Below are positions 1 to 64,000 of a stretch of DNA of 64,000 nucleotides, piece after piece (position 1 is the first letter of the stretch; the number at the start of each line of letters is the position of its first letter). The DNA is from Gemella morbillorum (GTDB lineage Bacteria > Bacillota > Bacilli > Staphylococcales > Gemellaceae), in the NCBI RefSeq assembly GCF_900476045.1, contig NZ_LS483440.1, forward strand, positions 310,001 through 374,000, read 5' to 3'. The notes under the pieces are model-generated. The model did no database searches. It was given only the letters and a program-made list of their open reading frames with translations, and was not told where the DNA came from. Both the position numbers and the translations under genes were made by a program.

Positions 1-893
1 TTACAGCAAATAAAGCAGTAGCTGCGAAGTATTTGGACGAGTTTTTAACATTAGCAGAAGAAAATAATGTGAAATTTATTTTTGAAGCAAGTGTTGGTGG
101 TGGTATTCCATGGTTAGTTAATCTAGAAAGAACACGTCGTGTTGATTTAATCAAACGTGTTTATGGAATTTTTAACGGAACTAGCAATTACATTTTAGAT
201 AATATGTATAGAAATAATGCAGAATTTGCTTCTACACTAAAAACTGCGCAAGAGTTAGGTTACGCAGAAGCTGATCCAAGTGCTGATATTGATGGTGGGG
301 ATGTTGTTAACAAAATAATTTTAAGCAACGCTTTGGCTTTTGATATCCATATAGATAATAATTTTCCAACATATTCTATGAGAAATATTGTGAAAAGTGA
401 CATAGATTACTTGAAAAAATATGATTATGCGGTTAAGTATATCGGTGAGACTAATGTAGAAGATAATAAATATGAAACTTCTGTTATGCTATCTATTTTC
501 GGTAAAGATTCTCAAGAAGCAGCTGTGCCACTTAATAATAATATTATAACGTTAGATGGTTCATTTATTGGTGAATTGAAGTTCTTTGGACAAGGTGCCG
601 GCAAACTTCCAACTGGTAATGCGATTGTACAAGATATAGTAGATATTTATTTAGATGTGCCAAGAAAAGATATGGTTATAAAAAATGAATTAAGTTATTC
701 AGACGAACTTACTAAGAAAAAATATTTGATTAGAACGGAAGAAAAGCTTAATAGTGAATTAATAGAAAAAGAAGAACAATATGAAGGAAGCTTATATATA
801 GAAACTAAAGAAATTACATTAAAACAGCTTAAATCTTTAGTAGCAGAAGTAGAAGCTAAAGATGAGAAATATTTAGTAGCAAAATTCCATTAA
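1..893 (+). CDS. hom: homoserine dehydrogenase, 5'-truncated by window edge
   Basis: Reduces aspartate semialdehyde to homoserine in the threonine/methionine branch of the aspartate pathway. The reading frame is already open at base 3 and reads TANKAVAAKY before the first possible internal start (a TTG at 33), so the N-terminal Rossmann domain lies outside the window and 33 is not the true start. Family motifs seen: ASVGGGIP, GIFNGTSNYIL and a DPSADIDGGD stretch of the catalytic domain. About 65 residues follow the catalytic domain, too short for me to call a full ACT domain with confidence. Aspartokinase follows 64 nt downstream on the same strand, so the two probably form one aspartate-pathway transcript. 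Confidence 0.93.
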   Translation, partial: TANKAVAAKYLDEFLTLAEENNVKFIFEASVGGGIPWLVNLERTRRVDLIKRVYGIFNGTSNYILDNMYRNNAEFASTLKTAQELGYAEADPSADIDGGDVVNKIILSNALAFDIHIDNNFPTYSMRNIVKSDIDYLKKYDYAVKYIGETNVEDNKYETSVMLSIFGKDSQEAAVPLNNNIITLDGSFIGELKFFGQGAGKLPTGNAIVQDIVDIYLDVPRKDMVIKNELSYSDELTKKKYLIRTEEKLNSELIEKEEQYEGSLYIETKEITLKQLKSLVAEVEAKDEKYLVAKFH

Positions 894-957
894 TAAAGAT
901 AGTTTATGGGGAATATGCAAAATATGCAAGAAATTGTAACTTTGAAGAGGAGATAAG

Positions 958-2265
958 ATGGTAAAAGTAGCAAAATTTGGTGGTAGTTCAGTAGCTAGCG
1001 CTGAACAGTTTAAAAAGGTTAAAAATATAGTAGGATTAGATGATACACGCCGTTTTGTAGTAGTAAGTGCGGTAGGAAAGGCATATAAAGAAGATAATAA
1101 AGTTACAGATTTATTATATCTTTGCTATGCACATACAAAATATAATATTAACTTCGACAATATTTTTAAAATGATTGAAGACAAGTTTATAGGTATTAAA
1201 GAAGAGCTAGGACTTAATTTTGATATAGAAGGAGAACTAGCGAAGTTAAAATCAGAAATTGGTAAAGGTATTGATGAAGAGTATTTGGTTAGCCGTGGAG
1301 AGTATTTGACAGGGCTTTTAATGGCTGAATACTTGGATTATCATTTTGTTGATGCAAAAGATTTAATTTTCTACAATTATCAAGGTGAGATTGATTTTCC
1401 AAAAACACAAGAGGCGTTTGATAAAATTGTTAGGGAGTACGACAGAGTTCTTATTCCAGGGTTTTATGGTAGTCTTCCAAATGGAGAAGTGAAGATAATG
1501 ACACGTGGTGGGGGAGATGTTAGTGGAGCTATTATAGCAAATATTGCCAATGCAAAAGTTTATGAAAACTGGACAGATGTTTCCGGTATTTTGATGGCAG
1601 ATCCTCGTATTATTTCTAATCCACATGAAATCAAGGTGATTAGTTATTCAGAACTTCGCGAATTATCATATATGGGAGCAAGCGTGCTACATGAAGAAGC
1701 AATTTTCCCGGTTCGTGATAAAGATATTCCTATCCAAATTAAAAATACAAATGCCCCTCATGTTGAAGGAACAATTATTAGTGATAACAAACAAATCGGA
1801 GATAAACAGATTGTTACGGGAATTGCAGGGAAAAAAGATTTTTCAATTATAACAATTAAAAAGCATCATATGGCTAATGAAGTGGGCTTAATCGCGAGAA
1901 CGTTGAAAATCTTTGAAGATTTTAATGTTAGTATTGAGCATATTCCAAGTGGAATAGATTCATTCTCGGTTGTAGTAGAGACTAGTAATATACGTCCGTT
2001 TATCTATGAGCTTGTTGCAAAAATAAAAAGTGTTATAAAACCTGATGAAATAAATGTTACCCATGATATTTCGTTAATTGCGACAGTAGGGGAAAATATG
2101 AAAAACTCTAAAGGATTATCTGGGCGTTTATTTAAAGCATTAGGAGAAGCGGGTGTAAATATCGCACTAATTTCACAAACTAATGATGAGATTAATATTA
2201 TTGTCGGCGTTCATAATAGTGACTATGAAAAAACAATAAATACTATATATCAAGAATTTAAATAA
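958..2265 (+). CDS. lysC: aspartate kinase
   Basis: Phosphorylates aspartate, the first step toward lysine, threonine and methionine. The 435-residue protein starts with the kinase motif KFGGSS (residues 6-11), has SRGEYLTG near residue 113 and the MTRGGGDVSGA nucleotide-binding stretch near 180. The C-terminal third (from about 285) contains two ACT-type regulatory segments, including NEVGLIARTLKIFEDFNVS and a GRLFKALGEAGVNIALIS segment, as in monofunctional allosteric aspartokinases. The ATG follows a GAAGAGGAGA ribosome binding site. It sits right after homoserine dehydrogenase, as in a threonine-type operon. Which amino acid inhibits it cannot be read from the sequence. A strong terminator follows. 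Confidence 0.95.
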   Translation: MVKVAKFGGSSVASAEQFKKVKNIVGLDDTRRFVVVSAVGKAYKEDNKVTDLLYLCYAHTKYNINFDNIFKMIEDKFIGIKEELGLNFDIEGELAKLKSEIGKGIDEEYLVSRGEYLTGLLMAEYLDYHFVDAKDLIFYNYQGEIDFPKTQEAFDKIVREYDRVLIPGFYGSLPNGEVKIMTRGGGDVSGAIIANIANAKVYENWTDVSGILMADPRIISNPHEIKVISYSELRELSYMGASVLHEEAIFPVRDKDIPIQIKNTNAPHVEGTIISDNKQIGDKQIVTGIAGKKDFSIITIKKHHMANEVGLIARTLKIFEDFNVSIEHIPSGIDSFSVVVETSNIRPFIYELVAKIKSVIKPDEINVTHDISLIATVGENMKNSKGLSGRLFKALGEAGVNIALISQTNDEINIIVGVHNSDYEKTINTIYQEFK

Positions 2266-2273
2266 AGTTTCAG

Positions 2274-2307
2274 ACTTCCTAACTAGATTTAGTTGGGAAG
2301 TTTTTTT
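2274..2307 (+). terminator. intrinsic terminator after aspartokinase
   Basis: ACTTCCTAACT and AGTTGGGAAG pair around a 6-nt loop and are followed by seven T. It closes the hom-lysC transcript. Confidence 0.85.
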
Positions 2308-2373
2308 AGAACATGATATAATGAAAAAGTAAAGATTATTAAGAACTCTATTAAATTTTGTGAGGAAGATTTT

Positions 2374-3009
2374 ATGAAAATATTACAAATACTTTGTCAT
2401 CCAGATTATGATAATAACAATAGAATAGCTAATTTATTAGCAAATCTTGGAGAAAAAGAACTTAGAAAAAATAATTTTATAGATATTGAAACTTTAAACT
2501 TATACAATCCAGAATGCTATATTCCTATAATGGATAAAAATATGTTTAATTATGATGGTAAGGAGCTAACTAAAGGCGAGCAACAGGACAAACTTCGTCA
2601 AAAAGAGTTACTTAAACAGTGGAAAAATGCGGAAGCTATTTTTATTTATATGCCGCTTCATAATTTTAATGTAGTGTCGAAATTTAAAGATTATATCGAT
2701 AATATTATGATAGTTAATGAAACTTTTAAATGCGAAGTAGAAACAATGTTAGGTCTAGATAATCCTGATAAGCAGGTTACGTTTATTTTAACTAGTGGAG
2801 GGGAATTTGATAGTCATATACAATATATCAATTTAGATTTTACAGTTCAATATGTTCGTGGAATACTGAGCCTTCTAGGTATTGAAAAAATGAAGTTGAT
2901 TCGTGTTCAAGGTCTGGACTTAGCGCATAATAACAAAGATGCAATAGTAGAGAAATCAAAAGAAGAACTAAAATCTTGGATAGCTGAATTTTCAAAGAAT
3001 AATAATTAG
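2374..3009 (+). CDS. azoR: FMN-dependent NADH-azoreductase (AzoR family)
   Basis: Flavodoxin-fold cytoplasmic NAD(P)H-dependent quinone/azo reductase. The 211-residue length is normal for AzoR. Seen: an N-terminal beta strand and phosphate-binding loop (MKILQILCHPDYDNNNRIA), the FMN-binding loop MPLHNFNVVSKFKDYIDNI near residue 95 (compare the MPMYNF motif of AzoR) and a TSGGEF loop near 145. It starts 108 nt after aspartokinase, behind that gene's terminator, so it probably has its own promoter. The next gene starts 25 nt downstream. The natural substrate is unknown; quinone protection is the usual suggestion for the family. Confidence 0.88.
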   Translation: MKILQILCHPDYDNNNRIANLLANLGEKELRKNNFIDIETLNLYNPECYIPIMDKNMFNYDGKELTKGEQQDKLRQKELLKQWKNAEAIFIYMPLHNFNVVSKFKDYIDNIMIVNETFKCEVETMLGLDNPDKQVTFILTSGGEFDSHIQYINLDFTVQYVRGILSLLGIEKMKLIRVQGLDLAHNNKDAIVEKSKEELKSWIAEFSKNNN

Positions 3010-3034
3010 ATTTAATTTGTAAGGAGGAATAATA

Positions 3035-3796
3035 GTGAACGGACAAATGTTTCAAATTGCAGGACTAGTTGCAGCAGCTAAGAGTGCACTGCAAAGTAAT
3101 AATCAAATTAAATATAATCCAGAAAAATATGTAAATAGAATTAGCTTTAAATTTTTAATTTTAGGAACAGAAGATTATATTGCATATAATTCATCGGAGT
3201 GGTTTGAAAAACTAAAAGAATTTGGTCTAGTGGACATAAAATTACTTTGTCCAATTTCTGTAAAAGATAGAAATATTTTAGGTTTTTCTAATACTACGCA
3301 GAGCTCAATTCTTTGCTTTTTTGAAAATGGGAAGGTAACGTATTTTATACCGAATTGGGAATTTGATAATAAACATCAACAATGGAATATTATGTATAAG
3401 GAGTACGAGTGGACTAATCCACCAGAAGGTAAACCCCGTTATGACGATAACAGTGATTCATTTAGAAAGGTGTTACTTCAGATTAAAGATTTAGCTGCAA
3501 AAATAGATTGTGAAAATTTTGCTAATATTTTTGAATTTGCAATACAAAGTTTGGATGGGAAAAATGAAGGAATAGATAAGGAGTATGGCTTGGAATTACC
3601 CCAAATCCCATCACAAAATCTAAAACTTTTTGAAGCTGCGAGTCGAGCAGATGTTTTTGGCGCTATGGGATCTTGGAATGACAGTCCACCATATATGGCT
3701 CAGAATAAAGGGCTAGAGGAAGAATATGATATTTTATCTGATGAACTATTAAAAAATATTCGCTTAGCAATTTTATATTCTATTAATGAATGGTAA
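3035..3796 (+). CDS. uncharacterised cytoplasmic protein
   Basis: I do not recognise this 253-residue protein. The GTG start at 3035 follows AAGGAGGAATAATA, a strong ribosome binding site, and the codon use matches the neighbours, so it is a real gene. There is no signal peptide or membrane span. Aromatic-rich stretches (for example NPPEGKPRYDD, GSWNDSPPYMAQNKGLEEEY) suggest a compact globular fold. It is 25 nt after azoR and 60 nt before another unknown gene on the same strand, so the three may be co-transcribed. Confidence 0.7.
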   Translation: MNGQMFQIAGLVAAAKSALQSNNQIKYNPEKYVNRISFKFLILGTEDYIAYNSSEWFEKLKEFGLVDIKLLCPISVKDRNILGFSNTTQSSILCFFENGKVTYFIPNWEFDNKHQQWNIMYKEYEWTNPPEGKPRYDDNSDSFRKVLLQIKDLAAKIDCENFANIFEFAIQSLDGKNEGIDKEYGLELPQIPSQNLKLFEAASRADVFGAMGSWNDSPPYMAQNKGLEEEYDILSDELLKNIRLAILYSINEW

Positions 3797-3856
3797 TTAT
3801 GTTTTGAAAATGTAATTAATTGTTAAATAGTCTAGTAGTTATGGAGGATAGATAAG

Positions 3857-4480
3857 ATGAATTTACTGGAGAATATTAGAGCAAATAAAGAATTAAATGA
3901 ACTTCTTATGAGAGAATGTAATATTTATTTTTACAAGGAAGAACAAGAGATTGAGTTTTCAGGTAATAATGAAGTGTATTCTCTTGGGTGTATGGCATTT
4001 GCTCAAGATGGGACTGGAAGCGAGTATGTTTTCCTTGAAGATGGCAGTATCGGCTTTATAAGTAGTGAGGGTGAAGTAGGAAGAGTAGCAGAGAGTTTGG
4101 AGGATTTATTAACTTTTTTAATACACGTAGGATGTATTTCTGATTTTAGTTGTAAATATATTTATAAAAAAGAACAGCTATTAGAAGTTTATTGCAATGG
4201 CTATCTTTCAGGAGTTCGTACGAGTTATAAAGATAAAAATGAGGATTGGGATAAAATCCGTGGAGATATTGCAAATAAATTAGGACTTTCTTTTGAGCCA
4301 GATAAGTTGAGTAGGTTAGCAATGGCGTTTTATAAATCTGCAAGTAGAGAACCAATTTTTTCTTGCAAATATGCAGATGACGAGGATGAATATATTTGTG
4401 ATTCTGTACTTTCAGATATGGTAGGTATATGGGAATTGCAGCTTTTAGGTATGAGTAAAGAAGAGTTTGAGCATTTTTAA
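3857..4480 (+). CDS. uncharacterised protein with a SUKH-like look
   Basis: 207 residues, acidic, with no signal or membrane segment. The stretch AFAQDGTGSEYVFLEDGSIGFISSEG followed by ESLEDLLTFLI resembles the core of SMI1/KNR4 (SUKH) family proteins, many of which are immunity proteins; this is a by-eye similarity only. The start follows ATGGAGGATAGATAAG. The gene ends in a strong bidirectional terminator shared with the convergent yigZ-type gene. Confidence 0.65.
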   Translation: MNLLENIRANKELNELLMRECNIYFYKEEQEIEFSGNNEVYSLGCMAFAQDGTGSEYVFLEDGSIGFISSEGEVGRVAESLEDLLTFLIHVGCISDFSCKYIYKKEQLLEVYCNGYLSGVRTSYKDKNEDWDKIRGDIANKLGLSFEPDKLSRLAMAFYKSASREPIFSCKYADDEDEYICDSVLSDMVGIWELQLLGMSKEEFEHF

Positions 4481-4510
4481 AACATAAGAATATAATATTA
4501 TAAATAAAAT

Positions 4511-4552
4511 AAAAAACATTCTTTCTTTATAAAAGGAGAAAGAGTGTTTTTT
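4511..4552. terminator. bidirectional terminator between convergent genes
   Basis: AAAAAACATTCTTTCT pairs with AGAAAGAGTGTTTTTT with one G-U pair. A and T runs flank both sides, so it can end transcripts from both strands. Confidence 0.85.
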
Positions 4553-4554
4553 GC

Positions 4555-5190
4555 TTAGTCTTTTATGTCAAACTCGAGTTGTTTTTCATGTGTTGATAGT
4601 ATCTTAAATTGTCCGTTAGTCAGATTTGCAATCCAACTTTGGAAAGAGTCATAGTCTTCTTCCATAACGTAAATAGTATAAATTATTTTGTCGGTATATT
4701 CTAAATTATTTACGATGAAATTTGTTTTTTCTATTTCATACTCTATTTTTCCGTTAAGGCTATAGTCTAATTCCAATCTTATTTCAAGAGCGTCCTTGCG
4801 TTCGACTAAGGTTGCATTTTTTAAGGCGTTGATTACTCCGCCACCGTAGGCACGAACTAATCCTCCTGTTCCAAGCTTAGTACCACCAAAATATCTAATA
4901 ACAGTTGCACAAACATTTTTTATTTCATTTTTAACAAGAACATCAAGCATGGGAGCTCCTGCAGTTCCACTAGGTTCGCCGTCGTCATTAGCACGTGTTA
5001 TTTCGTTATTGTCACCAACAACATAACAAGAGCAAACATGAGTAGCGTCATAATGTTTCTTTTTCATTTTTTGTATAAATTCTCTAGCTTCTTCTTCACT
5101 AGTTACTCTGACAAGATGTGTTATAAAAGTAGATTTCTTTTCAACAAATTCATCATAACTATTTTCTTTTATAGTGATAAATTTTTTCAT
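4555..5190 (-). CDS. YigZ/IMPACT family protein
   Basis: 211-residue member of the UPF0029/IMPACT N-terminal family (YigZ, YvyE), found in most bacteria; its precise function is unsettled, with ribosome- or tRNA-related roles proposed. Seen: KKSTFITHLVRVTSEEEAREFI near the N-terminus, DATHVCSCYVVG, the family core NDDGEPSGTAGAPML, and VCATVIRYFGGTKLGTGGLVRAYGG. I chose the start MKKFITIKENSY at 5190 because AAGGAGG lies seven bases before it; the frame is open a further 21 codons upstream but has no binding site there. It is monocistronic. Confidence 0.9.
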   Translation of the reverse strand: MKKFITIKENSYDEFVEKKSTFITHLVRVTSEEEAREFIQKMKKKHYDATHVCSCYVVGDNNEITRANDDGEPSGTAGAPMLDVLVKNEIKNVCATVIRYFGGTKLGTGGLVRAYGGGVINALKNATLVERKDALEIRLELDYSLNGKIEYEIEKTNFIVNNLEYTDKIIYTIYVMEEDYDSFQSWIANLTNGQFKILSTHEKQLEFDIKD

Positions 5191-5264
5191 TATAAAACCT
5201 CCTTGGATTTTATTTTCAGTTATAATTATTATATATGATTTATAAAAAGTCAATAAATTATTAA

Positions 5265-5294
5265 AACTCAGAGAAAAGTTTATTTCTCTGAGTT
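5265..5294 (-). terminator. terminator after the LCP-family gene
   Basis: AACTCAGAGAAA and TTTCTCTGAGTT form a 12-bp stem with a 6-nt loop directly downstream of the minus-strand LCP gene, followed on that strand by TTTTAATAATTT. Confidence 0.8.
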
Positions 5295-5302
5295 AAGTTA
5301 TA

Positions 5303-6592
5303 TTATTGTTGTTTGTTATTTGAAGAATTATCCGTTGGACGATTTTCATTACTTACTGTAATGTCATTTTTCAAATCTTCTTTTGTTAACTGTTCAGGTA
5401 AGTTAACTAATAAGTCTGCAGGGTCCATGGCAGCGAGATTAACAGCTGGGAATCTTGTTGCAGGTAGAAGATTATTTATTCTATATGTTTTCAATCCTAT
5501 ATTAATATGTCCTTGATAGTAAATATTAAGTAAATCTGTCGCCTTAGGTAAGTCTAAGTCTAGGTTACTTCTTAATGCAGAAGATACATACAGAAGTGAT
5601 AATGGTTTAGGGTAGTAGTAGTAAACACCACCGTACATAACATCATATCCATTAATTCGATGTGATACTATTTCAATATCATCGTTAATAAACATTTTTA
5701 TTGCAGTAGAGATTTGTGTAGTAGTAAGATTATGCTCTACATTATCTCCAGCAATATTTATAACATCATTGATTTTTGATAAGGCGTTTAAACTTTTAGC
5801 TTTATCGATAAGAGCATGAATAACTTGTAGTTGACGTTGACCACGTTCTATATCGCTATCATAATATCTACTACGAGCAAAGGCTAAAGCTTGCTCCCCA
5901 TTTAATGTATGCCAACCTTTAGTAAGTTTTACAGTATGCATCTCACCGTTGGCATTTTGTTCATTCATATCAAAAGGAACATAAAGGTCAATACCACCAA
6001 AAGCATCAACAGTTTTTTCAAATGCTTTAAAGTTTATTAATACATAGAAGTTAATCGGCGTATTAAGTAGATTTTCTACAGCATTAACAGTACCTTTTAC
6101 GTCATTATAAGAATGAGCGTGGGTAATCTTATCGTAGAAATAAGCATTATTTTTGTTATCATCAGCTTTTTCACGCATAAGTGTAAGTGAATCACGAGGG
6201 ATACTAACCATATCCATACGTTTTTTTTCTTTATTTACTGTTGCAAGAATAATCGAGTCTGTTCGGCTATCTTGACGTGTTTGCCCTTCGGCTTTACGTT
6301 GATCATTTTCGTCAATTCCCAGAATTAAGATAGAGAATTTTTTGAAATTAGGATCTACTTCTTTAAGGAAATCAGTTTCTTTGTATCCTTTTTTAGCAGA
6401 AGATGAAAAATTATATATTGTATATCCTGCAAAAGCAACAGTCCCAAAAAGCACAAGACTTAAAATTGATAGCAGAATAGTTTTAAATTTACTTCTATTT
6501 TTTTTATTATTGTTGTTATTTCGTTGAGAGCGACCGCTATGAGGATGTCTAGAGCGGCTTACTCTGTTTCTTCTTGACATTTTTTCGTCCAT
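5303..6592 (-). CDS. LytR-CpsA-Psr (LCP) family cell-wall polymer ligase
   Basis: LCP proteins transfer teichoic acids or capsular polymers from lipid carriers to peptidoglycan outside the membrane. The 429-residue protein has a very basic, Asn- and Arg-rich cytoplasmic N-terminus (residues 1-35), one membrane span around 37-62 (TILLSILSLVLFGTVAFAGY) and an extracellular LCP domain. LCP hallmarks: DSIILATVNKEKKRMDMVSIPRDS, a FGGIDLYV segment, and AFARSRYYDSDIERGQRQLQV with the conserved arginines. The C-terminus is hydrophilic (NENRPTDNSSNNKQQ). A GAGG precedes the chosen start by 11 nt; a second ATG four codons on is possible. Confidence 0.93.
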   Translation of the reverse strand: MDEKMSRRNRVSRSRHPHSGRSQRNNNNNKKNRSKFKTILLSILSLVLFGTVAFAGYTIYNFSSSAKKGYKETDFLKEVDPNFKKFSILILGIDENDQRKAEGQTRQDSRTDSIILATVNKEKKRMDMVSIPRDSLTLMREKADDNKNNAYFYDKITHAHSYNDVKGTVNAVENLLNTPINFYVLINFKAFEKTVDAFGGIDLYVPFDMNEQNANGEMHTVKLTKGWHTLNGEQALAFARSRYYDSDIERGQRQLQVIHALIDKAKSLNALSKINDVINIAGDNVEHNLTTTQISTAIKMFINDDIEIVSHRINGYDVMYGGVYYYYPKPLSLLYVSSALRSNLDLDLPKATDLLNIYYQGHINIGLKTYRINNLLPATRFPAVNLAAMDPADLLVNLPEQLTKEDLKNDITVSNENRPTDNSSNNKQQ

Positions 6593-6784
6593 AATATTTT
6601 AAACCTCGTTTGTAAAAACATTTAACTTTTCCATTATACTATATATTTTTCTTTTATGCTAGAAAAAACATTAATAATAAAATGAAATTTAATGGAAATT
6701 AGAGGAGAATAAAGAAAAATTTTTGAAATTTTCATACATATATATTAAAATATAATTAATAGCTTTTAAAAATAGGAGTATATT

Positions 6785-7645
6785 ATGCCAGAATTGCCAG
6801 AGGTTGAAAATATAAAATTAGGGCTTGTAGACCAAGTTTTAAACAAAAAAATAGTAGGAATAAGTTACTCAGAAATAGTAAAATTAGGCCATAGTCAAAA
6901 TAAAATGACTATAATAAAGCAAGACTTAGACTATTTTGCTAATAATGTTATAAATAAGAATATAGAAGGATTAACTCGTAGAGGAAAATATCTATATTTT
7001 ACGTTAAGTAATGGTTATATCATTGCGCATTTTGGTATGACTGGAGCATTTTTTGTTGTAAAAGATATTGCAGAAATCACGAATAAAAATTACTATAATC
7101 ATCGTCATATTATTTTTGAGTTAGATACTAAAGAAAAGTTGGTTTACAGTGATATACGCCGTTTTGGAGAATTGCGATATACAGATGAAATAAATCTGTT
7201 TAAACCGTTTATTGATTTAGCACCGGAACCTTTCTCGCAGACTGCAAAGAGTTATTTCTTAGAAAAATTAGAGTTACCTAAGTATAAAAATCAACCTATA
7301 AAGGCATTGTTACTAGAAGGAAATGTATTTTGCGGTTGTGGCAATATTTATGATTGTGAAGTTTTATATCGTCAAAAGATTCATCCGCTAACTAAGGCTT
7401 CTGAGCTTACGAAAAAACAAAAAGAAAACCTTTTTGATGAACTGGTAAATATATTAACTTTTGCGATAGAGCAAGGAGGCTCTACTATTTCAGACTTTGT
7501 TCATTCTGATGGCGGTGAAGGAAATATGCAAAACTTTCATCAAATCTATGGTAAAAAAACTTGTCCTTTAGGGCACAAGACGGATAACGTTGTTATAAAA
7601 ACACGTGCTAGTCATTTTTGTCCGATTTGTCAAAAGAAAAAATAA
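6785..7645 (+). CDS. mutM: formamidopyrimidine-DNA glycosylase
   Basis: Base-excision repair enzyme that removes 8-oxoguanine and cleaves the abasic site through its N-terminal proline. The protein begins MPELPEVE, with catalytic Pro2 and Glu3 of the mature form. The helix-two-turn-helix region reads GCGNIYDCEVLYRQKIHPL, where most relatives have GIGNIYxDE. The C-terminal zinc finger is atypical: C260, then H264, then C279 and C282; the second cysteine of the usual CxxC pair is missing and a histidine sits next to that position. R274, matching the finger arginine that inserts at the lesion, is present. Length (286) is normal. The YitT-type gene follows after 18 nt. Confidence 0.93.
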   Translation: MPELPEVENIKLGLVDQVLNKKIVGISYSEIVKLGHSQNKMTIIKQDLDYFANNVINKNIEGLTRRGKYLYFTLSNGYIIAHFGMTGAFFVVKDIAEITNKNYYNHRHIIFELDTKEKLVYSDIRRFGELRYTDEINLFKPFIDLAPEPFSQTAKSYFLEKLELPKYKNQPIKALLLEGNVFCGCGNIYDCEVLYRQKIHPLTKASELTKKQKENLFDELVNILTFAIEQGGSTISDFVHSDGGEGNMQNFHQIYGKKTCPLGHKTDNVVIKTRASHFCPICQKKK

Positions 7646-7663
7646 GATAAGAAGGGGGATTGT

Positions 7664-8512
7664 ATGGAAAATATAATTGAATTTTTGAAAAAGTATATAA
7701 GTATAATTATAGGATCGTTAATTTTTGCTGCGGGGTTAGAATTTTTCCTAATTCCAAACAATATTCTTGATGGTGGGGTAATCGGTATTTCTATTATAGC
7801 TCGCCATTATTTAGGATTACCATTAGGGATATTTATCTTTATTCTAAATATTCCATTTTTATATTTAGGATATAAGCAAATAGGTAGGGGATTTGCTGTT
7901 GCTTCTATATTCGGTATTTCTGTATTATCTCTTGCTACAGTATGGCTTCATGATAGTACACCACTTGTAACTGATCCGTTTTTAGCGTGTATTTTCGGTG
8001 GGATTATTTTAGGAGTTGGAGTAGGTCTTGTTATAAGAAATGGTGGAACACTTGATGGAAGTGAAGCTTTTTCTATTTATGCAACGAAAAAACTACCAAT
8101 CTCAGTAGGTGAGATGGTTCTTGGGATAAATGTTGTAATTTTTATTGTATCTGGGTTTGTTTTCACATGGGAAGCAGCGCTTTATTCTATGATAAGTTAT
8201 TTTATCGCTTCTAAAGTAATGGATATTGTTATCGAAGGACTTAATGACTCTAAATCTGTAATGATTATTTCAAGTAATTACCAAGTAATAAGTCAAGAAA
8301 TTCAAGATAGGTTAGGAAGAGGGGTAACACTTCTTCATGGAGAAGGGGGATATTCAGGACATGAAACTAAAATAATTTTCTGTGTTATTACGCGTATAGA
8401 AGAATCAAAATTAAAGAAAATTGTATTCAAAAATGATAGAAGTGCTTTTCTATCAATTGGAACAGTTAGTGAAGTAAGTGGTGGAAACTTTAAGAAAAAA
8501 GATATTCACTAG
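7664..8512 (+). CDS. YitT family membrane protein (DUF161 + DUF2179)
   Basis: 282-residue integral membrane protein of the YitT/YpjP/YvjA family. The N-terminal ~190 residues hold several hydrophobic spans with the family motif EFFLIPNNILDGGVIGIS near residue 28 and a GGTLDGSEAFSIYATKK loop near 128. The C-terminal soluble domain (about 195-282) is DUF2179, with GRGVTLLHGEGGYSGHET. The transported substrate, if any, is unknown. It follows mutM closely and ends in a terminator. A second YitT-type gene starts at 63745. Confidence 0.9.
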   Translation: MENIIEFLKKYISIIIGSLIFAAGLEFFLIPNNILDGGVIGISIIARHYLGLPLGIFIFILNIPFLYLGYKQIGRGFAVASIFGISVLSLATVWLHDSTPLVTDPFLACIFGGIILGVGVGLVIRNGGTLDGSEAFSIYATKKLPISVGEMVLGINVVIFIVSGFVFTWEAALYSMISYFIASKVMDIVIEGLNDSKSVMIISSNYQVISQEIQDRLGRGVTLLHGEGGYSGHETKIIFCVITRIEESKLKKIVFKNDRSAFLSIGTVSEVSGGNFKKKDIH

Positions 8513-8522
8513 AAAAAAATAT

Positions 8523-8553
8523 CCTCACAGAATTATTCTGCGAGGTCTTTTTT
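8523..8553 (+). terminator. terminator after the mutM-yitT pair
   Basis: CCTCACAGAA pairs with TTCTGCGAGG with one A-C mismatch across a short loop, followed by a run of T broken by one C. Confidence 0.75.
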
Positions 8554-8584
8554 TATGATATTACGATAATAAAGGGAATGACAA

Positions 8585-8716
8585 ATTATAGAAGAATTAA
8601 TAAAACTTAAAGATAAATTTGAGCTGAAAAACAAATTTGTGTGTGATGCACATCAATATAGACTTTACCAAGAAATCACCTACAATTTACTAGATTATTT
8701 AATACATTCGTGCTAG
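8585..8716 (+). other. 43-codon open frame without a normal start, possible gene remnant
   Basis: Between a terminator and the rnmV promoter there is a frame reading IIEELIKLKDKFELKNKFV and then a further protein-like stretch to a TAG. It has no ATG, GTG or TTG start; the only upstream ribosome-binding-like sequence (AAGGGAATG) would use ATT. I see it as a decayed remnant or chance; I do not recognise it. Confidence 0.2.
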
Positions 8717-8739
8717 TATAAGCAAAAATTTTTTAAATA

Positions 8740-8748
8740 TGTTATAAT
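8740..8748 (+). promoter_or_regulatory. extended -10 promoter of rnmV-rsmA-mazG
   Basis: TG-T-TATAAT is a good extended -10 element 33 nt before the rnmV start. No clear -35 is needed for this class. Confidence 0.6.
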
Positions 8749-8780
8749 AGACTGATGAATTTTTTTAAAAGGATACAAAA

Positions 8781-9335
8781 ATGAAGATTAAAGAAATAAT
8801 CGTCGTGGAAGGACGCGATGATACGAATAGGGTTAAAGAAGCCGTTGATTGTGATACATTTGAAACTAATGGTTCTGCTTTAACAAAGAAAAAAATTGAA
8901 AGATTAATTTATTTAGAAAAGACACGAGGGATAATTGTTTTAACAGATCCTGATTATGCTGGGAAAAGAATAAGAAATATTATTGAAAAAAATATCCCGA
9001 CTGCAAAACATGCTTATATTTCTAATAAAAAAGCTGTCGATAGTAAAGGGAAAATCGGGATTGAAGCAGCTAGTAAAGAAGACATTATTAAAGCATTAGA
9101 AAATTATTACACTCCAATGATAGAGGTTAAAAATGATATAACTAATGACTTATTGTTAGAGTTAGGTTTAGTCGGTGGCAATACTTCAAAAATTTTAAGA
9201 GAAGAGCTTTGTGAAAGATTAAATATAGGCTATACTAATGCTAAACAGTTGCTAAATAAATTGAATATGTACAATATAAGCCGTGAACGCTTATTAGATG
9301 AAATGAATAAAATAAATAAAGGACATAAGAGATGA
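8781..9335 (+). CDS. rnmV: ribonuclease M5
   Basis: TOPRIM-fold nuclease that makes the final cut in 5S rRNA maturation in low-GC Gram-positives. The 184-residue protein has the TOPRIM glutamate motif IVVEGRDD (about residues 7-14) and the aspartate motif LTDPDYAGKRIR near residue 55. Its C-terminal half matches the RNase M5 extension (LGLVGGNTSKILREELCERLNIGYTNAKQLLNKL). It overlaps rsmA by four bases (ATGA), the usual rnmV-ksgA arrangement, which implies translational coupling. Confidence 0.95.
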   Translation: MKIKEIIVVEGRDDTNRVKEAVDCDTFETNGSALTKKKIERLIYLEKTRGIIVLTDPDYAGKRIRNIIEKNIPTAKHAYISNKKAVDSKGKIGIEAASKEDIIKALENYYTPMIEVKNDITNDLLLELGLVGGNTSKILREELCERLNIGYTNAKQLLNKLNMYNISRERLLDEMNKINKGHKR

Positions 9336-10192
9336 TAGGAACACCTAAAAAAACTTTTGAAATACTAAAAAAACATGGATTTACTTTTAAGAAAAGTTTA
9401 GGACAAAACTTTTTAATAGACTCAAATATTTTGAATAGAATAGTAGATGGTGCCGGTGTAGATAAAACAGTTGGTGTTATTGAGATTGGACCTGGTATTG
9501 GTTCACTAACAGAAGCACTTGCTAAAAAAGCTAAAAAAGTCATTTCGTTTGAAATAGATGGAAGATTATTACCGATTTTAGCAGAGACACTAGCGGATTA
9601 TAATAATGTTGAAATTATTAATAACGATATATTAAAGGTTGATGTAGATAATATTATTGCTGAAAAAATGAGTGATTGCGACAAAATTATGGTAGTGGCT
9701 AACTTGCCATATTATATTACGACACCGATACTTACTCATTTGATAGAGAATACTGAGAAAATAGACGGTTATGTTGTAATGATGCAACGAGAAGTAGCTA
9801 ATAGGTTAAATGCAAAAGTAGGAACAAAAGACTACAATTCATTGACTATTTTATTAAATTATTATACGGATGTAGAATATTTATTTACTGTACCAAAAAA
9901 AGTTTTTGTACCAGCACCGAATGTAGAAAGTGCTGTTGTGAAAATTATGACAAAGGAGAAAAAAGAATTTGAAGTAGATCAAAAATTCTTTAAATTTGTT
10001 CGATCATGTTTTGTTCAAAGAAGAAAAACTTTACTTAATAATCTTATCTCAAGCTATGGAAAAGATAAAAAGCAAGATTTTCAAGCGTCGTGTTTTGATA
10101 GTGAAATAGAAGCTACACGTAGAAGTGAAACTTTAACATTAACAGAGTTTTATAATTTGTATAATAATCTAAAGAATAATAATTTAATTTAG
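9332..10192 (+). CDS. rsmA: 16S rRNA (adenine1518-N6/adenine1519-N6) dimethyltransferase
   Basis: KsgA methyltransferase, which dimethylates two adjacent adenines in helix 45 of 16S rRNA late in small-subunit assembly. Motifs: GQNFLIDSNIL near residue 24, SAM-binding EIGPGIGSLTE near 50, and the catalytic NLPYYITTPI motif near 122. The C-terminal small helical domain (about 200-286) is present. The start overlaps the rnmV stop. A MazG-type gene follows 15 nt later, so all three are likely one transcript. Confidence 0.96.
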   Translation: MIGTPKKTFEILKKHGFTFKKSLGQNFLIDSNILNRIVDGAGVDKTVGVIEIGPGIGSLTEALAKKAKKVISFEIDGRLLPILAETLADYNNVEIINNDILKVDVDNIIAEKMSDCDKIMVVANLPYYITTPILTHLIENTEKIDGYVVMMQREVANRLNAKVGTKDYNSLTILLNYYTDVEYLFTVPKKVFVPAPNVESAVVKIMTKEKKEFEVDQKFFKFVRSCFVQRRKTLLNNLISSYGKDKKQDFQASCFDSEIEATRRSETLTLTEFYNLYNNLKNNNLI

Positions 10193-10207
10193 TAAAAGGG
10201 GAAAATC

Positions 10208-10492
10208 ATGGAAGAATTAAAAAGAATAATAACAGAATTCAGAGCTAAACGTGATTGGGGAGAGTACGATACTTTGGAAAGATTTTCTAAAAGCATCTCA
10301 ATAGAAGCGGCAGAATTATTAGAACATTTTCAATGGGACGAAAGTGGAGATAATATGAAGGAGATAAAAGATGAGCTTGCAGATGTACTGATTTATTCAT
10401 TAGCAATGTGTTATCATCTCGGAGAAGACCCTAAAGAAATTATAAAAGAAAAGCTAAAAGACGTTGCTCGTCGTTATCCAGAAAAAAGATAA
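10208..10492 (+). CDS. MazG-like nucleotide pyrophosphohydrolase
   Basis: 94-residue all-alpha NTP pyrophosphatase of the MazG/RS21-C6 type, which cleaves (d)NTPs to monophosphates to clean the nucleotide pool. Metal-binding residues are visible in SIEAAELLEHFQW (about 31-43) and in EIKDELADVLIYSLAM (about 55-70), the usual E-x3-E and E-x2-D pattern. The subunit is small, so it should act as an oligomer. An AAAAGGGG ribosome binding site precedes it. It ends the rnmV-rsmA transcript at a very strong terminator. Confidence 0.85.
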   Translation: MEELKRIITEFRAKRDWGEYDTLERFSKSISIEAAELLEHFQWDESGDNMKEIKDELADVLIYSLAMCYHLGEDPKEIIKEKLKDVARRYPEKR

Positions 10493-10536
10493 TATAAAAA
10501 GGAAATCTTAAAAAATTAAGATTTCCTTTTTATATT
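10491..10536. terminator. long bidirectional terminator
   Basis: A perfect 20-bp inverted repeat from AATATAAAAAGG to CCTTTTTATATT with a short A/T loop lies between the convergent mazG-type and MFS genes and overlaps the MFS stop codon. Confidence 0.9.
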
Positions 10537-11752
10537 ATCTAGTAGTTTTTGGTTTTAATACTTTAATATTTTTTCCTTTATAAAACATTGCATAAAGCAC
10601 TGTAACACTGACTGTTAAAACAGCACAAAGAATATAAATTCCGCTATAAGATAAAATGCCGTGTAAGGTTCCTAATGCATAAGGACCAAATCCTAAGCCT
10701 AAATCAAGTCCGATAAAGTAGGTAGATAGTGCGATACCTACTTTTTCAGGTTCTACAAGTTTTAAACAAACAGCTTGACCATTTGACATAAATGTACCAT
10801 AACCAAGACCGATTAAGGCACCAGAGAATAATAACATGAAGCTACCATTAGTGAAACTTAACATTAGCAGACCTAAAGTTAAAAATATAAAACTTGGATA
10901 CATTACAGCATTTTCACCACGGGCATCAAATATACGTCCAGCAAAAGGACGAGTTACTGTAATAATAAGAGCATAAACTACAAAGAAGAATGCTCCCGCT
11001 GTAGCAAGACCTAGGCTGTCAGCGTAAATAGATAAGAATCCAAGAACACTAGAATATGCAAGACCAATAAGGAAAGCTACTGTTGAAATAAATAAAACTT
11101 TGTATTCAATAAATGTATTCAATGACCAACTATTTAGAAGTTGTTTTTGTTTATCGGTTAATTTGATATTTTGTACAGGGAATAGGAAACAAGCTATAGC
11201 AACAGCAACAGATAAAACTATTGCTAAAATAATTACTGCGTTAAATCCAGTAATAGGAAGAAGTAACATCCCGATAAATGGACCTATAGCAGCAGCTAAA
11301 CTTGTACTTAAACCATAATAGTTAATTCCTTCACCATTGCGTGATTTTGGAATATAAGTTGTAACAATTGCGTTTGCTGCAGTAGAAATAGTTCCATATG
11401 CGAAACCATTTAAAAATCTAACAGTATCTAAAATAATAATATTTGATGAAATTAGATATGCTGCTGTTGTAAGTAAATAAATTACTGCTCCAAAACGTAA
11501 AATTTGTTTACGACCAATTAATTCTAATTTTTTTCCGATATAAAGACGAGCGACAAGTGTACCGATAATATAAATACCTGCAGCAAATCCGGCTTGTGCA
11601 GCAGTAGCGCCAAGCTCACTTGTTGCAAATTTTGCTGTAATAACAACAAAGCAATAGTATATTAAAAATACTATAAAGTTAATTGTAGTTATTGTAATAA
11701 AACCTGAGTTAAATAATTTTTCTTCTTTTTTGATGTCTGAGTGACTATCCAT
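10535..11752 (-). CDS. MFS transporter
   Basis: 405-residue major facilitator superfamily protein with about 12 hydrophobic spans. Loop 2-3 carries the MFS motif ARLYIGKKLELIGRKQIL near residue 68, and the loop between the halves is short. The pattern (GTISTAANAIVTTYIPKSRNGEGINYYGL) is typical of drug/metabolite exporters of the proton-antiport type. Substrate unknown. It stands alone on the minus strand; on the other side of the upstream region lies the divergent leader of the Trp-type transporter. Confidence 0.88.
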   Translation of the reverse strand: MDSHSDIKKEEKLFNSGFITITTINFIVFLIYYCFVVITAKFATSELGATAAQAGFAAGIYIIGTLVARLYIGKKLELIGRKQILRFGAVIYLLTTAAYLISSNIIILDTVRFLNGFAYGTISTAANAIVTTYIPKSRNGEGINYYGLSTSLAAAIGPFIGMLLLPITGFNAVIILAIVLSVAVAIACFLFPVQNIKLTDKQKQLLNSWSLNTFIEYKVLFISTVAFLIGLAYSSVLGFLSIYADSLGLATAGAFFFVVYALIITVTRPFAGRIFDARGENAVMYPSFIFLTLGLLMLSFTNGSFMLLFSGALIGLGYGTFMSNGQAVCLKLVEPEKVGIALSTYFIGLDLGLGFGPYALGTLHGILSYSGIYILCAVLTVSVTVLYAMFYKGKNIKVLKPKTTR

Positions 11753-12147
11753 GAAAATCTCCTAACATAAATTTAAAATATATATTATTATGATACTCCT
11801 ATGAAAATACATTTTCAAGTGAAAATTTTTCAATAAATGATATATTTTCAATTTTATTTTCAAAATTAAATAAAATAGATATACTCATATTAAAGCTTAA
11901 AATATCAGTATTTTTATTATCTTTTTAAAATTAAATTTTTTTAAAATAGCTTTATGAGAAAAATGAAAACGAATTATTTTCATGTGTTGGAAATATAAGA
12001 TAATGATTAATAAATATCTATAATAAAAATAAGAAAGAGCCTAATATATTTTTAATTATTTTTTCTATATAAAGGCTATAGTTCAAGCAACTATGCTAAT
12101 AAAAATTAAATTGTCAGAATTTTCTTTTCTTTTGTAAAAAAAATATC
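11753..12147. other. AT-rich intergenic stretch
   Basis: About 400 bases between the MFS gene and the next promoter. It is very AT-rich and holds the MFS promoter region on the minus strand. The only structure I see is an imperfect hairpin, ATAGTT-CAAGC-AACTAT near 12077-12095. No credible reading frame. Confidence 0.5.
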
Positions 12148-12176
12148 TTGACAATAAAAAAAATAGTTGCTATAAT
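12148..12176 (+). promoter_or_regulatory. near-consensus sigma-70-type promoter for the trp-type leader and operon
   Basis: TTGACA at 12148-12153 and TATAAT at 12171-12176 are separated by exactly 17 nt. This is one of the best promoters in the window. Transcription should begin near 12183, about 350 nt before trpX. Confidence 0.9.
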
Positions 12177-12212
12177 TGTACTCAAGTAATAAAAGTAAAG
12201 GAGAACAAATTC

Positions 12213-12269
12213 ATGAAACTGTATCGAGTTGACACATTACAACTGAATATTCGTTGGCAAAGCCACTAG
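12213..12269 (+). CDS. putative 18-residue leader peptide with a single Trp codon
   Basis: The peptide is MKLYRVDTLQLNIRWQSH, stop TAG. Support for translation: AAAGGAG at 12197-12203, nine bases before the ATG, and a consensus promoter just upstream. The single TGG codon is codon 15 of 18, three codons before the stop. The stop codon lies inside a segment (12263-12273) that can pair with 12320-12331, a region also able to pair with two other segments before a terminator. That is the layout of a transcription attenuator controlled by a peptide. The downstream genes are a TrpXYZ-type transporter, so Trp-dependent stalling is the natural guess. It could instead be an arrest peptide that senses free tryptophan. 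Confidence 0.7.
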   Translation: MKLYRVDTLQLNIRWQSH

Positions 12270-12384
12270 ATACGGAGTCGATCTTGTTCTTTTAGCATAG
12301 ATACGACTTCAAGAAGTTAGTATCTATGTGGATTATTTGTGATGATTAAGAAATGACCACATGGAGTTATCTGGGTGGTCTTTT
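12263..12384 (+). promoter_or_regulatory. attenuator with mutually exclusive hairpins
   Basis: Five segments: 1 = CCACTAGATAC (12263-12273, contains the leader stop); 2 = ATAGATAC (12297-12304); 3 = GTATCTATGTGG (12320-12331); 4 = GACCACAT (12355-12362); 5 = GTGGTC (12375-12380). Segment 3 can pair with 1 (one bulge), with 2 (8 bp plus an inner ACTT/AAGT helix), or with 4 through ATGTGG/CCACAT. Segment 4 can instead pair with 5 to form a terminator before TTTT. So 3:4 would be the antiterminator and 4:5 the terminator. A ribosome held at codon 15 would cover segment 1. The exact logic cannot be fixed by eye. Confidence 0.65.
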
Positions 12385-12420
12385 ATATTTATTTTATTAT
12401 AATTTAAATTTAAAAATTTA

Positions 12421-12453
12421 AGACTACTAGAGATAAAAACTAGTGGTCTTTTT
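12421..12453 (+). terminator. second terminator in the trp-type leader
   Basis: AGACTACTAG pairs with CTAGTGGTCT over 10 bp (one G-U pair) and is followed by five T. It lies 80 nt before trpX, after the first terminator-like hairpin at 12355-12384. Its 3' arm CTAGTGG is also an exact complement of CCACTAG at the leader-peptide stop. Confidence 0.75.
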
Positions 12454-12532
12454 ATATAGATACGCTTCTAAAATTATTAGTGATTATTATCAATTAAATA
12501 AATAAATGTATATATATTAAGGAGATTTTAAA

Positions 12533-13534
12533 ATGAAAATTAATAAAATTTTTATCAGTTTTATAGTATTATTAGTATGTGTTTTAGGGTATGGCTTATA
12601 TTCAAGTAATAAAGGTGAAGAAAAGAATGTAGAAGAAAAGAAAGTTAAAGTTGGTGTTTTACAATTACTTAGTCATCCAGCGCTAGATCAAATCTATAAA
12701 GGGTTAGAAGATGGATTAGCTAAAGAAGGATACACAGTTGGGAAAAACTTACAGCTAGATCTTCAAAATGCTCAAGGGGATCAAAGTAACCTTGTAAGTA
12801 TGGGGCAAAAGTTAGTAAGTGACAATAATGATCTTTTAGTTGGAATCACTACGCCAGCAACATTATCACTATCTAATGCGACAAAAGATAAGCCAATAAT
12901 TATGGCGGGAATTACTTATCCTGTAGAAGCAGGGTTGATTAAGAGTGAAAATAACCCAGGAAATAATATTACAGGCGTAAGTGATAGAACACCGATTAAG
13001 CAACAACTTGAAGTTATGAAACAAATCTTACCAAAAATGAAAAAAGTAGGAATTCTTTATACAGCAAGCGAAGATAATTCTGTAAAACAAGCACAAGAAG
13101 CTGAAAAGTTAGCGAAAGAATTAGGACTAGAAGTAAAAGTTTCAACAGTAGCAAACACTAATGATATTCAACAAGTTACTGAAACTCTTGCAGCAGAAAC
13201 TGATGCAATATTCGTGCCAATTGATAATACAATTGCTAGCGCAATGGCTACAGTTGTAAAAGTAACTGATGCGAAAAAGGTTCCGGTATTCCCGTCTTCT
13301 GATACAATGGTTGCAGATGGTGGATTACTTGGAATAGGAGTAGATCAATATAAAATAGGAATTGAAACTGCAAAAGTAATAGCTAAAGTATTAAAAGGTG
13401 CAGATACTAAAACAATGCCGGTTGTTCTTGCTAATGAAGGAGTTATCTATCTAAATGAGGCCAAAGCAAAACAATTAGGAATAGAAATTCCACAAGATAT
13501 TAAAGATAAAGCAAAAGTAGTAGATAAAAAATAA
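12533..13534 (+). CDS. trpX: TrpX-type ABC transporter substrate-binding protein
   Basis: 333-residue extracytoplasmic binding protein of the ABC_sub_bind family (COG2984), the family predicted to bind tryptophan in streptococci and bacilli. An N-terminal hydrophobic segment (residues 6-26) anchors or exports it; C16 sits in LLVC, a poor lipobox. The mature part starts KVKVGVLQLLSHPALDQIYKG and has two periplasmic-binding lobes, with the second around KKVGILYTASEDNSVKQAQEAEK. The ribosome binding site AAGGAG is 9 nt upstream. It is the first gene of a three-gene operon behind an attenuator-like leader. Substrate assignment rests on family and on the Trp codon in the leader. Confidence 0.85.
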   Translation: MKINKIFISFIVLLVCVLGYGLYSSNKGEEKNVEEKKVKVGVLQLLSHPALDQIYKGLEDGLAKEGYTVGKNLQLDLQNAQGDQSNLVSMGQKLVSDNNDLLVGITTPATLSLSNATKDKPIIMAGITYPVEAGLIKSENNPGNNITGVSDRTPIKQQLEVMKQILPKMKKVGILYTASEDNSVKQAQEAEKLAKELGLEVKVSTVANTNDIQQVTETLAAETDAIFVPIDNTIASAMATVVKVTDAKKVPVFPSSDTMVADGGLLGIGVDQYKIGIETAKVIAKVLKGADTKTMPVVLANEGVIYLNEAKAKQLGIEIPQDIKDKAKVVDKK

Positions 13535-13568
13535 TTTTCTTGATATTATTATGAATGATAATTAAAAA

Positions 13569-13600
13569 TTATTATTTTGCAATAATGCAAAAAATAATAA
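13569..13600 (+). promoter_or_regulatory. hairpin between trpX and trpY
   Basis: TTATTATTTTGCA and TGCAAAAAATAATAA pair with a two-base bulge around a 4-nt loop in the 78-nt gap. Such hairpins often raise the ratio of binding-protein to permease mRNA by blocking 3' exonucleases or by partial termination. Confidence 0.4.
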
Positions 13601-13612
13601 AAGAGGTGTTTT

Positions 13613-14488
13613 ATGGATTTGATTATTTCGGCAATAGCCCAAGGTATGCTTTGGGGATTATTGTCATTAGGGTTATTTATAAGTTTTAGAGTGCTGAATA
13701 TAGCAGATATGACAACAGAGGGTGCTTACCCGTTAGGAGCAGGTGTCTGTGTTATATGCATTCACAATGGAATTAATCCAATTCTTGCGACAATAATAGC
13801 TATCATCGCGGGAATGATGGCAGGATTAGTTACAGGCTTTTTAATCACTATTTGCAAAATTCCAAGTTTATTAGCAGGTATTTTGACAATGACAGCATTA
13901 TTATCGGTTAACTTAAGAATTATGGGAAGACCTAATTTAAGTTTATTGAATAAGGAGACTATTTTTAGTAAATTCCAAAACTTAAATTTACCTAATCATT
14001 ACAATACGGTATTATTAGGATTTTTACTTTCAGTGATTATTATTGCGCTAATGTCACTATTTTTCTCTACAGAACTTGGCCAAAGTTTAATAGCTACAGG
14101 AGACAATGAGAAAATGGCAACTGCGCTTGGTATTTCAACTAAAGCTATGACTATTTTAGGTCTTATGCTTGCGAATGGAATTATCTCGTTAGCGGGAGCT
14201 ATTTTGGCACAAAACAACGGTTATTCTGATGTGAATAGTGGTATTGGTGTTATTGTAGTGGCACTAGCAGCGATTATTATAGGTGAAGTTATTTTTAAAG
14301 ATATGAGTTTTACTCAGCGTCTAGTTTGTGTAATTTTTGGTGCGATTATTTACCGTTTACTACTAGTAGGAGTATTGAAGTTGAACATTATAGGAGCAAA
14401 TGATTTCAAATTGGTATCAGCTTTAGTTATTGCATTATTCTTAACATTACCTCAACTGAAACTTAGAACTAAGAGAAAGGGTGTGTAG
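13613..14488 (+). CDS. trpY: TrpY-type ABC transporter permease
   Basis: 291-residue membrane permease of COG4120, the partner of TrpX and TrpZ. Hydrophobic throughout, with about eight or nine spans. The segment SFRVLNIADMTTEGAYPLGAGV near residue 25 and the late loop GQSLIATGDNEKMATALGIS near 160, which should face the ATPase, resemble branched-chain amino acid (LivH-like) permeases. The ribosome binding site AGAGGTG precedes the ATG. The ATPase gene follows after 3 nt, so the two are tightly coupled. Confidence 0.87.
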   Translation: MDLIISAIAQGMLWGLLSLGLFISFRVLNIADMTTEGAYPLGAGVCVICIHNGINPILATIIAIIAGMMAGLVTGFLITICKIPSLLAGILTMTALLSVNLRIMGRPNLSLLNKETIFSKFQNLNLPNHYNTVLLGFLLSVIIIALMSLFFSTELGQSLIATGDNEKMATALGISTKAMTILGLMLANGIISLAGAILAQNNGYSDVNSGIGVIVVALAAIIIGEVIFKDMSFTQRLVCVIFGAIIYRLLLVGVLKLNIIGANDFKLVSALVIALFLTLPQLKLRTKRKGV

Positions 14489-14491
14489 TAG

Positions 14492-15265
14492 ATGTCATTT
14501 ATAGAAATAAAAAATTTAGATAAAACTTTTTTCCCTGGAACTAATAGAGAACAATATGCCTTGAAAAATGTGAACTTGGATATTAAGGCTGGAGATTTTA
14601 TTACGATTTTAGGAGGAAACGGTGCTGGTAAATCTACTTTTTTAAATGCGCTTGCTGGCTCTTTTTCTTTGGACAATGGGAAAATTATAATCGAAGGAAA
14701 AGATGTTAGTAATATTGTTGAACACAAGAGAGCGGAATTTATAAGTCGTGTTTTCCAAAATCCTTTGGATGGGACAGCTCCACGTATGACTGTTGCTCAG
14801 AATATGTCATTAGCATTGCGACGTGGTAAAAACCGTGGATTTAAATTAGGCACTACAAAAGAGGATAGAAAACTTTTTAAAGAACTACTTGCGACATTAG
14901 ATTTAGGACTTGAGGATAGACTCGATAGCGAGATGGGATTATTGTCTGGTGGGCAGCGTCAAGCAATTGCGCTTCTTATGGCAACGATGACTACTCCAAA
15001 ACTTTTGCTTCTTGATGAACATACAGCAGCATTAGATCCAAAAACACAGAAAAAAATTATGGAATTAACACGCAAAAAAATTGAAGAGAAGAATTTAACC
15101 GCATTAATGATTACTCATAATATTCAAGATGCTGTGAAATATGGTAATAGAATTATTATTCTTCATAGAGGACAGTTAGTTCGCGATATAAATCGTGAGG
15201 AAAAAGAAAAGTTAAATGCTAAAGAATTATACGAGTTATTGTATAATCTAGAAGAAAGTGAATAA
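14492..15265 (+). CDS. trpZ: TrpZ-type ABC transporter ATP-binding protein
   Basis: 257-residue ABC ATPase of COG1101. Walker A GGNGAGKST near residue 41, Q-loop VFQNPLDGTAPRMT near 89, signature LSGGQRQAIALLMA near 152, Walker B LLLLDEHTAALDP near 171 and the H-loop MITHN near 207 are all present; the GTAPRMT insertion after the Q-loop is typical of this family. It drives uptake through TrpY with TrpX. The stop is followed by a good terminator. Confidence 0.92.
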   Translation: MSFIEIKNLDKTFFPGTNREQYALKNVNLDIKAGDFITILGGNGAGKSTFLNALAGSFSLDNGKIIIEGKDVSNIVEHKRAEFISRVFQNPLDGTAPRMTVAQNMSLALRRGKNRGFKLGTTKEDRKLFKELLATLDLGLEDRLDSEMGLLSGGQRQAIALLMATMTTPKLLLLDEHTAALDPKTQKKIMELTRKKIEEKNLTALMITHNIQDAVKYGNRIIILHRGQLVRDINREEKEKLNAKELYELLYNLEESE

Positions 15266-15270
15266 ACTAA

Positions 15271-15306
15271 AAATCAGTTTTGATGTTAGTCAAAGCTGAT
15301 TTTTTC
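15271..15306 (+). terminator. terminator after trpXYZ
   Basis: AATCAGTTTTG and CAAAGCTGATT pair with one G-U, followed by six T. Confidence 0.85.
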
Positions 15307-15322
15307 TTTAGGTAAAAGGTTA

Positions 15323-15354
15323 TTCATCTTATATTCATTTATAGGCAATATAAT
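15323..15354 (+). promoter_or_regulatory. TTCAT direct-repeat box plus -10, two-component operon promoter
   Basis: TTCAT at 15323-15327 and 15334-15338 are spaced 11 bp start to start (one helical turn) and are followed after 10 bp by TATAAT at 15349-15354. The same arrangement occurs twice before the PepSY gene at 17618. The repeats occupy the -35 region, as expected for an activating OmpR-type regulator, so I infer autoregulation. Confidence 0.65.
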
Positions 15355-15437
15355 TTAATATGATTTATTATAAATTATTTTACATTTATATATATCTTGA
15401 GTAAAATAAAGTAGAATTTTAGTGTTAGGAGAGAATT

Positions 15438-16109
15438 ATGAAAATACTTGTTGTTGAAGATGAAAAAGATTTGAATAGAGTAATAACAAAACATTTGAAA
15501 AAGAATAATTATAGCGTTGATAGTTGTTTTGACGGGGAGCAAGCACTAGATTATGTTTTATACGGGGAATATGATCTGATTATAACTGATATTATGATGC
15601 CAAAAGTAGATGGTTATCAATTTATAAAACAATTGCGAAATAAAAAGAATACAACACCCGTAATAATGCTCACAGCCAAAGATAGTTTAGATGATAAAAT
15701 TTTAGGTCTAGATAGTGGTGCTGATGATTATATTGTAAAACCATTTGAATTTGATGAACTTTTAGCACGTATAAGAGTACTTATGCGTAGAAATTATGGG
15801 TTTGCAACAAATATTATTCAAGTAGATGATGTTGTTTTAGATATTTCTAAAAAGCAGGTAACGCGATCTGGTGAAAGTATAGTTTTAACAGGAAAAGAAT
15901 ACGAAGTATTGGAATATTTATTTAAAAATAAGACGGGGATTATTAGTCGGGAACAAATTTTAAATCATGTGTGGGACTATGATTACGAAGGGGTGTCTAA
16001 TATAATCGATGTTATTGTAAAAAATATTAGAAAAAAATTAGATGTAGGTTCGAAAAAACCGATTATTCACACGAAGAGAGGGTTAGGTTATTTTGTTAAA
16101 GAAGATTAA
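15438..16109 (+). CDS. OmpR-family response regulator
   Basis: 223-residue response regulator: receiver domain (1-118) with phospho-acceptor D51 in TDIMMPKVDG, the conserved Thr in MLTAKD and Lys in IVKPFE; C-terminal winged helix (about 128-223) ending in IIHTKRGLGYFVKED. The next gene is its sensor kinase, overlapping by 17 bases. With the PepSY gene after them, the set resembles YkoG-YkoH with YkoI/YkoJ of Bacillus subtilis. Its own promoter has a TTCAT-N6-TTCAT box that it may bind. Signal unknown. Confidence 0.93.
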   Translation: MKILVVEDEKDLNRVITKHLKKNNYSVDSCFDGEQALDYVLYGEYDLIITDIMMPKVDGYQFIKQLRNKKNTTPVIMLTAKDSLDDKILGLDSGADDYIVKPFEFDELLARIRVLMRRNYGFATNIIQVDDVVLDISKKQVTRSGESIVLTGKEYEVLEYLFKNKTGIISREQILNHVWDYDYEGVSNIIDVIVKNIRKKLDVGSKKPIIHTKRGLGYFVKED

Positions 16110-17436
16110 AGAAATTATATTTAAGCCGTTTAGGAGAATTACTTTAACGTTTAAAATTACTCTATGGTATACAATTTTCATAGTAATATTATTAACCTCT
16201 ATTATTTTAGGGACATTTTTTGTTAGTGATAGTGTTGTAGAAAGCTCAGGTAAAAAGAAGTTAATAGAAGAAGTTACGGAGATTTCTAATGGGAAAGAAA
16301 ATTTTACAGCATTTGAAGATGGTGTAACTTTGTCATTATACGATAAAGATGGAAATTTAATTGCGGGTAGTATACCGAAAAATTTTGATGTTCGAGATTT
16401 TAGTTTGGGTGTTGTTACATATTATACAGATTCTAACAATAATAAATATATGTATTACGATATAGAAACGAATTCGGAAAAATTTGCCAATGGTAAGTAT
16501 GTTCGTGGTATTGTTCAAATATCAAGCGGTCAAACAAGTTGGTATCTTCCTTTTGCTATAATTGCAGGAAGTCCAATAATTATTTTAATCATAACGTATG
16601 GGGGTTATTTGATAATTAGAAGTTCTTTAAAACCTGTACGCGAAATGATAGAAACGGCAGAAACAATAAGTAATAGTGCAGATTTAAGTAAAAGAATAAC
16701 GATAGAAGATGGAAAAGATGAAGTTCATAAACTAGCTCTAGTTTTCAATGAAATGTTAGAATCGTTAGAGCGCGCCTCTATGAGAGAACGACAGTTTAGT
16801 TCGGATGTATCCCATGAATTGCGAACACCAATATCGGTTATTGTTGCTGAGAGTGAATATGGTACGAAATACATAGATACAGTTGGTGAGGCAAAGGAAT
16901 CATTTGCGGTAATTAAGCGCCAAAGTAAGAGAATGACAACTATGATAAATCAAATTTTAGAAATGGCAAGATTAGATAATAGATTAGAAATTCCTAAAGA
17001 AACTTTTAATTTATCTAGTTGTTTAGAAAAAACATTAGAAGACTATAAAAAATTATTTGTGAGTAAAAATATTCAATTAATATCCAATATAGAGGAGAAT
17101 ATAACAGTATTTGGGAACCGTGTGCTGTTAATGCGTTTAATTGATAATTTAATATCCAATGCTTTAAAACATGCTACGTCTAAGACGTGGATTTCAGTAG
17201 TGAAAAGAAAGAGTATAATTATTGAGATTAAAGATGATGGCAAAGGAATAGATGATAAAGAAAAAGAATATATTTGGGATAGATTCTACAAAGTGGACAA
17301 ATCAAGAAGTATATCAGAAGATAATTCTTCAGGATTAGGGTTACCTATTTCTAAAAAAATAGTCGAATTACATGGTGGGAAAATAGTAGCCTTAGATAAT
17401 AAACCGCAAGGCGCAAAGTTTGTAATTAACTTATAA
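16093..17436 (+). CDS. sensor histidine kinase
   Basis: 447-residue membrane sensor. Two spans (about 22-44 and 152-176) enclose an extracellular domain of about 105 residues with no recognisable sensor fold. A HAMP segment follows, then the DHp helix with H241 in FSSDVSHELRTPIS, and an ATPase domain with NLISNALKHA, DDGKGID and SSGLGLPISKK motifs. The likely start is TTG at 16093, inside the regulator gene; there is no ATG near by with a better site. Partner of the regulator just upstream. Confidence 0.92.
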   Translation: MLKKIKEIIFKPFRRITLTFKITLWYTIFIVILLTSIILGTFFVSDSVVESSGKKKLIEEVTEISNGKENFTAFEDGVTLSLYDKDGNLIAGSIPKNFDVRDFSLGVVTYYTDSNNNKYMYYDIETNSEKFANGKYVRGIVQISSGQTSWYLPFAIIAGSPIIILIITYGGYLIIRSSLKPVREMIETAETISNSADLSKRITIEDGKDEVHKLALVFNEMLESLERASMRERQFSSDVSHELRTPISVIVAESEYGTKYIDTVGEAKESFAVIKRQSKRMTTMINQILEMARLDNRLEIPKETFNLSSCLEKTLEDYKKLFVSKNIQLISNIEENITVFGNRVLLMRLIDNLISNALKHATSKTWISVVKRKSIIIEIKDDGKGIDDKEKEYIWDRFYKVDKSRSISEDNSSGLGLPISKKIVELHGGKIVALDNKPQGAKFVINL

Positions 17437-17490
17437 AGAAAAAATTGAAGGTAACATTTTTTATAAAATTTATCTTCAATTTTTTTAATC

Positions 17491-17522
17491 TTCATTTAAC
17501 ATTCATAAAACATAGATATAAT
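17491..17522 (+). promoter_or_regulatory. TTCAT direct-repeat box 1 plus -10 before the PepSY gene
   Basis: TTCAT at 17491 and 17502 (11-bp period), then 10 bp, then TATAAT at 17517-17522. It matches the box before the regulator gene in spacing and in most intervening bases. Confidence 0.65.
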
Positions 17523-17556
17523 AAAAGTACAAAGAACAGATGGAGAGATAAAAATT

Positions 17557-17588
17557 TTCATCTAATATTCATTAAACTTAAGTATAAT
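17557..17588 (+). promoter_or_regulatory. TTCAT direct-repeat box 2 plus -10 before the PepSY gene
   Basis: TTCAT at 17557 and 17568, then 10 bp, then TATAAT at 17583-17588. With box 1 it forms a tandem repeat of about 66-bp period, giving two regulated promoters for one gene. Confidence 0.65.
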
Positions 17589-17617
17589 GAAAATATAAAG
17601 TAAGAGAGGTAATTATA

Positions 17618-18175
17618 ATGACAAAAAATATTGATAATAACGAGATTGAAACACTAGAAGGAGTTTACACGCAAACTACTGAGACAGAGCATCAAGAAGA
17701 AAATTATTCTCAACCGAATAAACCAAAGAAAAATTTTCTAAAACCACTTATTATAGGAGTGTTAGCTGTTGCTGTGACTGGTGGTGCGGGTTCATATGCG
17801 TATAATAAATATGAGCAGGGGAAAAGAGCGAAGGTTCAAGAAGCATATTCTAAAATAAAAATAAATGTAGATAATCAAAGTCAAAGTAATCAAAGTACGA
17901 ATCCCCAAAATAATGAATCTACTCAACAAAATTCTACTTCAAACATAAAGTCGCAAGAAGAGGTTCAAAGAATTGTGGCGCAAGCTATTTCGACACCAGA
18001 AGGAGATATTTATTTCAAAAAAATTCGTACGGAATATGAAGACGACTATGCATATCAAAATAATGGAGCACCATTACTTATTTATGATATAGAAGTTCGT
18101 GCAAATGGGTTAGAATATGATATCGAAATAGATGCTGTAACAGGGAAAGTTTTGAAAGTGAAAATTGATAGTTAA
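17618..18175 (+). CDS. membrane-anchored PepSY domain protein
   Basis: 185 residues: hydrophilic cytoplasmic N-terminus (1-40), one membrane span (about 43-62, PLIIGVLAVAVTGGAGSYAY), an extracellular Gln/Asn/Ser-rich linker (about 85-118) and a C-terminal PepSY domain (about 120-185: EEVQRIVAQAISTP ... YDIEIDAVTGKVLKVKIDS). PepSY domains are thought to inhibit proteases or modulate cell-surface activities. It follows a two-component system and has two promoters carrying that system's putative box, so it is probably its main target and may feed back on the sensor. Start chosen after AGAGAGG. Confidence 0.85.
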   Translation: MTKNIDNNEIETLEGVYTQTTETEHQEENYSQPNKPKKNFLKPLIIGVLAVAVTGGAGSYAYNKYEQGKRAKVQEAYSKIKINVDNQSQSNQSTNPQNNESTQQNSTSNIKSQEEVQRIVAQAISTPEGDIYFKKIRTEYEDDYAYQNNGAPLLIYDIEVRANGLEYDIEIDAVTGKVLKVKIDS

Positions 18176-18184
18176 TATTTTAAT

Positions 18185-18226
18185 AAAAAAGGTCTATTGA
18201 AGAAAAATTCAATAGATCTTTTTTTT
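18185..18226. terminator. bidirectional terminator after the PepSY gene
   Basis: GGTCTATTGAA and TTCAATAGATC form an 11-bp stem flanked by A6 and T8; it serves both the PepSY gene and the convergent membrane-protein gene. Confidence 0.85.
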
Positions 18227-18752
18227 ATTTATTTTTTTGGTTATAAATATAATATACAGCAAATCCTCCAAGGATAATATAAAGTGTAACGTTAGGGTTA
18301 GCTAGATAAAAAAGCATAGCTTTATAAGAGATACGCATTAATATTCCTTGAATAATTGATGGAGCAAATAGGATAATAAATATAATAGAATTTTTCATAT
18401 TTTTTGCAATAAGCATTAATCCTATTAAAATTCCAATTAAAAGAACAATAGCTAAATATTTATTAATAACAACATTTAATGAAGATGGAAATGTTATTGG
18501 ATTATAATAAATAAATAAAGCAACGAGCATAACGATAAGAGTTATAATAGTATTTTTTGTTTGTTCACTAAGCTTAATTTTATTTGTATATAAAAAGATA
18601 TAACTAAGATAGAAACCACCAAAGACTAGAAGTCCAATAGTAGTCGCTTCTGCCAAGTTTAACATAGCAAGTGGGTTTACTAAAATAGGACCTAGATAAA
18701 ATAGTACATAGATAACGCTAGCAATTAAAAAATTTCTTTTTAATATAGACAT
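18225..18752 (-). CDS. uncharacterised multi-span membrane protein
   Basis: 175 residues, almost all hydrophobic, with about five or six spans and a short charged C-terminus (YNQKNK). No family recognised. It lies 17 nt after another small membrane-protein gene on the same strand, with ATTTAAGGAG before its ATG, so the two form an operon and may act together. Confidence 0.7.
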   Translation of the reverse strand: MSILKRNFLIASVIYVLFYLGPILVNPLAMLNLAEATTIGLLVFGGFYLSYIFLYTNKIKLSEQTKNTIITLIVMLVALFIYYNPITFPSSLNVVINKYLAIVLLIGILIGLMLIAKNMKNSIIFIILFAPSIIQGILMRISYKAMLFYLANPNVTLYIILGGFAVYYIYNQKNK

Positions 18753-18769
18753 ATATTTCTCCTTAAATT

Positions 18770-19087
18770 TTATTTTAGTATAGCTGATAAGCCATAAGAT
18801 AAGAAAGAAAAAATGGCGATTAGAATTATTATAACAAAAGCACTTGAATTAAAAACATAAATAAGTGGTATTGATAAAATAATACTAAATAAAGGAATAT
18901 ATACTTTTCTTTCTATAAAATAGGATATTAACATAGTAATTGAAAAAGCAGAACAAATATAAAATAATATTAAAATAAATCCTGCTTTATCAGAGCTTCC
19001 TGAATAAAATTTCAGAAAGATTAAAGGGATAATATAGTACAAAATACTTGTTAAAATAAATGTAGCAAGTAGACTTTTTTTATTCAT
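18770..19087 (-). CDS. uncharacterised small membrane protein
   Basis: 105 residues with three or four predicted spans (for example SLLATFILTSILYYIIPLIF and VIIILIAIFSFLSYG). No family recognised. GGAG precedes the start by about 8 nt. First gene of a two-gene minus-strand operon, divergent from upp. Confidence 0.65.
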   Translation of the reverse strand: MNKKSLLATFILTSILYYIIPLIFLKFYSGSSDKAGFILILFYICSAFSITMLISYFIERKVYIPLFSIILSIPLIYVFNSSAFVIIILIAIFSFLSYGLSAILK

Positions 19088-19164
19088 AATAATAACTCCG
19101 TAAATATAGTATGCTATCTATTGTAATATTTTCTCATTAGTAAGTCTAGTGATATAGAAAAAAA

Positions 19165-19206
19165 TATCTAAAAATATTTTTTAAATCCTAAAAATATTTT
19201 TAGATA
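19165..19206. repeat. perfect 17-bp inverted repeat upstream of upp
   Basis: TATCTAAAAATATTTTT and AAAAATATTTTTAGATA are exact complements around an 8-nt loop (19182-19189). It ends 4 nt before the upp -35. It could be an operator in the divergent region or an AT-rich hairpin. Confidence 0.75.
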
Positions 19207-19210
19207 ACGC

Positions 19211-19239
19211 TTGTTAAAATGAAATAATTAGAGTAAAAT
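19211..19239 (+). promoter_or_regulatory. upp promoter
   Basis: TTGTTA at 19211-19216 and TAAAAT at 19234-19239 with 17-nt spacing, about 36 nt before the start codon. Confidence 0.6.
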
Positions 19240-19274
19240 AAATATAACAAAATAAAGAAGGAGACTGTAAAATT

Positions 19275-19904
19275 ATGTCAAAAGTTCATGTATTTGATCA
19301 TCCATTGATTCAACATAAATTATCTTTTATAAGAGATAAAAATACAGGTTCAAAAGACTTTAGACAGCTAACTAATGAAGTAGGATCTCTTATGGCTTAT
19401 GAAATCACAAGAGACTTACCATTAGAAGATATTCAAGTAGAAACACCAATTCAAACAACTACTTGTAAACGTCTTGCTGGGAAAAAAGTTGTGTTTGTTC
19501 CTATTTTAAGAGCTGGACTAGGAATGGTAGATGGATTAATGAATTTAATACCATCAGCAAGAGTTGGACATGTAGGATTATATCGTGATCCTGAAACTCT
19601 TCAACCACATGAGTATTTCGTGAAGATACCTAGCAATCCAGAAGAAAGATTATTTATTGTTGTGGATCCAATGTTAGCAACAGGAGGATCGGCAATCGCT
19701 GCGATAGATTCATTAAAACAACGAGGAGTAACAGAAATTAAATTTATGTGTTTAATAGCAGCTCCAGAAGGGGTAGAAGCATTACACACAGCTCACCCAG
19801 ATGTGGATATTTATATTGCAGGCTTAGATGAAAGACTTAATGATCATGGTTATATAGTGCCAGGATTAGGGGATGCGGGAGATCGAATCTTCGGAACTAA
19901 ATAA
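19275..19904 (+). CDS. upp: uracil phosphoribosyltransferase
   Basis: Converts uracil and PRPP to UMP in pyrimidine salvage. The 209-residue protein is full length and has the family's motifs: [15 protein letters not shown], the PRPP loop [17 protein letters not shown] near residue 130, and the C-terminal uracil-binding [22 protein letters not shown] precedes the start. Uracil phosphoribosyltransferase directly before the ATP synthase operon is a common Firmicute arrangement. No strong terminator separates it from atpB, so read-through is possible. Confidence 0.97.
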
Positions 19905-19971
19905 TATAAAAGCACTTTCATAAATTTGTAGAAAATCTTAGAAATAACTAGAAAATCACTAAAAAAAGTAA

Positions 19972-19977
19972 TATAAT
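19972..19977 (+). promoter_or_regulatory. candidate -10 of the atp operon
   Basis: TATAAT about 90 nt before atpB; no convincing -35. No atpI gene is present between upp and atpB. Confidence 0.35.
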
Positions 19978-20065
19978 GTTAAATAGATATTTCTTAATTT
20001 TGCACTAATACAGATTTTTGAAGTATTTATAAACACTATCTTATGAGAAGAGGTGAGAAACTCAC

Positions 20066-20794
20066 ATGGAAAATCATACATATCTGATTTCCAAACTATT
20101 TGGATATGATATAACAGTAAATATTCCTAGTGCAATAACAACACTAATAACGGTTGTTTTAACCTTTATTTTTGTTATGTTTATTACTAGTAGAATAAAA
20201 CTAAGACCAGATAGTAAACGACAAAATATGGCAGAATTGCTCGCGTTTTTTGTTAGTGACAATATTATAAAAGGTAATGTTGACTGGAAAAAATACGGGA
20301 AAGGATTATGGGCTACTGCTTTAACACTTATATCGTTTATAGCTATTGCAAATACTATAGGCGTACTTATAGAAGTAAGTTATGATGGAGTGGTTTATGT
20401 AAACTCTATAACGGCAGATCCAACGTTTACTTTCACGCTAGCAGTTTTAGTTATTGTATTTACTCACTATGCTGGGCTTAAGTATAAAGGGCCTAAGCAT
20501 TATGTAGGAACTTATACTTCTTCGGGTATAGGTATTGCACCGTTTAAAATTATTGAAGAGTTTACAAACCTGTTGACACTATCAATGCGTTTATTCGGTA
20601 ATATTTATGCAGGTGAAGTACTGTTAGCACTTTTAGCAACACTAGCTACAGCAGGTGTCTTTGGTGCTATTACAGGTATTACAGGTTTAGTAGTATGGAA
20701 AGGATTCTCATTATTTATAGGGTTTATCCAAGCGTACATCTTTACAATATTATCATTTATTTATTTATCACATAAAATTAATGATGAACATTAA
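20066..20794 (+). CDS. atpB: ATP synthase F0 subunit a
   Basis: Stator half-channel protein of the membrane sector. 242 residues with five or six spans; the essential arginine lies in LSMRLFGNIYAGEVLLALL (near residue 175), and the last span is IGFIQAYIFTILSFIYLSH. The ATG follows AGAGGTGAGAAACTCAC. First gene of the complete atpBEFHAGDC operon. Confidence 0.97.
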   Translation: MENHTYLISKLFGYDITVNIPSAITTLITVVLTFIFVMFITSRIKLRPDSKRQNMAELLAFFVSDNIIKGNVDWKKYGKGLWATALTLISFIAIANTIGVLIEVSYDGVVYVNSITADPTFTFTLAVLVIVFTHYAGLKYKGPKHYVGTYTSSGIGIAPFKIIEEFTNLLTLSMRLFGNIYAGEVLLALLATLATAGVFGAITGITGLVVWKGFSLFIGFIQAYIFTILSFIYLSHKINDEH

Positions 20795-20831
20795 TTTATA
20801 CAAACAACACACTTTATTAAGTGTAAATTAA

Positions 20832-21092
<261 letters not shown>

Positions 21093-21144
21093 TTTAGTTT
21101 AATACTGTAATAAAATAACTAAGAAGAATAGGAGCAGTTAGTAA

Positions 21145-21669
21145 ATGGAAAATTTAGTATTTTTAGCTACTGAACACGCTTCTCATCAAGGTTTTAATCT
21201 AGGAAATATGGCTATTAACTTAATAGCTGTAATAATCTTATTAGTATTACTGAAAAAATTTGCTTGGGATAAACTTATTGATATGTTAGATGAGCGTCAA
21301 AGGTTAGTCGAAGGACAACTTGATGATGCTGCTAAAAATCAAAAAGAAGCATTAGTTTTACTTGAAGAAAATCAAGAAAAATTAAAAAATGCTCAAAAAG
21401 AAATTAAAGTTATGATGGAAGATGCTCGTGAACAATCGAAAATTGAAAAACAAGCTATTCTTGATGAAGCTCGCAAACAAGCAGAACAATTAAAAGTAAA
21501 TGCTCAAAGAGATATTGAGGATGAGAAGAAAAAAGCACTTGAAGAAATCAACAAACAAATTGCTGAATTATCAGTGCTTGTAGCTTCGAAAATTTTAGAA
21601 AAAGAATTAGATGGCTCAGCACATAGTGAATATGTGGATAAAGTTATCGAAGAGGTAGGGGTGAAATAA
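21145..21669 (+). CDS. atpF: ATP synthase F0 subunit b
   Basis: 174 residues: one N-terminal membrane span (about 22-38, MAINLIAVIILLVLLKKF) and a long charged coiled coil that forms the peripheral stalk. The motif FAWDKLIDMLDERQRLVEGQL after the span is typical of the family. The stop overlaps the next start by one base (TAATG). Confidence 0.95.
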   Translation: MENLVFLATEHASHQGFNLGNMAINLIAVIILLVLLKKFAWDKLIDMLDERQRLVEGQLDDAAKNQKEALVLLEENQEKLKNAQKEIKVMMEDAREQSKIEKQAILDEARKQAEQLKVNAQRDIEDEKKKALEEINKQIAELSVLVASKILEKELDGSAHSEYVDKVIEEVGVK

Positions 21670-22208
21670 TGAGTAAATCAGTATTAGCTAATAAAATTGG
21701 ATATTCATTATTTGAAGTTGCAAAAGAAAATAATTCTTTGGAACAAGTTTCTTACGAGTTGAATGAAGTTGCAAAAGTAATTAATGAAAACTCTGATTTT
21801 GTTACATTGATGAACAACCCTAATATAGAAAAAATTAAAAAAATTAACTTGATTGATGCTTCATTTTCAGGTGTTAATAAATACGTTGTTAATGTAGTAA
21901 AGATTTTAGCAGGTAATCTGCAAATCTCATTAATAAATTTTGTTTTAGAGCAATTTACTGAATTATTTAATAGATATTCAAATAGCGTTGTTGTAAAAGT
22001 TGAATCAGCTTCGCCATTAACTGAATTACAGTTAGAAAATCTAAAAGAAAAACTTAAGAATGAGTTACAACTAGAAAAGGTAGAACTTAATAACTTTGTA
22101 GATGAAAGTCTTCTTGGTGGCTTCAAACTAACTTATAATAATAAGGTAGTTGATGCAAGCATCAAGGCAAAATTAAGTGCTATAAAGGCAAAAATTTCTA
22201 CAATCTAG
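21669..22208 (+). CDS. atpH: ATP synthase F1 subunit delta
   Basis: 179-residue stator subunit that joins the peripheral stalk to the top of the alpha/beta hexamer. N-terminal helical domain (1-105) and C-terminal domain with VVVKVESASPLTELQLENLK and ESLLGGFKLTYNNKVVDASIKAKL, the OSCP signature. Translationally coupled to atpF. Confidence 0.94.
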   Translation: MSKSVLANKIGYSLFEVAKENNSLEQVSYELNEVAKVINENSDFVTLMNNPNIEKIKKINLIDASFSGVNKYVVNVVKILAGNLQISLINFVLEQFTELFNRYSNSVVVKVESASPLTELQLENLKEKLKNELQLEKVELNNFVDESLLGGFKLTYNNKVVDASIKAKLSAIKAKISTI

Positions 22209-22235
22209 AAGAAGTTGAAACAAGGAGGGACATAA

Positions 22236-23738
<1,503 letters not shown>

Positions 23739-23769
23739 TATGATAAGTAGAGTAAAGGTGGTGAACTAA

Positions 23770-24639
<870 letters not shown>

Positions 24640-24664
24640 TAAATAAGAAAGGAGAAGCTATTAA

Positions 24665-26095
<1,431 letters not shown>

Positions 26096-26114
26096 TACAA
26101 TAGGAGGTAAATAG

Positions 26115-26519
26115 ATGAATACTTTAGATGTAAGTATTGTTACTCCTAATGGAGAAGCTTATAGCGCTGAAAATGCTTCTATGGTAGTTCTGGATACTAC
26201 AGGTGGTCAACTAGGGATAATGGCAAATCACGTACCTATGGTTGCATCATTGAAAATAGGTCCATTGAAGGTAGTTTTTCCAGATGGTCGAGAGGAAAGT
26301 CTAGCTATAAGTAAAGGTTTCGTAGAAACGCATAAAGATAAAATTACTGTAATAGTTCAAACTGCTGAGCTAGATAAAGATATAGATGTAGAGCGTGCTA
26401 AAAGAGCAAAACAGCGTGCAGAAGAACGTCTTCAGAAAAAAGAAGATTCTCTTGATGTTCGTCGTGCCCAACTAGCTTTAGCAAGAGCGATGGCTCGCTT
26501 GAAAGTTGCAGAGAAATAA
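26115..26519 (+). CDS. atpC: ATP synthase F1 subunit epsilon
   Basis: 134-residue rotor subunit with N-terminal beta sandwich (LDVSIVTPNGEAYSAENASMV ... GGQLGIMANHVPMVASLKIGPLKV) and a C-terminal two-helix regulatory domain (about 90-134). Start after TAGGAGGTAAATAG. Last gene of the atp operon, followed by a strong terminator. Confidence 0.95.
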   Translation: MNTLDVSIVTPNGEAYSAENASMVVLDTTGGQLGIMANHVPMVASLKIGPLKVVFPDGREESLAISKGFVETHKDKITVIVQTAELDKDIDVERAKRAKQRAEERLQKKEDSLDVRRAQLALARAMARLKVAEK

Positions 26520-26526
26520 AAATAAA

Positions 26527-26573
26527 AAAAGCTATGTAGAGTTGAAGAGTTGCTTCAGCACTACATAGCTTTT
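26527..26573. terminator. bidirectional terminator after the atp operon
   Basis: AAAAGCTATGTAG and CTACATAGCTTTT form a 13-bp stem around a 21-nt loop; it separates atpC from the convergent amidase gene. Confidence 0.9.
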
Positions 26574-26586
26574 ACTTTTAAAAGTG

Positions 26587-28986
26587 TTATTTTAATGCTT
26601 TTTTAAATCTTAAAAGAGCAGAAATTATTAAAATAAGAATTAGACCTAATGAAACATTGCTACTAGGTGTTATACCAGTTTTAGGTAAAATATTATTTTT
26701 TGAATTACTTTTAGCACCTTTATTGTCTAATAGTGAGAATTTTTTACCATTATCAGTGCTAGTTGAATCTATTTGGTGAGATATTTTTGTTTTGCCAATG
26801 ATGACGAACTTACTGAAATGGTTAACAGTATATGATAAAATCCCATTAGAAACAGTTGATTTGATTAACTCTAGAGAATTATCATCTCTTATGTGATAGA
26901 CTAAAATATCTTTATTCTTTTCATTTTCAAGAAGTTTTATATGGACGATACGCTGAGTATCTGAAATAAATTCTTTATTATGTTTAGTTAAGTTCAAATC
27001 TAATACACGAATAGTAGAAATTTCACCTTTATTTTTAATACGGCCGTTTTTATCCTCTAAAATTTTATTTATTATCTCGTCTAAATTAAGATTGTTAGTA
27101 ATATCTTGTGCTTCAAAATTCAAACCGTTTGCTAGTTTATTATCAAGTTCGACACTTGTGCCATTAGTTAATTTAATAGTAACAGTATTCCTAGAATCAT
27201 TTAGTTCTAATTCAGGTAGGGTTGGTACACTAGGTGCTTCGCTAGGTACATTGTATTCAAACTTAGTACCATAGGTATTTTCTGCAATTTTATTTCCATT
27301 AATAGTTGATGCAGAATTTTTTATATTTTCATGCATTACGAATTGGTTATTGTCTTGGAAAAGTTTCCCCATCTCCAAAAGAATTTTTTCAGAGTTATCT
27401 TGAGCAGCAAACATTACTCCTAAAGGTAAATTATTTTCACTTTTATAAACAGGAAGAGTGATTGCTGGATTTCCAGTTAAGTTAAATAGCCATGTATATG
27501 GAGTTCTCTTCATCATAGGCTCCCACTGTTTAACAAGAAGATTAAATCTTTCTTTAGGATCTTTAATGTCGTTAATATTATAAAGTTTCTTCTCTATTTC
27601 TGGATCAACATAAGGGTCGACTTTCTTATCATTTGAAGGAGCGGTAACGGCATTAGTCGACATTAAGAATAAATCATATTTTTTATAAAATTCATCCATT
27701 TGTTTTTTATAGACAGACGCAGGTTTTACATCCGAAATATCTGTGTTGGCGTTTGGCCCTTTAGTTACAGAAGTTCCTAATGCGTAAGTAGCAGGATCTA
27801 GATTGTATTTAGTATTTTCGTCTGCTAATTTGGCAGCTTGAGCATAAGCACCGCCTATAGCACCTACTGTGTAAGTACGAATTCCTTCATAACCATCTAT
27901 AGGAAATTCATTAACTTCTTCAACAGTAAAGCCTTGTTCTCTTAGAAAAGCAACTGCTTTTAAAACAGCTTTTTTACCATCTTCACTCAATTCCACATCT
28001 TTAAGTGGAGTTTTCAATGAGTATGCAATTTTTAGAGTTTTTAGATTTTTAGGAACATCAATAAGTGTTTTTGGTTTATTGATTTTTGTTTTATCAAAAT
28101 AAACTTTTGCGTCATTAATATCTTTTACCAATGGAAATTTTACAACATGGCCTGTAGGTTTTAAGCCTATTAAACCTGTCCAAGAAGCTGGAATACGGAT
28201 AGAACCACCAGCATCACTCCCACTAGCAATAGCGACCATACCACTAGAAACAGCACTAGCAGATCCTCCTGACGAACCACCTGCGTTACGAGTAGAATCC
28301 CAAGGATTTCCAGCAGGACCAAATAGTTTTGAGTCGGTAATATTTCTAGTACCAAGTTCAGGGTAGTTTGTTTGCCCAAGAATAACAAACCCTAGTTTTT
28401 TAAATTCTTTTGCGACCATTAAATCACTTTTAGAAACTTTATTTTTATTAAAATAAACTCCATTAGAAGCATCACCATTTTTTATTTGATCTAATCCTTT
28501 AATTAATGTAGGAACACCTAAAAAAGGTTGTTCATCCCAATTAATAGGATTAGAAGATGCATTACCAGCAGTAATTCTATTATCAATTTCTTTAGCTTCT
28601 TTATAGGCTTCATCAACTATGGCCTGTGGGATTTTTCCGTTTTCTGTAGTTAAAACAGCATTTAATTTTTTATTTTCCTCTTCTATAACTTTATAAGCTA
28701 AATCAACTAATTCTGTGCTAGTTACTTTTTTCTCACGGATAAGTTTTGCTAATTCTAAAGCACTTTTTTGCTTGTATTCAACTAAAGATAATGGTAATTT
28801 GTTAGGTACCTCTTTATTATTAATCGAAGAAGGATTATCTATTTTTGTGGTATTTGCATTTTGAGAAGTTGGTTCAGCTGCAATTTCTTCGTTTGCTTTT
28901 GCAGAATTAGAATTATCTAAAATAGGTAAAAATGCAGTCGCTGCAAATGCAGGGATAAGGACATATTTTAAATTAGTTTTTTTCAT
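26587..28986 (-). CDS. LPXTG cell-wall-anchored amidase-signature enzyme
   Basis: 799 residues. N-terminal signal peptide (about 1-32, ending SAKANEE). Amidase-signature domain about 65-555 with the Ser-cisSer-Lys triad: K163 in GVPTLIKG, S238 in AGGSSGGSAS and S262 in GSDAGGSIRIP. Then a ~200-residue region with beta-rich spacer and a C-terminal sorting signal: LPKTG at 767-771, hydrophobic span and KKALK tail. It hydrolyses an amide bond outside the cell; the substrate is unknown (amino acid amides, peptide amides or host fatty-acid amides are all possible). Stands alone, with terminator downstream. Confidence 0.9.
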   Translation of the reverse strand: MKKTNLKYVLIPAFAATAFLPILDNSNSAKANEEIAAEPTSQNANTTKIDNPSSINNKEVPNKLPLSLVEYKQKSALELAKLIREKKVTSTELVDLAYKVIEEENKKLNAVLTTENGKIPQAIVDEAYKEAKEIDNRITAGNASSNPINWDEQPFLGVPTLIKGLDQIKNGDASNGVYFNKNKVSKSDLMVAKEFKKLGFVILGQTNYPELGTRNITDSKLFGPAGNPWDSTRNAGGSSGGSASAVSSGMVAIASGSDAGGSIRIPASWTGLIGLKPTGHVVKFPLVKDINDAKVYFDKTKINKPKTLIDVPKNLKTLKIAYSLKTPLKDVELSEDGKKAVLKAVAFLREQGFTVEEVNEFPIDGYEGIRTYTVGAIGGAYAQAAKLADENTKYNLDPATYALGTSVTKGPNANTDISDVKPASVYKKQMDEFYKKYDLFLMSTNAVTAPSNDKKVDPYVDPEIEKKLYNINDIKDPKERFNLLVKQWEPMMKRTPYTWLFNLTGNPAITLPVYKSENNLPLGVMFAAQDNSEKILLEMGKLFQDNNQFVMHENIKNSASTINGNKIAENTYGTKFEYNVPSEAPSVPTLPELELNDSRNTVTIKLTNGTSVELDNKLANGLNFEAQDITNNLNLDEIINKILEDKNGRIKNKGEISTIRVLDLNLTKHNKEFISDTQRIVHIKLLENEKNKDILVYHIRDDNSLELIKSTVSNGILSYTVNHFSKFVIIGKTKISHQIDSTSTDNGKKFSLLDNKGAKSNSKNNILPKTGITPSSNVSLGLILILIISALLRFKKALK

Positions 28987-29254
28987 GTTGACTCCTTTAA
29001 GTGTAACAGTATTGTTTATAAAATAATTACTGATAATAATTATACATCGTTAGTTCGTTATTTTAAAGTTATAAAACTTATAGAAAAATATAAAAAATTA
29101 TTTTAAATTTTTTAAAGAATAATATAGTAAAAAAATTGAGTAGACGTAATAATAAGATAAAGTTAAATATTTGTTATATTAACATAAATCAAAAAATAAA
29201 ATAAAATAAATAAAATTTTATTTTCATCTATTTTTTAGGAACTTAAATAAAAAA

Positions 29255-29283
29255 TTGTTAGTTTTACATAATTGTGATATACT
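29255..29283 (+). promoter_or_regulatory. GAPDH gene promoter
   Basis: TTGTTA (29255-29260), 17-nt spacer, TATACT (29278-29283). Transcription should start near 29290, leaving a long leader. Confidence 0.6.
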
Positions 29284-29307
29284 CAAAGTAGGTGTTTAAA
29301 ACGCTTA

Positions 29308-29325
29308 CTACAAGGCTGCTTGTAG
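29308..29325 (+). promoter_or_regulatory. hairpin in the GAPDH mRNA leader
   Basis: CTACAAG-GCTG-CTTGTAG is a perfect 7-bp hairpin with a 4-nt loop about 18 nt into the transcript; as DNA it is also a palindromic operator candidate. CTTGTAG recurs at about 29408. Confidence 0.5.
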
Positions 29326-29444
29326 ATTATTAAAATTAAATATAAAATTAAAAATTAAAAAGTTATATTTGTCATAAATTTTATTTTGAGATAATTTTAT
29401 ATGTTGTCTTGTAGAAGTAAAATAATTATCAGGGGGAAAAACAC

Positions 29445-30464
29445 ATGACAATAAAAGTTGCTATTAATGGTTTTGGACGTATTGGGAGATTGGTCTTAAG
29501 ACAAATTCAAGCTCAGCATGTAGATGATATTGAGGTTGTTGCTGTTAATAGATCAAGAATGCGACCTATTGATCAAATAGTATATCTGTTAAAATATGAT
29601 ACTACGCAAGGACCTTTTCCTGGAACAGTAGAAGAAGGAGAAGGAGCGTTTATCGTTAATGGTAAAGAAATAAAGGTATTTGGGGAACCAGAACCAGAAA
29701 AATTACCGTGGAAAGAATTAGGTGTTGACATTGTATTAGAATGTAGTGGTAGATTTAACAGCAAAGAAAAAGCTGAAGCTCATATAAGAGCTGGGGCGAA
29801 AAAAGTGTTGTTATCTGCACCAGGTGGAACAGATGTAAAAACAATAGTTTATAATGTAAATCACGAGATATTAACAGGAGAGGAGACTGTTATTTCTGGA
29901 GCATCTTGTACAACAAACTGTTTGGCACCTATGGCTAAAGTTCTTCATGATAATTTTGGAATAACACAAGGGCTTATGACTACAATTCATGGTTATACAG
30001 CAGACCAACATACATTAGATGGTTCTCATAAAAAAGGTGATTTTAGACGAGGAAGAGCAGCGGCAGAAAATATTGTTCCAAATACCACAGGGGCAGCTAA
30101 AGCTATTGGACTTGTTATACCGGAATTGAATGGAAAATTAGATGGAGCAGCACAAAGGGTACCAGTACCAACAGGATCACTAACAGAATTATTCGCAAAT
30201 ATTGAAAAAACTACAACAGTAGAAGAAATCAATGCCGTAATGAAAAAAGCCGCTAATGACTCATATGGTTATACAGAAGATCCAATAGTATCATCTGATA
30301 TTATAGGAATGAACTATGGATCATTGTTTGATGCTACACAAACTAAGGTCATAGGAAAAGGCGAAAAACAAATGGTAAAAGTTGTGGCATGGTATGATAA
30401 TGAAATGTCGTATACAGCTCAATTAATCAAAACACTAAAATACTTTGTAAAACTAGTTAAATAG
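29445..30464 (+). CDS. glyceraldehyde-3-phosphate dehydrogenase, NADP-type residues
   Basis: Oxidises glyceraldehyde 3-phosphate to 1,3-bisphosphoglycerate (or the reverse). 339 residues; NGFGRIGR near the N-terminus, catalytic C155 in SGASCTTNC and H182. The cofactor pocket is unusual: where NAD-dependent enzymes have Asp after Asn (VND), this has R36 (VNRSRMRP), and where they have a Leu/Gly-Pro pair it has G193-S194 (LDGSHK). Loss of that Asp and Pro-to-Ser are the changes known to favour NADP. So it may be a second, NADP-preferring GAPDH rather than the main glycolytic one. Strong AGGGGGAAA site; terminator follows. Confidence 0.9.
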
Positions 30465-30479
30465 AATTATAAATATAAG

Positions 30480-30520
30480 AATCTGACGTTTATTTTAGAA
30501 ATAGGCGTCAGATTTATTTT
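30480..30520 (+). terminator. terminator after the GAPDH gene
   Basis: AATCTGACG and CGTCAGATT form a 9-bp stem followed by a T-rich run. Confidence 0.8.
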
Positions 30521-30659
30521 TATCTCAAAAAATTATTATTTTTTGAAATATATGGATAATAAAATTATATTTGGAATAGATATCAAGTATATCAGTTTAA
30601 TAAAAAATTTAATAGAAAAATTATTTATACCAATCAGAAGTAAAGCTTTATACAGCTTA

Positions 30660-30688
30660 TTGTAAACAATATATTTTTATAGTATTAT
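30660..30688 (+). promoter_or_regulatory. promoter of the YSIRK protein gene
   Basis: TTGTAA (30660-30665), 17-nt spacer, TATTAT (30683-30688). The remaining 30521-30659 stretch is AT-rich and I see nothing else in it. Confidence 0.55.
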
Positions 30689-30723
30689 AGATATGTATTA
30701 TAACAATTTTAAGGGGGATAACT

Positions 30724-30750
30724 ATGAGATACAGGCCTGACAAAGGGTGA
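30724..30750 (+). CDS. 8-codon mini-ORF in the surface-protein leader
   Basis: ATG preceded by AAGGGGGATAACT, a stronger ribosome binding site than that of the gene it precedes. It encodes MRYRPDKG and stops at TGA 71 nt before the YSIRK protein start. It may be a leader peptide or the relic of a longer gene. The local sequence (ACAGGCCTGAC) is more GC-rich than the surroundings. Confidence 0.3.
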   Translation: MRYRPDKG

Positions 30751-30821
30751 AAGAATTATTTCTAAGGCATAGGTATTAATAAAAATATTTTTATAAAATA
30801 TAAATGGAGAAGAAGAGAAAT

Positions 30822-33290
30822 ATGTTAAAACAAAAAGAATTATTTTCAATAAGAAAAATAAGCATAGGAGTAGCTTCAGTAATAATAGGAGCTAGTATGT
30901 TGAGTGGAGCACAGCCATTAGTAAAAACGGAAGTACAAGCAAAAGACAAAATAGAAGTAGAAGCAACTCGAGATGTAGGAATAAAAGTAGTAGAACATGA
31001 AGGTGGAGCGTTAATAGAAATAATTGCTACAAAAGATATAAGTAATGTTGATATAAAAATTACATTAGGTGGACAAAAAGCAACAACATATCATGTAGAC
31101 AAATTAAAAGCAGGAGAAAGCATAACAAAAGAACTAACAAAAGCACAACTAGATAAAGTAAAAGAAAATCTAGCTAAAAAAATAAAAACACTACCAAATA
31201 CAGCGGTAGTGAGAAAAAGTTTAGAACAGGAATTTAGCATAGATAAAAGTAATCTAAAAGTTGTAGTTTCATATGATGTAGAAGAAGGAACAGTAGCTCC
31301 TAATAAACCAGAGGTTAAGCCAGAAGAACCATCGAAACCAGGGCAACCAGATGTTAAACCAGAAGGGCCATCAAATCCAGATACAAAACCTGAAGAACCA
31401 TCAAATCCAGGGGCTAAACCAGAAGTAAAAAGAACAAAAGCTACAGTAGAACCAGTATTTGTGACTAAAGGGACAGAGCCAGTATTAGCGAATTTAACTT
31501 TCCAATTTACGAATGTAAAACATCCGGAAGAAGTAGTAGAACAAACAACAAACCTAGCGATGTTAGGCGGAGAAGAATTGTATTTAGATGAAGAATACAA
31601 GCTTACACTTAAAGATAATGCTGCAGGTTATACTTTTAGCGAAAGATTAGTAAAAGCTAAGAAACAAGGTGACTTCGTAGTATTACACGATGCCAATACT
31701 AACGAAACTATTGAAACACTATTGGTAAAAGGAAAAACATCAGGTTCTGAAAATCCAGGAGAAATCACATTAGATAAACTTGTAGCTAAAGTAATAACAA
31801 AAGATGATAAACCTTTTGGAGATGTTCCATTTAGATTATTTGAATTCGATAGTAATATTCCAAATATAGTAAAAGAAGCTAAAACAAACGCTTCAGGGGA
31901 ACTAACACTTGATGCGAAAAGCTTAAAACCAAATACAAAATACGACTTAAGAATTCAAAAGAAAAACATACCATTCTTAAGAGACAATGTTGTATTCACA
32001 ACTGATAAAGACGGAAAAATTAAAACAATTGATAATAAAGCAGTAACTCAGACAACTACAGGAATAATCGAGTTTAAAGAAGAAAAAGTTAATGATAATG
32101 AAGTGAAAATGACTAAAGCTCGTTTTAAAGTAGTAGATGAGCAAGGAAACCCAGTAAAAGGTGTAGAACTTTCAGCAAGCGGAATAAAAACAAAAATAAC
32201 TACATTAAAAAATTCTCGTTCAGATGAAAATGGAATAGTTACACTTGACTTAGAAAGTAAGGTAAATGGGGTTGATTATATAGTTAATATATCAAAAAAT
32301 GATCAGTTTAACTGGCAATTCAAACCTGATGCAGTATCATTATTTGTGGCAGAAGATGGTAAAGTAAATTATACTAGTGGAGATTATAAAACGTTTAATT
32401 ATAATGGAGAAAATATCCCAGTATTCGTTGTTAAGAAAATAGATGTGAATTATCTGAAAACTGAATTGCAAGAAAAAATAAAAGAAGCAGAAGAAGTGCT
32501 GAAAACAAGAGAGATAAAAGAACTTCGAGATATAGTAAATTCTGCGAAAGAAGAGTTAGCAAAACCTGAAACATTACCTATATATGTAGGAGGATATTTA
32601 AATGATTTAACAAAAGCATTGGAGAAAATCAAAAATCAACTGGAAAATCGTACAAAAGTAACGGTAGAACCTGTGATTGTGTCAGGGGAGAATGGTCCAG
32701 TGCTCGATCAATTAACTTTCCAATTTACTAATGTGAAACATCCGAATGAAGTAGTAGAAAAAACAACAGAGCTAGCTATGTTAGGTGGAGAAGAACTGTA
32801 TTTAAATGAAGAGTATAAACTTACGCTAAAAGATAATAATGGCTATACTTTTAGTGAAAGAGTAGTTAAAGCTAAAGATTTAGATGGATTTACTGTTTTA
32901 CATGATGCAAAAACTAATGAAGTTATAGAAACAATATCTGTACAAAAGAAAAAATCAGATTCTAATAATCAAGGGAAAGAAAAGGTGAAAAAGGGAATTA
33001 TTTCTCAAATGATAGTTTCTAAAAATGGTCTTCCTGCATTAGATGAGATAGATTTTGAGTTTGTAAATAAAAAAAATCCTAGCGACATTATTACTAAAAG
33101 AAGTTCAAATGGCTTATTAGCAGGTGTTGAGGTTAATATAGGTGATGTTTATACCATAAGAGTAAAAAACAATGCTAATTATGTTTATGAACAAGATGTA
33201 GAAATTAGAGATATGGACGGAGAAACTGTAGCGTTTAAAGTAGGTACAGAGGAACCTGTCGTTCAACTTGACCTTATATCAAAAGGATAG
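30822..33290 (+). CDS. YSIRK-signal surface protein with repeated domains, no LPXTG
   Basis: 822 residues from ATG 30822, chosen because GGAGAAGAAGAG lies before it; an in-frame ATG at 30804 has no binding site. YSIRK-type signal (FSIRKISIGVASVIIGASML), cleaved near residue 40. Then a ~100-residue domain shared with the next gene, a Pro/Lys/Glu linker with imperfect PE-x-PSKP/NP repeats (about 150-200), repeat A1 (~203-305), two Cna-B-like segments (~318-420 and ~428-545), a helical FIVAR-like stretch (~545-608), repeat A2 (~609-715) and a divergent third copy (~724-815). A1 and A2 share ATVEPV/VTVEPV ... LTFQFTNVKHP and AMLGGEELYL. The C-terminus has no sorting motif or membrane span, so retention at the surface is unexplained. 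Confidence 0.85.
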   Translation: MLKQKELFSIRKISIGVASVIIGASMLSGAQPLVKTEVQAKDKIEVEATRDVGIKVVEHEGGALIEIIATKDISNVDIKITLGGQKATTYHVDKLKAGESITKELTKAQLDKVKENLAKKIKTLPNTAVVRKSLEQEFSIDKSNLKVVVSYDVEEGTVAPNKPEVKPEEPSKPGQPDVKPEGPSNPDTKPEEPSNPGAKPEVKRTKATVEPVFVTKGTEPVLANLTFQFTNVKHPEEVVEQTTNLAMLGGEELYLDEEYKLTLKDNAAGYTFSERLVKAKKQGDFVVLHDANTNETIETLLVKGKTSGSENPGEITLDKLVAKVITKDDKPFGDVPFRLFEFDSNIPNIVKEAKTNASGELTLDAKSLKPNTKYDLRIQKKNIPFLRDNVVFTTDKDGKIKTIDNKAVTQTTTGIIEFKEEKVNDNEVKMTKARFKVVDEQGNPVKGVELSASGIKTKITTLKNSRSDENGIVTLDLESKVNGVDYIVNISKNDQFNWQFKPDAVSLFVAEDGKVNYTSGDYKTFNYNGENIPVFVVKKIDVNYLKTELQEKIKEAEEVLKTREIKELRDIVNSAKEELAKPETLPIYVGGYLNDLTKALEKIKNQLENRTKVTVEPVIVSGENGPVLDQLTFQFTNVKHPNEVVEKTTELAMLGGEELYLNEEYKLTLKDNNGYTFSERVVKAKDLDGFTVLHDAKTNEVIETISVQKKKSDSNNQGKEKVKKGIISQMIVSKNGLPALDEIDFEFVNKKNPSDIITKRSSNGLLAGVEVNIGDVYTIRVKNNANYVYEQDVEIRDMDGETVAFKVGTEEPVVQLDLISKG

Positions 33291-33389
33291 AAGATTGTAA
33301 CTGTGATTATAAGATTAATAATTTTGTAAAAAGGATTACTTTATATAAATATTTAAAAAATATATAGAATTTATAGGAGATTTTAAAGC

Positions 33390-36353
33390 ATGATAAAAGA
33401 CTTATTTAGGAAACAAGAATTATTTTCAATAAGAAAAATAAGTGTAGGAGTAGCTTCGGTAATGATAGGAGCTAGTATGCTAGGTGGAGTGCAGCCATTA
33501 GGAAAAATGGAAGTACAAGCAAAAGATAAAATAGAAGTAGAAGCAACTCAAGATGTACAAGTAAAGGTGGTAGAACATGAAGGTGGGGCGTTATTAGAAA
33601 TAACAGCAACAAAAGATATAAGCAATGTTGATATAAAAATTACATTAGATGGGCAAAAAGTAACAACATATCATATATATAAATTAAAAGCAGGTAAAAG
33701 CATAACAAAAGAGCTAACAAAAGCACAATTAGATAAAGTAAAAGAAGCCTTAGCCAAGAAAATAAAAACACTACCAAATACAGCAGTAGTGAGAAAAAGT
33801 GTAGAACAGGAATTTAGCATAGATAAAAGTAATCTAAAAGTTGTAGTTTCATATGATGTTGAAGAAGGAACAATGGTTCCGAATAAGCCTGAAGTGAAAC
33901 CAGGAAAACCTGACACAAAACCGGGAGATTCCTCAAAACCAGGTAAGCCTGATACAAAACCAGAAGGGCCATCAAATCAAGCATTACGTACTAAGTTAGA
34001 AGAATTAACTAAAAGAGAACTAAGAACAGAAGCTGGATATATAGCTAATCAAGGAAATCAAATTGCTAATAATGCATGGATAAGTGCAAAAACAGAAGCT
34101 GAAAGAGTGTTGAAAAATGAATCAGCAACAAAAGAAGAATTAGAAGCAGCTATTAAAAACTTGGAAGAAAAAATATATGAGGCTGTTTTAGGAAGTGAAA
34201 AAGTAAAAGTTGAAAAACTTATAAGAGCAGAAAACAGATTAGACTTGATTCCTAAGTTAAGAAAAGCAAAAACTTTAGAAGCAGTTTTAGAATTAAAAAA
34301 ATTAGTTAAACCAGAAGATGAAGCAACTCCTGAAGGACCTAATAAACCAGAGGAAAAACCAGGTAAACCAGAGGGGACACCTGGAGGAACACCAGGAACA
34401 ACTCCAGAAAAACCAGGAAATGATGAAAATGGAAATAAGCCACTACCATCAGCAAAGCCAGTAATTAATAGTTATAGTTTTGACGACAAAGTGGTAGAAT
34501 CAGCCGGAGGAGAAGTTAATGTTACTATAAAAGGGGAAAACTTGACTGCTGACAATGTTAAGATTAAAGTTTTAAATCCTTTTACAGCAGCAAAAGAGGA
34601 AGAATTATCAAATTCAATTACATACAAAAAAGTAGGCGATGATGTAGTAGCAACTATTAAACTACCAGCTAATACAACTTCAACAGCAAAATCATTTAAT
34701 TTAGTATTTACCGACGCATTAGGTATGAAGTCTAAAGTAACTTACATAGAAGAGCGTGGAGAAAATGGTCGTGTAATAACAGTTTTACCAGCAGGAAAAA
34801 CTAAACAAGATTCAGTATTGAGTTTTGTGACAATAAGCTCTTATCAAGCACATCATAGCACTGATTTAACAACTACAACAACTGACAAAGGAAATGTTAG
34901 TAAAAAAACAGTGGCTCATTTATATGGAACTAATTTAAAAGCAAATGTTACAAGAGTTAAAATTATTGACCAAAATGGCATTGAATGGCCAATTCATACT
35001 ACAGGAAGCAATATAGAAGCATCTGATTATCCAATGATGGTTATCGGAAAATTAGGAAATGGTATTTCTGGAAATGGTACTTATCAAGAAGCCGAGATAG
35101 TTTTACCTAACAATTTGGATACAGATATGACCTTTACATATGTATTTGCTCCAGATGGTGTAAACTTCGATGAAGCTCATAAAGTAACAGCGGTGGTAGA
35201 AAAAACTACTAACGTAAGACCAGCAGTTAAACGAACTATTACTGTGAAATATCAAGATGAAAATGGTAAAACATTAAAAGATGATAAAGTATTGACGGGT
35301 TATTCATGGTTTAACTATAGTGTAGAAAAAGATGCAATAGATGGTTACAAAAATGTCATTGTTAAAGACAATAAGGCATTATCAGGGAAATTTGGAACTA
35401 AGGATCAAGAAATAGTTCTTGTTTATACAAACAAAGAAGTGCCTCAACCTTCAGAAACTGAAAAACCTGTTCCACAAGAAGATACTTTGGCAACTTCAAA
35501 AGCTAAGTTAAAAGAATTAGCAGATAGAGATTTAAAACTAGAAGATAGTTATAAAAAAGCTAGTTCAGAACTACAAACAAACTGGAGAAGAGCAAGAGCA
35601 TTAGCGAATCGTGTACTAGCGGAAAGTAATAATAAAGAAGAGGTAGATAATCAAATTGTAGCTCTTGAAAAAGCAATTGCTGCGATAGAAAATTCTACAG
35701 AAGCTTCGAAACCAAGTGAAGAAAAGCCTAAAGAAGAAGGTAACGCAGGAAATACAACAAAACCAACAAAAAGTGTAGACGAGTTGAAAACAGAACTACA
35801 AAAGTTGGTAGAACAAGATCCAACAAAAGAAGATAACTATAAATTAAAAGATAGCCTTAAAGAAAAAGGATGGAAAACAGCTCGAGCAAAAGCGCAAGCA
35901 TTATTACAAGGCGAGGCTACTGCAGAAGTTCTAGAAGAACAAGTTGGGAAACTTACTAGAGCATTAGAAACTTTGAAAGAAGAAAATAAACTTGCAAATG
36001 ATAAACCTGAGAAACCAAATACAACACCAGAGTCACCAGCACCAGAAGAAAAAGTATCAGAAGTCACAAGTTATACTGGAGATAAAGCTGTAATATCAAA
36101 AGTAGATGGAAAACTATTGGTGACAGTTAATGGGAAAAATCTAAAAGTGAGTGATTTAAGCTTTAGATTCCATGATGGTAACTCTTGGAAAGATGTTACT
36201 TTGAAAGTAATCAGTGAAGATTCTAACAAAATTGTTTTAGAGTTTGTTGTTCCAGAGGAGTTAAGAAATTCAACGGCTACATATAAAATTTCAGCAAAAT
36301 ATAAAAATCAAACGATAAAAGCAAATGGAGCTATTAATTTTAAAATAGCATAA
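33390..36353 (+). CDS. YSIRK-signal surface protein with FIVAR, Ig-like and MucBP domains, no LPXTG
   Basis: 987 residues, start after TAGGAGATTTTAAAGC. Signal LFSIRKISVGVASVMIGASM cleaved near 45; residues ~46-165 are a close paralogue of the same region of the preceding protein. Then: Pro-rich linker, FIVAR-like helical module (~198-265), Pro/Gly/Lys linker, IPT/Ig-like domain (~355-455) and a second beta-rich segment to ~610, a MucBP-like domain (~613-680, RTITVKYQDENGKTL), FIVAR modules (~700-770 and ~800-870) and a C-terminal IPT-like domain (~888-987). These modules suggest an adhesin or matrix-binding protein. No LPXTG or other anchor. No terminator separates it from the gene before, so they may share a transcript. 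Confidence 0.85.
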   Translation: MIKDLFRKQELFSIRKISVGVASVMIGASMLGGVQPLGKMEVQAKDKIEVEATQDVQVKVVEHEGGALLEITATKDISNVDIKITLDGQKVTTYHIYKLKAGKSITKELTKAQLDKVKEALAKKIKTLPNTAVVRKSVEQEFSIDKSNLKVVVSYDVEEGTMVPNKPEVKPGKPDTKPGDSSKPGKPDTKPEGPSNQALRTKLEELTKRELRTEAGYIANQGNQIANNAWISAKTEAERVLKNESATKEELEAAIKNLEEKIYEAVLGSEKVKVEKLIRAENRLDLIPKLRKAKTLEAVLELKKLVKPEDEATPEGPNKPEEKPGKPEGTPGGTPGTTPEKPGNDENGNKPLPSAKPVINSYSFDDKVVESAGGEVNVTIKGENLTADNVKIKVLNPFTAAKEEELSNSITYKKVGDDVVATIKLPANTTSTAKSFNLVFTDALGMKSKVTYIEERGENGRVITVLPAGKTKQDSVLSFVTISSYQAHHSTDLTTTTTDKGNVSKKTVAHLYGTNLKANVTRVKIIDQNGIEWPIHTTGSNIEASDYPMMVIGKLGNGISGNGTYQEAEIVLPNNLDTDMTFTYVFAPDGVNFDEAHKVTAVVEKTTNVRPAVKRTITVKYQDENGKTLKDDKVLTGYSWFNYSVEKDAIDGYKNVIVKDNKALSGKFGTKDQEIVLVYTNKEVPQPSETEKPVPQEDTLATSKAKLKELADRDLKLEDSYKKASSELQTNWRRARALANRVLAESNNKEEVDNQIVALEKAIAAIENSTEASKPSEEKPKEEGNAGNTTKPTKSVDELKTELQKLVEQDPTKEDNYKLKDSLKEKGWKTARAKAQALLQGEATAEVLEEQVGKLTRALETLKEENKLANDKPEKPNTTPESPAPEEKVSEVTSYTGDKAVISKVDGKLLVTVNGKNLKVSDLSFRFHDGNSWKDVTLKVISEDSNKIVLEFVVPEELRNSTATYKISAKYKNQTIKANGAINFKIA

Positions 36354-36456
36354 TAAGTGATAGTAGGTGGAGTTGAGACTAAAGGTATTATTTAGAATCA
36401 TCCCCAAATATCCATGGAACTATAGAATTAATTATTAAGGTTGTAGATTAACAAAT

Positions 36457-36497
36457 AACCCTAGCTATAAATTACATTTAGCTAGGGTTGATTTTTT
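36457..36497. terminator. bidirectional terminator after the surface-protein pair
   Basis: AACCCTAGCTA and TAGCTAGGGTT form an 11-bp stem, with T-rich flanks on both strands, and overlap the stop of the convergent phosphodiesterase gene. Confidence 0.85.
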
Positions 36498-38265
36498 AGT
36501 TTTTTGTATCAATAAGTCTCATGACTCTATCCAGATAGGTGTTATTATTTTGGAGTTCTTGTTTTTCTTCTTTTACTACTTCTGGTTCATCAGTAATAAT
36601 TGCAGCTGCAGGACTTTGAAGATACCTTCTAATGAGAGTTAAGTCGTTAATAGTCCATACATAAACTTCTTTATTTTGTGTGCGAGCTTGCTCTACTAAT
36701 GAGTCGCGATAAGAAAAATCTTCAATAACGTAGAAATCAACTTTATTATTAGAAAATTTCCCAAGTTGTAGAGGAATTACATAACCAGTATTAAGTTCTG
36801 GGAACTTAGTTTCTAATTCTTCTATTATTTTAAGATTAAGCGACATATATTTGTATTCTTTTTCAATGCCTAGCTCTTTTATTTTATTAATAAAAATCTC
36901 AATATAATCACTTGGTTCTCCCCCATGAGGTTTTAATTCAATAAGAAGCTTTATATTAAGCTGCTTTGCACGTGTTACAAATTCTTCAAATGATGGGATT
37001 TTGCTTCTATGACCTCCTTGTTTAATAGGGAGACCTACAACTTCATTATAGTTCATATCTTGCACGCGTCTATTGATTCCAGCAAGACGTTTGAGATTGT
37101 AGTCATGCATAACAATAAATTTATTGTCTTTAGTCAAAAGAATATCTACCTCAACATAATCAACACCGGCATTAGCTGCAGCTTCGAGTGATTCGATAGA
37201 GTTTTCAACTCCTTTGGAAGTATAACCTCTATGAGATATAGTCTTTATATCTTTATTAATTCCATTTGTATAAATAATTGAACCATTATAAAAAGTAATA
37301 CTAAGTACTAATGCTAGAGATAATGCAAGTGAACGTTTAGCCTTTTTCTTATTTTTCATAGGAGGATTTAGTATTTTTTCAAATATTATTTTTTTATCAA
37401 TAAGTACGGTAATAAGGGCAGTAATGACCGTTATTTTTGATATAATACCAAAGAAAAAGATTATAGAACTAACGATAGTGAAAAATAAAGTTTGAATTAT
37501 TAAATTATTTCCAGTAGGATCAATATAAAGAAAAATTGCAGTTGTAGCAAGTATAATTGTTATAACGATAACACTATAAATAAGTTCGAATAAGCCTAAT
37601 GTTAGTAAAAATTTGAATTTTCCTTTTTGTGTAAATTTCCAACTTGTTTTAATACTAGCACCTATTTTTGTATCGCCTACAGCGGTAAGGGGTAAAGTAA
37701 ATATAAGTCTTAAATTTATATAGGCAAAAAGAACAACAACTAAGCTCCAAATTATAAAGCCAGTGTTAGTTTTCGTTATTTCACCAGTAACAAATTTGGG
37801 AATATATAAATTTTTAGTAACTATTGATTTAACTCCGAAGTTTGCTGCAGGAATTGTTAAAATAAAGTAGCCAATAAAAAACAATATTTGAAATCCAACC
37901 AAGCTACGCATTTTTTCCCAAGCGTTAGAAATAATAGTTCTAAGAGAATAACTATTTTCTGTTAATTGACCATAGATAGTAAATGTCAAGGTAGAAAATT
38001 CTATAAACATAAGGAATGCTACGATTAAAATGAGTAGGAGTAAAATTATTAAACTGTATGGATTTCCTAGAATGCTAGCTATATTATTTTTGTCAAGATT
38101 GGTTTCGCCAGCTAAACTAAGAGAAAATTGGAAAACACGACCAACAAACCAAAGTCCGGCAAGCATAGCTAACTGTAATATCGTTGCAATAAAAATATAA
38201 GTGAAAATGTGTTTATAAATATTACTCCAAATTGCTTTAAAAAGATTTCTGATAGAAATATCCAT
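36496..38265 (-). CDS. membrane glycerophosphodiester phosphodiesterase
   Basis: 589 residues: N-terminal GPDPase membrane domain (about 1-330) with several long spans, then a catalytic GDPD TIM barrel facing outward. Catalytic motif ISHRGYTSKGVENSIESLEAAANAG (His and the Glu-Asn pair), then VDYVEVDILLTKDNKFIVMHD with the metal-binding Glu-x-Asp and His. C-terminal tail is charged. It hydrolyses glycerophosphodiesters to glycerol 3-phosphate, or acts on lipoteichoic-acid-type polymers. Start after AGGAGTAAACA. Single gene. Confidence 0.92.
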   Translation of the reverse strand: MDISIRNLFKAIWSNIYKHIFTYIFIATILQLAMLAGLWFVGRVFQFSLSLAGETNLDKNNIASILGNPYSLIILLLLILIVAFLMFIEFSTLTFTIYGQLTENSYSLRTIISNAWEKMRSLVGFQILFFIGYFILTIPAANFGVKSIVTKNLYIPKFVTGEITKTNTGFIIWSLVVVLFAYINLRLIFTLPLTAVGDTKIGASIKTSWKFTQKGKFKFLLTLGLFELIYSVIVITIILATTAIFLYIDPTGNNLIIQTLFFTIVSSIIFFFGIISKITVITALITVLIDKKIIFEKILNPPMKNKKKAKRSLALSLALVLSITFYNGSIIYTNGINKDIKTISHRGYTSKGVENSIESLEAAANAGVDYVEVDILLTKDNKFIVMHDYNLKRLAGINRRVQDMNYNEVVGLPIKQGGHRSKIPSFEEFVTRAKQLNIKLLIELKPHGGEPSDYIEIFINKIKELGIEKEYKYMSLNLKIIEELETKFPELNTGYVIPLQLGKFSNNKVDFYVIEDFSYRDSLVEQARTQNKEVYVWTINDLTLIRRYLQSPAAAIITDEPEVVKEEKQELQNNNTYLDRVMRLIDTKN

Positions 38266-38366
38266 TGTTTACTCCTTTCTACAGAAAATATCGCCAAGAA
38301 TTAATATAATCAAAAAGATTATAGCAAAAATAAATACTATAATCAAAAAATTAATATAAAAACAAG

Positions 38367-38376
38367 GTAACGTTAC
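38367..38376. promoter_or_regulatory. operator 1 of the sucrose operon
   Basis: GTAACGTTAC, a perfect palindrome (extended GGTAACGTTAC), 10 nt before the -35. Typical of LacI-family (ScrR-type) sites. Confidence 0.75.
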
Positions 38377-38385
38377 TTTTTTCTG

Positions 38386-38414
38386 TTGACAAACTATTTA
38401 AAGTAATGTAAAAT
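38386..38414 (+). promoter_or_regulatory. sucrose operon promoter
   Basis: TTGACA (38386-38391), 17-nt spacer, TAAAAT (38409-38414). Confidence 0.85.
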
Positions 38415-38422
38415 ATAAAAAA

Positions 38423-38432
38423 GTAACGTTAC
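38423..38432. promoter_or_regulatory. operator 2 of the sucrose operon
   Basis: A second exact GTAACGTTAC (extended GTAACGTTACC, the mirror of operator 1), centred 56 bp from the first and lying at about the transcription start. Two sites on either side of a promoter suit repression by looping or by blocking initiation. Confidence 0.75.
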
Positions 38433-38504
38433 CACTTATATTTTTATTATTTTAAAATTAAAGGTGTTTTTATAAAAAATTAAATTTAAAGGAGAAACAA
38501 AGTA

Positions 38505-40004
38505 ATGGATTTAAAAAAAGTTGTTAATGAAGTTGTGGAACACAGCGGTGGTGTCGATAATATTCGTAGTGTTGTCCACTGTGCTACGCGTCTTCGTTTG
38601 GAATTAAACGATGAGAATAAATATGACAAAGATAAATTAGAAGATATTGAAGGAGTTAAAGGAGTATTTTTTAATAACGGACAACTTCAATTAATCTTTG
38701 GAAGTGGACTTGTTCAGCAAGTATATGCAGCTTATAACGAAGTATATAAAGGGGAAGCTTCAGATGAGTCTTCTACAAAAGATGAGACTAAGAGACCAAA
38801 AGGAAATCCACTTCAACGTTTTGTAAAAATGCTAAGTGATATCTTCGTACCAATTATTCCGGCAATCGTTGCTGGAGGGCTATTAATGGGTATCAACAAC
38901 GTTCTTACAGCAAAAGATTTATTCTATACTGGAAAATCAGTTATTGAGGCGAATCCAAGTATCGCTGGCTTAGCTGATATGGTTAACGTGTTTGCCAATG
39001 CACCGTTCGTATTCTTACCAGTATTAATTGGATTCTCTGCTACTAAACGTTTTGGTGGTAATCCATATCTTGGGGCAGCTCTTGCAATGTTAATGGTTCA
39101 CCCAGATGTAATGAACTTCTATGTATTTGGTAAATTAGATCCAGCTACTAACCAATTGTTAGCACCTGCTTTGGACATCGTTAATCAAAGTGGTCAAGCT
39201 GTAGATGGTCTGCAACGAGTAACATCTCTTGGATACTGGGATGTATTTGGATTTAAAATTGCTAAAGTAGGGTACCAAGGTACTGTTTTACCGATTTTAG
39301 CAGCGGCTTGGGTTCTTGCGACTATTGAAAAATTTTTACGTCGCGTTACTCCATCATGGTTAGATAACTTAACTACACCATTAGTATCGTTATTTGTAAC
39401 AGGATTTGTAACATTCGCTTGGATGGGACCTGTACTTCGTGAAGCTGGTACTCTTCTTGGAGAAGGATTACAGTGGTTATACACTAATGGTGGATTTGTA
39501 GGAGCTGGTATTTTTGGTCTATTATATGCACCAATCGTTATTACTGGTCTTCACCAAAGCTTCGCAGCTATCGAAACTCAATTACTTGCAGCAACAGGTC
39601 TTACATTTATTTTCCCAATAGCATCTATGTCAAACGTAGCTCAAGGTGCAGCTGTTCTTGCAGTATTAGTATTCTCTAAAAATACAAAAATGAAATCAAT
39701 TTCTTCAGCATCAGGTATTTCTGCATTACTAGGTATTACAGAACCTGCAATGTTTGGGGTTAACTTAAGACTTAAATATCCATTTTACGGAGCAATTGCA
39801 GGAAGTGCGGTCGGAAGTGCATGGATTGGTCTTAACAAAGTATTTGCATCAGCATTAGGTGCGGCAGGTATTCCAGGATTTATATCAATTCCTGCGAACC
39901 ACTGGTCAACATTTGCGATTGGTTTAGTACTATCATTCATCGTAGCATTCTCAGTAACAGCATACTTCTTCAAAACTAAGAAGGAGTTAGTTAATGCTAG
40001 CTAA
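38505..40004 (+). CDS. scrA: sucrose-specific PTS EIIBC component
   Basis: Imports sucrose and releases it as sucrose 6-phosphate. 499 residues: N-terminal IIB domain (1-~85) with phospho-Cys C26 in VHCATRLRLEL, linker, then the IIC membrane domain (~105-490) with the FAGGLLMGINN-like start (IIPAIVAGGLLMGINNV) and GITEPAMFGVNLRLKYPF near residue 405. There is no IIA domain, so it must borrow a IIA from another system, as many sucrose permeases do. Overlaps scrB by 11 bases. First gene of scrA-scrB-scrK. Confidence 0.94.
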   Translation: MDLKKVVNEVVEHSGGVDNIRSVVHCATRLRLELNDENKYDKDKLEDIEGVKGVFFNNGQLQLIFGSGLVQQVYAAYNEVYKGEASDESSTKDETKRPKGNPLQRFVKMLSDIFVPIIPAIVAGGLLMGINNVLTAKDLFYTGKSVIEANPSIAGLADMVNVFANAPFVFLPVLIGFSATKRFGGNPYLGAALAMLMVHPDVMNFYVFGKLDPATNQLLAPALDIVNQSGQAVDGLQRVTSLGYWDVFGFKIAKVGYQGTVLPILAAAWVLATIEKFLRRVTPSWLDNLTTPLVSLFVTGFVTFAWMGPVLREAGTLLGEGLQWLYTNGGFVGAGIFGLLYAPIVITGLHQSFAAIETQLLAATGLTFIFPIASMSNVAQGAAVLAVLVFSKNTKMKSISSASGISALLGITEPAMFGVNLRLKYPFYGAIAGSAVGSAWIGLNKVFASALGAAGIPGFISIPANHWSTFAIGLVLSFIVAFSVTAYFFKTKKELVNAS

Positions 40005-41304
40005 TAACTGGAAACAAAATCTTCATTTAGAACCTAGACATGGTTGGTTAAATGATCCAAATGGTTTAGCTTACTTTAATGGGAAATATCATATTTTTCA
40101 TCAATATTCATACGAAGTAAACGGTGGTTTAAAACATTGGTATTATTATACTAGCAGTGATTTAGTAAACTATGAAGACAAAGGTGTTTTCGTATCACCA
40201 ACAATTGCGGAAGAAACGCATGGTGTTTACTCAGGAAGCGCCAATGTAGAAAACGGGAAATTAGTTTTCTACTATACAGGAAATGTGAAACATAAAGGAG
40301 ATTATGACTACGTTCATGCTGGGCGTGGTCATAATACCATAACATTCTCAACAGAGGATGGAATCAACTTTACTGAGAAGAAATGTCTATTAACAACAGA
40401 TGAGTATCCTAATATGTCAAATCATGTTAGAGATCCAAAAGTATTTGAAAAAAATGGAAAGAGTTACTTAGTTTTAGGTGCTCGTGATAAGAATGATTAT
40501 GGTTGTCTAGTCGTGTATGATAAAGACACGCTCAATCACTATAAAACAATCTACTCTGAAAAAAATCTAGGTTTTATGTGGGAATGTCCAGATTATTTTG
40601 AAGTAGATGGTAAAGAAATATTTATATTCTCTCCACAAGGTATATCAAGAATGTACGCTAATTTCCAAAATATGTATCAAATAGTGTATTCGGTTGTTAA
40701 AGAAGGAATAGAGAATGTAGAAAAGATAAATAATTATAGTCTATTAGACTATGGTCATGATTTTTATGCGGCTCAAACTTTTATTGATGAAGATGGTGAA
40801 CGTGTGCTAATCGGTTGGATGGCAGTGCCAGATAGTTGCTATACAAACCCAACTACGAACTTCGGTTACCAAAATTGTTTAACTATCCCACGTGTTGTAA
40901 ATTATCGTGATGGGAAGTTATGCCAAACACTTCATAAGTCCGTTCAATCATTACTTGGAGAAGAGATAAAAACAAGTGAATTTAATGAAAAAACGTGGTA
41001 CTATAAACAAGAAGATGGTGAAAGTTTTGAAATCATTGTAGATGATTTCAGACTAAGCTATTTAGAAGGTGAACTTAAAGTTGATTATGGCACAACTGGT
41101 TATGGTAGAGACAATAGAAAGTACAAATTAGATTTAGAAAATGTTGAAATAGTTTTTGATAGTTCATCAGTAGAACTATTTGCGAACGATGGTAGTTTTG
41201 TTATTTCTAATAGATTTTACCCAAATAATCACAGTGTTAAAATTTCAGCGAATAAGTTTGTTGCGAAAAAATTAGGAGTAATTAAAGTAAGAGAGGAGAA
41301 CTAA
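39994..41304 (+). CDS. scrB: sucrose-6-phosphate hydrolase (GH32)
   Basis: Cleaves sucrose 6-phosphate to glucose 6-phosphate and fructose. 436 residues. GH32 catalytic set: nucleophile D21 in GWLNDPNG, transition-state D147 in RDPKVF, acid/base E197 in WECPDYF. The C-terminal ~110 residues form the short beta-sandwich domain. No signal peptide, as expected for an enzyme acting on a PTS product. Start lies inside the end of scrA; scrK follows one base after the stop. Confidence 0.95.
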   Translation: MLANNWKQNLHLEPRHGWLNDPNGLAYFNGKYHIFHQYSYEVNGGLKHWYYYTSSDLVNYEDKGVFVSPTIAEETHGVYSGSANVENGKLVFYYTGNVKHKGDYDYVHAGRGHNTITFSTEDGINFTEKKCLLTTDEYPNMSNHVRDPKVFEKNGKSYLVLGARDKNDYGCLVVYDKDTLNHYKTIYSEKNLGFMWECPDYFEVDGKEIFIFSPQGISRMYANFQNMYQIVYSVVKEGIENVEKINNYSLLDYGHDFYAAQTFIDEDGERVLIGWMAVPDSCYTNPTTNFGYQNCLTIPRVVNYRDGKLCQTLHKSVQSLLGEEIKTSEFNEKTWYYKQEDGESFEIIVDDFRLSYLEGELKVDYGTTGYGRDNRKYKLDLENVEIVFDSSSVELFANDGSFVISNRFYPNNHSVKISANKFVAKKLGVIKVREEN

Positions 41305-41305
41305 A

Positions 41306-42244
41306 ATGGCAGTTTTATGTATAGGAGAAATGCTAATAGATTTTATCGGAGAAGGTGTTGGAACAATTGACACAGTAAAATCATTTAAAAAAGAAGCAGG
41401 AGGATGTGTTGCTAATGTAGCTTGTGTTACACAAAAATTAGGACATAAAAGTTATTTGCTTACTTCATTAGGACAAGATGGTTTTGGAGATTTCCTAGAA
41501 AATACTTTGAAAAAAGAAGATGTAGATTGTAAATATGTGTCACGAAAAGGAGACAGTTTTACACCATTAGCATTTGTTTCTTTAGATGAAACTGGAGATC
41601 GTTCATTTAGTTTTTACTTTAAAGGTTCATCAGCACTTAGAATTAGTAAAGAAGATGTAGAAAAAGTAGATTTATCAGAGATTGAGGCTATTCACTTTGC
41701 AAGTATCGCTATTCAGGAAGAATCAAAAGAAAGTCATCACCTTCTTTTAAAAAAAGCAAAAGAAGCAGGGATTTTAATATCGTTTGATGTGAACTTACGA
41801 TTTAATCTTTGGGATGACCACAAAATTTATTTAGAAACTATAAAAGAATTTCTACCATATGTAGATGTTATTAAAGTAGCGGATAATGAGCTTGAGTTTT
41901 TAACGGGGACAACAGATATTAATGTTGCTTTAGAAAAAGATTTTAAACACTTAAAAGTTGTTCTTTATACTAAAGGTGAGCATGGGGCAGAAGTTTACTA
42001 CAAAGATAAAAAAGTAGTAACAACAACTCCTGACATAAAAGCAGTAGATACAACTGGAGCAGGAGATGCTTTTGCAGGCTCATTCTTATCTAAGTTATTA
42101 AATCAAAAAAATATTGATGATATATCAACAGAAGAACTAGCAGAGATGGCAGTATTTGCAACAAACTACGCAAGTCTTACAACTACAAAAACAGGAGCTA
42201 TTTCTAGTTATCTTACAGAAGAAGAGTATAAAGCTTTAATATAA
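41306..42244 (+). CDS. scrK: fructokinase (PfkB family)
   Basis: Phosphorylates the fructose released by ScrB. 312-residue ribokinase-fold protein with the N-terminal sugar motif GEMLIDFIGEG, the GGCVANVACVTQKLG signature near residue 32 and the catalytic/anion-hole motif DTTGAGDAFAGSFL near 247 with its Asp base. Start preceded by GAGAGGAG. Last gene of the sucrose operon. No scrR-type regulator gene is present next to it. Confidence 0.93.
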   Translation: MAVLCIGEMLIDFIGEGVGTIDTVKSFKKEAGGCVANVACVTQKLGHKSYLLTSLGQDGFGDFLENTLKKEDVDCKYVSRKGDSFTPLAFVSLDETGDRSFSFYFKGSSALRISKEDVEKVDLSEIEAIHFASIAIQEESKESHHLLLKKAKEAGILISFDVNLRFNLWDDHKIYLETIKEFLPYVDVIKVADNELEFLTGTTDINVALEKDFKHLKVVLYTKGEHGAEVYYKDKKVVTTTPDIKAVDTTGAGDAFAGSFLSKLLNQKNIDDISTEELAEMAVFATNYASLTTTKTGAISSYLTEEEYKALI

Positions 42245-42252
42245 TTTCTCAT

Positions 42253-42290
42253 AAAAAGTAATTTTAGCAGGTCTAGAATTACTTTTTATT
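42253..42290 (+). terminator. terminator of the sucrose operon
   Basis: AAAAAGTAATTTTA and TAGAATTACTTTTT pair across a 7-nt loop, followed by a T-rich run. Confidence 0.8.
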
Positions 42291-42505
42291 TTGTAGCAGA
42301 AAAAATTAAATGAGAGGATATTTATTTTTGGAAAGATGATTATTTTTTAAAAAATAGCCGTCAAAGTTTATTGAATAATAAATATAAAAATTTTATTATT
42401 TAATAGTTATATTTTAGAATATAATAAATATAAAAATAAAGTTAGAAAATAGCTTGAAGATGGTATAAATCTCTAAAAATAATTATTCAAATATTATATC
42501 TTTTA

Positions 42506-42514
42506 TGCTATAAT
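42506..42514 (+). promoter_or_regulatory. extended -10 promoter of the aquaporin gene
   Basis: TG-C-TATAAT, 38 nt before the start. The 42291-42505 stretch is AT-rich and otherwise empty. Confidence 0.6.
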
Positions 42515-42552
42515 GCTGCTATATAAATTTTATGAAAAGGAGAAACAATTTA

Positions 42553-43365
42553 ATGAAAGATTATTCTTTAAAAAATGATTTTTTAGGGGAGTTAATTGGT
42601 TCATACATTCTAGTGCTATTTGGTACTGGTGCAGTTGCAGCAGCTGTGCTTTACGATGCGCATCAAAGTTTATTCCAAATCGGTATGCTTTGGGCCTTTG
42701 CAGTAACATTTGGTATTTATATGACTCGTAACTTAAGTAATGCTCATTTTAATCCAGCGGTTAGTGTTGCTATGGTCTTAACTGGCAGAATGTCAGCTAA
42801 AAGACTTCCTACTTATATTTTAGGACAGTTTATCGGAGCCTTTTTAGGAGGGTTAACGGTTTATGGAGTTTATGGTTCTTCAATAGCTCAATATGAAGCG
42901 AAAAAAAATATTGTAAGAGGAACTTTCGAATCTGTTACAACAGCAAAAATGTTTGGTGAATATTACAACCAACCTGGAGGATATAGTTTATCTATGCCGC
43001 TTGCTATAGCAGTCGAAGCGTTAGGAACGTTTTTATTAGTACTTATTATTTTCTTATTTACTGAAGGTGCTAATGTTGGAAGACCTAATGATAATACTGC
43101 ACCTATTTTAATCGGGTTAACAGTAGGTTCATTATTATGTCTATTAGCATCAATTACACAAGCTGGAATGAATCCAACGCGTGACTTTGCACCACGTCTA
43201 GTTGCGTGGATGTTTGGTTGGGATGAAGCAGCATTCCCAGATAGTAGTGGAGGTTTCTTCTGGGTTTATATACTTGCACCTATTGTAGGTGGAATACTTG
43301 CTGGATATTTCTTTACATTAGTATTAGAACCAGCTATGAAAAAACAAAAAGAATTAACTAAATAA
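42553..43365 (+). CDS. aquaglyceroporin (MIP family)
   Basis: 270-residue channel with six spans. First pore loop NAHFNPAVSVAM (NPA at 67-69). The second is GMNPTRDFAPR: NPT (207-209) in place of NPA; the Asp after Arg is the glycerol-facilitator mark. It should pass glycerol or other small neutral solutes, which can include arsenous acid. I chose ATG 42553 because AAAGGAGA lies ten bases before it; the in-frame ATG at 42532 comes before that site. The GTPase gene follows after 30 nt, so they are probably co-transcribed. Confidence 0.88.
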   Translation: MKDYSLKNDFLGELIGSYILVLFGTGAVAAAVLYDAHQSLFQIGMLWAFAVTFGIYMTRNLSNAHFNPAVSVAMVLTGRMSAKRLPTYILGQFIGAFLGGLTVYGVYGSSIAQYEAKKNIVRGTFESVTTAKMFGEYYNQPGGYSLSMPLAIAVEALGTFLLVLIIFLFTEGANVGRPNDNTAPILIGLTVGSLLCLLASITQAGMNPTRDFAPRLVAWMFGWDEAAFPDSSGGFFWVYILAPIVGGILAGYFFTLVLEPAMKKQKELTK

Positions 43366-43395
43366 TATAATTTAAAAGAATAAGGAGAATTTGTT

Positions 43396-44481
43396 ATGGC
43401 AAAGAAAACAGATTTAGTATTAGTCGGTGGATTTTTAGGAGCAGGGAAAACTAGCTTGCTTTTTGAAATGGCAAAAAGATTAAACAAACAAGGGAAAAAA
43501 GTTGGATTAATTACGAATGACCAAGCTAGCGAGCTTGTAGATACATCATTTTTAGAAACTAATGACGATATTGTAGAAGAAGTAAGTGGAAGCTGCTTCT
43601 GCTGTAACTTTAACGGTTTTGCAGATGCTATTAAACATCTTCAAGAACAAAATAATAGTGATATAATTTTTGCTGAGCCGGTAGGTAGCTGTACTGACCT
43701 TTCAGCGACAATTATGCAACCAGTAAAAGAAAAATACAGTGACAGCTTAAATCTAAAACAACTTACAGTATTAGCTGATCCAACAAGATTAAAAGCGGTT
43801 CTTAAAGATCATTCAAATCCTGGAGATTATATTATTTATAAACAATTTGAAGAAGCTGATGTAATCTTAATCAATAAAGTTGAATTATTATCTGAAAAAG
43901 AATTAGCGGAATTAGTAGAAGCTACTAAGAAAGAATTTAACAATGAAAATGTACTAACTACTAGTGTGAAAACTGGAGAAGGTCTAGATGAATGGTTTAA
44001 CCAAATTATCACTAGTGAAAAAGAAGTTGGTCGCAAAATTGTAGAAGTTGACTATGATACTTATGCAGATGGTGAAGCATTATTCGGTTGGTTAAATGGA
44101 ACTTATAGTGTAGAAAAAGAACAAAATTTTGAAGAACTTGCTACTGCATTTTTAGCTAACTTAGCTCAAAGATTTGATTCTGAAAACTTAAACGTAGGGC
44201 ACGTTAAATTCTTATTACAAGGGGAAAATATTGGTTTAGTTGGAAATATTGTAGGGAAAAAAGAAACAGCCGCATTAAGAAAATTAAATGATGGAGAGGA
44301 TGGAGTATTCTTAACTGTAAATGCTCGTGTAGAAGTACACCCAGATAACCTTACTGCAATTATTAAAGAAGAAATTGATAGAGTATTTAAAGAAGTTGGG
44401 TACAAAGAAGAAAAATTAAATGCTTTAATTCCAGGAAGACCAAATCCAACATTTAGATATAGAGAAATTGTAAAACTATAA
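43396..44481 (+). CDS. G3E/CobW-type GTPase, putative metallochaperone
   Basis: 361-residue P-loop GTPase of the CobW/HypB/UreG (G3E) family, whose members load metals into target proteins. Walker A GGFLGAGKTS (11-20), the metal motif C67-F-C69-C70, and NKVEL for guanine recognition near residue 156 are visible. The C-terminal ~140 residues differ from usual CobW_C domains. Metal and client are unknown; zinc is the commonest for this family. Its neighbours are an aquaglyceroporin and an arsenite-methyltransferase-like gene. Confidence 0.88.
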   Translation: MAKKTDLVLVGGFLGAGKTSLLFEMAKRLNKQGKKVGLITNDQASELVDTSFLETNDDIVEEVSGSCFCCNFNGFADAIKHLQEQNNSDIIFAEPVGSCTDLSATIMQPVKEKYSDSLNLKQLTVLADPTRLKAVLKDHSNPGDYIIYKQFEEADVILINKVELLSEKELAELVEATKKEFNNENVLTTSVKTGEGLDEWFNQIITSEKEVGRKIVEVDYDTYADGEALFGWLNGTYSVEKEQNFEELATAFLANLAQRFDSENLNVGHVKFLLQGENIGLVGNIVGKKETAALRKLNDGEDGVFLTVNARVEVHPDNLTAIIKEEIDRVFKEVGYKEEKLNALIPGRPNPTFRYREIVKL

Positions 44482-44523
44482 TTTTAGTAAAAATTATTAA
44501 TCTATGATAAAATAAATATGAAC

Positions 44524-44563
44524 TTAGTTGCTTGAGTTGTAAAATTCAAGCAACTAAATTTTT
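44524..44563 (+). terminator. terminator between the G3E GTPase and methyltransferase genes
   Basis: TTAGTTGCTTGA and TCAAGCAACTAA form a perfect 12-bp stem with a 10-nt loop, then ATTTTTAG. It ends only 28 nt before the methyltransferase start, so it could also act as an attenuator in that gene's leader if transcription starts after TAAAAT near 44510. Confidence 0.8.
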
Positions 44564-44590
44564 AGAAAAGTTATGAAAGGAGAGAGTAGG

Positions 44591-45346
44591 ATGTCACAAA
44601 ATAATATTAAAATAAGAGTTTCTGTAGGGAAATTTTATGATGACATATCAAAAAATAAAAAGAAAACAAAAGTAGACTCTAAAGCACTTAGTATGTCATT
44701 AGGTTATGATGAAGATATTATCAACGAATTTTCTGATGAGATTAATATGGGGCTTTCTTGTGGGAATCCAATTAACCACTTAAAAATTAAAGAAGGACAA
44801 ACTCTAATTGATTTAGGTTGTGGTGCAGGTATGGATATTTTCGTTACAAAGATGAAAAATCCAAAAGTCGGAATGCTTTATGGTTTAGATAGATTAGATT
44901 CTATGTTGGAAAAAGCTCGTAAAGTAGTAGAAAGCAAGAACTTTGATAATATAGAATTTATTAAGGGTGAACTAATCGATATTCCTTTAGAGGACAAATC
45001 GGTGGATAGAGTTATTAGTAACTGTGTTATTAACCTTGAACCAGATAAACAACAAGTTTACAATGAAATCTATCGTATATTAAAAGATGATGGTATGTTT
45101 GTTATTTCTGATATAATTTTAAAACAAAGCTTACCAGAAAAGTGGAAAAATTCTGAAAAACTATATTGTACTTGAGTGGCTGGGGCTCTTCTGGAAGAAG
45201 AGATGGTTGATATTATAAAAAAAGCAGGCTTTACAAAATTCCAGATTATTAATTCAGATGTTACAGAAGAATATGCTGAAAAATGGGGTTATGGTAAGGG
45301 AATGAAAGACTATATACAAAGCGGGTTATTAATAGGTAGAAAATAA
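44591..45346 (+). CDS. arsM: arsenite methyltransferase-like protein with in-frame TGA (selenocysteine candidate or pseudogene)
   Basis: SAM-dependent methyltransferase; ArsM makes methylated arsenicals from arsenite. Start ATG after AAAGGAGAG. Residues 54-60 GLSCGNP (C57) match the first arsenic-binding cysteine of ArsM, then the SAM motif DLGCGAGMDIF, and SNCVINLEPDK. At 45173-45175 a TGA interrupts the frame after residue 194 (LYCT); reading through gives VAGALLEEEMVDIIKKAGF and 56 codons in all to TAA at 45344. The TGA falls exactly where relatives have Cys before (V/L)(A/G)GAL. If the TGA is decoded as Sec the protein is 251 residues with U195. If not, translation stops at 194 and the catalytic Cys is lost. 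The third ArsM cysteine is absent. See findings. Confidence 0.75.
45186..45202 (+). promoter_or_regulatory. SECIS-like hairpin after the in-frame TGA
   Basis: CTCTTC-TGGAA-GAAGAG: six perfect base pairs and a 5-nt loop whose second and third bases are G. The loop begins 16 nt after the TGA, at the short end of the range known for bacterial SECIS elements. The codons here (GTG, GGG, CTG, GAG) are G-rich compared with the AT-rich usage around them. Confidence 0.4.
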
Positions 45347-45421
45347 TATAAAGCAGTATCTAAATAATAAACCAACTTTTAAAATTTTTATAAGCAATAT
45401 AAATTAGATAATGTCAAAAAT

Positions 45422-45468
45422 AAAAGTAGCTAAAGTCTATGTTTAAACTAGATTTTAGTTACTTTTTA
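45422..45468 (+). terminator. terminator after the methyltransferase gene
   Basis: AAAGTAGCTAAAGTCTA pairs with TAGATTTTAGTTACTTT with two or three wobble/mismatch positions, followed by T5. TATAAT at 45469-45474 right after it is the likely -10 of the next operon. Confidence 0.7.
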
Positions 45469-45511
45469 TATAATTAATGATGAAATGAACTAAAGCAAGG
45501 AGTGTTGAGAA

Positions 45512-46198
45512 ATGAGACTATTACTAGCAGAAGATGAAAGAGACTTAGCTGATGCGCTAGAGGCGATGCTAAAGCATAATAATTATTCGGTAGATACAGT
45601 TGATAATGGTCAGGATGCATTAGATTATCTGATGCTTGATGACTATGATGGAGCTATATTGGATGTTATGATGCCGAAGATGGATGGAGTAACAGTAGTT
45701 AAAAAATTGAGAGAAAATAAAAAAAATACACCTGTACTACTATTAACGGCGAAATCAGAAGTAGAAGATAAAGTATATGGTCTTGACAGCGGGGCTGACG
45801 ATTATTTAACAAAACCATTTGTTATTAAAGAATTACTAGCACGTGTAAGATCTATGACAAGAAGACAGGCAACATTTACGAGTAATGTTCTTGAATTAGG
45901 AAATGTTAGTTTGAGTAAATATACTTTTGAGTTGTCTACTGATAAAGATAAAGTAAGACTATCAAATAAAGAATATCAAATGATGGAAATGCTAATGCGT
46001 AATCCAGGGAATGTTATTCAAACAGAACAATTCCTAGAAAGAATTTGGGGTTATGACAGTGATTCAGAGATTAATGTAGTTTGGGTTAACATTTCTTACT
46101 TAAGAAAAAAACTGAAAGCATTAGATGCTAATATTCAAATTAAAGCAACTAGAAATGTTGGATATACATTGGAGATAGTCGATGTTCAAGAGTCTTAG
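45512..46198 (+). CDS. OmpR-family response regulator 2
   Basis: 228 residues: receiver domain with phospho-acceptor D51 (LDVMMPKMDG), LLTAKSE and LTKPF motifs; winged-helix domain (about 130-228) ending IKATRNVGYTLEI. Start after CAAGGAGTG. Overlaps its kinase gene by 17 bases. Does not share the TTCAT box seen before the first system, at least in its short upstream region. Confidence 0.93.
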   Translation: MRLLLAEDERDLADALEAMLKHNNYSVDTVDNGQDALDYLMLDDYDGAILDVMMPKMDGVTVVKKLRENKKNTPVLLLTAKSEVEDKVYGLDSGADDYLTKPFVIKELLARVRSMTRRQATFTSNVLELGNVSLSKYTFELSTDKDKVRLSNKEYQMMEMLMRNPGNVIQTEQFLERIWGYDSDSEINVVWVNISYLRKKLKALDANIQIKATRNVGYTLEIVDVQES

Positions 46199-47414
46199 AA
46201 GAAAATTTGTTGCTTCGGCAGTAGTTAGTGTTGCAGTAGTTATAACCTTAATGGCAGTAACTCTAAATTTTATTAACTATTGTAAGTTGGAGCAACGAAT
46301 AGATGAAACACTACATGAAACGGCAAAATCACAAACATTAGTTGCCCTGTTCAAAGAAGGTGCAGAAAATGATTTAGTGATAACTAAAAATACATCTAGT
46401 GCTACTGATTCAACAGGTTTTTCTGTAGCGAAAGTAAATTCTGAAGGGAAGATCGAAAAATCTTATCGAGATGATGCTTTGATTTCGTCGCAGAAAGATT
46501 TGCAAAGTTATATTGATAAAATATATACTAATGGACAAGAGAGTGGTTTTATAGGAAGTTATCGATATTTAAAAACAGAAACTAAGACTGGAAATGTTAT
46601 ATTGTTTTTAAATTGTCAAAGAGACTTAGAGTCTTATTATTCATTTGTTAGAAATACAATAATCATATCTTCTATAGTTATCTTATCTGTACTTATAATT
46701 ATTGTAATGGTATCAAAAAAAGTAATAGCGCCAATCCAACAGAGTTATGTAAAGCAAAAACAATTTATTACGGATGCTAGTCATGAATTAAAAACACCAT
46801 TAGCTATTATTAGTTCCAATACCGATGTATTAGAACTTGAACATGGTAATTCGAAGTGGACAAAAAATATCCAAAATCAAGTAGAACGTCTAACTAGTCT
46901 TGTTAATAGCTTAGTTGCTTTTAGTAGAATGGAAGAAAAAGATACAGTAGAAAGAGTGAAGTTCGACTTGACAAGTACGTTAAAATCTCGCATAAATGAT
47001 TTTAATGAATTAGCTAATTTCCAAAAGAAATTCATTGCTACAGATATTGACAGTAATCTTTATTATAACGGAGATCAACAAGCAATAATTCAACTAATGG
47101 ATATTTTATTGGAAAATGCGATAAAATATGCACCGCAAAATAGTGATATAAATATTAGTCTTAAAAAAAATCGCCGCTATGCAACTATGAAAATTTCAAA
47201 TAAAGCTAATGTAAAAAAAGGAGATTTACGAAAAGTATTCGATAGATTTTATCGTTTAGATGAATCAAGAAATAGCCACGTTAAAGGATACGGTATTGGT
47301 TTATCTATGGCTCAAGTAATTGCTGAAAAACATAAAGAAGTAATAAAAGCGTATGCTCCTAAAGATGGAATTTTCAGTATAGAAACGCGTTTTACGCTAG
47401 ATGAGAAGAAGTAG
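46182..47414 (+). CDS. sensor histidine kinase 2
   Basis: 410 residues. Two membrane spans (about 10-33 and 158-178) flank an extracellular domain of about 125 residues with no recognised sensor fold; there is no clear HAMP domain between the second span and the DHp helix. H201 in FITDASHELKTPLAII; ATPase motifs LLENAIKYAP, FDRFYRLDESR and GYGIGLSMAQ. The G1 box normally reading DxGxG is replaced by KISNKANVKKGD, so that part is degenerate. Start ATG at 46182, inside the regulator gene. Confidence 0.9.
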   Translation: MFKSLRRKFVASAVVSVAVVITLMAVTLNFINYCKLEQRIDETLHETAKSQTLVALFKEGAENDLVITKNTSSATDSTGFSVAKVNSEGKIEKSYRDDALISSQKDLQSYIDKIYTNGQESGFIGSYRYLKTETKTGNVILFLNCQRDLESYYSFVRNTIIISSIVILSVLIIIVMVSKKVIAPIQQSYVKQKQFITDASHELKTPLAIISSNTDVLELEHGNSKWTKNIQNQVERLTSLVNSLVAFSRMEEKDTVERVKFDLTSTLKSRINDFNELANFQKKFIATDIDSNLYYNGDQQAIIQLMDILLENAIKYAPQNSDINISLKKNRRYATMKISNKANVKKGDLRKVFDRFYRLDESRNSHVKGYGIGLSMAQVIAEKHKEVIKAYAPKDGIFSIETRFTLDEKK

Positions 47415-47469
47415 CTAGCGAAGGAATAGTACGAGATTAATTAAAAATTTATAAAAAAAGACAAACTTA

Positions 47470-47478
47470 TGATATAAT
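47470..47478 (+). promoter_or_regulatory. extended -10 promoter of the DUF4064 gene
   Basis: TG-A-TATAAT just before a hairpin; 53 nt upstream of the start. Confidence 0.6.
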
Positions 47479-47481
47479 AGT

Positions 47482-47504
47482 GACAAGATAAATTTTATCT
47501 TGTC
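47482..47504 (+). promoter_or_regulatory. hairpin at the 5' end of the DUF4064 mRNA
   Basis: GACAAGATAA and TTATCTTGTC form a perfect 10-bp stem with a 3-nt loop, followed by TTTATTAT. It begins within a few bases of the expected transcription start; it may stabilise the mRNA or act as a leader terminator. Confidence 0.5.
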
Positions 47505-47531
47505 TTTATTATAAAATTAGGAGGATTTATT

Positions 47532-48005
47532 ATGAGACCATTTAATAGAACTGTGGAAAAAGTTTTAGCATGGGTTGCTAACGTATTGTTAGTAATTTTA
47601 ACTGGATATTTAACTTATGGCGCGTTTTTCCAATTGGATTTAGTAAAAAATAATCCAGAGTTAATTAATCAAGTAAAAGAAATTCTTGCTAGAGATCCGC
47701 AAGTAGCGATTTATTCGCCAGAACAATTTATTAATTTAATCGTAGTAGCACTTAAAGTCTATGCTGTTATTTATATTATTTTGGCAATATTAGCTATTTT
47801 AGCAACATTACTAATGCGTAAACGTATTTTATCGGGAATATTTTTCTTATTAGTAGCGATTGCTGTAGGGGTAACTACTATGGGAATATTATTACCTGTG
47901 TACTTACTGCATTTTATCGTCGCAATTATGTTATTTGTTAGAAAAGAACCAACAGCAGAGTTTCCAGAACAACAGGAACAACAAGAAACAATAAGTTATC
48001 TATAA
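47532..48005 (+). CDS. DUF4064 family membrane protein
   Basis: 157-residue protein with four hydrophobic segments, one near the N-terminus, two in the middle (VALKVYAVIYIILAILAILATLLM and GIFFLLVAIAVGVTTMG) and a last one before a Glu/Gln-rich tail (EFPEQQEQQE). Matches DUF4064 proteins of staphylococci and relatives; function unknown. AGGAGG precedes the start. Single gene with own promoter and terminator. Confidence 0.75.
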   Translation: MRPFNRTVEKVLAWVANVLLVILTGYLTYGAFFQLDLVKNNPELINQVKEILARDPQVAIYSPEQFINLIVVALKVYAVIYIILAILAILATLLMRKRILSGIFFLLVAIAVGVTTMGILLPVYLLHFIVAIMLFVRKEPTAEFPEQQEQQETISYL

Positions 48006-48015
48006 AATTATTTAT

Positions 48016-48063
48016 AAAATGAGGTTAATTAAGTAGTAAAAATTAATTAACTTCATTTTTCTT
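48016..48063 (+). terminator. terminator after the DUF4064 gene
   Basis: AAATGAGGTTAATTAA and TTAATTAACTTCATTT, 16 bp with one G-U, followed by T5. Confidence 0.85.
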
Positions 48064-48154
48064 TTAAATAATTTATGTGAAAGCAAGGTGAGAAGATTTT
48101 ATAAATTTTCATAATGTGGTATAATTGTAACAGACAATTTGCAAAGGATATGCT

Positions 48155-48544
48155 ATGGAAAGATATACTTATAATAAAGAGTTAATAGAAAAATTGAATA
48201 TAAAATACTTTATTGAAAAGTATAATTTAAACAATGAGAAGTATAATTTGGCAATTTTTTATGCGCTCAGCTCTGTTTATGAGCATCATTGTAGAGTAGA
48301 GCAAAAGATACCTACTAAAAATCTTCTTTTTGGTGATTATTATAGCTTTGTCTATTATAGTTTGTTAAAGTATGATTTGGATAAATTAATATTATTAACA
48401 GATGTGATGAAAACAGGCTACCTAGGATTGACAAAATTAACTATGGATATAAACTCTTTTAATAGAACTATTATAAGTCAATGGTTTGATTTTTATAACT
48501 TAACTTTTGATGAAAAAGATAGCCAAGCTCTTACAAGTTTGTGA
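48155..48544 (+). CDS. small protein, probable HepS-like subunit of polyprenyl diphosphate synthase
   Basis: 129-residue, helix-rich, no membrane span. It directly precedes, and overlaps by one base (TGATG), the catalytic prenyl synthase gene. In two-component heptaprenyl/hexaprenyl diphosphate synthases a small regulatory subunit without DDxxD motifs is encoded next to the large one; length and position fit that role. The sequence itself I could not match by eye, so this is an inference from context. TG-G-TATAAT at about 48117-48125 is its promoter. Confidence 0.55.
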   Translation: MERYTYNKELIEKLNIKYFIEKYNLNNEKYNLAIFYALSSVYEHHCRVEQKIPTKNLLFGDYYSFVYYSLLKYDLDKLILLTDVMKTGYLGLTKLTMDINSFNRTIISQWFDFYNLTFDEKDSQALTSL

Positions 48545-49506
48545 TGGTGAAAAAAATGTTAAAACAATATGATACTTTAGTACAAGAGGTACTAGAAGAT
48601 ATTTTCGAAATCACTCGCAGTGATGATAAGAAACTAAATACAATAATTAAGGAATATTTTTTAAATGGTGGTAAGCGAGTACGTGTATTATTACTTTTGA
48701 TATGTGCAAATCTAGGTGATTTTGAAAAAAATAAAAAAAATATTATAAGAATAGCAAGTATAGTTGAGATTATTCATACAGCTAGTCTTATACATGATGA
48801 TATTATTGATAAAGCGAAAACTCGTCGTGGACAGACAACTATGAGTAGGGCTTATGGAGAAGAATATGCTCTTTACGTAGGTGATTATCTATTTGCAACA
48901 GTGCTAAGAGAGATTGCAGAATTTAAGGATGAAAGACTGCATATGTATTTATCTAATACTTTGAAAGAGCTTTGTATAGGAGAAATTATTCAAGAAGAAG
49001 GGTTATATAATATAAGAACAAGAAGAATAGATTACTTGAAGAAGATAAAAAGGAAAACAGCTATTCTTATTGCTTTTGCCACAAGTGCAGGTAGTATAGT
49101 TTCTTGTGCATCTAATGAAAATATTCAACGTAGTTATGCTTTTGGTTATTATTTAGGTATGAGCTATCAGATAATTGATGATTATTTAGATTTTGCTGGA
49201 GGAAGTGAAACTTTAGGTAAAGAAATAGGTCAAGATTTAATAAACGGAAATATAACTTTACCAGCAATTATCGCAAGAGAACATAACTCAGCTTTGTTTA
49301 AGAATTTTTCGAAAGATTCTAGTTTAGAAGAAAAACAAAATATAATTAAATTTATAAAAAATACTGGAAGTATTTTGAATGAAACTTTAGAGATAAGTCA
49401 ACGTTATTTAGAAAAAGCATTGCTTAATATAGAAAATTTAGGAAATGACAATGTAAAAGAAGAATTAGTATTCGTTATGGATAAGCTAGCAAGGAGAGAA
49501 AATTAA
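48544..49506 (+). CDS. hepT: polyprenyl (heptaprenyl-type) diphosphate synthase, catalytic subunit
   Basis: Builds the long isoprenoid chain used for menaquinone or related quinones. About 320 residues. First Asp-rich motif LIHDDIIDKAKTRRGQTTM (near 86) and second QIIDDYLDFAG (near 220), with GGKRVRVLLLL at the substrate-binding N-terminus. Start ATG 48544 overlaps the stop of the small gene before it. The TPR gene starts immediately after its stop. Chain length cannot be read from the sequence. Confidence 0.92.
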   Translation: MVKKMLKQYDTLVQEVLEDIFEITRSDDKKLNTIIKEYFLNGGKRVRVLLLLICANLGDFEKNKKNIIRIASIVEIIHTASLIHDDIIDKAKTRRGQTTMSRAYGEEYALYVGDYLFATVLREIAEFKDERLHMYLSNTLKELCIGEIIQEEGLYNIRTRRIDYLKKIKRKTAILIAFATSAGSIVSCASNENIQRSYAFGYYLGMSYQIIDDYLDFAGGSETLGKEIGQDLINGNITLPAIIAREHNSALFKNFSKDSSLEEKQNIIKFIKNTGSILNETLEISQRYLEKALLNIENLGNDNVKEELVFVMDKLARREN

Positions 49507-50676
49507 ATGGATATTGAACAATTTTTAGAAGAATTAAAAGAGATAGACTTTAGTGTCTTAGATAGAGAACAACAGGAAAATTTTCGTTCTATCTTATTTG
49601 ACAATGGATTATTTGAAGAGTGCTTGGAGCTGTCTAAAATAATTTATGAACAAAATAAAGAAGATGATGATGCAATAGAAGGGTATGTACATAATTTACA
49701 ATATTTAGATAGAAAAGATGATGCCTTAGTTGTACTGTATAACGCCCCTAAAACACCATCTATTTTATACCAAGAAGGGCTAATCTATATGGAAGATGGA
49801 TTGTATGAGATTGCGGAAGAAAAATTTCTTCAAGCTCGTCGCGGAACAGATTTCGATGAAGCAATTCGCGCTATCGATAAGGAACTTGTTGCAATTTATT
49901 TAACAATAGGTCAAGAAGAAAAGGCAAAAGATTTAAGTGAAAGAATTTTCCATGAAGAACAGACGCTAGAAAACTTCAAAATAGCTTTTGACAATTTATT
50001 TGCTTTAGGACGTTTTGATGATGCTATTGAATTTTATAATCAACATGGTAAAGGTTATGAAGATGCTGGTATATTGTTCTCATTAGCCTTTGCGTATAAT
50101 CAAATACAAAATTTAGAAAAATCGAAAATGCATTTATTAAAAACTATTGCACTAGATGCTGATTTTACGGAAGCTTATTTACACCTAGGGCATATGTCAA
50201 AAGGTGAGGAAGCAAAAAATTATCTTGAGAAATATTTAGAGCTTCAAGGAGTGGCTATGAGTGCCTACTTACATCTTATTTCTCTTTATAAAGATGACCA
50301 AGAGTATGATAAAATTCGCGTTATGATGCAAAATATTTTAACAACTCTAGGTCTTTCAGAAGAAACATTGTTTATTACAATAAATGCACTAAAAGCATTG
50401 TATGAGTATGACAAAATTTATGAACTATACAATGAGCATTCATTAATTAAAGATGATCCTATTCTTTTAGGTGCAGTGTTGAATGCATTATCTGAGGAAG
50501 AAGATTACATTGATTTTGTTGAAGAAGAGGTTGTAACTTACTTTAATGTTCTTCATGACGAACCTACATATTTGGAGACGCTAAGAAATGTCTATGACTT
50601 AACATCTAGTAAGAGAGTGTTAGAGATAATTCAACACTTTGAACACCATCATGGACCTCACGGACATAGTCACTAA
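49507..50676 (+). CDS. TPR-repeat protein with His-rich tail
   Basis: 389 residues, almost entirely alpha-helical, with tandem tetratricopeptide-like repeats (for example ILYQEGLIYMEDGLYEIAEEKFLQA, TEAYLHLGHMSKGEEAKNYLEKYLEL). It resembles YpiA of B. subtilis, a cytoplasmic TPR protein of unknown role encoded in a similar neighbourhood. The C-terminus is histidine-rich (HFEHHHGPHGHSH, 7 His in 13), which could bind metal. It starts one base after the hepT stop. Confidence 0.8.
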   Translation: MDIEQFLEELKEIDFSVLDREQQENFRSILFDNGLFEECLELSKIIYEQNKEDDDAIEGYVHNLQYLDRKDDALVVLYNAPKTPSILYQEGLIYMEDGLYEIAEEKFLQARRGTDFDEAIRAIDKELVAIYLTIGQEEKAKDLSERIFHEEQTLENFKIAFDNLFALGRFDDAIEFYNQHGKGYEDAGILFSLAFAYNQIQNLEKSKMHLLKTIALDADFTEAYLHLGHMSKGEEAKNYLEKYLELQGVAMSAYLHLISLYKDDQEYDKIRVMMQNILTTLGLSEETLFITINALKALYEYDKIYELYNEHSLIKDDPILLGAVLNALSEEEDYIDFVEEEVVTYFNVLHDEPTYLETLRNVYDLTSSKRVLEIIQHFEHHHGPHGHSH

Positions 50677-50707
50677 AATTTAAATCATAAAAAAGGAGGT
50701 AGGTATA

Positions 50708-51463
50708 TTGAATTACAGTTTTAAAGATATTCATTCGAGAGCTCGTGTGGCAATAGAAACAGATAAGTATGTAGTATACCGAACATTAAAATCAAAACTG
50801 TATTTTAGTGGAAATTACCTACTTATGAAAAAAACACCAGAGACAATAGAAGAATTAGATTACTACATTTCTGCGTGTAGAAATTTTTTTAGAGATAAAG
50901 GTGTAAATTTTATTCATTTGGCCTCTCAAGAGAATATAGCACTCTCTAAAAAGTTGAAAAAACACTTAAAAAAAGAGAATTATACAGAGATAAACTTAGA
51001 TTTGTATTATTTAGATACTGATAATTTTGTAGAACAAGAAGATAGCGGTTATGATATAAGTTATTTAACAAAAAAAGATCTGAATAATTATTTGGAGTTC
51101 CAATATAAAATAGACTTGGAATCTAGTGATGAGGAGTGGGCAGAACATAATCAAGATCTTCTTTATGAAGATATTAGATCTGATAATATAAAACAATTAA
51201 TAGCCAAAGATGGAGATAAAATTATTGGGACAGCGAATATTATCGTAAAGGCTGACTTTTTCGAAATAGACAATCTATATGTATCACATGAATACAGGCG
51301 AAAAGGAGTTGCTATGCATCTGATTAATTTTGCTGTAAAAAATGAACAGAAAAAAAATGTTTTATTAGTTGCTGATGCTAATGATACTCCAAAATATATG
51401 TATGAAAAAATTGGATTTAAGAAAATTTCTGAACAAGATTTTTATTTAAAAACAAAACTTTAG
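50708..51463 (+). CDS. GNAT-family N-acetyltransferase
   Basis: 251 residues. The C-terminal ~110 residues form the GNAT domain with the acetyl-CoA loop LYVSHEYRRKGVAMHLINFA (R/Q-x-x-G-x-A/G type) near 195 and LLVADANDTPKYMYEKIGFK. The N-terminal half has no recognised domain. Start is TTG at 50708 after AGGAGGTAGGTAT. Substrate unknown. A strong terminator follows. Confidence 0.8.
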   Translation: MNYSFKDIHSRARVAIETDKYVVYRTLKSKLYFSGNYLLMKKTPETIEELDYYISACRNFFRDKGVNFIHLASQENIALSKKLKKHLKKENYTEINLDLYYLDTDNFVEQEDSGYDISYLTKKDLNNYLEFQYKIDLESSDEEWAEHNQDLLYEDIRSDNIKQLIAKDGDKIIGTANIIVKADFFEIDNLYVSHEYRRKGVAMHLINFAVKNEQKKNVLLVADANDTPKYMYEKIGFKKISEQDFYLKTKL

Positions 51464-51470
51464 ATAAATT

Positions 51471-51504
51471 AAACAGAAAAGAGAAATTTGCTCTTTTCTG
51501 TTTT
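51471..51504 (+). terminator. terminator after the GNAT gene
   Basis: AAACAGAAAAGAG and CTCTTTTCTGTTT form a 13-bp stem followed by T-rich sequence; it closes the hepS-like/hepT/TPR/GNAT group. Confidence 0.9.
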
Positions 51505-51597
51505 CAATTTATAAAGTTATATATTATTAATGCTAAATATATTGATGAATTGGAAGATGTGTAGTAAACTAAATATGTAAATGGGCTTTAGAAGGAT

Positions 51598-52539
51598 GTG
51601 AATAAGAAGTTGAAAAGATTAATGAAAAGAATATTAAAGTTTTTTATTGAATCACTAGCAGTGGTTTTAATTATTTATGGAGTTTTTTCAGCAGGTGGAT
51701 ATTTAAAAGCGAAAAAAGATGCGAAAAATCAAGAAACAACACAGCAGGCAGAAAATAACCAGAATAAAGAACAAAAACCAGAAGAGAAGAAAAAGTTAGA
51801 CACAATTGAGTTAAATAAGGCGATGAAGAATATTATATCTCAATATAAAGCAAATAATGAGATAGGAATAGTTTATAAAAACTTTTCGACGGGATATAGG
51901 TTTTCAGAAGATGATGAACGTTATTTTGCAGCAGCAAGTACTATTAAGGTAGTCTATGCGATGAAAATATATGATCGAATAAATGCAGGAGAAATACGCA
52001 AAGATGATGATATTAAATACGATCCTAAATATTTAGAAGAGGGAGCTGGAGAAATAACTAATCAAGAGAAGAAAGATAGTTACAAACTTGATTATGTTAT
52101 TCAAAATATGATTCAATATTCAGATAACACTGCAACTAAGATGTTAATAGGAAATACTGCGACTGCGACAGATGTCCTTGTTAAGTATTTTGCAACATTA
52201 GGTATAACTTTACCTCCGACAGAGGCTGAGAAAAATAGAATAACTCCAAAAATGATGGAAGCAGTATGGACAAAATTATATAATGAAAGAGATAAATATC
52301 AAGATTTAATAAAATACCTAGAAGCGTCTAGTGATAACGAATGGATAAAACAAGGGATTCCAAATAAAAAAATTGCTAGTAAATACGGTGGAATAGATGC
52401 TAATATGCACGATACAGCTATTATCTTTGGTAACCAAGATTACATGTTGTTAATATACACAAATGATCTTAAAAATTCTGCTAAAGGCATTATTGATATC
52501 TCAAGAGAAATAAATCAGTTAACAGAAAATAATATGTAA
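51598..52539 (+). CDS. membrane-anchored serine hydrolase of the class A beta-lactamase fold
   Basis: 313 residues: N-terminal span (about 14-36), charged Gln/Glu/Lys linker (38-66), then a beta-lactamase-type domain. Active-site set: S114-T-I-K117, S175-D176-N177, and a KYGG near residue 260 in place of KTG. The Glu166 loop of true penicillinases is not obvious, so a cell-wall role (or no beta-lactam hydrolysis) is likelier than resistance. The start is uncertain: GTG 51598 sits almost on the GAAGGA site, and TTG 51610 or ATG 51622 are alternatives; all keep the membrane anchor. Confidence 0.8.
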   Translation: MNKKLKRLMKRILKFFIESLAVVLIIYGVFSAGGYLKAKKDAKNQETTQQAENNQNKEQKPEEKKKLDTIELNKAMKNIISQYKANNEIGIVYKNFSTGYRFSEDDERYFAAASTIKVVYAMKIYDRINAGEIRKDDDIKYDPKYLEEGAGEITNQEKKDSYKLDYVIQNMIQYSDNTATKMLIGNTATATDVLVKYFATLGITLPPTEAEKNRITPKMMEAVWTKLYNERDKYQDLIKYLEASSDNEWIKQGIPNKKIASKYGGIDANMHDTAIIFGNQDYMLLIYTNDLKNSAKGIIDISREINQLTENNM

Positions 52540-52544
52540 AACTT

Positions 52545-52597
52545 AAGAAGGATAATTAGTAGTTGTTTTTAATATTGCTAATTATTCTTCTTATTTG
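52545..52597 (+). terminator. terminator after the serine hydrolase gene
   Basis: AAGAAGGATAATTAG and CTAATTATTCTTCTT, 15 bp with one G-U pair, followed by ATTT. Confidence 0.7.
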
Positions 52598-52629
52598 ATG
52601 TGTTTATAATGTACTTGAAGAAATAAATA

Positions 52630-52638
52630 TGTTATAAT
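52630..52638 (+). promoter_or_regulatory. extended -10 promoter of cshA
   Basis: TG-T-TATAAT, 51 nt before the start, the same form as the rnmV promoter. Confidence 0.55.
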
Positions 52639-52676
52639 TGTTTGGTTACAGAAAAAATGGTAAAACAACTAGATAG

Positions 52677-54146
<1,470 letters not shown>

Positions 54147-54158
54147 TAAAAATTTGAT

Positions 54159-54192
54159 AAAGATCACAGAGTTGTGGTCTTTATTTTTTTTA
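54159..54192 (+). terminator. terminator after cshA
   Basis: AAAGATCAC and GTGGTCTTT (one G-U) followed by ATTTTTTTT. Confidence 0.8.
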
Positions 54193-54262
54193 TACTTTGA
54201 TGTAGAATAATAGTTAGGTAATAACAAAAATATATCTATTTTAAGTATGTGAGGAGATTGTT

Positions 54263-55525
54263 ATGAGAGTCGAATTGATATCAGTGGGGACAGAATTATT
54301 ACTTGGGGATATAGTTAATACAAATACAGCTTATTTATCAAAAGAACTTGCTGCATTAGGTATAAGTGTTTATCGTCAAACGACAATAGGGGATAATAGT
54401 GAACGTTTGTTACAAACTTTAGATGCGGCATTTTCAGAAAATGATACTGTTATTATTACTGGTGGACTTGGGCCAACTGATGATGATATTACAAAAGAAT
54501 GTGCAGGACAATATTTTGGGCGCGATTTTTATTTCCACGAATATTCTTGGGTTAAAATATTAGAGAGATTAACTCGTTCAAGTCGCAATATAATAACAGA
54601 CAATAATAAAAAACAAGCAATGATTCCTGAAGGAGCAATTGTATTAGAAAACTTTTGTGGGACAGCTCCAGGTATAATAATAGAAGAAGATAATAGAAGG
54701 ATTATTTTAATGCCAGGACCACCACGCGAAATGAAAGATATGTTTGAAAAAAGTGTTCGCCCATATTTACAAAAATTAAGTACCAACAAATTTGTCTCTA
54801 AATATGTAAGATTTTATGGCATAGGAGAATCATTATTAGAAACTAAAATTAAACATATTTTAGATAATCAAACTAATCCTACATTGGCATTATATGCAAA
54901 AACTGGTGAGGTATTACTACGAATCACAGCCAGTGCAAGTACTTTTGAAGAAGCGGAAGAATTAATAGTGCAACAACTAAAAGAAATAGAAGAGCTTGTA
55001 GGAGAATATATTTATTTAATTGGTGATGAAGATATATCTAGTAGTCAAACTGAATTACATAGTGTTGTTGCGAACCTACTTATTGAAAATAATTTAACAT
55101 TATCAATTGCAGAGTCTTTAACAGGTGGATTATTGACATCAATGTTAGTAGAAAAGAGTGGTATCTCAAATTCGTTGTTAGAGGGAATTGTTTGTTATTC
55201 TAATGACTCGAAGATTAATGCCTTAGGTGTTAAAGAACAAACACTAAAGAGGTTTGGTGCAGTAAGTGAGCAAACGGCCCGTGAGATGGCTGAAGGTGTA
55301 GCACGCCGTTTAAATAGTGATTTTGCGGTAGCGACAACAGGTATAGCAGGGCCAAATAGAGATGGTAGCAGTAAACCTGTAGGACTAGTGTACATTGGAT
55401 TATATAGTAAAGGAAAAGTAGATGTGGTAGAATGTCTATTTACTGGAGATAGAGAATTAATACGTACAAGAACGTGTACTAGAGCGTTAGATGAATTGAG
55501 AAAAATTATTTTAAAAAGCTTATAG
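54263..55525 (+). CDS. cinA: CinA-type nicotinamide-nucleotide amidase / competence-damage protein
   Basis: 420 residues: N-terminal MoaB/MoeA-like (COG1058) domain (1-~165) beginning MRVELISVGTELLLGDIVNTN with TGGLGPTDDD near 73, a middle region, and a C-terminal CinA amidase domain (~265-415) with SIAESLTGGLLTSMLV and ATTGIAGPNRDGSSKPVGLVY. CinA recycles NMN and is often co-expressed with recA; here the next gene is not recA but a small acidic protein with its own promoter. Start after TGAGGAGA. Confidence 0.95.
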   Translation: MRVELISVGTELLLGDIVNTNTAYLSKELAALGISVYRQTTIGDNSERLLQTLDAAFSENDTVIITGGLGPTDDDITKECAGQYFGRDFYFHEYSWVKILERLTRSSRNIITDNNKKQAMIPEGAIVLENFCGTAPGIIIEEDNRRIILMPGPPREMKDMFEKSVRPYLQKLSTNKFVSKYVRFYGIGESLLETKIKHILDNQTNPTLALYAKTGEVLLRITASASTFEEAEELIVQQLKEIEELVGEYIYLIGDEDISSSQTELHSVVANLLIENNLTLSIAESLTGGLLTSMLVEKSGISNSLLEGIVCYSNDSKINALGVKEQTLKRFGAVSEQTAREMAEGVARRLNSDFAVATTGIAGPNRDGSSKPVGLVYIGLYSKGKVDVVECLFTGDRELIRTRTCTRALDELRKIILKSL

Positions 55526-55532
55526 TTTTCTC

Positions 55533-55561
55533 TTGTAAAATAATGTACTTTTTTGTATAAT
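55533..55561 (+). promoter_or_regulatory. promoter of the acidic-protein gene
   Basis: TTGTAA (55533-55538), 17-nt spacer, TATAAT (55556-55561), 29 nt before the start codon. Confidence 0.75.
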
Positions 55562-55589
55562 TAATAAAAAGAATTTAAAGGAGATTTTT

Positions 55590-55886
55590 ATGTATACAAT
55601 GAACTTATCTAGTTTGGAGTCCCCGGATCCCAGGTTCGCGCAAGACGATGAATATTCCCAGGACTTCAATACAGAAATAGACTATGAAAACGAAATTTTA
55701 TCAGATTATGCAGATGAAGGATATAATGAGATAGAATTTTCTACTCCAGATGAGGAGTTTTTAGATTACTCTAATGAGATGTTCCTTTATAAGGAATATT
55801 CGTATGATTTTGCAGATGACTACGAATATGATGAAGTTAGTATATCTAATGATCAAATAATGTTAGAAAATATCGGTGAGATTTAG
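55590..55886 (+). CDS. small, extremely acidic protein of unknown function
   Basis: 98 residues with 30 Asp/Glu and only one Arg and one Lys (net charge about -28), and many Tyr and Phe. No signal peptide or membrane span. I recognise no family. It has a good promoter, an AAAGGAGA ribosome binding site and a terminator, so it is expressed on its own. Bases 55618-55675, coding for the SPDPRFAQDDEYSQDF part, are about 53% G+C, far above the local level, which suggests recent acquisition or a sequence constraint. The charge pattern would suit a nucleic-acid mimic or a chaperone-like or cation-binding protein; none of these is shown. Confidence 0.6.
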   Translation: MYTMNLSSLESPDPRFAQDDEYSQDFNTEIDYENEILSDYADEGYNEIEFSTPDEEFLDYSNEMFLYKEYSYDFADDYEYDEVSISNDQIMLENIGEI

Positions 55887-55909
55887 TTAACATTAATAAT
55901 AAAAAGGAG

Positions 55910-55963
55910 ATTGGCTTATAAGCAAAAATTTTAAAAAAGTTTTTCCTTATAGGTCAATTTTTT
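55910..55963 (+). terminator. terminator after the acidic-protein gene
   Basis: ATTGGCTTATAAG and CTTATAGGTCAAT pair imperfectly around an A/T loop and are followed by T6. Confidence 0.65.
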
Positions 55964-56079
55964 GTAGAAAATATACGATAATTAAGTTTAATTTTAGCAA
56001 GTTTTAGTATAATTTGATTGCAGAATGGATTATAAGTAAACTATGATAGAAATAGAGATAAAAAGAAAGGAGGAGAAAA

Positions 56080-58257
56080 ATGCGTTATAAAAAATTTTTG
56101 GTAGGATGCTTAATGTGTTGTGGTTTTCTATCACTTTCGGATAACCATATTATAAAAGCAGATTACTTTACAGATTATAATACAACTGTTTTAGACAGTA
56201 TTATGAAGCCAAATATTTTTGACTTTGATATTTTCTCTAAAAGTAGTAGATACACTCCTCCTGAAATAAAAAATAGTATGTACTCAGAAAATATAAATGA
56301 AATTGATTATAATGCAGAGTTACTTAGCTACAAGAAAAATTCTTATAATTATTTAATATTCTATTCATTGGATGATAATAATATACCAAATGAGCTTTTT
56401 AGGGTTCCAATAGTTAATAGTGGAGATGGAAAAATAGTAGATAAGAAGTTATTAAAAAAACTTTTGAAACCTAATAATACTATAATAATGAATGTTATGA
56501 GTTTTGATATTGATGATAAGGGAAATATAGAAAATCTGAAACATTCACCGACTAGTAAGGAATATTATACTAAAAAGACATTAAATTTAGTTATAAAAGA
56601 GGGGAATAAAGAGGTAGTCAATAGAATCATAAGTTTGGGGAATGAAGCAAAAGATAATAAAGTTCTTGTTTATCCTTATGAACTAGAACAATATTATCGT
56701 CCTGATAAATATTATTCATATACAAATGAAGAGATATTTGTTGATGGAGAGCAGAAAGAGCCAAATAAATTAGAGGTAGGATATACAGCTAAAAAGATAG
56801 AAGTAAGTCTTAGTAAAAACAAAGAGTATTGGAAAAATGTGAAAATAGTATACTCAACAGAATATAGTAAAGAAAATACTACATATGATGTTAAGAAAGA
56901 TACTAGTTTAGGCGAATTTTTAAAAGAGAATGCTCTAAAAGAAAAATTTGATAGTAATAATGACTATGAGTTTATTGGATATTACATGAATAATAAGGAG
57001 CTTAAAACAGTACTTAAATCAAAAATTACAGATGATACAGAGATAAATGCTAAATTCAAGACAAAAATAATATTAGATAATGGTGAAAATAAAAAAGAAG
57101 TGACATTATCAACTGGAGATAAATTGTCAGGTGTAGATGAAAGCTTTTTTGATAAGCCTAAATATCATGTAGAAAACTATACAATTTACAGTAAAAAAGA
57201 CAATAAAAAAATTAAAGATGTAGAAAAATTAAATGACGAAGTTGTTGATGAGAGTGTAATAATCAAAGCAAATTACAAAGAAAATACTAATATTGTTAGT
57301 GTTCGCCAAGATGAATATAACAAGCGCTTTGGAAAAGTAGATGATTCTATTAAAGATAAAGATATAGAGTGGGCACAAACTAAAAAAATTGGTGAATTAT
57401 TAACACAACTTAGGGGAAAAATAAAGCCTAATACAGGATATCAAACGTTTTTCAGAATAAGTAAAAAAATAGTAAATGAAGAAGAATATTTAACAAATGA
57501 TATTGTTCTTGAAATCTATTTTAAAAAAATAGAGGAAGAATGGGTAACTGTTAAATTTGTAGGAAAAGGGATTGATAAATTTTTATCTGATGGTCAGGAA
57601 GTTCTTGCTAATTCTAGGATTGATAGTATGATTAATTTACCTACTGCGACAGGAGAAACTTCAAGAGAATTTTTAGGATGGCAAGCGAATAGGGATTACT
57701 TAGTTGCAGAAGAGGGTTCTACTAAACATCGTGTTTCAAAAAATGTATTACTTCAGACAAATGAATTAGGAGCAGTAGTAACAGAAAAGGGTAAAGATTT
57801 AGAATTTACGGCTGTGTATAGAAAATTATTTAATGTTGAATTTGAAAAAACACCGGTGGGAAGTATTACTCTATCAAAAGAAACGGAAAATATATTAGCA
57901 GTTGATGAATTTAATAGCATTGGGGACGCTACTAAAAATAATAAAATAATAGTAGTACCGAGAGCGGGTTATAGTTTATCATATTTCGTTGCTGATAAAA
58001 ATGTTAAGGTTAATACAGGAAATGGGACGAAAGAAATTTTCTCAGGACAGAGAATAGAAGAAAAAGATCTTTATAATATAGTTCCAACAACAAACTTGAA
58101 AATAACACCTGTTTTTAAATGGACGTTATCTTCTGGAAAATTAGAGGATATGATAGAAAATAATAAAATAAAAACAGTGGAGGATGCACTTAATTTAGAG
58201 TTAGAGTCAGCAGAGAATATAAGAAATATATTAGGGCCACTTTACTATTTAAGATAA
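56080..58257 (+). CDS. secreted protein with InlB-B-repeat-like (MucBP-like) segments
   Basis: 725 residues with a signal peptide (about 1-27: FLVGCLMCCGFLSLS then ADYFTDY). Much of the rest is beta-rich repeat-like sequence of the Listeria-Bacteroides type, for example FIGYYMNNKELKTVLKSKITDDTEINAKFK (cut into YxxxDxT...A.FK units) near 300 and EFLGWQANRDYL near 530. No LPXTG, no C-terminal span. The CC pair at residues 13-14 could also be a lipobox-like site, but the context is poor. Start after AAAGGAGGAG. Function unknown; a secreted or loosely bound surface protein is likely. Confidence 0.7.
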   Translation: MRYKKFLVGCLMCCGFLSLSDNHIIKADYFTDYNTTVLDSIMKPNIFDFDIFSKSSRYTPPEIKNSMYSENINEIDYNAELLSYKKNSYNYLIFYSLDDNNIPNELFRVPIVNSGDGKIVDKKLLKKLLKPNNTIIMNVMSFDIDDKGNIENLKHSPTSKEYYTKKTLNLVIKEGNKEVVNRIISLGNEAKDNKVLVYPYELEQYYRPDKYYSYTNEEIFVDGEQKEPNKLEVGYTAKKIEVSLSKNKEYWKNVKIVYSTEYSKENTTYDVKKDTSLGEFLKENALKEKFDSNNDYEFIGYYMNNKELKTVLKSKITDDTEINAKFKTKIILDNGENKKEVTLSTGDKLSGVDESFFDKPKYHVENYTIYSKKDNKKIKDVEKLNDEVVDESVIIKANYKENTNIVSVRQDEYNKRFGKVDDSIKDKDIEWAQTKKIGELLTQLRGKIKPNTGYQTFFRISKKIVNEEEYLTNDIVLEIYFKKIEEEWVTVKFVGKGIDKFLSDGQEVLANSRIDSMINLPTATGETSREFLGWQANRDYLVAEEGSTKHRVSKNVLLQTNELGAVVTEKGKDLEFTAVYRKLFNVEFEKTPVGSITLSKETENILAVDEFNSIGDATKNNKIIVVPRAGYSLSYFVADKNVKVNTGNGTKEIFSGQRIEEKDLYNIVPTTNLKITPVFKWTLSSGKLEDMIENNKIKTVEDALNLELESAENIRNILGPLYYLR

Positions 58258-58273
58258 ATATATAATATAAATT

Positions 58274-58303
58274 AAAATCAGAGTATGGATGTGCTCTGAT
58301 TTT
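58274..58303 (+). terminator. terminator after the secreted protein gene
   Basis: AAAATCAGAG and CTCTGATTTT form a 10-bp stem with a 10-nt loop followed by a T-rich run. Confidence 0.85.
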
Positions 58304-58494
58304 AATTTTATAATTAAGCAGATTTATTGAATTAATACACTGAATAATGCATAATAATCGTATAAAGATTGGACACGTTTCTAATCTTCTACTTTATAAA
58401 ATTATTATGAATAAAATGCTATTGCATATTAAATATAAATGTAATAGTTTATAGAGAGTATAAAGAGACATATTAAACAAAAGAGGTGAAAAAT

Positions 58495-59847
58495 ATGGTT
58501 AAACATTATGACTATATAGCAATAGGAGGAGGAAGCGGTGGTATCGCTTCTATAAATCGTGCGGCAATGTATGGCGCAAAAGGATTACTAATAGAAGGAA
58601 ATGAATTAGGTGGGACATGTGTCAATGTAGGATGTGTACCTAAAAAAGTTATGTGGCATGCTTCACAAATATCAGAGAGTTTAAAACTTTATGCAGCTGA
58701 TTATGGTTTTAGTTTTGATAATGTTGAATTTGATTTTTCAAAATTAATAGGGAATCGTTCGGCGTATATTGACCGTATTCATGGTGCATATGAACGAGGA
58801 CTTAGTAACAATAAGATAGATGTAGTAAAAGGCTACGCTAAGTTTATTAATAAAAACACTGTTGAAGTAAATGGTGAACAATATAGTGCAGATCATATAC
58901 TAATAGCAACAGGTGGGAAACCAACAATTCCTAATATTGAGGGAGCGGAGTATGGTATTACATCAAATGAAGTATTCGCTTTGAAAAAACTTCCAAACCG
59001 TATAGCAGTAGTTGGTGCGGGATATATAGCTGTTGAGCTTGCAGGAGTATTTAATGGATTAGGAGTAGATACACACTTGTTTGTTCGACGTGATCGACCA
59101 CTTAGAACATTTGATCGTGATATTGTTAATACTTTGGTAGAGGTTATGGAAAAAGAAGGACCAAAACTCCACACACAAGCAATCCCTAAAAAAGTGATTA
59201 AAAATGAAGATGATAGTTTAACATTAGTTCTTGAAGATGGTCGTGAAACTACAGTCGATATGTTGGTATGGGCAATAGGAAGAAGCCCATTATCAAGTGA
59301 ATTAAACCTTGAAGCAGCGGGCGTAGAAGTGGATTCACGTGGTTATATTCCAACTGATAAATATCAAAATACAAATGTAAAAGGTATTTATGCAGTAGGA
59401 GATGTTACTGGGCGTCTTGCATTAACACCAGTAGCTGTAGCAGCAGGTCGTAGATTGTCAGAAAGATTATTTAACGGTAAAGTAGATGAACATTTAGATT
59501 ATACTAATGTTGCAACTGTAGTATTCTCACATCCAGCAATTGGATCAATTGGATATACAGAAGAAGAGGCAATAAAAGAGTTTGGAGAAGAAAATATTAA
59601 GGTTTATAAATCTACATTTACTCCTATGTACTCTGCAGTAACATCTAACCGTCAGCCAAGCGTTATGAAGCTTATTACTTTAGGAAAAGAAGAAAAAGTA
59701 ATTGGGCTTCATGGAATTGGGTATGGTGTTGATGAAATGATTCAAGGTTTTGCTGTTGCTATTAAAATGGGGGCAACAAAACGTGATTTTGATAATACGG
59801 TAGCAATCCACCCAACAGGTTCAGAGGAATTTGTAACAATGAGATAA
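58495..59847 (+). CDS. gor: glutathione-disulfide reductase
   Basis: FAD/NADPH enzyme that reduces glutathione disulfide. 450 residues from ATG 58495, chosen because AGAGGTG lies just before it; a GTG at 58486 overlaps that site. FAD-binding GGGSGG near 11, redox-active C42 and C47 in [18 protein letters not shown]-binding [11 protein letters not shown] with downstream RRDRPLR (two Arg that fit NADPH), and the dimer-interface motif [12 protein letters not shown] carrying the active-site His. Implies the cell imports or makes glutathione. A strong terminator follows. Confidence 0.93.
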
Positions 59848-59856
59848 ATAACAAAA

Positions 59857-59906
59857 TAAACTAACTATTATAGTCGAAAACTACAATAGTTAGTTTATTT
59901 TTTATA
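59857..59906 (+). terminator. terminator after gor
   Basis: AAACTAACTATTATAGT pairs with ACTACAATAGTTAGTTT with one mismatch, then a T-rich run. A second repeat, AACCTATCTTTA at 59914 and TAAAGATAGGTT near 59943, lies between it and the convergent gene and probably ends that transcript. Confidence 0.8.
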
Positions 59907-59952
59907 AGGAGAAAACCTATCTTTAGTCTATTTTTAGAGATTAAAGATAGGT

Positions 59953-60477
59953 TTAAAATTCACCATTTTCTAGAAATTTTTTCAGTTTTTTCTGAGTTTC
60001 TTCACTCATTCTTATATGACGATTTTTTAAATTTCTGGAATTATGATTTTTAGTTAGTTTTGAAACAGTTTGTTTTCTTTCTTTTAATTCTTTAATGAAT
60101 CTATGGCAATCACGAAGTATTGCTCCATAACCAAGCGCCATATCTCGTTCATCATTATCATCACTTACAACAATAATATCAATAAAATGTTCAATTCTAA
60201 GTTCTTTTGTTTTCTTTTCAATCCATTGATCAGCTTTTTCTCCAGTTTTTGTATAAACAATAGTAATAGGAGGCTCTTCTTTTATATATTCTTTTGATCT
60301 TGTTAAGTAAGCATCAAAAATACAATAAACAATATAATTATTTCCTCCTGCGTATTCGCGCAAAATATCAATAAGCATATCTCGTTCAGCAGGGAAAGTA
60401 GAACTTTTTATAAGCCCATATTCTTTCATACGAAAAAGGAGATTATAACCATCGATAAATAAATATTGTTTTTTCAT
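59953..60477 (-). CDS. rae1: NYN-domain ribonuclease Rae1 (YacP)
   Basis: 174-residue ribosome-associated A-site endoribonuclease of the NYN (PIN-like) family. Begins with the metal-binding motif YLFIDGYNLLFRM and has the later acidic motifs YCIFDAYLT, GEKADQWIEKKT and VVSDDNDERDMA. Its C-terminal 40 residues are basic. In B. subtilis the order is cysS-mrnC-rlmB-rae1, as here apart from an inserted acetyltransferase. AGGTGT precedes the start. Confidence 0.93.
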   Translation of the reverse strand: MKKQYLFIDGYNLLFRMKEYGLIKSSTFPAERDMLIDILREYAGGNNYIVYCIFDAYLTRSKEYIKEEPPITIVYTKTGEKADQWIEKKTKELRIEHFIDIIVVSDDNDERDMALGYGAILRDCHRFIKELKERKQTVSKLTKNHNSRNLKNRHIRMSEETQKKLKKFLENGEF

Positions 60478-60488
60478 ATAAACACCTC

Positions 60489-60944
60489 CTATGTGATTGT
60501 TTTTTCCATATCAATGTGTTGTATTCCAGCTTCTAGGTAGACGGTGTTGTTAGCACGCGTATAACCCAGCTTCTTATAAAACTTTTCAGCATGAAGTTGA
60601 GAGCTAAGTTCTATAGTGAAAGGAGCAGGTACAGTAGATTTACTTGTAATTAATGTTATAACACTTTCACAAGAAGAAATAAGTTCAGCTCCTAATCCTA
60701 GATTTCGATGCGATTTAGCTATTGCTACGCGCCCAATATGAATAACATTTGTATCTAAATCGGTAATACGAGCGACACCAACAAGTTTTTCATTATCGTA
60801 GTAACCGATATGAACAGTACTACTAAGATAATCTTTTTCATCAATTTCTATTTCAAGCGGAACATTTTGCTCTTTTACAAAAACTTCTTTACGAAGAGCG
60901 AAACCTGATTTTAAATCTTTTTCGTTATTTAAAATTTTAATCAT
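60489..60944 (-). CDS. GNAT-family N-acetyltransferase
   Basis: About 151 residues; ElaA/YjcF-like GNAT. Seen: FALRKEVFVKEQNVPLEIEIDEKD, the V/IARI strand, and the acetyl-CoA loop IGRVAIAKSHRNLGLGAELI. The substrate is unknown. The start is taken at 60944 (MIKIL), overlapping the rlmB stop by 8 bases; an in-frame ATG at 60962 is an alternative. It is inserted in the conserved cysS-mrnC-rlmB-rae1 string. Confidence 0.85.
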   Translation of the reverse strand: MIKILNNEKDLKSGFALRKEVFVKEQNVPLEIEIDEKDYLSSTVHIGYYDNEKLVGVARITDLDTNVIHIGRVAIAKSHRNLGLGAELISSCESVITLITSKSTVPAPFTIELSSQLHAEKFYKKLGYTRANNTVYLEAGIQHIDMEKTIT

Positions 60945-61749
60945 TGAATTTAATTCTTTCATACATTACAATTCCAGCTGCTACAGACACATTCAGACTT
61001 TGAACTTTTCCTAACATAGGAAGATGATATAAGAAGTCACATTCATTAGTTACAACTTTACTCATTCCTTCACCTTCATTACCAACAACAATAACTAGAG
61101 GTACATCTTTTGCAATTTTAGTATAGTCTTCTGAACGTTCTGTAAGGGTAGTACCTGCAATCCAAAATCCTTTTTCTTTTAATTTTTTAATTGCATCAAT
61201 GAGGCTAGAAACACGGATGACAGGCATATGTTCTATTGCTCCGGCTGACGCTTTAACAGCGGTTTGACTAACTACGGCTGCGCGACGTTTTGGAATAATT
61301 ACACCTTTAACCCCACTAGCTTCTGCAGATCTAATAATTGCTCCAAGATTATGTGGATCTTCAATATGGTCTAATAGTAACAATGTAGTATTTTTATTGA
61401 TTTCTATTTTATTTAAAACTTCATCCAATTCAAAATAATTGTAAGGAGCGACGAAGGCTATAACTCCTTGATGGCGTTCTGTTGTAGAATTGTCAAGTTT
61501 TCTTTTTGGTACTTCCTGACAGACGATTTTTTTCTCATTTGCAATAGAGAAAATAGCTTTAAGACGTCCTTTTTCAATTCCTTCTTGGAAAAGAATTTTA
61601 TTTATTTCACGCCCAGATTTTATTGCTTCCAAAATTGCGTTTCGACCAGCGATAACTTCTTTGTCGGCGTCTACTTCTATATTTTGATTATTCTTTTCTT
61701 CTTTATTTTTAGAACGTAATTCTTTGTAGTATTTATTGTTTTTCTTCAT
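60937..61749 (-). CDS. rlmB: 23S rRNA (guanosine2251-2'-O)-methyltransferase
   Basis: SPOUT-fold methyltransferase. 270 residues: an extra Lys/Asn-rich N-terminus (1-30), an L30e-like RNA-binding domain (~30-105, IAGRNAILEAIKSGREINKI) and the SPOUT domain with LDHIEDPHNLGAIIRSAEASG, VVGNEGEGMS and LPMLGKVQSLNVSVAAGIVMYE, the knot motifs of the TrmH family. Overlaps mrnC by 17 bases. Confidence 0.95.
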   Translation of the reverse strand: MKKNNKYYKELRSKNKEEKNNQNIEVDADKEVIAGRNAILEAIKSGREINKILFQEGIEKGRLKAIFSIANEKKIVCQEVPKRKLDNSTTERHQGVIAFVAPYNYFELDEVLNKIEINKNTTLLLLDHIEDPHNLGAIIRSAEASGVKGVIIPKRRAAVVSQTAVKASAGAIEHMPVIRVSSLIDAIKKLKEKGFWIAGTTLTERSEDYTKIAKDVPLVIVVGNEGEGMSKVVTNECDFLYHLPMLGKVQSLNVSVAAGIVMYERIKFND

Positions 61750-62164
61750 ATAGATTTATGATGTAATTAAACATTTCCTCCAATCTTTCAAAGTTTTTTT
61801 CTAAATATAGGTAACCAAAAACAGCTTCTAAACCAGTTGCAAGCTTATATTCCATAATACTGGCATTTTTTGCTTTAGAATTATTTTTTTGGTTTTTCCC
61901 GCGAATATATATGCTTTCCTCAATATCTGTTAAAATATTATTTTCCAGAATATCTTTCATAAAACTAGCTTGAGCACGTGCAGAAACTAGTGTTGAAACT
62001 GTGCGATGAAGATCATTAATTTTACCAAGATGATTTTTCATAACGTACTCTCTACTCATAATATCGTAGATACTATCTCCGATATATGCAAGTGCTAATG
62101 CTTGCATTTGTTCAGGGGATGAGAAGTTTTTTTCAGTAAATTTAAAAGTTATATTTTTTTCCAT
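61733..62164 (-). CDS. mrnC: Mini-ribonuclease III
   Basis: 143-residue RNase III catalytic domain without an RNA-binding domain; trims 23S rRNA ends in low-GC Gram-positives. Signature [21 protein letters not shown] (catalytic Asp) near residue 24 and [17 protein letters not shown] near 110. Overlaps cysS by 16 bases and rlmB by 17, a tightly coupled operon. Confidence 0.95.
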
Positions 62165-63546
62165 CTTACTCCTTGTTTTGTATCTTCAAGGATAATTCCT
62201 TGTTCTTTAAGATCATCACGTATTTTGTCAGCTAGAGCAAAATCACGATTTTTTCGTGCATTTTCACGTTCTTCAATTAGTTTTTCTATGTGACTATCTT
62301 CTAAAGAGTTATCGTCTTTAACATTAATTCCTAGAATAGAGCTATATGTATCAAAAGCAGCTTTCAGAAGTTCAAGGGTTTCTTTATTAACTTCATTTTG
62401 GGCTGTGTATGAATTAGTTATTCTGACAACTTCGTACCAAGATGATAGTGCGTTAGCTGTGTTGAAATCATCTTGCATATACTCTTCAAATTTTTCAAGT
62501 TCGCTAGAGACTAAAGCAACAACTTCATCATCTAATTTTTCAACAGTCATTTCATTATTTAATCTAAATTCTAAATTTTGGTATGAAGTTTTTAGTTTTT
62601 CGAAGTTAGTTTTAGCTAATTCAATATTTTCTAATGTGTAGTTGATTGGTGTTCTGTAGTGAACAGTTAGCATAAATAAACGTAGAACCATTGGATCAAT
62701 TTCAGAGATTATGTCTTTAACAAGGCGGAAATTGCCAAGGCTTTTACTCATCTTAATATTATCAATATTAATAAATGCATTGTGCATCCAGTAATTACTA
62801 AACGGAGCGTGATTGTGACATTCAGATTGTGCGATTTCATTTTCGTGATGTGGGAAAGTTAAGTCTTGGCCACCAGCATGAATATCAATAGTATCTCCAA
62901 GAGTTTCTTTAGCCATAACAGAGCATTCGATATGCCAACCAGGACGCCCTTCACCAAATGGACTAGCCCATTTTACTTCACCAGGCTTTGCTTTTTTCCA
63001 AAGGGCGAAATCAAGAGGATCTTCTTTATATTCACCAACTTCTATGCGTGCTCCACTAATTAAATCATCAATAGATTGTTTGCTAAGTTTGCCATAATCT
63101 TCTTTTTTACGAGTTCTGAAATAAACATCACCGTTAGATTCATATGCGAAACCTTCTTCAATAAGTTTGGCGATGAAATCAATAATTTCTTGCATGTATT
63201 CAGTTACGCGAGGGTTTTTAGTTGCACGTTTGCAACCAAGTGCATCATAATCTTTGAAAAAGGCTGCAATATATTTATCAGTAAGTTCAGAAGTTGAAAT
63301 ACCTTCTTCATTACTTGCTTTGATAATTTTATCGTCAACATCTGTAAAGTTAGAAATAAAATCTACTTCATAACCACTATGTTCTAAATATTTACGGACA
63401 ACGTCAAACACAATTATAGGACGGGCATTCCCGATATGAATGTAATTATAAACGGTAGGACCGCATACATACATTCTTACTTTATTTTCTTCAATTGTTT
63501 TTAAAATTTCTTTTTGTTTTGTCAATGTATTATAAAGTTTAATCAT
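62149..63546 (-). CDS. cysS: cysteinyl-tRNA synthetase
   Basis: Class I aminoacyl-tRNA synthetase, 465 residues. HIGH-type motif [12 protein letters not shown] near 37, zinc-ligand cysteine in [10 protein letters not shown], a [11 protein letters not shown] zinc-site segment near 208, KMSKSLGNF near 264, and the C-terminal helical anticodon-binding part (~330-465). ACTCCTT/AAGGAGTTATGTATG precedes the start. First gene of cysS-mrnC-rlmB-GNAT-rae1. Confidence 0.97.
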
Positions 63547-63744
63547 ACATAACTCCTTTACTAAGTAGTAATCATTTTTAAAATAAAGACTAATAAAAAT
63601 TAATTAAATATAAAAAATCATTACTTAAATTTTAACACAAAACAAGGATAAATTAAATTATAAATTAACATTTTCATATTCCTTGAAATATTTCTATTTT
63701 GTATTAAAATAATAAGTAGATAATATTAAAAAGGATACAAATAC

Positions 63745-64000
63745 ATGAAATTGTCAGATGCTATATACACAACAGAAGTGCATAAAGAATTTAAGAATAT
63801 TTTTCTTCTAATAATCGGAACTATCTTGTTTTCCATTTATGCAGGTCTATTACTTCCTATCAATAATATAGGAGCAGGGGGAGCACTAGGGCTAAGTTTA
63901 GTTTTAAATAAGGTAATAGGAATAAAAATAGGGACAGCTCAATTTTTATTGAATGTACCTCTATTTTATATTGGGTATAGATATATAAGTAGAAAATTTG
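63745..64000 (+). CDS. YitT family membrane protein, 3'-truncated by window edge
   Basis: 85 codons are visible, running off the end. It begins MKLSDAIYTTEVHKEFKN and then two hydrophobic spans with LLPINNIGAGGALGLSLVLN, which matches the N-terminal pattern of the YitT/DUF161 family (compare LIPNNILDGGVIGIS in the gene at 7664), followed by LNVPLFYIGYRYISRKF. AAAAGGATACAAATAC precedes the ATG. The two family members differ clearly in sequence. Confidence 0.8.
   Translation, partial: MKLSDAIYTTEVHKEFKNIFLLIIGTILFSIYAGLLLPINNIGAGGALGLSLVLNKVIGIKIGTAQFLLNVPLFYIGYRYISRKF

What the first reader, a model, noticed from the sequence alone, without database searches (positions are those of the whole stretch)
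12148..12453. Peptide-coding attenuator before a TrpXYZ-type transporter
Consensus promoter, AAAGGAG, an 18-codon ORF with one Trp codon (15th), and a stop codon inside a segment that pairs with 12320-12331. That segment has three possible partners, one of which (12357-12362) is part of the first terminator stem. This is the layout of ribosome-controlled termination, with one Trp codon rather than the usual two or more. I know of T-box and TRAP control of trp transporters in Firmicutes, but not of this leader type.
Basis: partly seen in the sequence, partly recalled or inferred. Interest (0 to 1): 0.8.

Follow-up and report, generated by a model that had tools for sequence, protein, structure and literature searches.

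The report
Trp-codon attenuator behind orphan "trpB" RNA
A tiny peptide gene in front of a tryptophan importer lets the bacterium sense, through the ribosome, whether tryptophan is scarce, and the same device turns up in hundreds of lactic-acid-bacterium genomes, where part of it had been listed as a riboswitch without a known ligand.

Summary
In this Gemella genome, a perfect promoter, an SD and an 18-codon ORF (MKLYRVDTLQLNIRWQSH*) precede mutually exclusive hairpins, two terminators and trpXYZ (TrpX equivalog). The leader is conserved before trpX in Gemellaceae and in Lactobacillales (RNA-model hits in 261 of 395 genomes). The 3' half is a sub-threshold match to Rfam RF04312, the "trpB motif", an orphan riboswitch candidate; RNA-seq in Streptococcus agalactiae (literature) shows premature termination at related elements. 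My reading: it is a ribosome-mediated attenuator. A Trp codon lies about 19-20 nt before helix 1:2 while the stop codon wanders (W+9 to W+30). Pairings 1:2, 1:3, 2:3, 3:4 and 4:5 each fit their own partner better than swapped ones. Simulated ribosome occlusion sequesters the terminator arm better at Trp than at the stop (74 of 82 homologues; shuffles show no bias). Paralogous leaders with Phe/Tyr codons (LNNFYFSYFR) precede aroE and a TrpX paralogue, as codon reading predicts. Arm 5 also complements the second terminator, suggesting a domino of two switches. In the window itself the predicted switch is weak. No wet data were available. New variant of a known kind.

The parts
12148..12176 (+). 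sigma-70 promoter TTGACA-17-TATAAT with TG extension
   Evidence: 12/12 consensus match; -35/-10 present in aligned Gemella leaders
12197..12203 (+). Shine-Dalgarno AAAGGAG of the leader ORF
   Evidence: sequence; SD kept in relatives
12213..12269 (+). leader peptide ORF MKLYRVDTLQLNIRWQSH*, 18 codons
   Evidence: C-terminal LNxRWQSH conserved in Gemellaceae, Granulicatella and others
12255..12257 (+). Trp control codon (codon 15), 20 nt before helix 1:2
   Evidence: W-to-helix spacing about 19-20 nt in most homologues; stop position varies
12263..12273 (+). segment 1a (CCACTAGATAC), contains the stop codon; pairs with segment 3
   Evidence: own-versus-swapped complementarity z -8.5
12275..12284 (+). 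segment 1b (GAGTCGATCT); pairs with 12299-12309 (helix 1:2)
   Evidence: own-versus-swapped z -10.3; GAGTCG:CGACTC replaced by AGGTTGT:ACAGCCT/ACAACCT in relatives
12296..12310 (+). segment 2 (CATAGATACGACTTC); pairs with 1b or with 3
12320..12331 (+). segment 3 (GTATCTATGTGG); pairs with 2, 1a or 4
   Evidence: 2:3 changes on both sides at 7 of 10 pairs; 3:4 at 6 of 8 pairs
12355..12364 (+). segment 4 (GACCACATGG), 5' arm of terminator 1
12371..12384 (+). segment 5 (CTGGGTGGTC) and U-run, 3' arm of terminator 1
   Evidence: 4:5 own-versus-swapped z -21.3
12420..12454 (+). terminator 2 (arms 6 = 12420-12430, 7 = 12440-12450, U-run)
   Evidence: second terminator found in 75 of 82 homologues; 5:6 own-versus-swapped z -10
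12533..13534 (+). trpX, tryptophan ABC transporter substrate-binding protein
   Evidence: NF041285 450 bits against cut-off 390; PF04392
13613..14488 (+). trpY, permease
   Evidence: PF02653
14492..15265 (+). trpZ, ATPase
   Evidence: PF00005

Best explanation
A ribosome-mediated transcription attenuator that senses charged tRNA-Trp. If Trp is scarce, the ribosome waits with the Trp codon (12255) in the A site. It covers segment 1a (so 1a:3 cannot form) but leaves 1b free; 1b pairs with 2, segment 3 is left to pair with the terminator arm 4, and RNA polymerase reads through into trpXYZ. If Trp is plentiful, the ribosome runs on towards the stop codon and covers 1b; 2 pairs with 3, 4 pairs with 5, and transcription stops. 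With no ribosome, 1a:3 or 2:3 also leaves the terminator free. The released arm 5 can pair with arm 6 of the second terminator, so reading through the first may also disarm the second (domino, less certain). Shown here: conserved ORF, codon spacing, coevolving alternative pairings, simulated ribosome-position dependence, codon swap with gene function. Inferred: actual stalling, Trp response, domino.
For: Leader conserved before trpX across Gemellaceae and Lactobacillales. In a second set picked by RF04312 rather than by the leader model, 37 of 39 leaders carry Trp near the end, and a 38th (L262) does when its frame is corrected (same element as L351). Trp-to-helix spacing is about 19-20 nt while the stop codon varies from W+9 to W+30. 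Own partners pair better than swapped ones for 1:2, 1:3, 2:3, 3:4, 4:5 (z -10.3, -8.5, -7.0, -5.9, -21.3); controls 1:4, 2:4, 2:5 show nothing. Pair counts. Occlusion folding: mean sequestration of arm 4 is 0.75 with the ribosome at Trp, 0.41 at the stop, 0.40 without ribosome; higher at Trp in 74 of 82, lower in 1; shuffled spacers give no bias, mean 0.004. Phe/Tyr leaders LNNFYFSYFR with synonymous changes precede aroE (L303, L307, L310) or a TrpX paralogue in 16 genomes; YFYSYF in Streptococcus; a Phe-rich leader before a transporter-like ORF. Premature termination at related elements in S. agalactiae by RNA-seq (PMC4448216). The genome lacks a full trpB.
Against: For the window itself the predicted effect is small: 0.98 at Trp, 0.90 at the stop with a 12-nt leading edge, 0.72-0.82 if the edge lies 2-4 nt further. 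Folding is at equilibrium, not co-transcriptional. One Trp codon is few for a classical leader. TGGCAA and AGC are kept to the nucleotide (72 of 73 distinct leaders have CAA after Trp, partly because the leaders were found by TGGC[AG]A), and LN at -4/-3 is often kept, which simple codon counting does not explain. Permutation tests ignore phylogeny, although the control pairings share it. No expression data for Gemella.
Confidence: 0.88

Rival explanations
1. A true metabolite riboswitch for tryptophan or a related compound, as proposed for the trpB motif and for the S. agalactiae elements; the small ORF is incidental.
For: Structured, covarying hairpins and terminator; authors of both papers favoured it.
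Against: A leader ORF with a control codon at fixed distance lies upstream of nearly every hit examined; control codons change to Phe/Tyr before aroE and paralogues with synonymous variation; conserved segments are explained by alternative pairings.
Confidence: 0.05
2. A nascent-peptide arrest system: LNxRWQS acts inside the ribosome exit tunnel and free tryptophan or another small molecule decides stalling, as in TnaC.
For: LN at -4/-3 and Q after W are often kept; Leu uses five codons at -4; QLNNFYFSYFR kept with synonymous changes.
Against: Residues besides the aromatic ones vary over the whole family; distance from Trp to stop varies from 9 to 30 nt, unlike a stall at the stop codon; leader length and N-terminus vary.
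Confidence: 0.12
3. Ordinary attenuator in which the second terminator is only a constitutive back-up and plays no part in the switch (a rival to the domino part only).
For: 5:6 complementarity is weak in several lineages; only 32 of 75 loci beat shuffles at the 5% level; similarity of the two terminators alone would give 5:6 and 4:7 complementarity (control 4:7 z -6.1).
Against: An always-on terminator would block the gene; own 5:6 pairs beat swapped ones (z -10), and the window is among the clearest (-10.1 kcal/mol, shuffled fraction 0.00 of 200).
Confidence: 0.45

Closest known systems
RF04312 trpB motif (SRC-39-1, Narunsky et al. 2024, PMC11109978)
   Same: Two hairpins (2:3 and terminator 4:5) before trpB and amino-acid ABC transporters; full-length model match in the window; loci found with the Gemella model score above the curated cut-off
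   Different: Listed as a riboswitch candidate; the model starts at segment 2 and leaves out the leader ORF, segment 1 and the second terminator; the window scores 44.9 bits against a cut-off of 59
gbs1262 and gbs2033 cis-elements of Streptococcus agalactiae (Rosinski-Chupin et al. 2015, PMC4448216)
   Same: Upstream of paralogous ABC transporters, trpB of Fusobacterium and aroFBC-tyrA of E. faecium; premature termination seen by RNA-seq
   Different: Interpreted as riboswitches for aromatic amino acids; the sequences themselves were not available to me, so identity with the Trp and Phe/Tyr types is inferred from gene context
E. coli trpL attenuator and histidine leaders in Bacillus (Naville and Gautheret 2010, PMC2965389)
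   Same: Short ORF with control codon, alternative hairpins, intrinsic terminator
   Different: One Trp codon in the window; stalled ribosome frees rather than blocks the first helix; extra pairing 1:3; tandem terminator possibly linked; no sequence relation known (trpL details from general knowledge)
T-box of Streptococcus suis trpX (PMC9382623)
   Same: Same transporter operon, same physiological signal expected
   Different: T-box reads tRNA directly, without translation; no T-box match in the window although the genome has 17 T-box matches elsewhere

Membership tests
Ribosome-mediated amino-acid attenuator | translatable short leader ORF with start, SD and stop | tested here: met
Ribosome-mediated amino-acid attenuator | control codons for the amino acid handled by the downstream genes | tested here: met
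   Trp before trpX/trpB, Phe/Tyr before aroE and a TrpX paralogue; one Trp only in the window. Exception: an LNTRWQSH leader before an OppA-like protein (L166)
Ribosome-mediated amino-acid attenuator | mutually exclusive RNA pairings ending in an intrinsic terminator | tested here: met
Ribosome-mediated amino-acid attenuator | ribosome position decides the fold | tested here: met
   in silico only, 74 of 82 homologues; weak in the window
Ribosome-mediated amino-acid attenuator | read-through rises on starvation for the amino acid | not testable with these tools
   needs reporter or Term-seq
RF04312 trpB motif | score above the curated gathering cut-off (59 bits) | tested here: not met
   window 44.9 bits, E 3.4e-5; some homologues found with the Gemella-built model pass it
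RF04312 trpB motif | two consecutive hairpins, the second an intrinsic terminator, 5' of an amino-acid transporter or trpB | tested here: met
T-box RF00230 | T-box covariance model match upstream of the gene | tested here: not met
   no match in the window; 17 matches elsewhere in the genome
TnaC-type arrest peptide | stall at a stop codon at fixed distance from the critical Trp | tested here: not met
   W-to-stop distance 9-30 nt
TRAP-regulated leader | series of (G/U)AG triplets in the leader | not tested
   not scanned for

The most novel reading that the evidence does not exclude
A seven-segment domino attenuator: one ribosome at one aromatic codon sets 1:2, 3:4 and 5:6 against 2:3, 4:5 and 6:7, so that two tandem terminators are thrown together, helped by a nascent-peptide or codon-context effect of LNxRWQ; a family-wide module in which swapping the control codons re-aims the same RNA between Trp and Phe/Tyr.
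Probability: 0.35. Interest if true: 0.8.

Novelty: new variant of a known kind. Interest (0 to 1): 0.68.

Why it matters
It offers a mechanism for an orphan riboswitch candidate with more than 900 reported members and for two unexplained regulatory RNAs seen by RNA-seq, and predicts the signal for each copy from its leader codons. It suggests that leader-peptide attenuation, described mainly in Proteobacteria and Actinobacteria, is a common way of controlling aromatic amino-acid supply in Lactobacillales and Gemella. Searching for a small-molecule ligand of the trpB motif would then be the wrong experiment; a start-codon mutation is the right one.

Tried and rejected
T-box and known Rfam riboswitch: no hit at gathering level in the window. 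UGGC-AAA-GCCA mini-hairpin as the reason for the conserved TGGCAAAGCCA: rejected, because TGGCAAAACTGG, TGGCAAACTTGG and TGGCAAGTCGAC occur in relatives. Stop codon as the fixed sensor: rejected, position varies. Segment 3 pairing with terminator 2 (3:6): only weak support (z -2.3). Automatic measure of the helix start by duplex folding is noisy (sd 3.0 nt); motif-based spacing was used instead. Automatic terminator choice first took terminator 2 in several loci and was corrected with model coordinates; L032 is still misassigned. RF04312 hits outside Lactobacillales: of four checked, one (L226) has a Trp leader, one (L227) a Phe-rich leader, two (L229, L230) look like chance. Trp in the last 10 codons occurs in 28% of background short ORFs, so that criterion alone is weak; the fixed spacing and context carry the argument. 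The paper searches found no earlier report of the peptides; subscription literature was not covered.

Full report
What is there. The window lies in a complete 1.76 Mb genome whose close relatives among named records are Gemella species. A consensus promoter (12148-12176) is followed by AAAGGAG and an ORF of 18 codons, 12213-12269, MKLYRVDTLQLNIRWQSH, with Trp as codon 15. Downstream are segments that can pair in several exclusive ways, two terminators (12355-12384 and 12420-12454) and trpXYZ; TrpX passes the NCBIfam equivalog cut-off (450 against 390 bits). The genome has no full-length trpB, one copy of the leader and 17 T-box matches elsewhere, none at trpX.

Conservation. The leader stands before trpX in Gemella and its sister genus, in Granulicatella, and in two records labelled Carnobacterium and Streptococcus that carry the same leader (labels not checked); the peptides share LNxRWQSH and the bases CGYTGGCAAAGCCACTAG. 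A covariance model from 15 leaders (R1) hits 261 of 395 sampled Lactobacillales genomes at E up to 0.1. Of the 30 best loci, all but one precede a TrpX-like protein in my ORF scan; the exception (L160) is a near copy of its neighbours whose ORF was broken or misread. Of 60 further regions, most again precede TrpX-like proteins, two precede trpB (L202, L219), one an OppA-like lipoprotein (L166), and one is followed by a reverse-transcriptase-like ORF, perhaps an inserted group II intron (L207).

Link to a named family. At gathering level Rfam reports nothing in the window, but at a permissive threshold RF04312, the trpB motif, matches 12294-12390 over its full length with 44.9 bits (cut-off 59, E 3.4e-5). 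Loci found with the Gemella model reach the cut-off. The authors of RF04312 report more than 900 members, call it a strong riboswitch candidate, and say they cannot exclude a classic attenuator (PMC11109978). An earlier RNA-seq study in S. agalactiae found premature termination before two paralogous ABC transporter operons, with similar elements before trpB of F. nucleatum and aroFBC-tyrA of E. faecium, and proposed riboswitches for aromatic amino acids (PMC4448216). The RF04312 model begins at segment 2 and so leaves out the peptide ORF.

Evidence for codon reading. In most homologues the first Trp codon lies about 19-20 nt (mostly 18-22) before the helix 1:2 motif, whereas the stop codon lies anywhere from 9 to 30 nt after Trp. 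In an independent set chosen by RF04312, 37 of 39 leaders carry Trp in the last ten codons, and L262 becomes the 38th when read in its proper frame, MTPTQLREWQNWHR. Among the 30 best hits in Streptococcus nearly all leaders end in WQSW, WQNW or WRDW; L349 carries NFYFSYFR. A pattern for LNNFYFSYF finds 16 Lactobacillales genomes; its Leu, Asn and Tyr codons vary synonymously, and it precedes aroE (L303, L307, L310) or a TrpX paralogue. S. suis and S. danieliae show YFYSYF or YFYGYF before similar proteins. In four genomes checked both kinds occur, each before its own binding protein (L180 with L181, L183 with L184, L200 with L201, L204 with L205). Swapping of codons with pathway, on the same RNA frame, is hard to explain by a riboswitch.

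Evidence for switching. Helix 1:2 is GAGTCG:CGACTC in Gemella and AGGTTGT:ACAGCCT or ACAACCT elsewhere. For each pairing I compared the duplex energy of own partners with that of partners swapped between species: 1:2, 1:3, 2:3, 3:4 and 4:5 are all better with their own partner (z from -5.9 to -21.3; 0 of 2000 permutations), while 1:4, 2:4 and 2:5 are not. Pair counting on 80 rows agrees: 95.1% of cells paired for 2:3 and 4:5, 13 of 16 pairs with changes on both sides; 93.4% and 6 of 8 for 3:4. That alignment was fitted to 2:3 and 4:5 but not to 3:4. Relatedness is not removed by these controls.

Ribosome simulation. I folded each transcript up to the terminator loop, before arm 5 exists, forbidding pairs in the stretch covered by a ribosome, and measured how much of arm 4 is held by upstream RNA. 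Over 82 homologues the mean has a maximum with Trp in the A site (0.75 at Trp, plateau to +6), falls to 0.37 at +21, and is 0.40 without a ribosome; at the real stop codon it is 0.41; 74 loci are higher at Trp than at the stop by over 0.1 and one is lower. Positions beyond +33, which no ribosome on this ORF reaches, are high again because segment 2 is then covered. Shuffling the stretch between Trp and arm 4 removes the effect (mean difference 0.004 against 0.334). In the window the difference is small (0.98 against 0.90, or 0.72-0.82 with a longer footprint), so the window's own switch is the weakest point.

Second terminator. A second terminator follows the first in 75 of 82 loci. Arm 5 is complementary to arm 6: own -8.1 against swapped -5.7 kcal/mol, z -10, strongest in the Gemella group. 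The 4:7 control is also positive, as it must be if the two terminators resemble each other, so functional 5:6 pairing is a hypothesis, not a result.

Unexplained. TGGCAA is kept almost to the base (one Arg, otherwise CAA after Trp in 73 leaders), although the search favoured it; LN at -4/-3 is kept in about half of them. A nascent-peptide contribution is possible.

Verdict. A ribosome-mediated Trp attenuator, new to the databases as such, related to but below the cut-off of RF04312; a new variant of a known kind.

Noticed in passing
L303, L307, L310 (pattern LNNFYFSYF): Leader with Phe/Tyr codons before aroE, suggesting attenuation of a shikimate-pathway operon in Lactobacillales.
   Followed up: partly
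L181, L184, L201: Sub-threshold matches to RF02863 (Enterococcus sRNA 2410) lie on the Phe/Tyr leaders; that sRNA may be a terminated leader of this kind.
   Followed up: no
L227:1501-1621: Phe-rich leader (MNYINNFNLKIQIFFNNHFR) and RF04312-like RNA before a transporter-like ORF (looks like an NSS-type symporter, no NCBIfam hit) in a distant Bacillota genome.
   Followed up: partly
L166: LNTRWQSH leader before an OppA-like lipoprotein, a second copy in the genome of L136.
   Followed up: no
L207: Leader followed by a reverse-transcriptase-like ORF, perhaps a group II intron inserted between leader and target gene.
   Followed up: no
window 12255-12263 and relatives: TGGCAA(AGC) after the Arg/Ser codon is kept almost to the nucleotide without an evident pairing partner.
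   Followed up: partly
window 15438-17436: Response regulator and sensor kinase genes directly downstream of trpZ.
   Followed up: no

Follow-up and report, generated by a model that had tools for sequence, protein, structure and literature searches.

The window analysed here is a 64,000-nucleotide (64 kb) stretch of the Gemella morbillorum genome, a 1.76-Mb single contig. Its plus strand carries an ArsM-like SAM-dependent methyltransferase gene at positions 44591–45346, with an AAAGGAG ribosome-binding site upstream of the ATG at 44591 and a TAA stop codon at 45344–45346. The reading frame comprises 251 codons whose sole interruption is a TGA at 45173–45175 (plus strand; codon 195), followed by 56 further codons; translation bears out the initial annotation, which described a frame intact on both sides of this triplet. 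With the UGA read as a predicted selenocysteine (Sec195), the product has 251 residues. In a profile search it matches the arsenite methyltransferase family NF008823 / PRK11873 (E 2.8e-68, 230.3 bits), and it also matches PF13847. Because the NF008823 score lies under the curated cut-off of 263 while the homology is clear, the protein is termed "ArsM-like" here.

The gene lies behind a MIP-family channel gene (42532–43365) and, directly upstream, a CobW-family gene (43396–44481), and members of the MIP family can transport uncharged metalloid hydroxides. A scan placed a terminator-like hairpin downstream of the CobW-family gene and ahead of the ArsM-like gene (44524–44557, plus strand), and the latter is therefore probably a separate transcript. 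Among the neighbourhoods read, the channel and CobW-family genes adjoin the ArsM-like gene in the window and in the genomes G001 and G005, and the ArsM-like gene of G002 has another location that lacks this arrangement. There is no ars operon beside the gene, acr3 was not found in the seven Gemellaceae genomes in which it was sought, and an Rfam search with the gene returned chance-level matches only. The CobW-family protein itself scores 68.7 bits, below the cut-off, against an NCBIfam family of CobW-related selenoproteins and has cysteine in the corresponding motif (GSCFCCNF).

Two ORFs of at least 100 codons in the window end in a TGA and stay open for at least 50 codons beyond it; the second of these (minus strand, 31091) was rejected as the antisense shadow of a surface-protein gene. 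TGA flags in MenG-like matches from other genomes (L039 and L043) precede the start codon, and were dismissed as alignment-extension artefacts. Elsewhere, an ArsM-like gene of G411 (L104, ~1785) has an in-frame TAG within its SAM domain (MTP-stop-MIKLARK) and is either a pseudogene or a case of amber recoding.

Conservation of the TGA codon and the downstream hairpin

The TGA at codon 195 is present in eight of the nine Gemella species genomes, among them G. sanguinis ATCC 700632 with an orthologue of 86% identity. The ninth genome (G005) has TGT, as does G014, a member of another genus of the Gemellaceae, and the residue in this column is cysteine in all other homologues. The orthologues are 78–86% identical across the whole gene. 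Synonymous sites between these species are near saturation, so a recent accident does not explain the shared TGA. Among the TGA carriers, dN is 0.015–0.075 after the TGA versus 0.107–0.170 before it, and the dN/dS ratio of the downstream segment, where dS is unsaturated, is approximately 0.03–0.06 and lower than that of the upstream segment, which indicates strong purifying selection on the codons beyond the TGA.

A predicted bacterial SECIS hairpin occupies positions 45186–45202 (plus strand), with stem arms at 45186–45191 and 45197–45202 (CTCTTC/GAAGAG; six base pairs, CUCUUC/GAAGAG in the RNA) and a five-nucleotide loop at 45192–45196 (TGGAA; UGGAA in the RNA), in which a closing U-A pair would leave GGA. 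The geometry given in the initial annotation was recovered by folding: the stem starts at nucleotide 11 past the TGA and 16 nt separate the TGA from the loop. Published rules for bacterial SECIS elements describe a loop of 3–9 nt, a stem of 4–16 bp, a G in loop positions 1–2, a spacing of 16–37 nt, and a minimum free energy of at most −7.5 (PMC13188914). The hairpin agrees with these rules in its 6-bp stem, the G at loop position 2, and the 16-nt spacing, and its minimum free energy is −8.4 kcal/mol across 36–42 nt and −7.4 across 30 nt; the comparison with a bacterial SECIS model proposed in the initial annotation thus came out in favor of the hairpin.

The codons that encode the hairpin are constrained beyond their amino acids. 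From codon +4 to codon +10 past the TGA (GCT CTT CTG GAA GAA GAG ATG), synonymous positions are identical in all TGA carriers, and the lone change, a non-synonymous GAA → GGA in G004, converts a U-A pair into U-G. Third positions vary freely in the three codons just ahead of +4, and outside the hairpin only 1 of 18 leucine codons and none of four alanine codons are invariant. When synonymous codons for the same peptide were resampled, a stem as long with an energy as low was reached by 0.4% of the resampled sequences for this gene, by 0.1–0.4% for each of the other TGA carriers, and by 10–24% for the cysteine-type relatives G005 and G014. In these two TGT relatives the hairpin has decayed, with loss of the loop GG and of two stem pairs.

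Selenocysteine machinery and the history of the codon

The initial annotation was correct that the window contains no sel genes, since the window starts at 310,001 and the tRNA-Sec and sel genes lie ~62–75 kb upstream of it on the same chromosome. The tRNA-Sec (anticodon TCA) is encoded at C1:235213–235305 (68.7 bits), selA scores 594 bits and selB 346 bits, and the cluster at ~241–248 kb consists of selD, yedF, a DUF3343-type gene, selB, a Sec-lyase-like desulfurase gene, and selA. The selD gene (L018 7200–8346, corresponding to G000:C1 ~241338–242246) is itself a predicted selenoprotein gene: its frame contains a TGA at the classical position (CGG-U-NSKIGPG), followed by a hairpin, and an in-frame TGA is found in selD of all 11 Sec-positive Gemellaceae genomes. 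A plain ORF caller places the start of selD too late, at a TTG.

The machinery and the ArsM-like gene do not always occur together in the family. G009 has the full machinery without a close ArsM orthologue, and G005 has kept all of its sel genes though its ArsM-like gene is of the cysteine type, so that selenocysteine in G005 probably has another use beyond SelD. Considered together, G009 and G005 suggest that SelD is probably not the only selenoprotein of the Gemellaceae; selU/mnmH, another use of SelD, was sought in seven Gemellaceae genomes and not found. The cysteine-type gene of G014 is the last in an operon with the order selD-yedF-DUF3343-selB-desulfurase-selA (L075 4587–11970) and starts 12 bases behind selA; in most Gemella, the ArsM-like gene is distant from the sel genes. 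The protein tree has G014 as the outgroup and nests G005 within the Sec-bearing Gemella, a placement with moderate support (96/75). This topology fits a single gain of selenocysteine in Gemella with one reversion to cysteine in G005, and two gains are a possible alternative history.

Ligand residues, fold, and unusual cysteines

Alignment to CmArsM pairs the TGA with Cys224, equivalent to Cys206 of human AS3MT, and not with AS3MT Cys156 or algal ArsM Cys174 as the initial annotation had it; the counterpart of Cys174 is the intact Cys145 (ISNCVINL; 45023–45025, plus strand). Cys57 (44759–44761, plus strand) corresponds to CmArsM Cys72 and AS3MT Cys61, and neither these two cysteines nor the Cys/Sec at 195 show any variation among 41 homologues. 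Positions 72, 174, and 224 of CmArsM-type enzymes have been described as As(III) ligands, and ArsM proteins are recognized by at least three of four cysteines at positions 44, 72, 174, and 224 (PMC5552862). With selenocysteine counted as cysteine, three of the four (72, 174, and 224) are present in the Gemella protein and position 44 lacks one.

Two further features set the Gemellaceae proteins apart. Cys193 (45167–45169, plus strand) forms a CxU motif with Sec195, and every one of the 10 Gemellaceae orthologues has this cysteine, as does the separate Sec-ArsM L080; the other 43 homologues lack it at this site. The N-terminal stretch contains two to five cysteines in all 44 compared homologues outside Gemellaceae versus none in the 10 Gemellaceae proteins; the two apparent exceptions, from L020 and L028, fall upstream of the start codon and were discounted. 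In human AS3MT, Cys156 and Cys206 are required for both methylation steps, and only the first step depends on Cys32 and Cys61 (PMC3877260). Lacking the N-terminal cysteine needed for that first methylation, the Gemella protein may favor methylarsenite as substrate or rely on Cys193 instead.

An AlphaFold2 model with a pLDDT of 91.5 has an ArsM fold with a SAM domain; a run from nine close sequences only gave a pLDDT of 52.6 and was discarded. The best fold matches of the model are CmArsM (Z 24.2, 208 residues aligned, rmsd 2.5 Å) and CrArsM (Z 24.1, 206 residues, 2.4 Å); algal arsenic methyltransferases are the nearest solved relatives in sequence as well as in fold.

A candidate selenoprotein among arsenic methyltransferases

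Judged from sequence, the locus as a whole is very likely a functional selenoprotein gene encoding an ArsM-like enzyme with Sec195 as a metalloid ligand. The initial annotation had proposed a selenoprotein from the TGA and hairpin; the Sec machinery, the conservation of the TGA, purifying selection, and the hairpin all support this reading. Insertion of selenocysteine at UGA 45173 appears almost certain, and assignment of the protein to the ArsM-type metalloid methyltransferases can be made with good confidence. The hairpin after the UGA would recruit SelB with Sec-tRNA(Sec), and the codon would then be decoded as selenocysteine to yield the 251-residue methyltransferase. From alignment and fold, the selenolate of Sec195 would replace one of the three As(III) chalcogen ligands of ArsM/AS3MT and would sit with Cys57 and Cys145 by the SAM pocket. 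The most likely substrates are As(III), methylarsenite, or another soft metalloid of this type. The cysteine at −2 together with the lack of N-terminal cysteines suggests that the CxU pair stands in for the N-terminal cysteine relay, and a Cys193–Sec195 selenenylsulfide probably does the redox work of the N-terminal cysteines of other ArsMs.

The initial annotation also weighed inactivation of the gene by one nonsense mutation from TGT or TGC to TGA, and the TGT of the close relatives G005 and G014 does place the two states one base apart. Such a pseudogene is very improbable, since the identical TGA is shared by eight species with near-saturated synonymous sites, purifying selection acts strongly on the codons beyond it, and the hairpin is kept only alongside the TGA. 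The annotation had linked this outcome to a genome devoid of sel genes and tRNA-Sec, or to relatives with TGT or TGC and no conserved hairpin; tRNA-Sec, selA, selB, and selD are all present, and eight of nine Gemella genomes keep both TGA and hairpin. From these comparisons, conservation of the TGA and the dN/dS beyond it appear to rule out a pseudogene for practical purposes. Equally hard to credit is a UGA that acts as a true stop, giving a 194-residue truncated protein and leaving the remainder as a remnant: whole-gene identity of 78–86% would also allow retention of a truncated form, but the segment after the UGA is at least as conserved as that before it and, according to the model, contains structured parts of the fold, and its loss would take away the third arsenic ligand and with it the function. 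UGA reassignment occurs in other bacteria, but decoding as tryptophan (or cysteine) by a recoded or near-cognate tRNA has very little to recommend it here, as UGA terminates 4 of the 60 window ORFs that reach 100 aa or more, the residue is cysteine in all other relatives, and a bona fide tRNA-Sec (TCA) and the UGA of selD exist.

The substrate is less firmly placed than the decoding, in view of the NF008823 score under the cut-off, the missing N-terminal cysteines, the lack of an adjacent ars operon, and the failure to find acr3 in the seven genomes searched. Arsenic is the somewhat favored prediction for the natural substrate. A competing view, which concerns the substrate and leaves Sec insertion untouched, is a selenoprotein methyltransferase that acts on selenium or another metalloid in selenium handling. 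It would agree with the low family score, the missing N-terminal cysteines, the negative acr3 search in those seven genomes, and the position of the G014 orthologue directly behind selA; it is considered unlikely given that all three arsenic-ligand positions are retained, the gene lies far from the sel genes in most Gemella, and G009 lacks an orthologue despite its Sec machinery. One may tentatively put forward a distinct, Sec-dependent form of ArsM that has a CxU selenenylsulfide beside the metal site in place of the N-terminal cysteine relay and, as the sel-operon location of the G014 cysteine orthologue hints, a role in selenium or mixed metalloid handling.

Gemella is a common human commensal genus of the mouth, and very probably uses selenocysteine; no earlier report of a Gemella selenocysteine or selenoprotein was found in the open-licence literature. 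On the Sec reading, a gene apparently truncated by a stop codon is intact, and the Cys206/Cys224 ligand of arsenic methyltransferases would be a site of evolutionary exchange between sulfur and selenium. The natural Sec/Cys pairs of Gemella, such as the proteins of G. morbillorum (G000) and G005 with 80% identity, offer a direct way to test how selenium affects the methylation of metalloids.

The Sec-containing arsenite methyltransferase is reportedly an observation of Fomenko et al. in 2007. Such enzymes are already a listed selenoprotein family, NF008823, with the motif UxxG (PMC13188914, PMC9312934). The Sec-ArsM is thus a known kind to which the Gemella protein, with U-V-A-G at this site, would add a member, and the Gemellaceae form may be distinctive in its score below the family cut-off (230 versus 263), the lack of N-terminal cysteines, and the cysteine at −2. 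The ArsM-type domain with a UxxG selenocysteine is also shared with the fusion selenoproteins NF041536 and NF041537 (ArsM-DUF2284 and ArsM-AhpD) and with NF047649 (MTase/UXPK-star), whereas the Gemella protein is single-domain, lacks a second Sec domain, and scores 119.8–132.8 against cut-offs of 460–575. G358, from another class of Bacillota, has a separate ArsM-like gene (L080, 1334) in which TGA interrupts the frame at the corresponding codon, and selA is also present in that genome; the gene shares the CxU motif and a SECIS-like hairpin (UUCUUC AGUU GAAGAA), but it is 42% identical, retains an N-terminal CC motif, and groups apart from Gemellaceae in the tree. Among enzymes of known structure, CmArsM (4FR0, 6CX6) and CrArsM (5EVJ) share the fold, the SAM domain, and the three arsenic-ligand positions (C72, C174, and C224) with the Gemella protein, which is 31–32% identical to them, has the predicted Sec at the C224 site and Lys31 at the C44 site, and lacks the algal C-terminal part. 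Through CmArsM, Cys61, Cys156, and Cys206 of human AS3MT correspond to Cys57, Cys145, and Sec195 of the Gemella protein, which is shorter than the human enzyme and has no equivalent of its Cys32.
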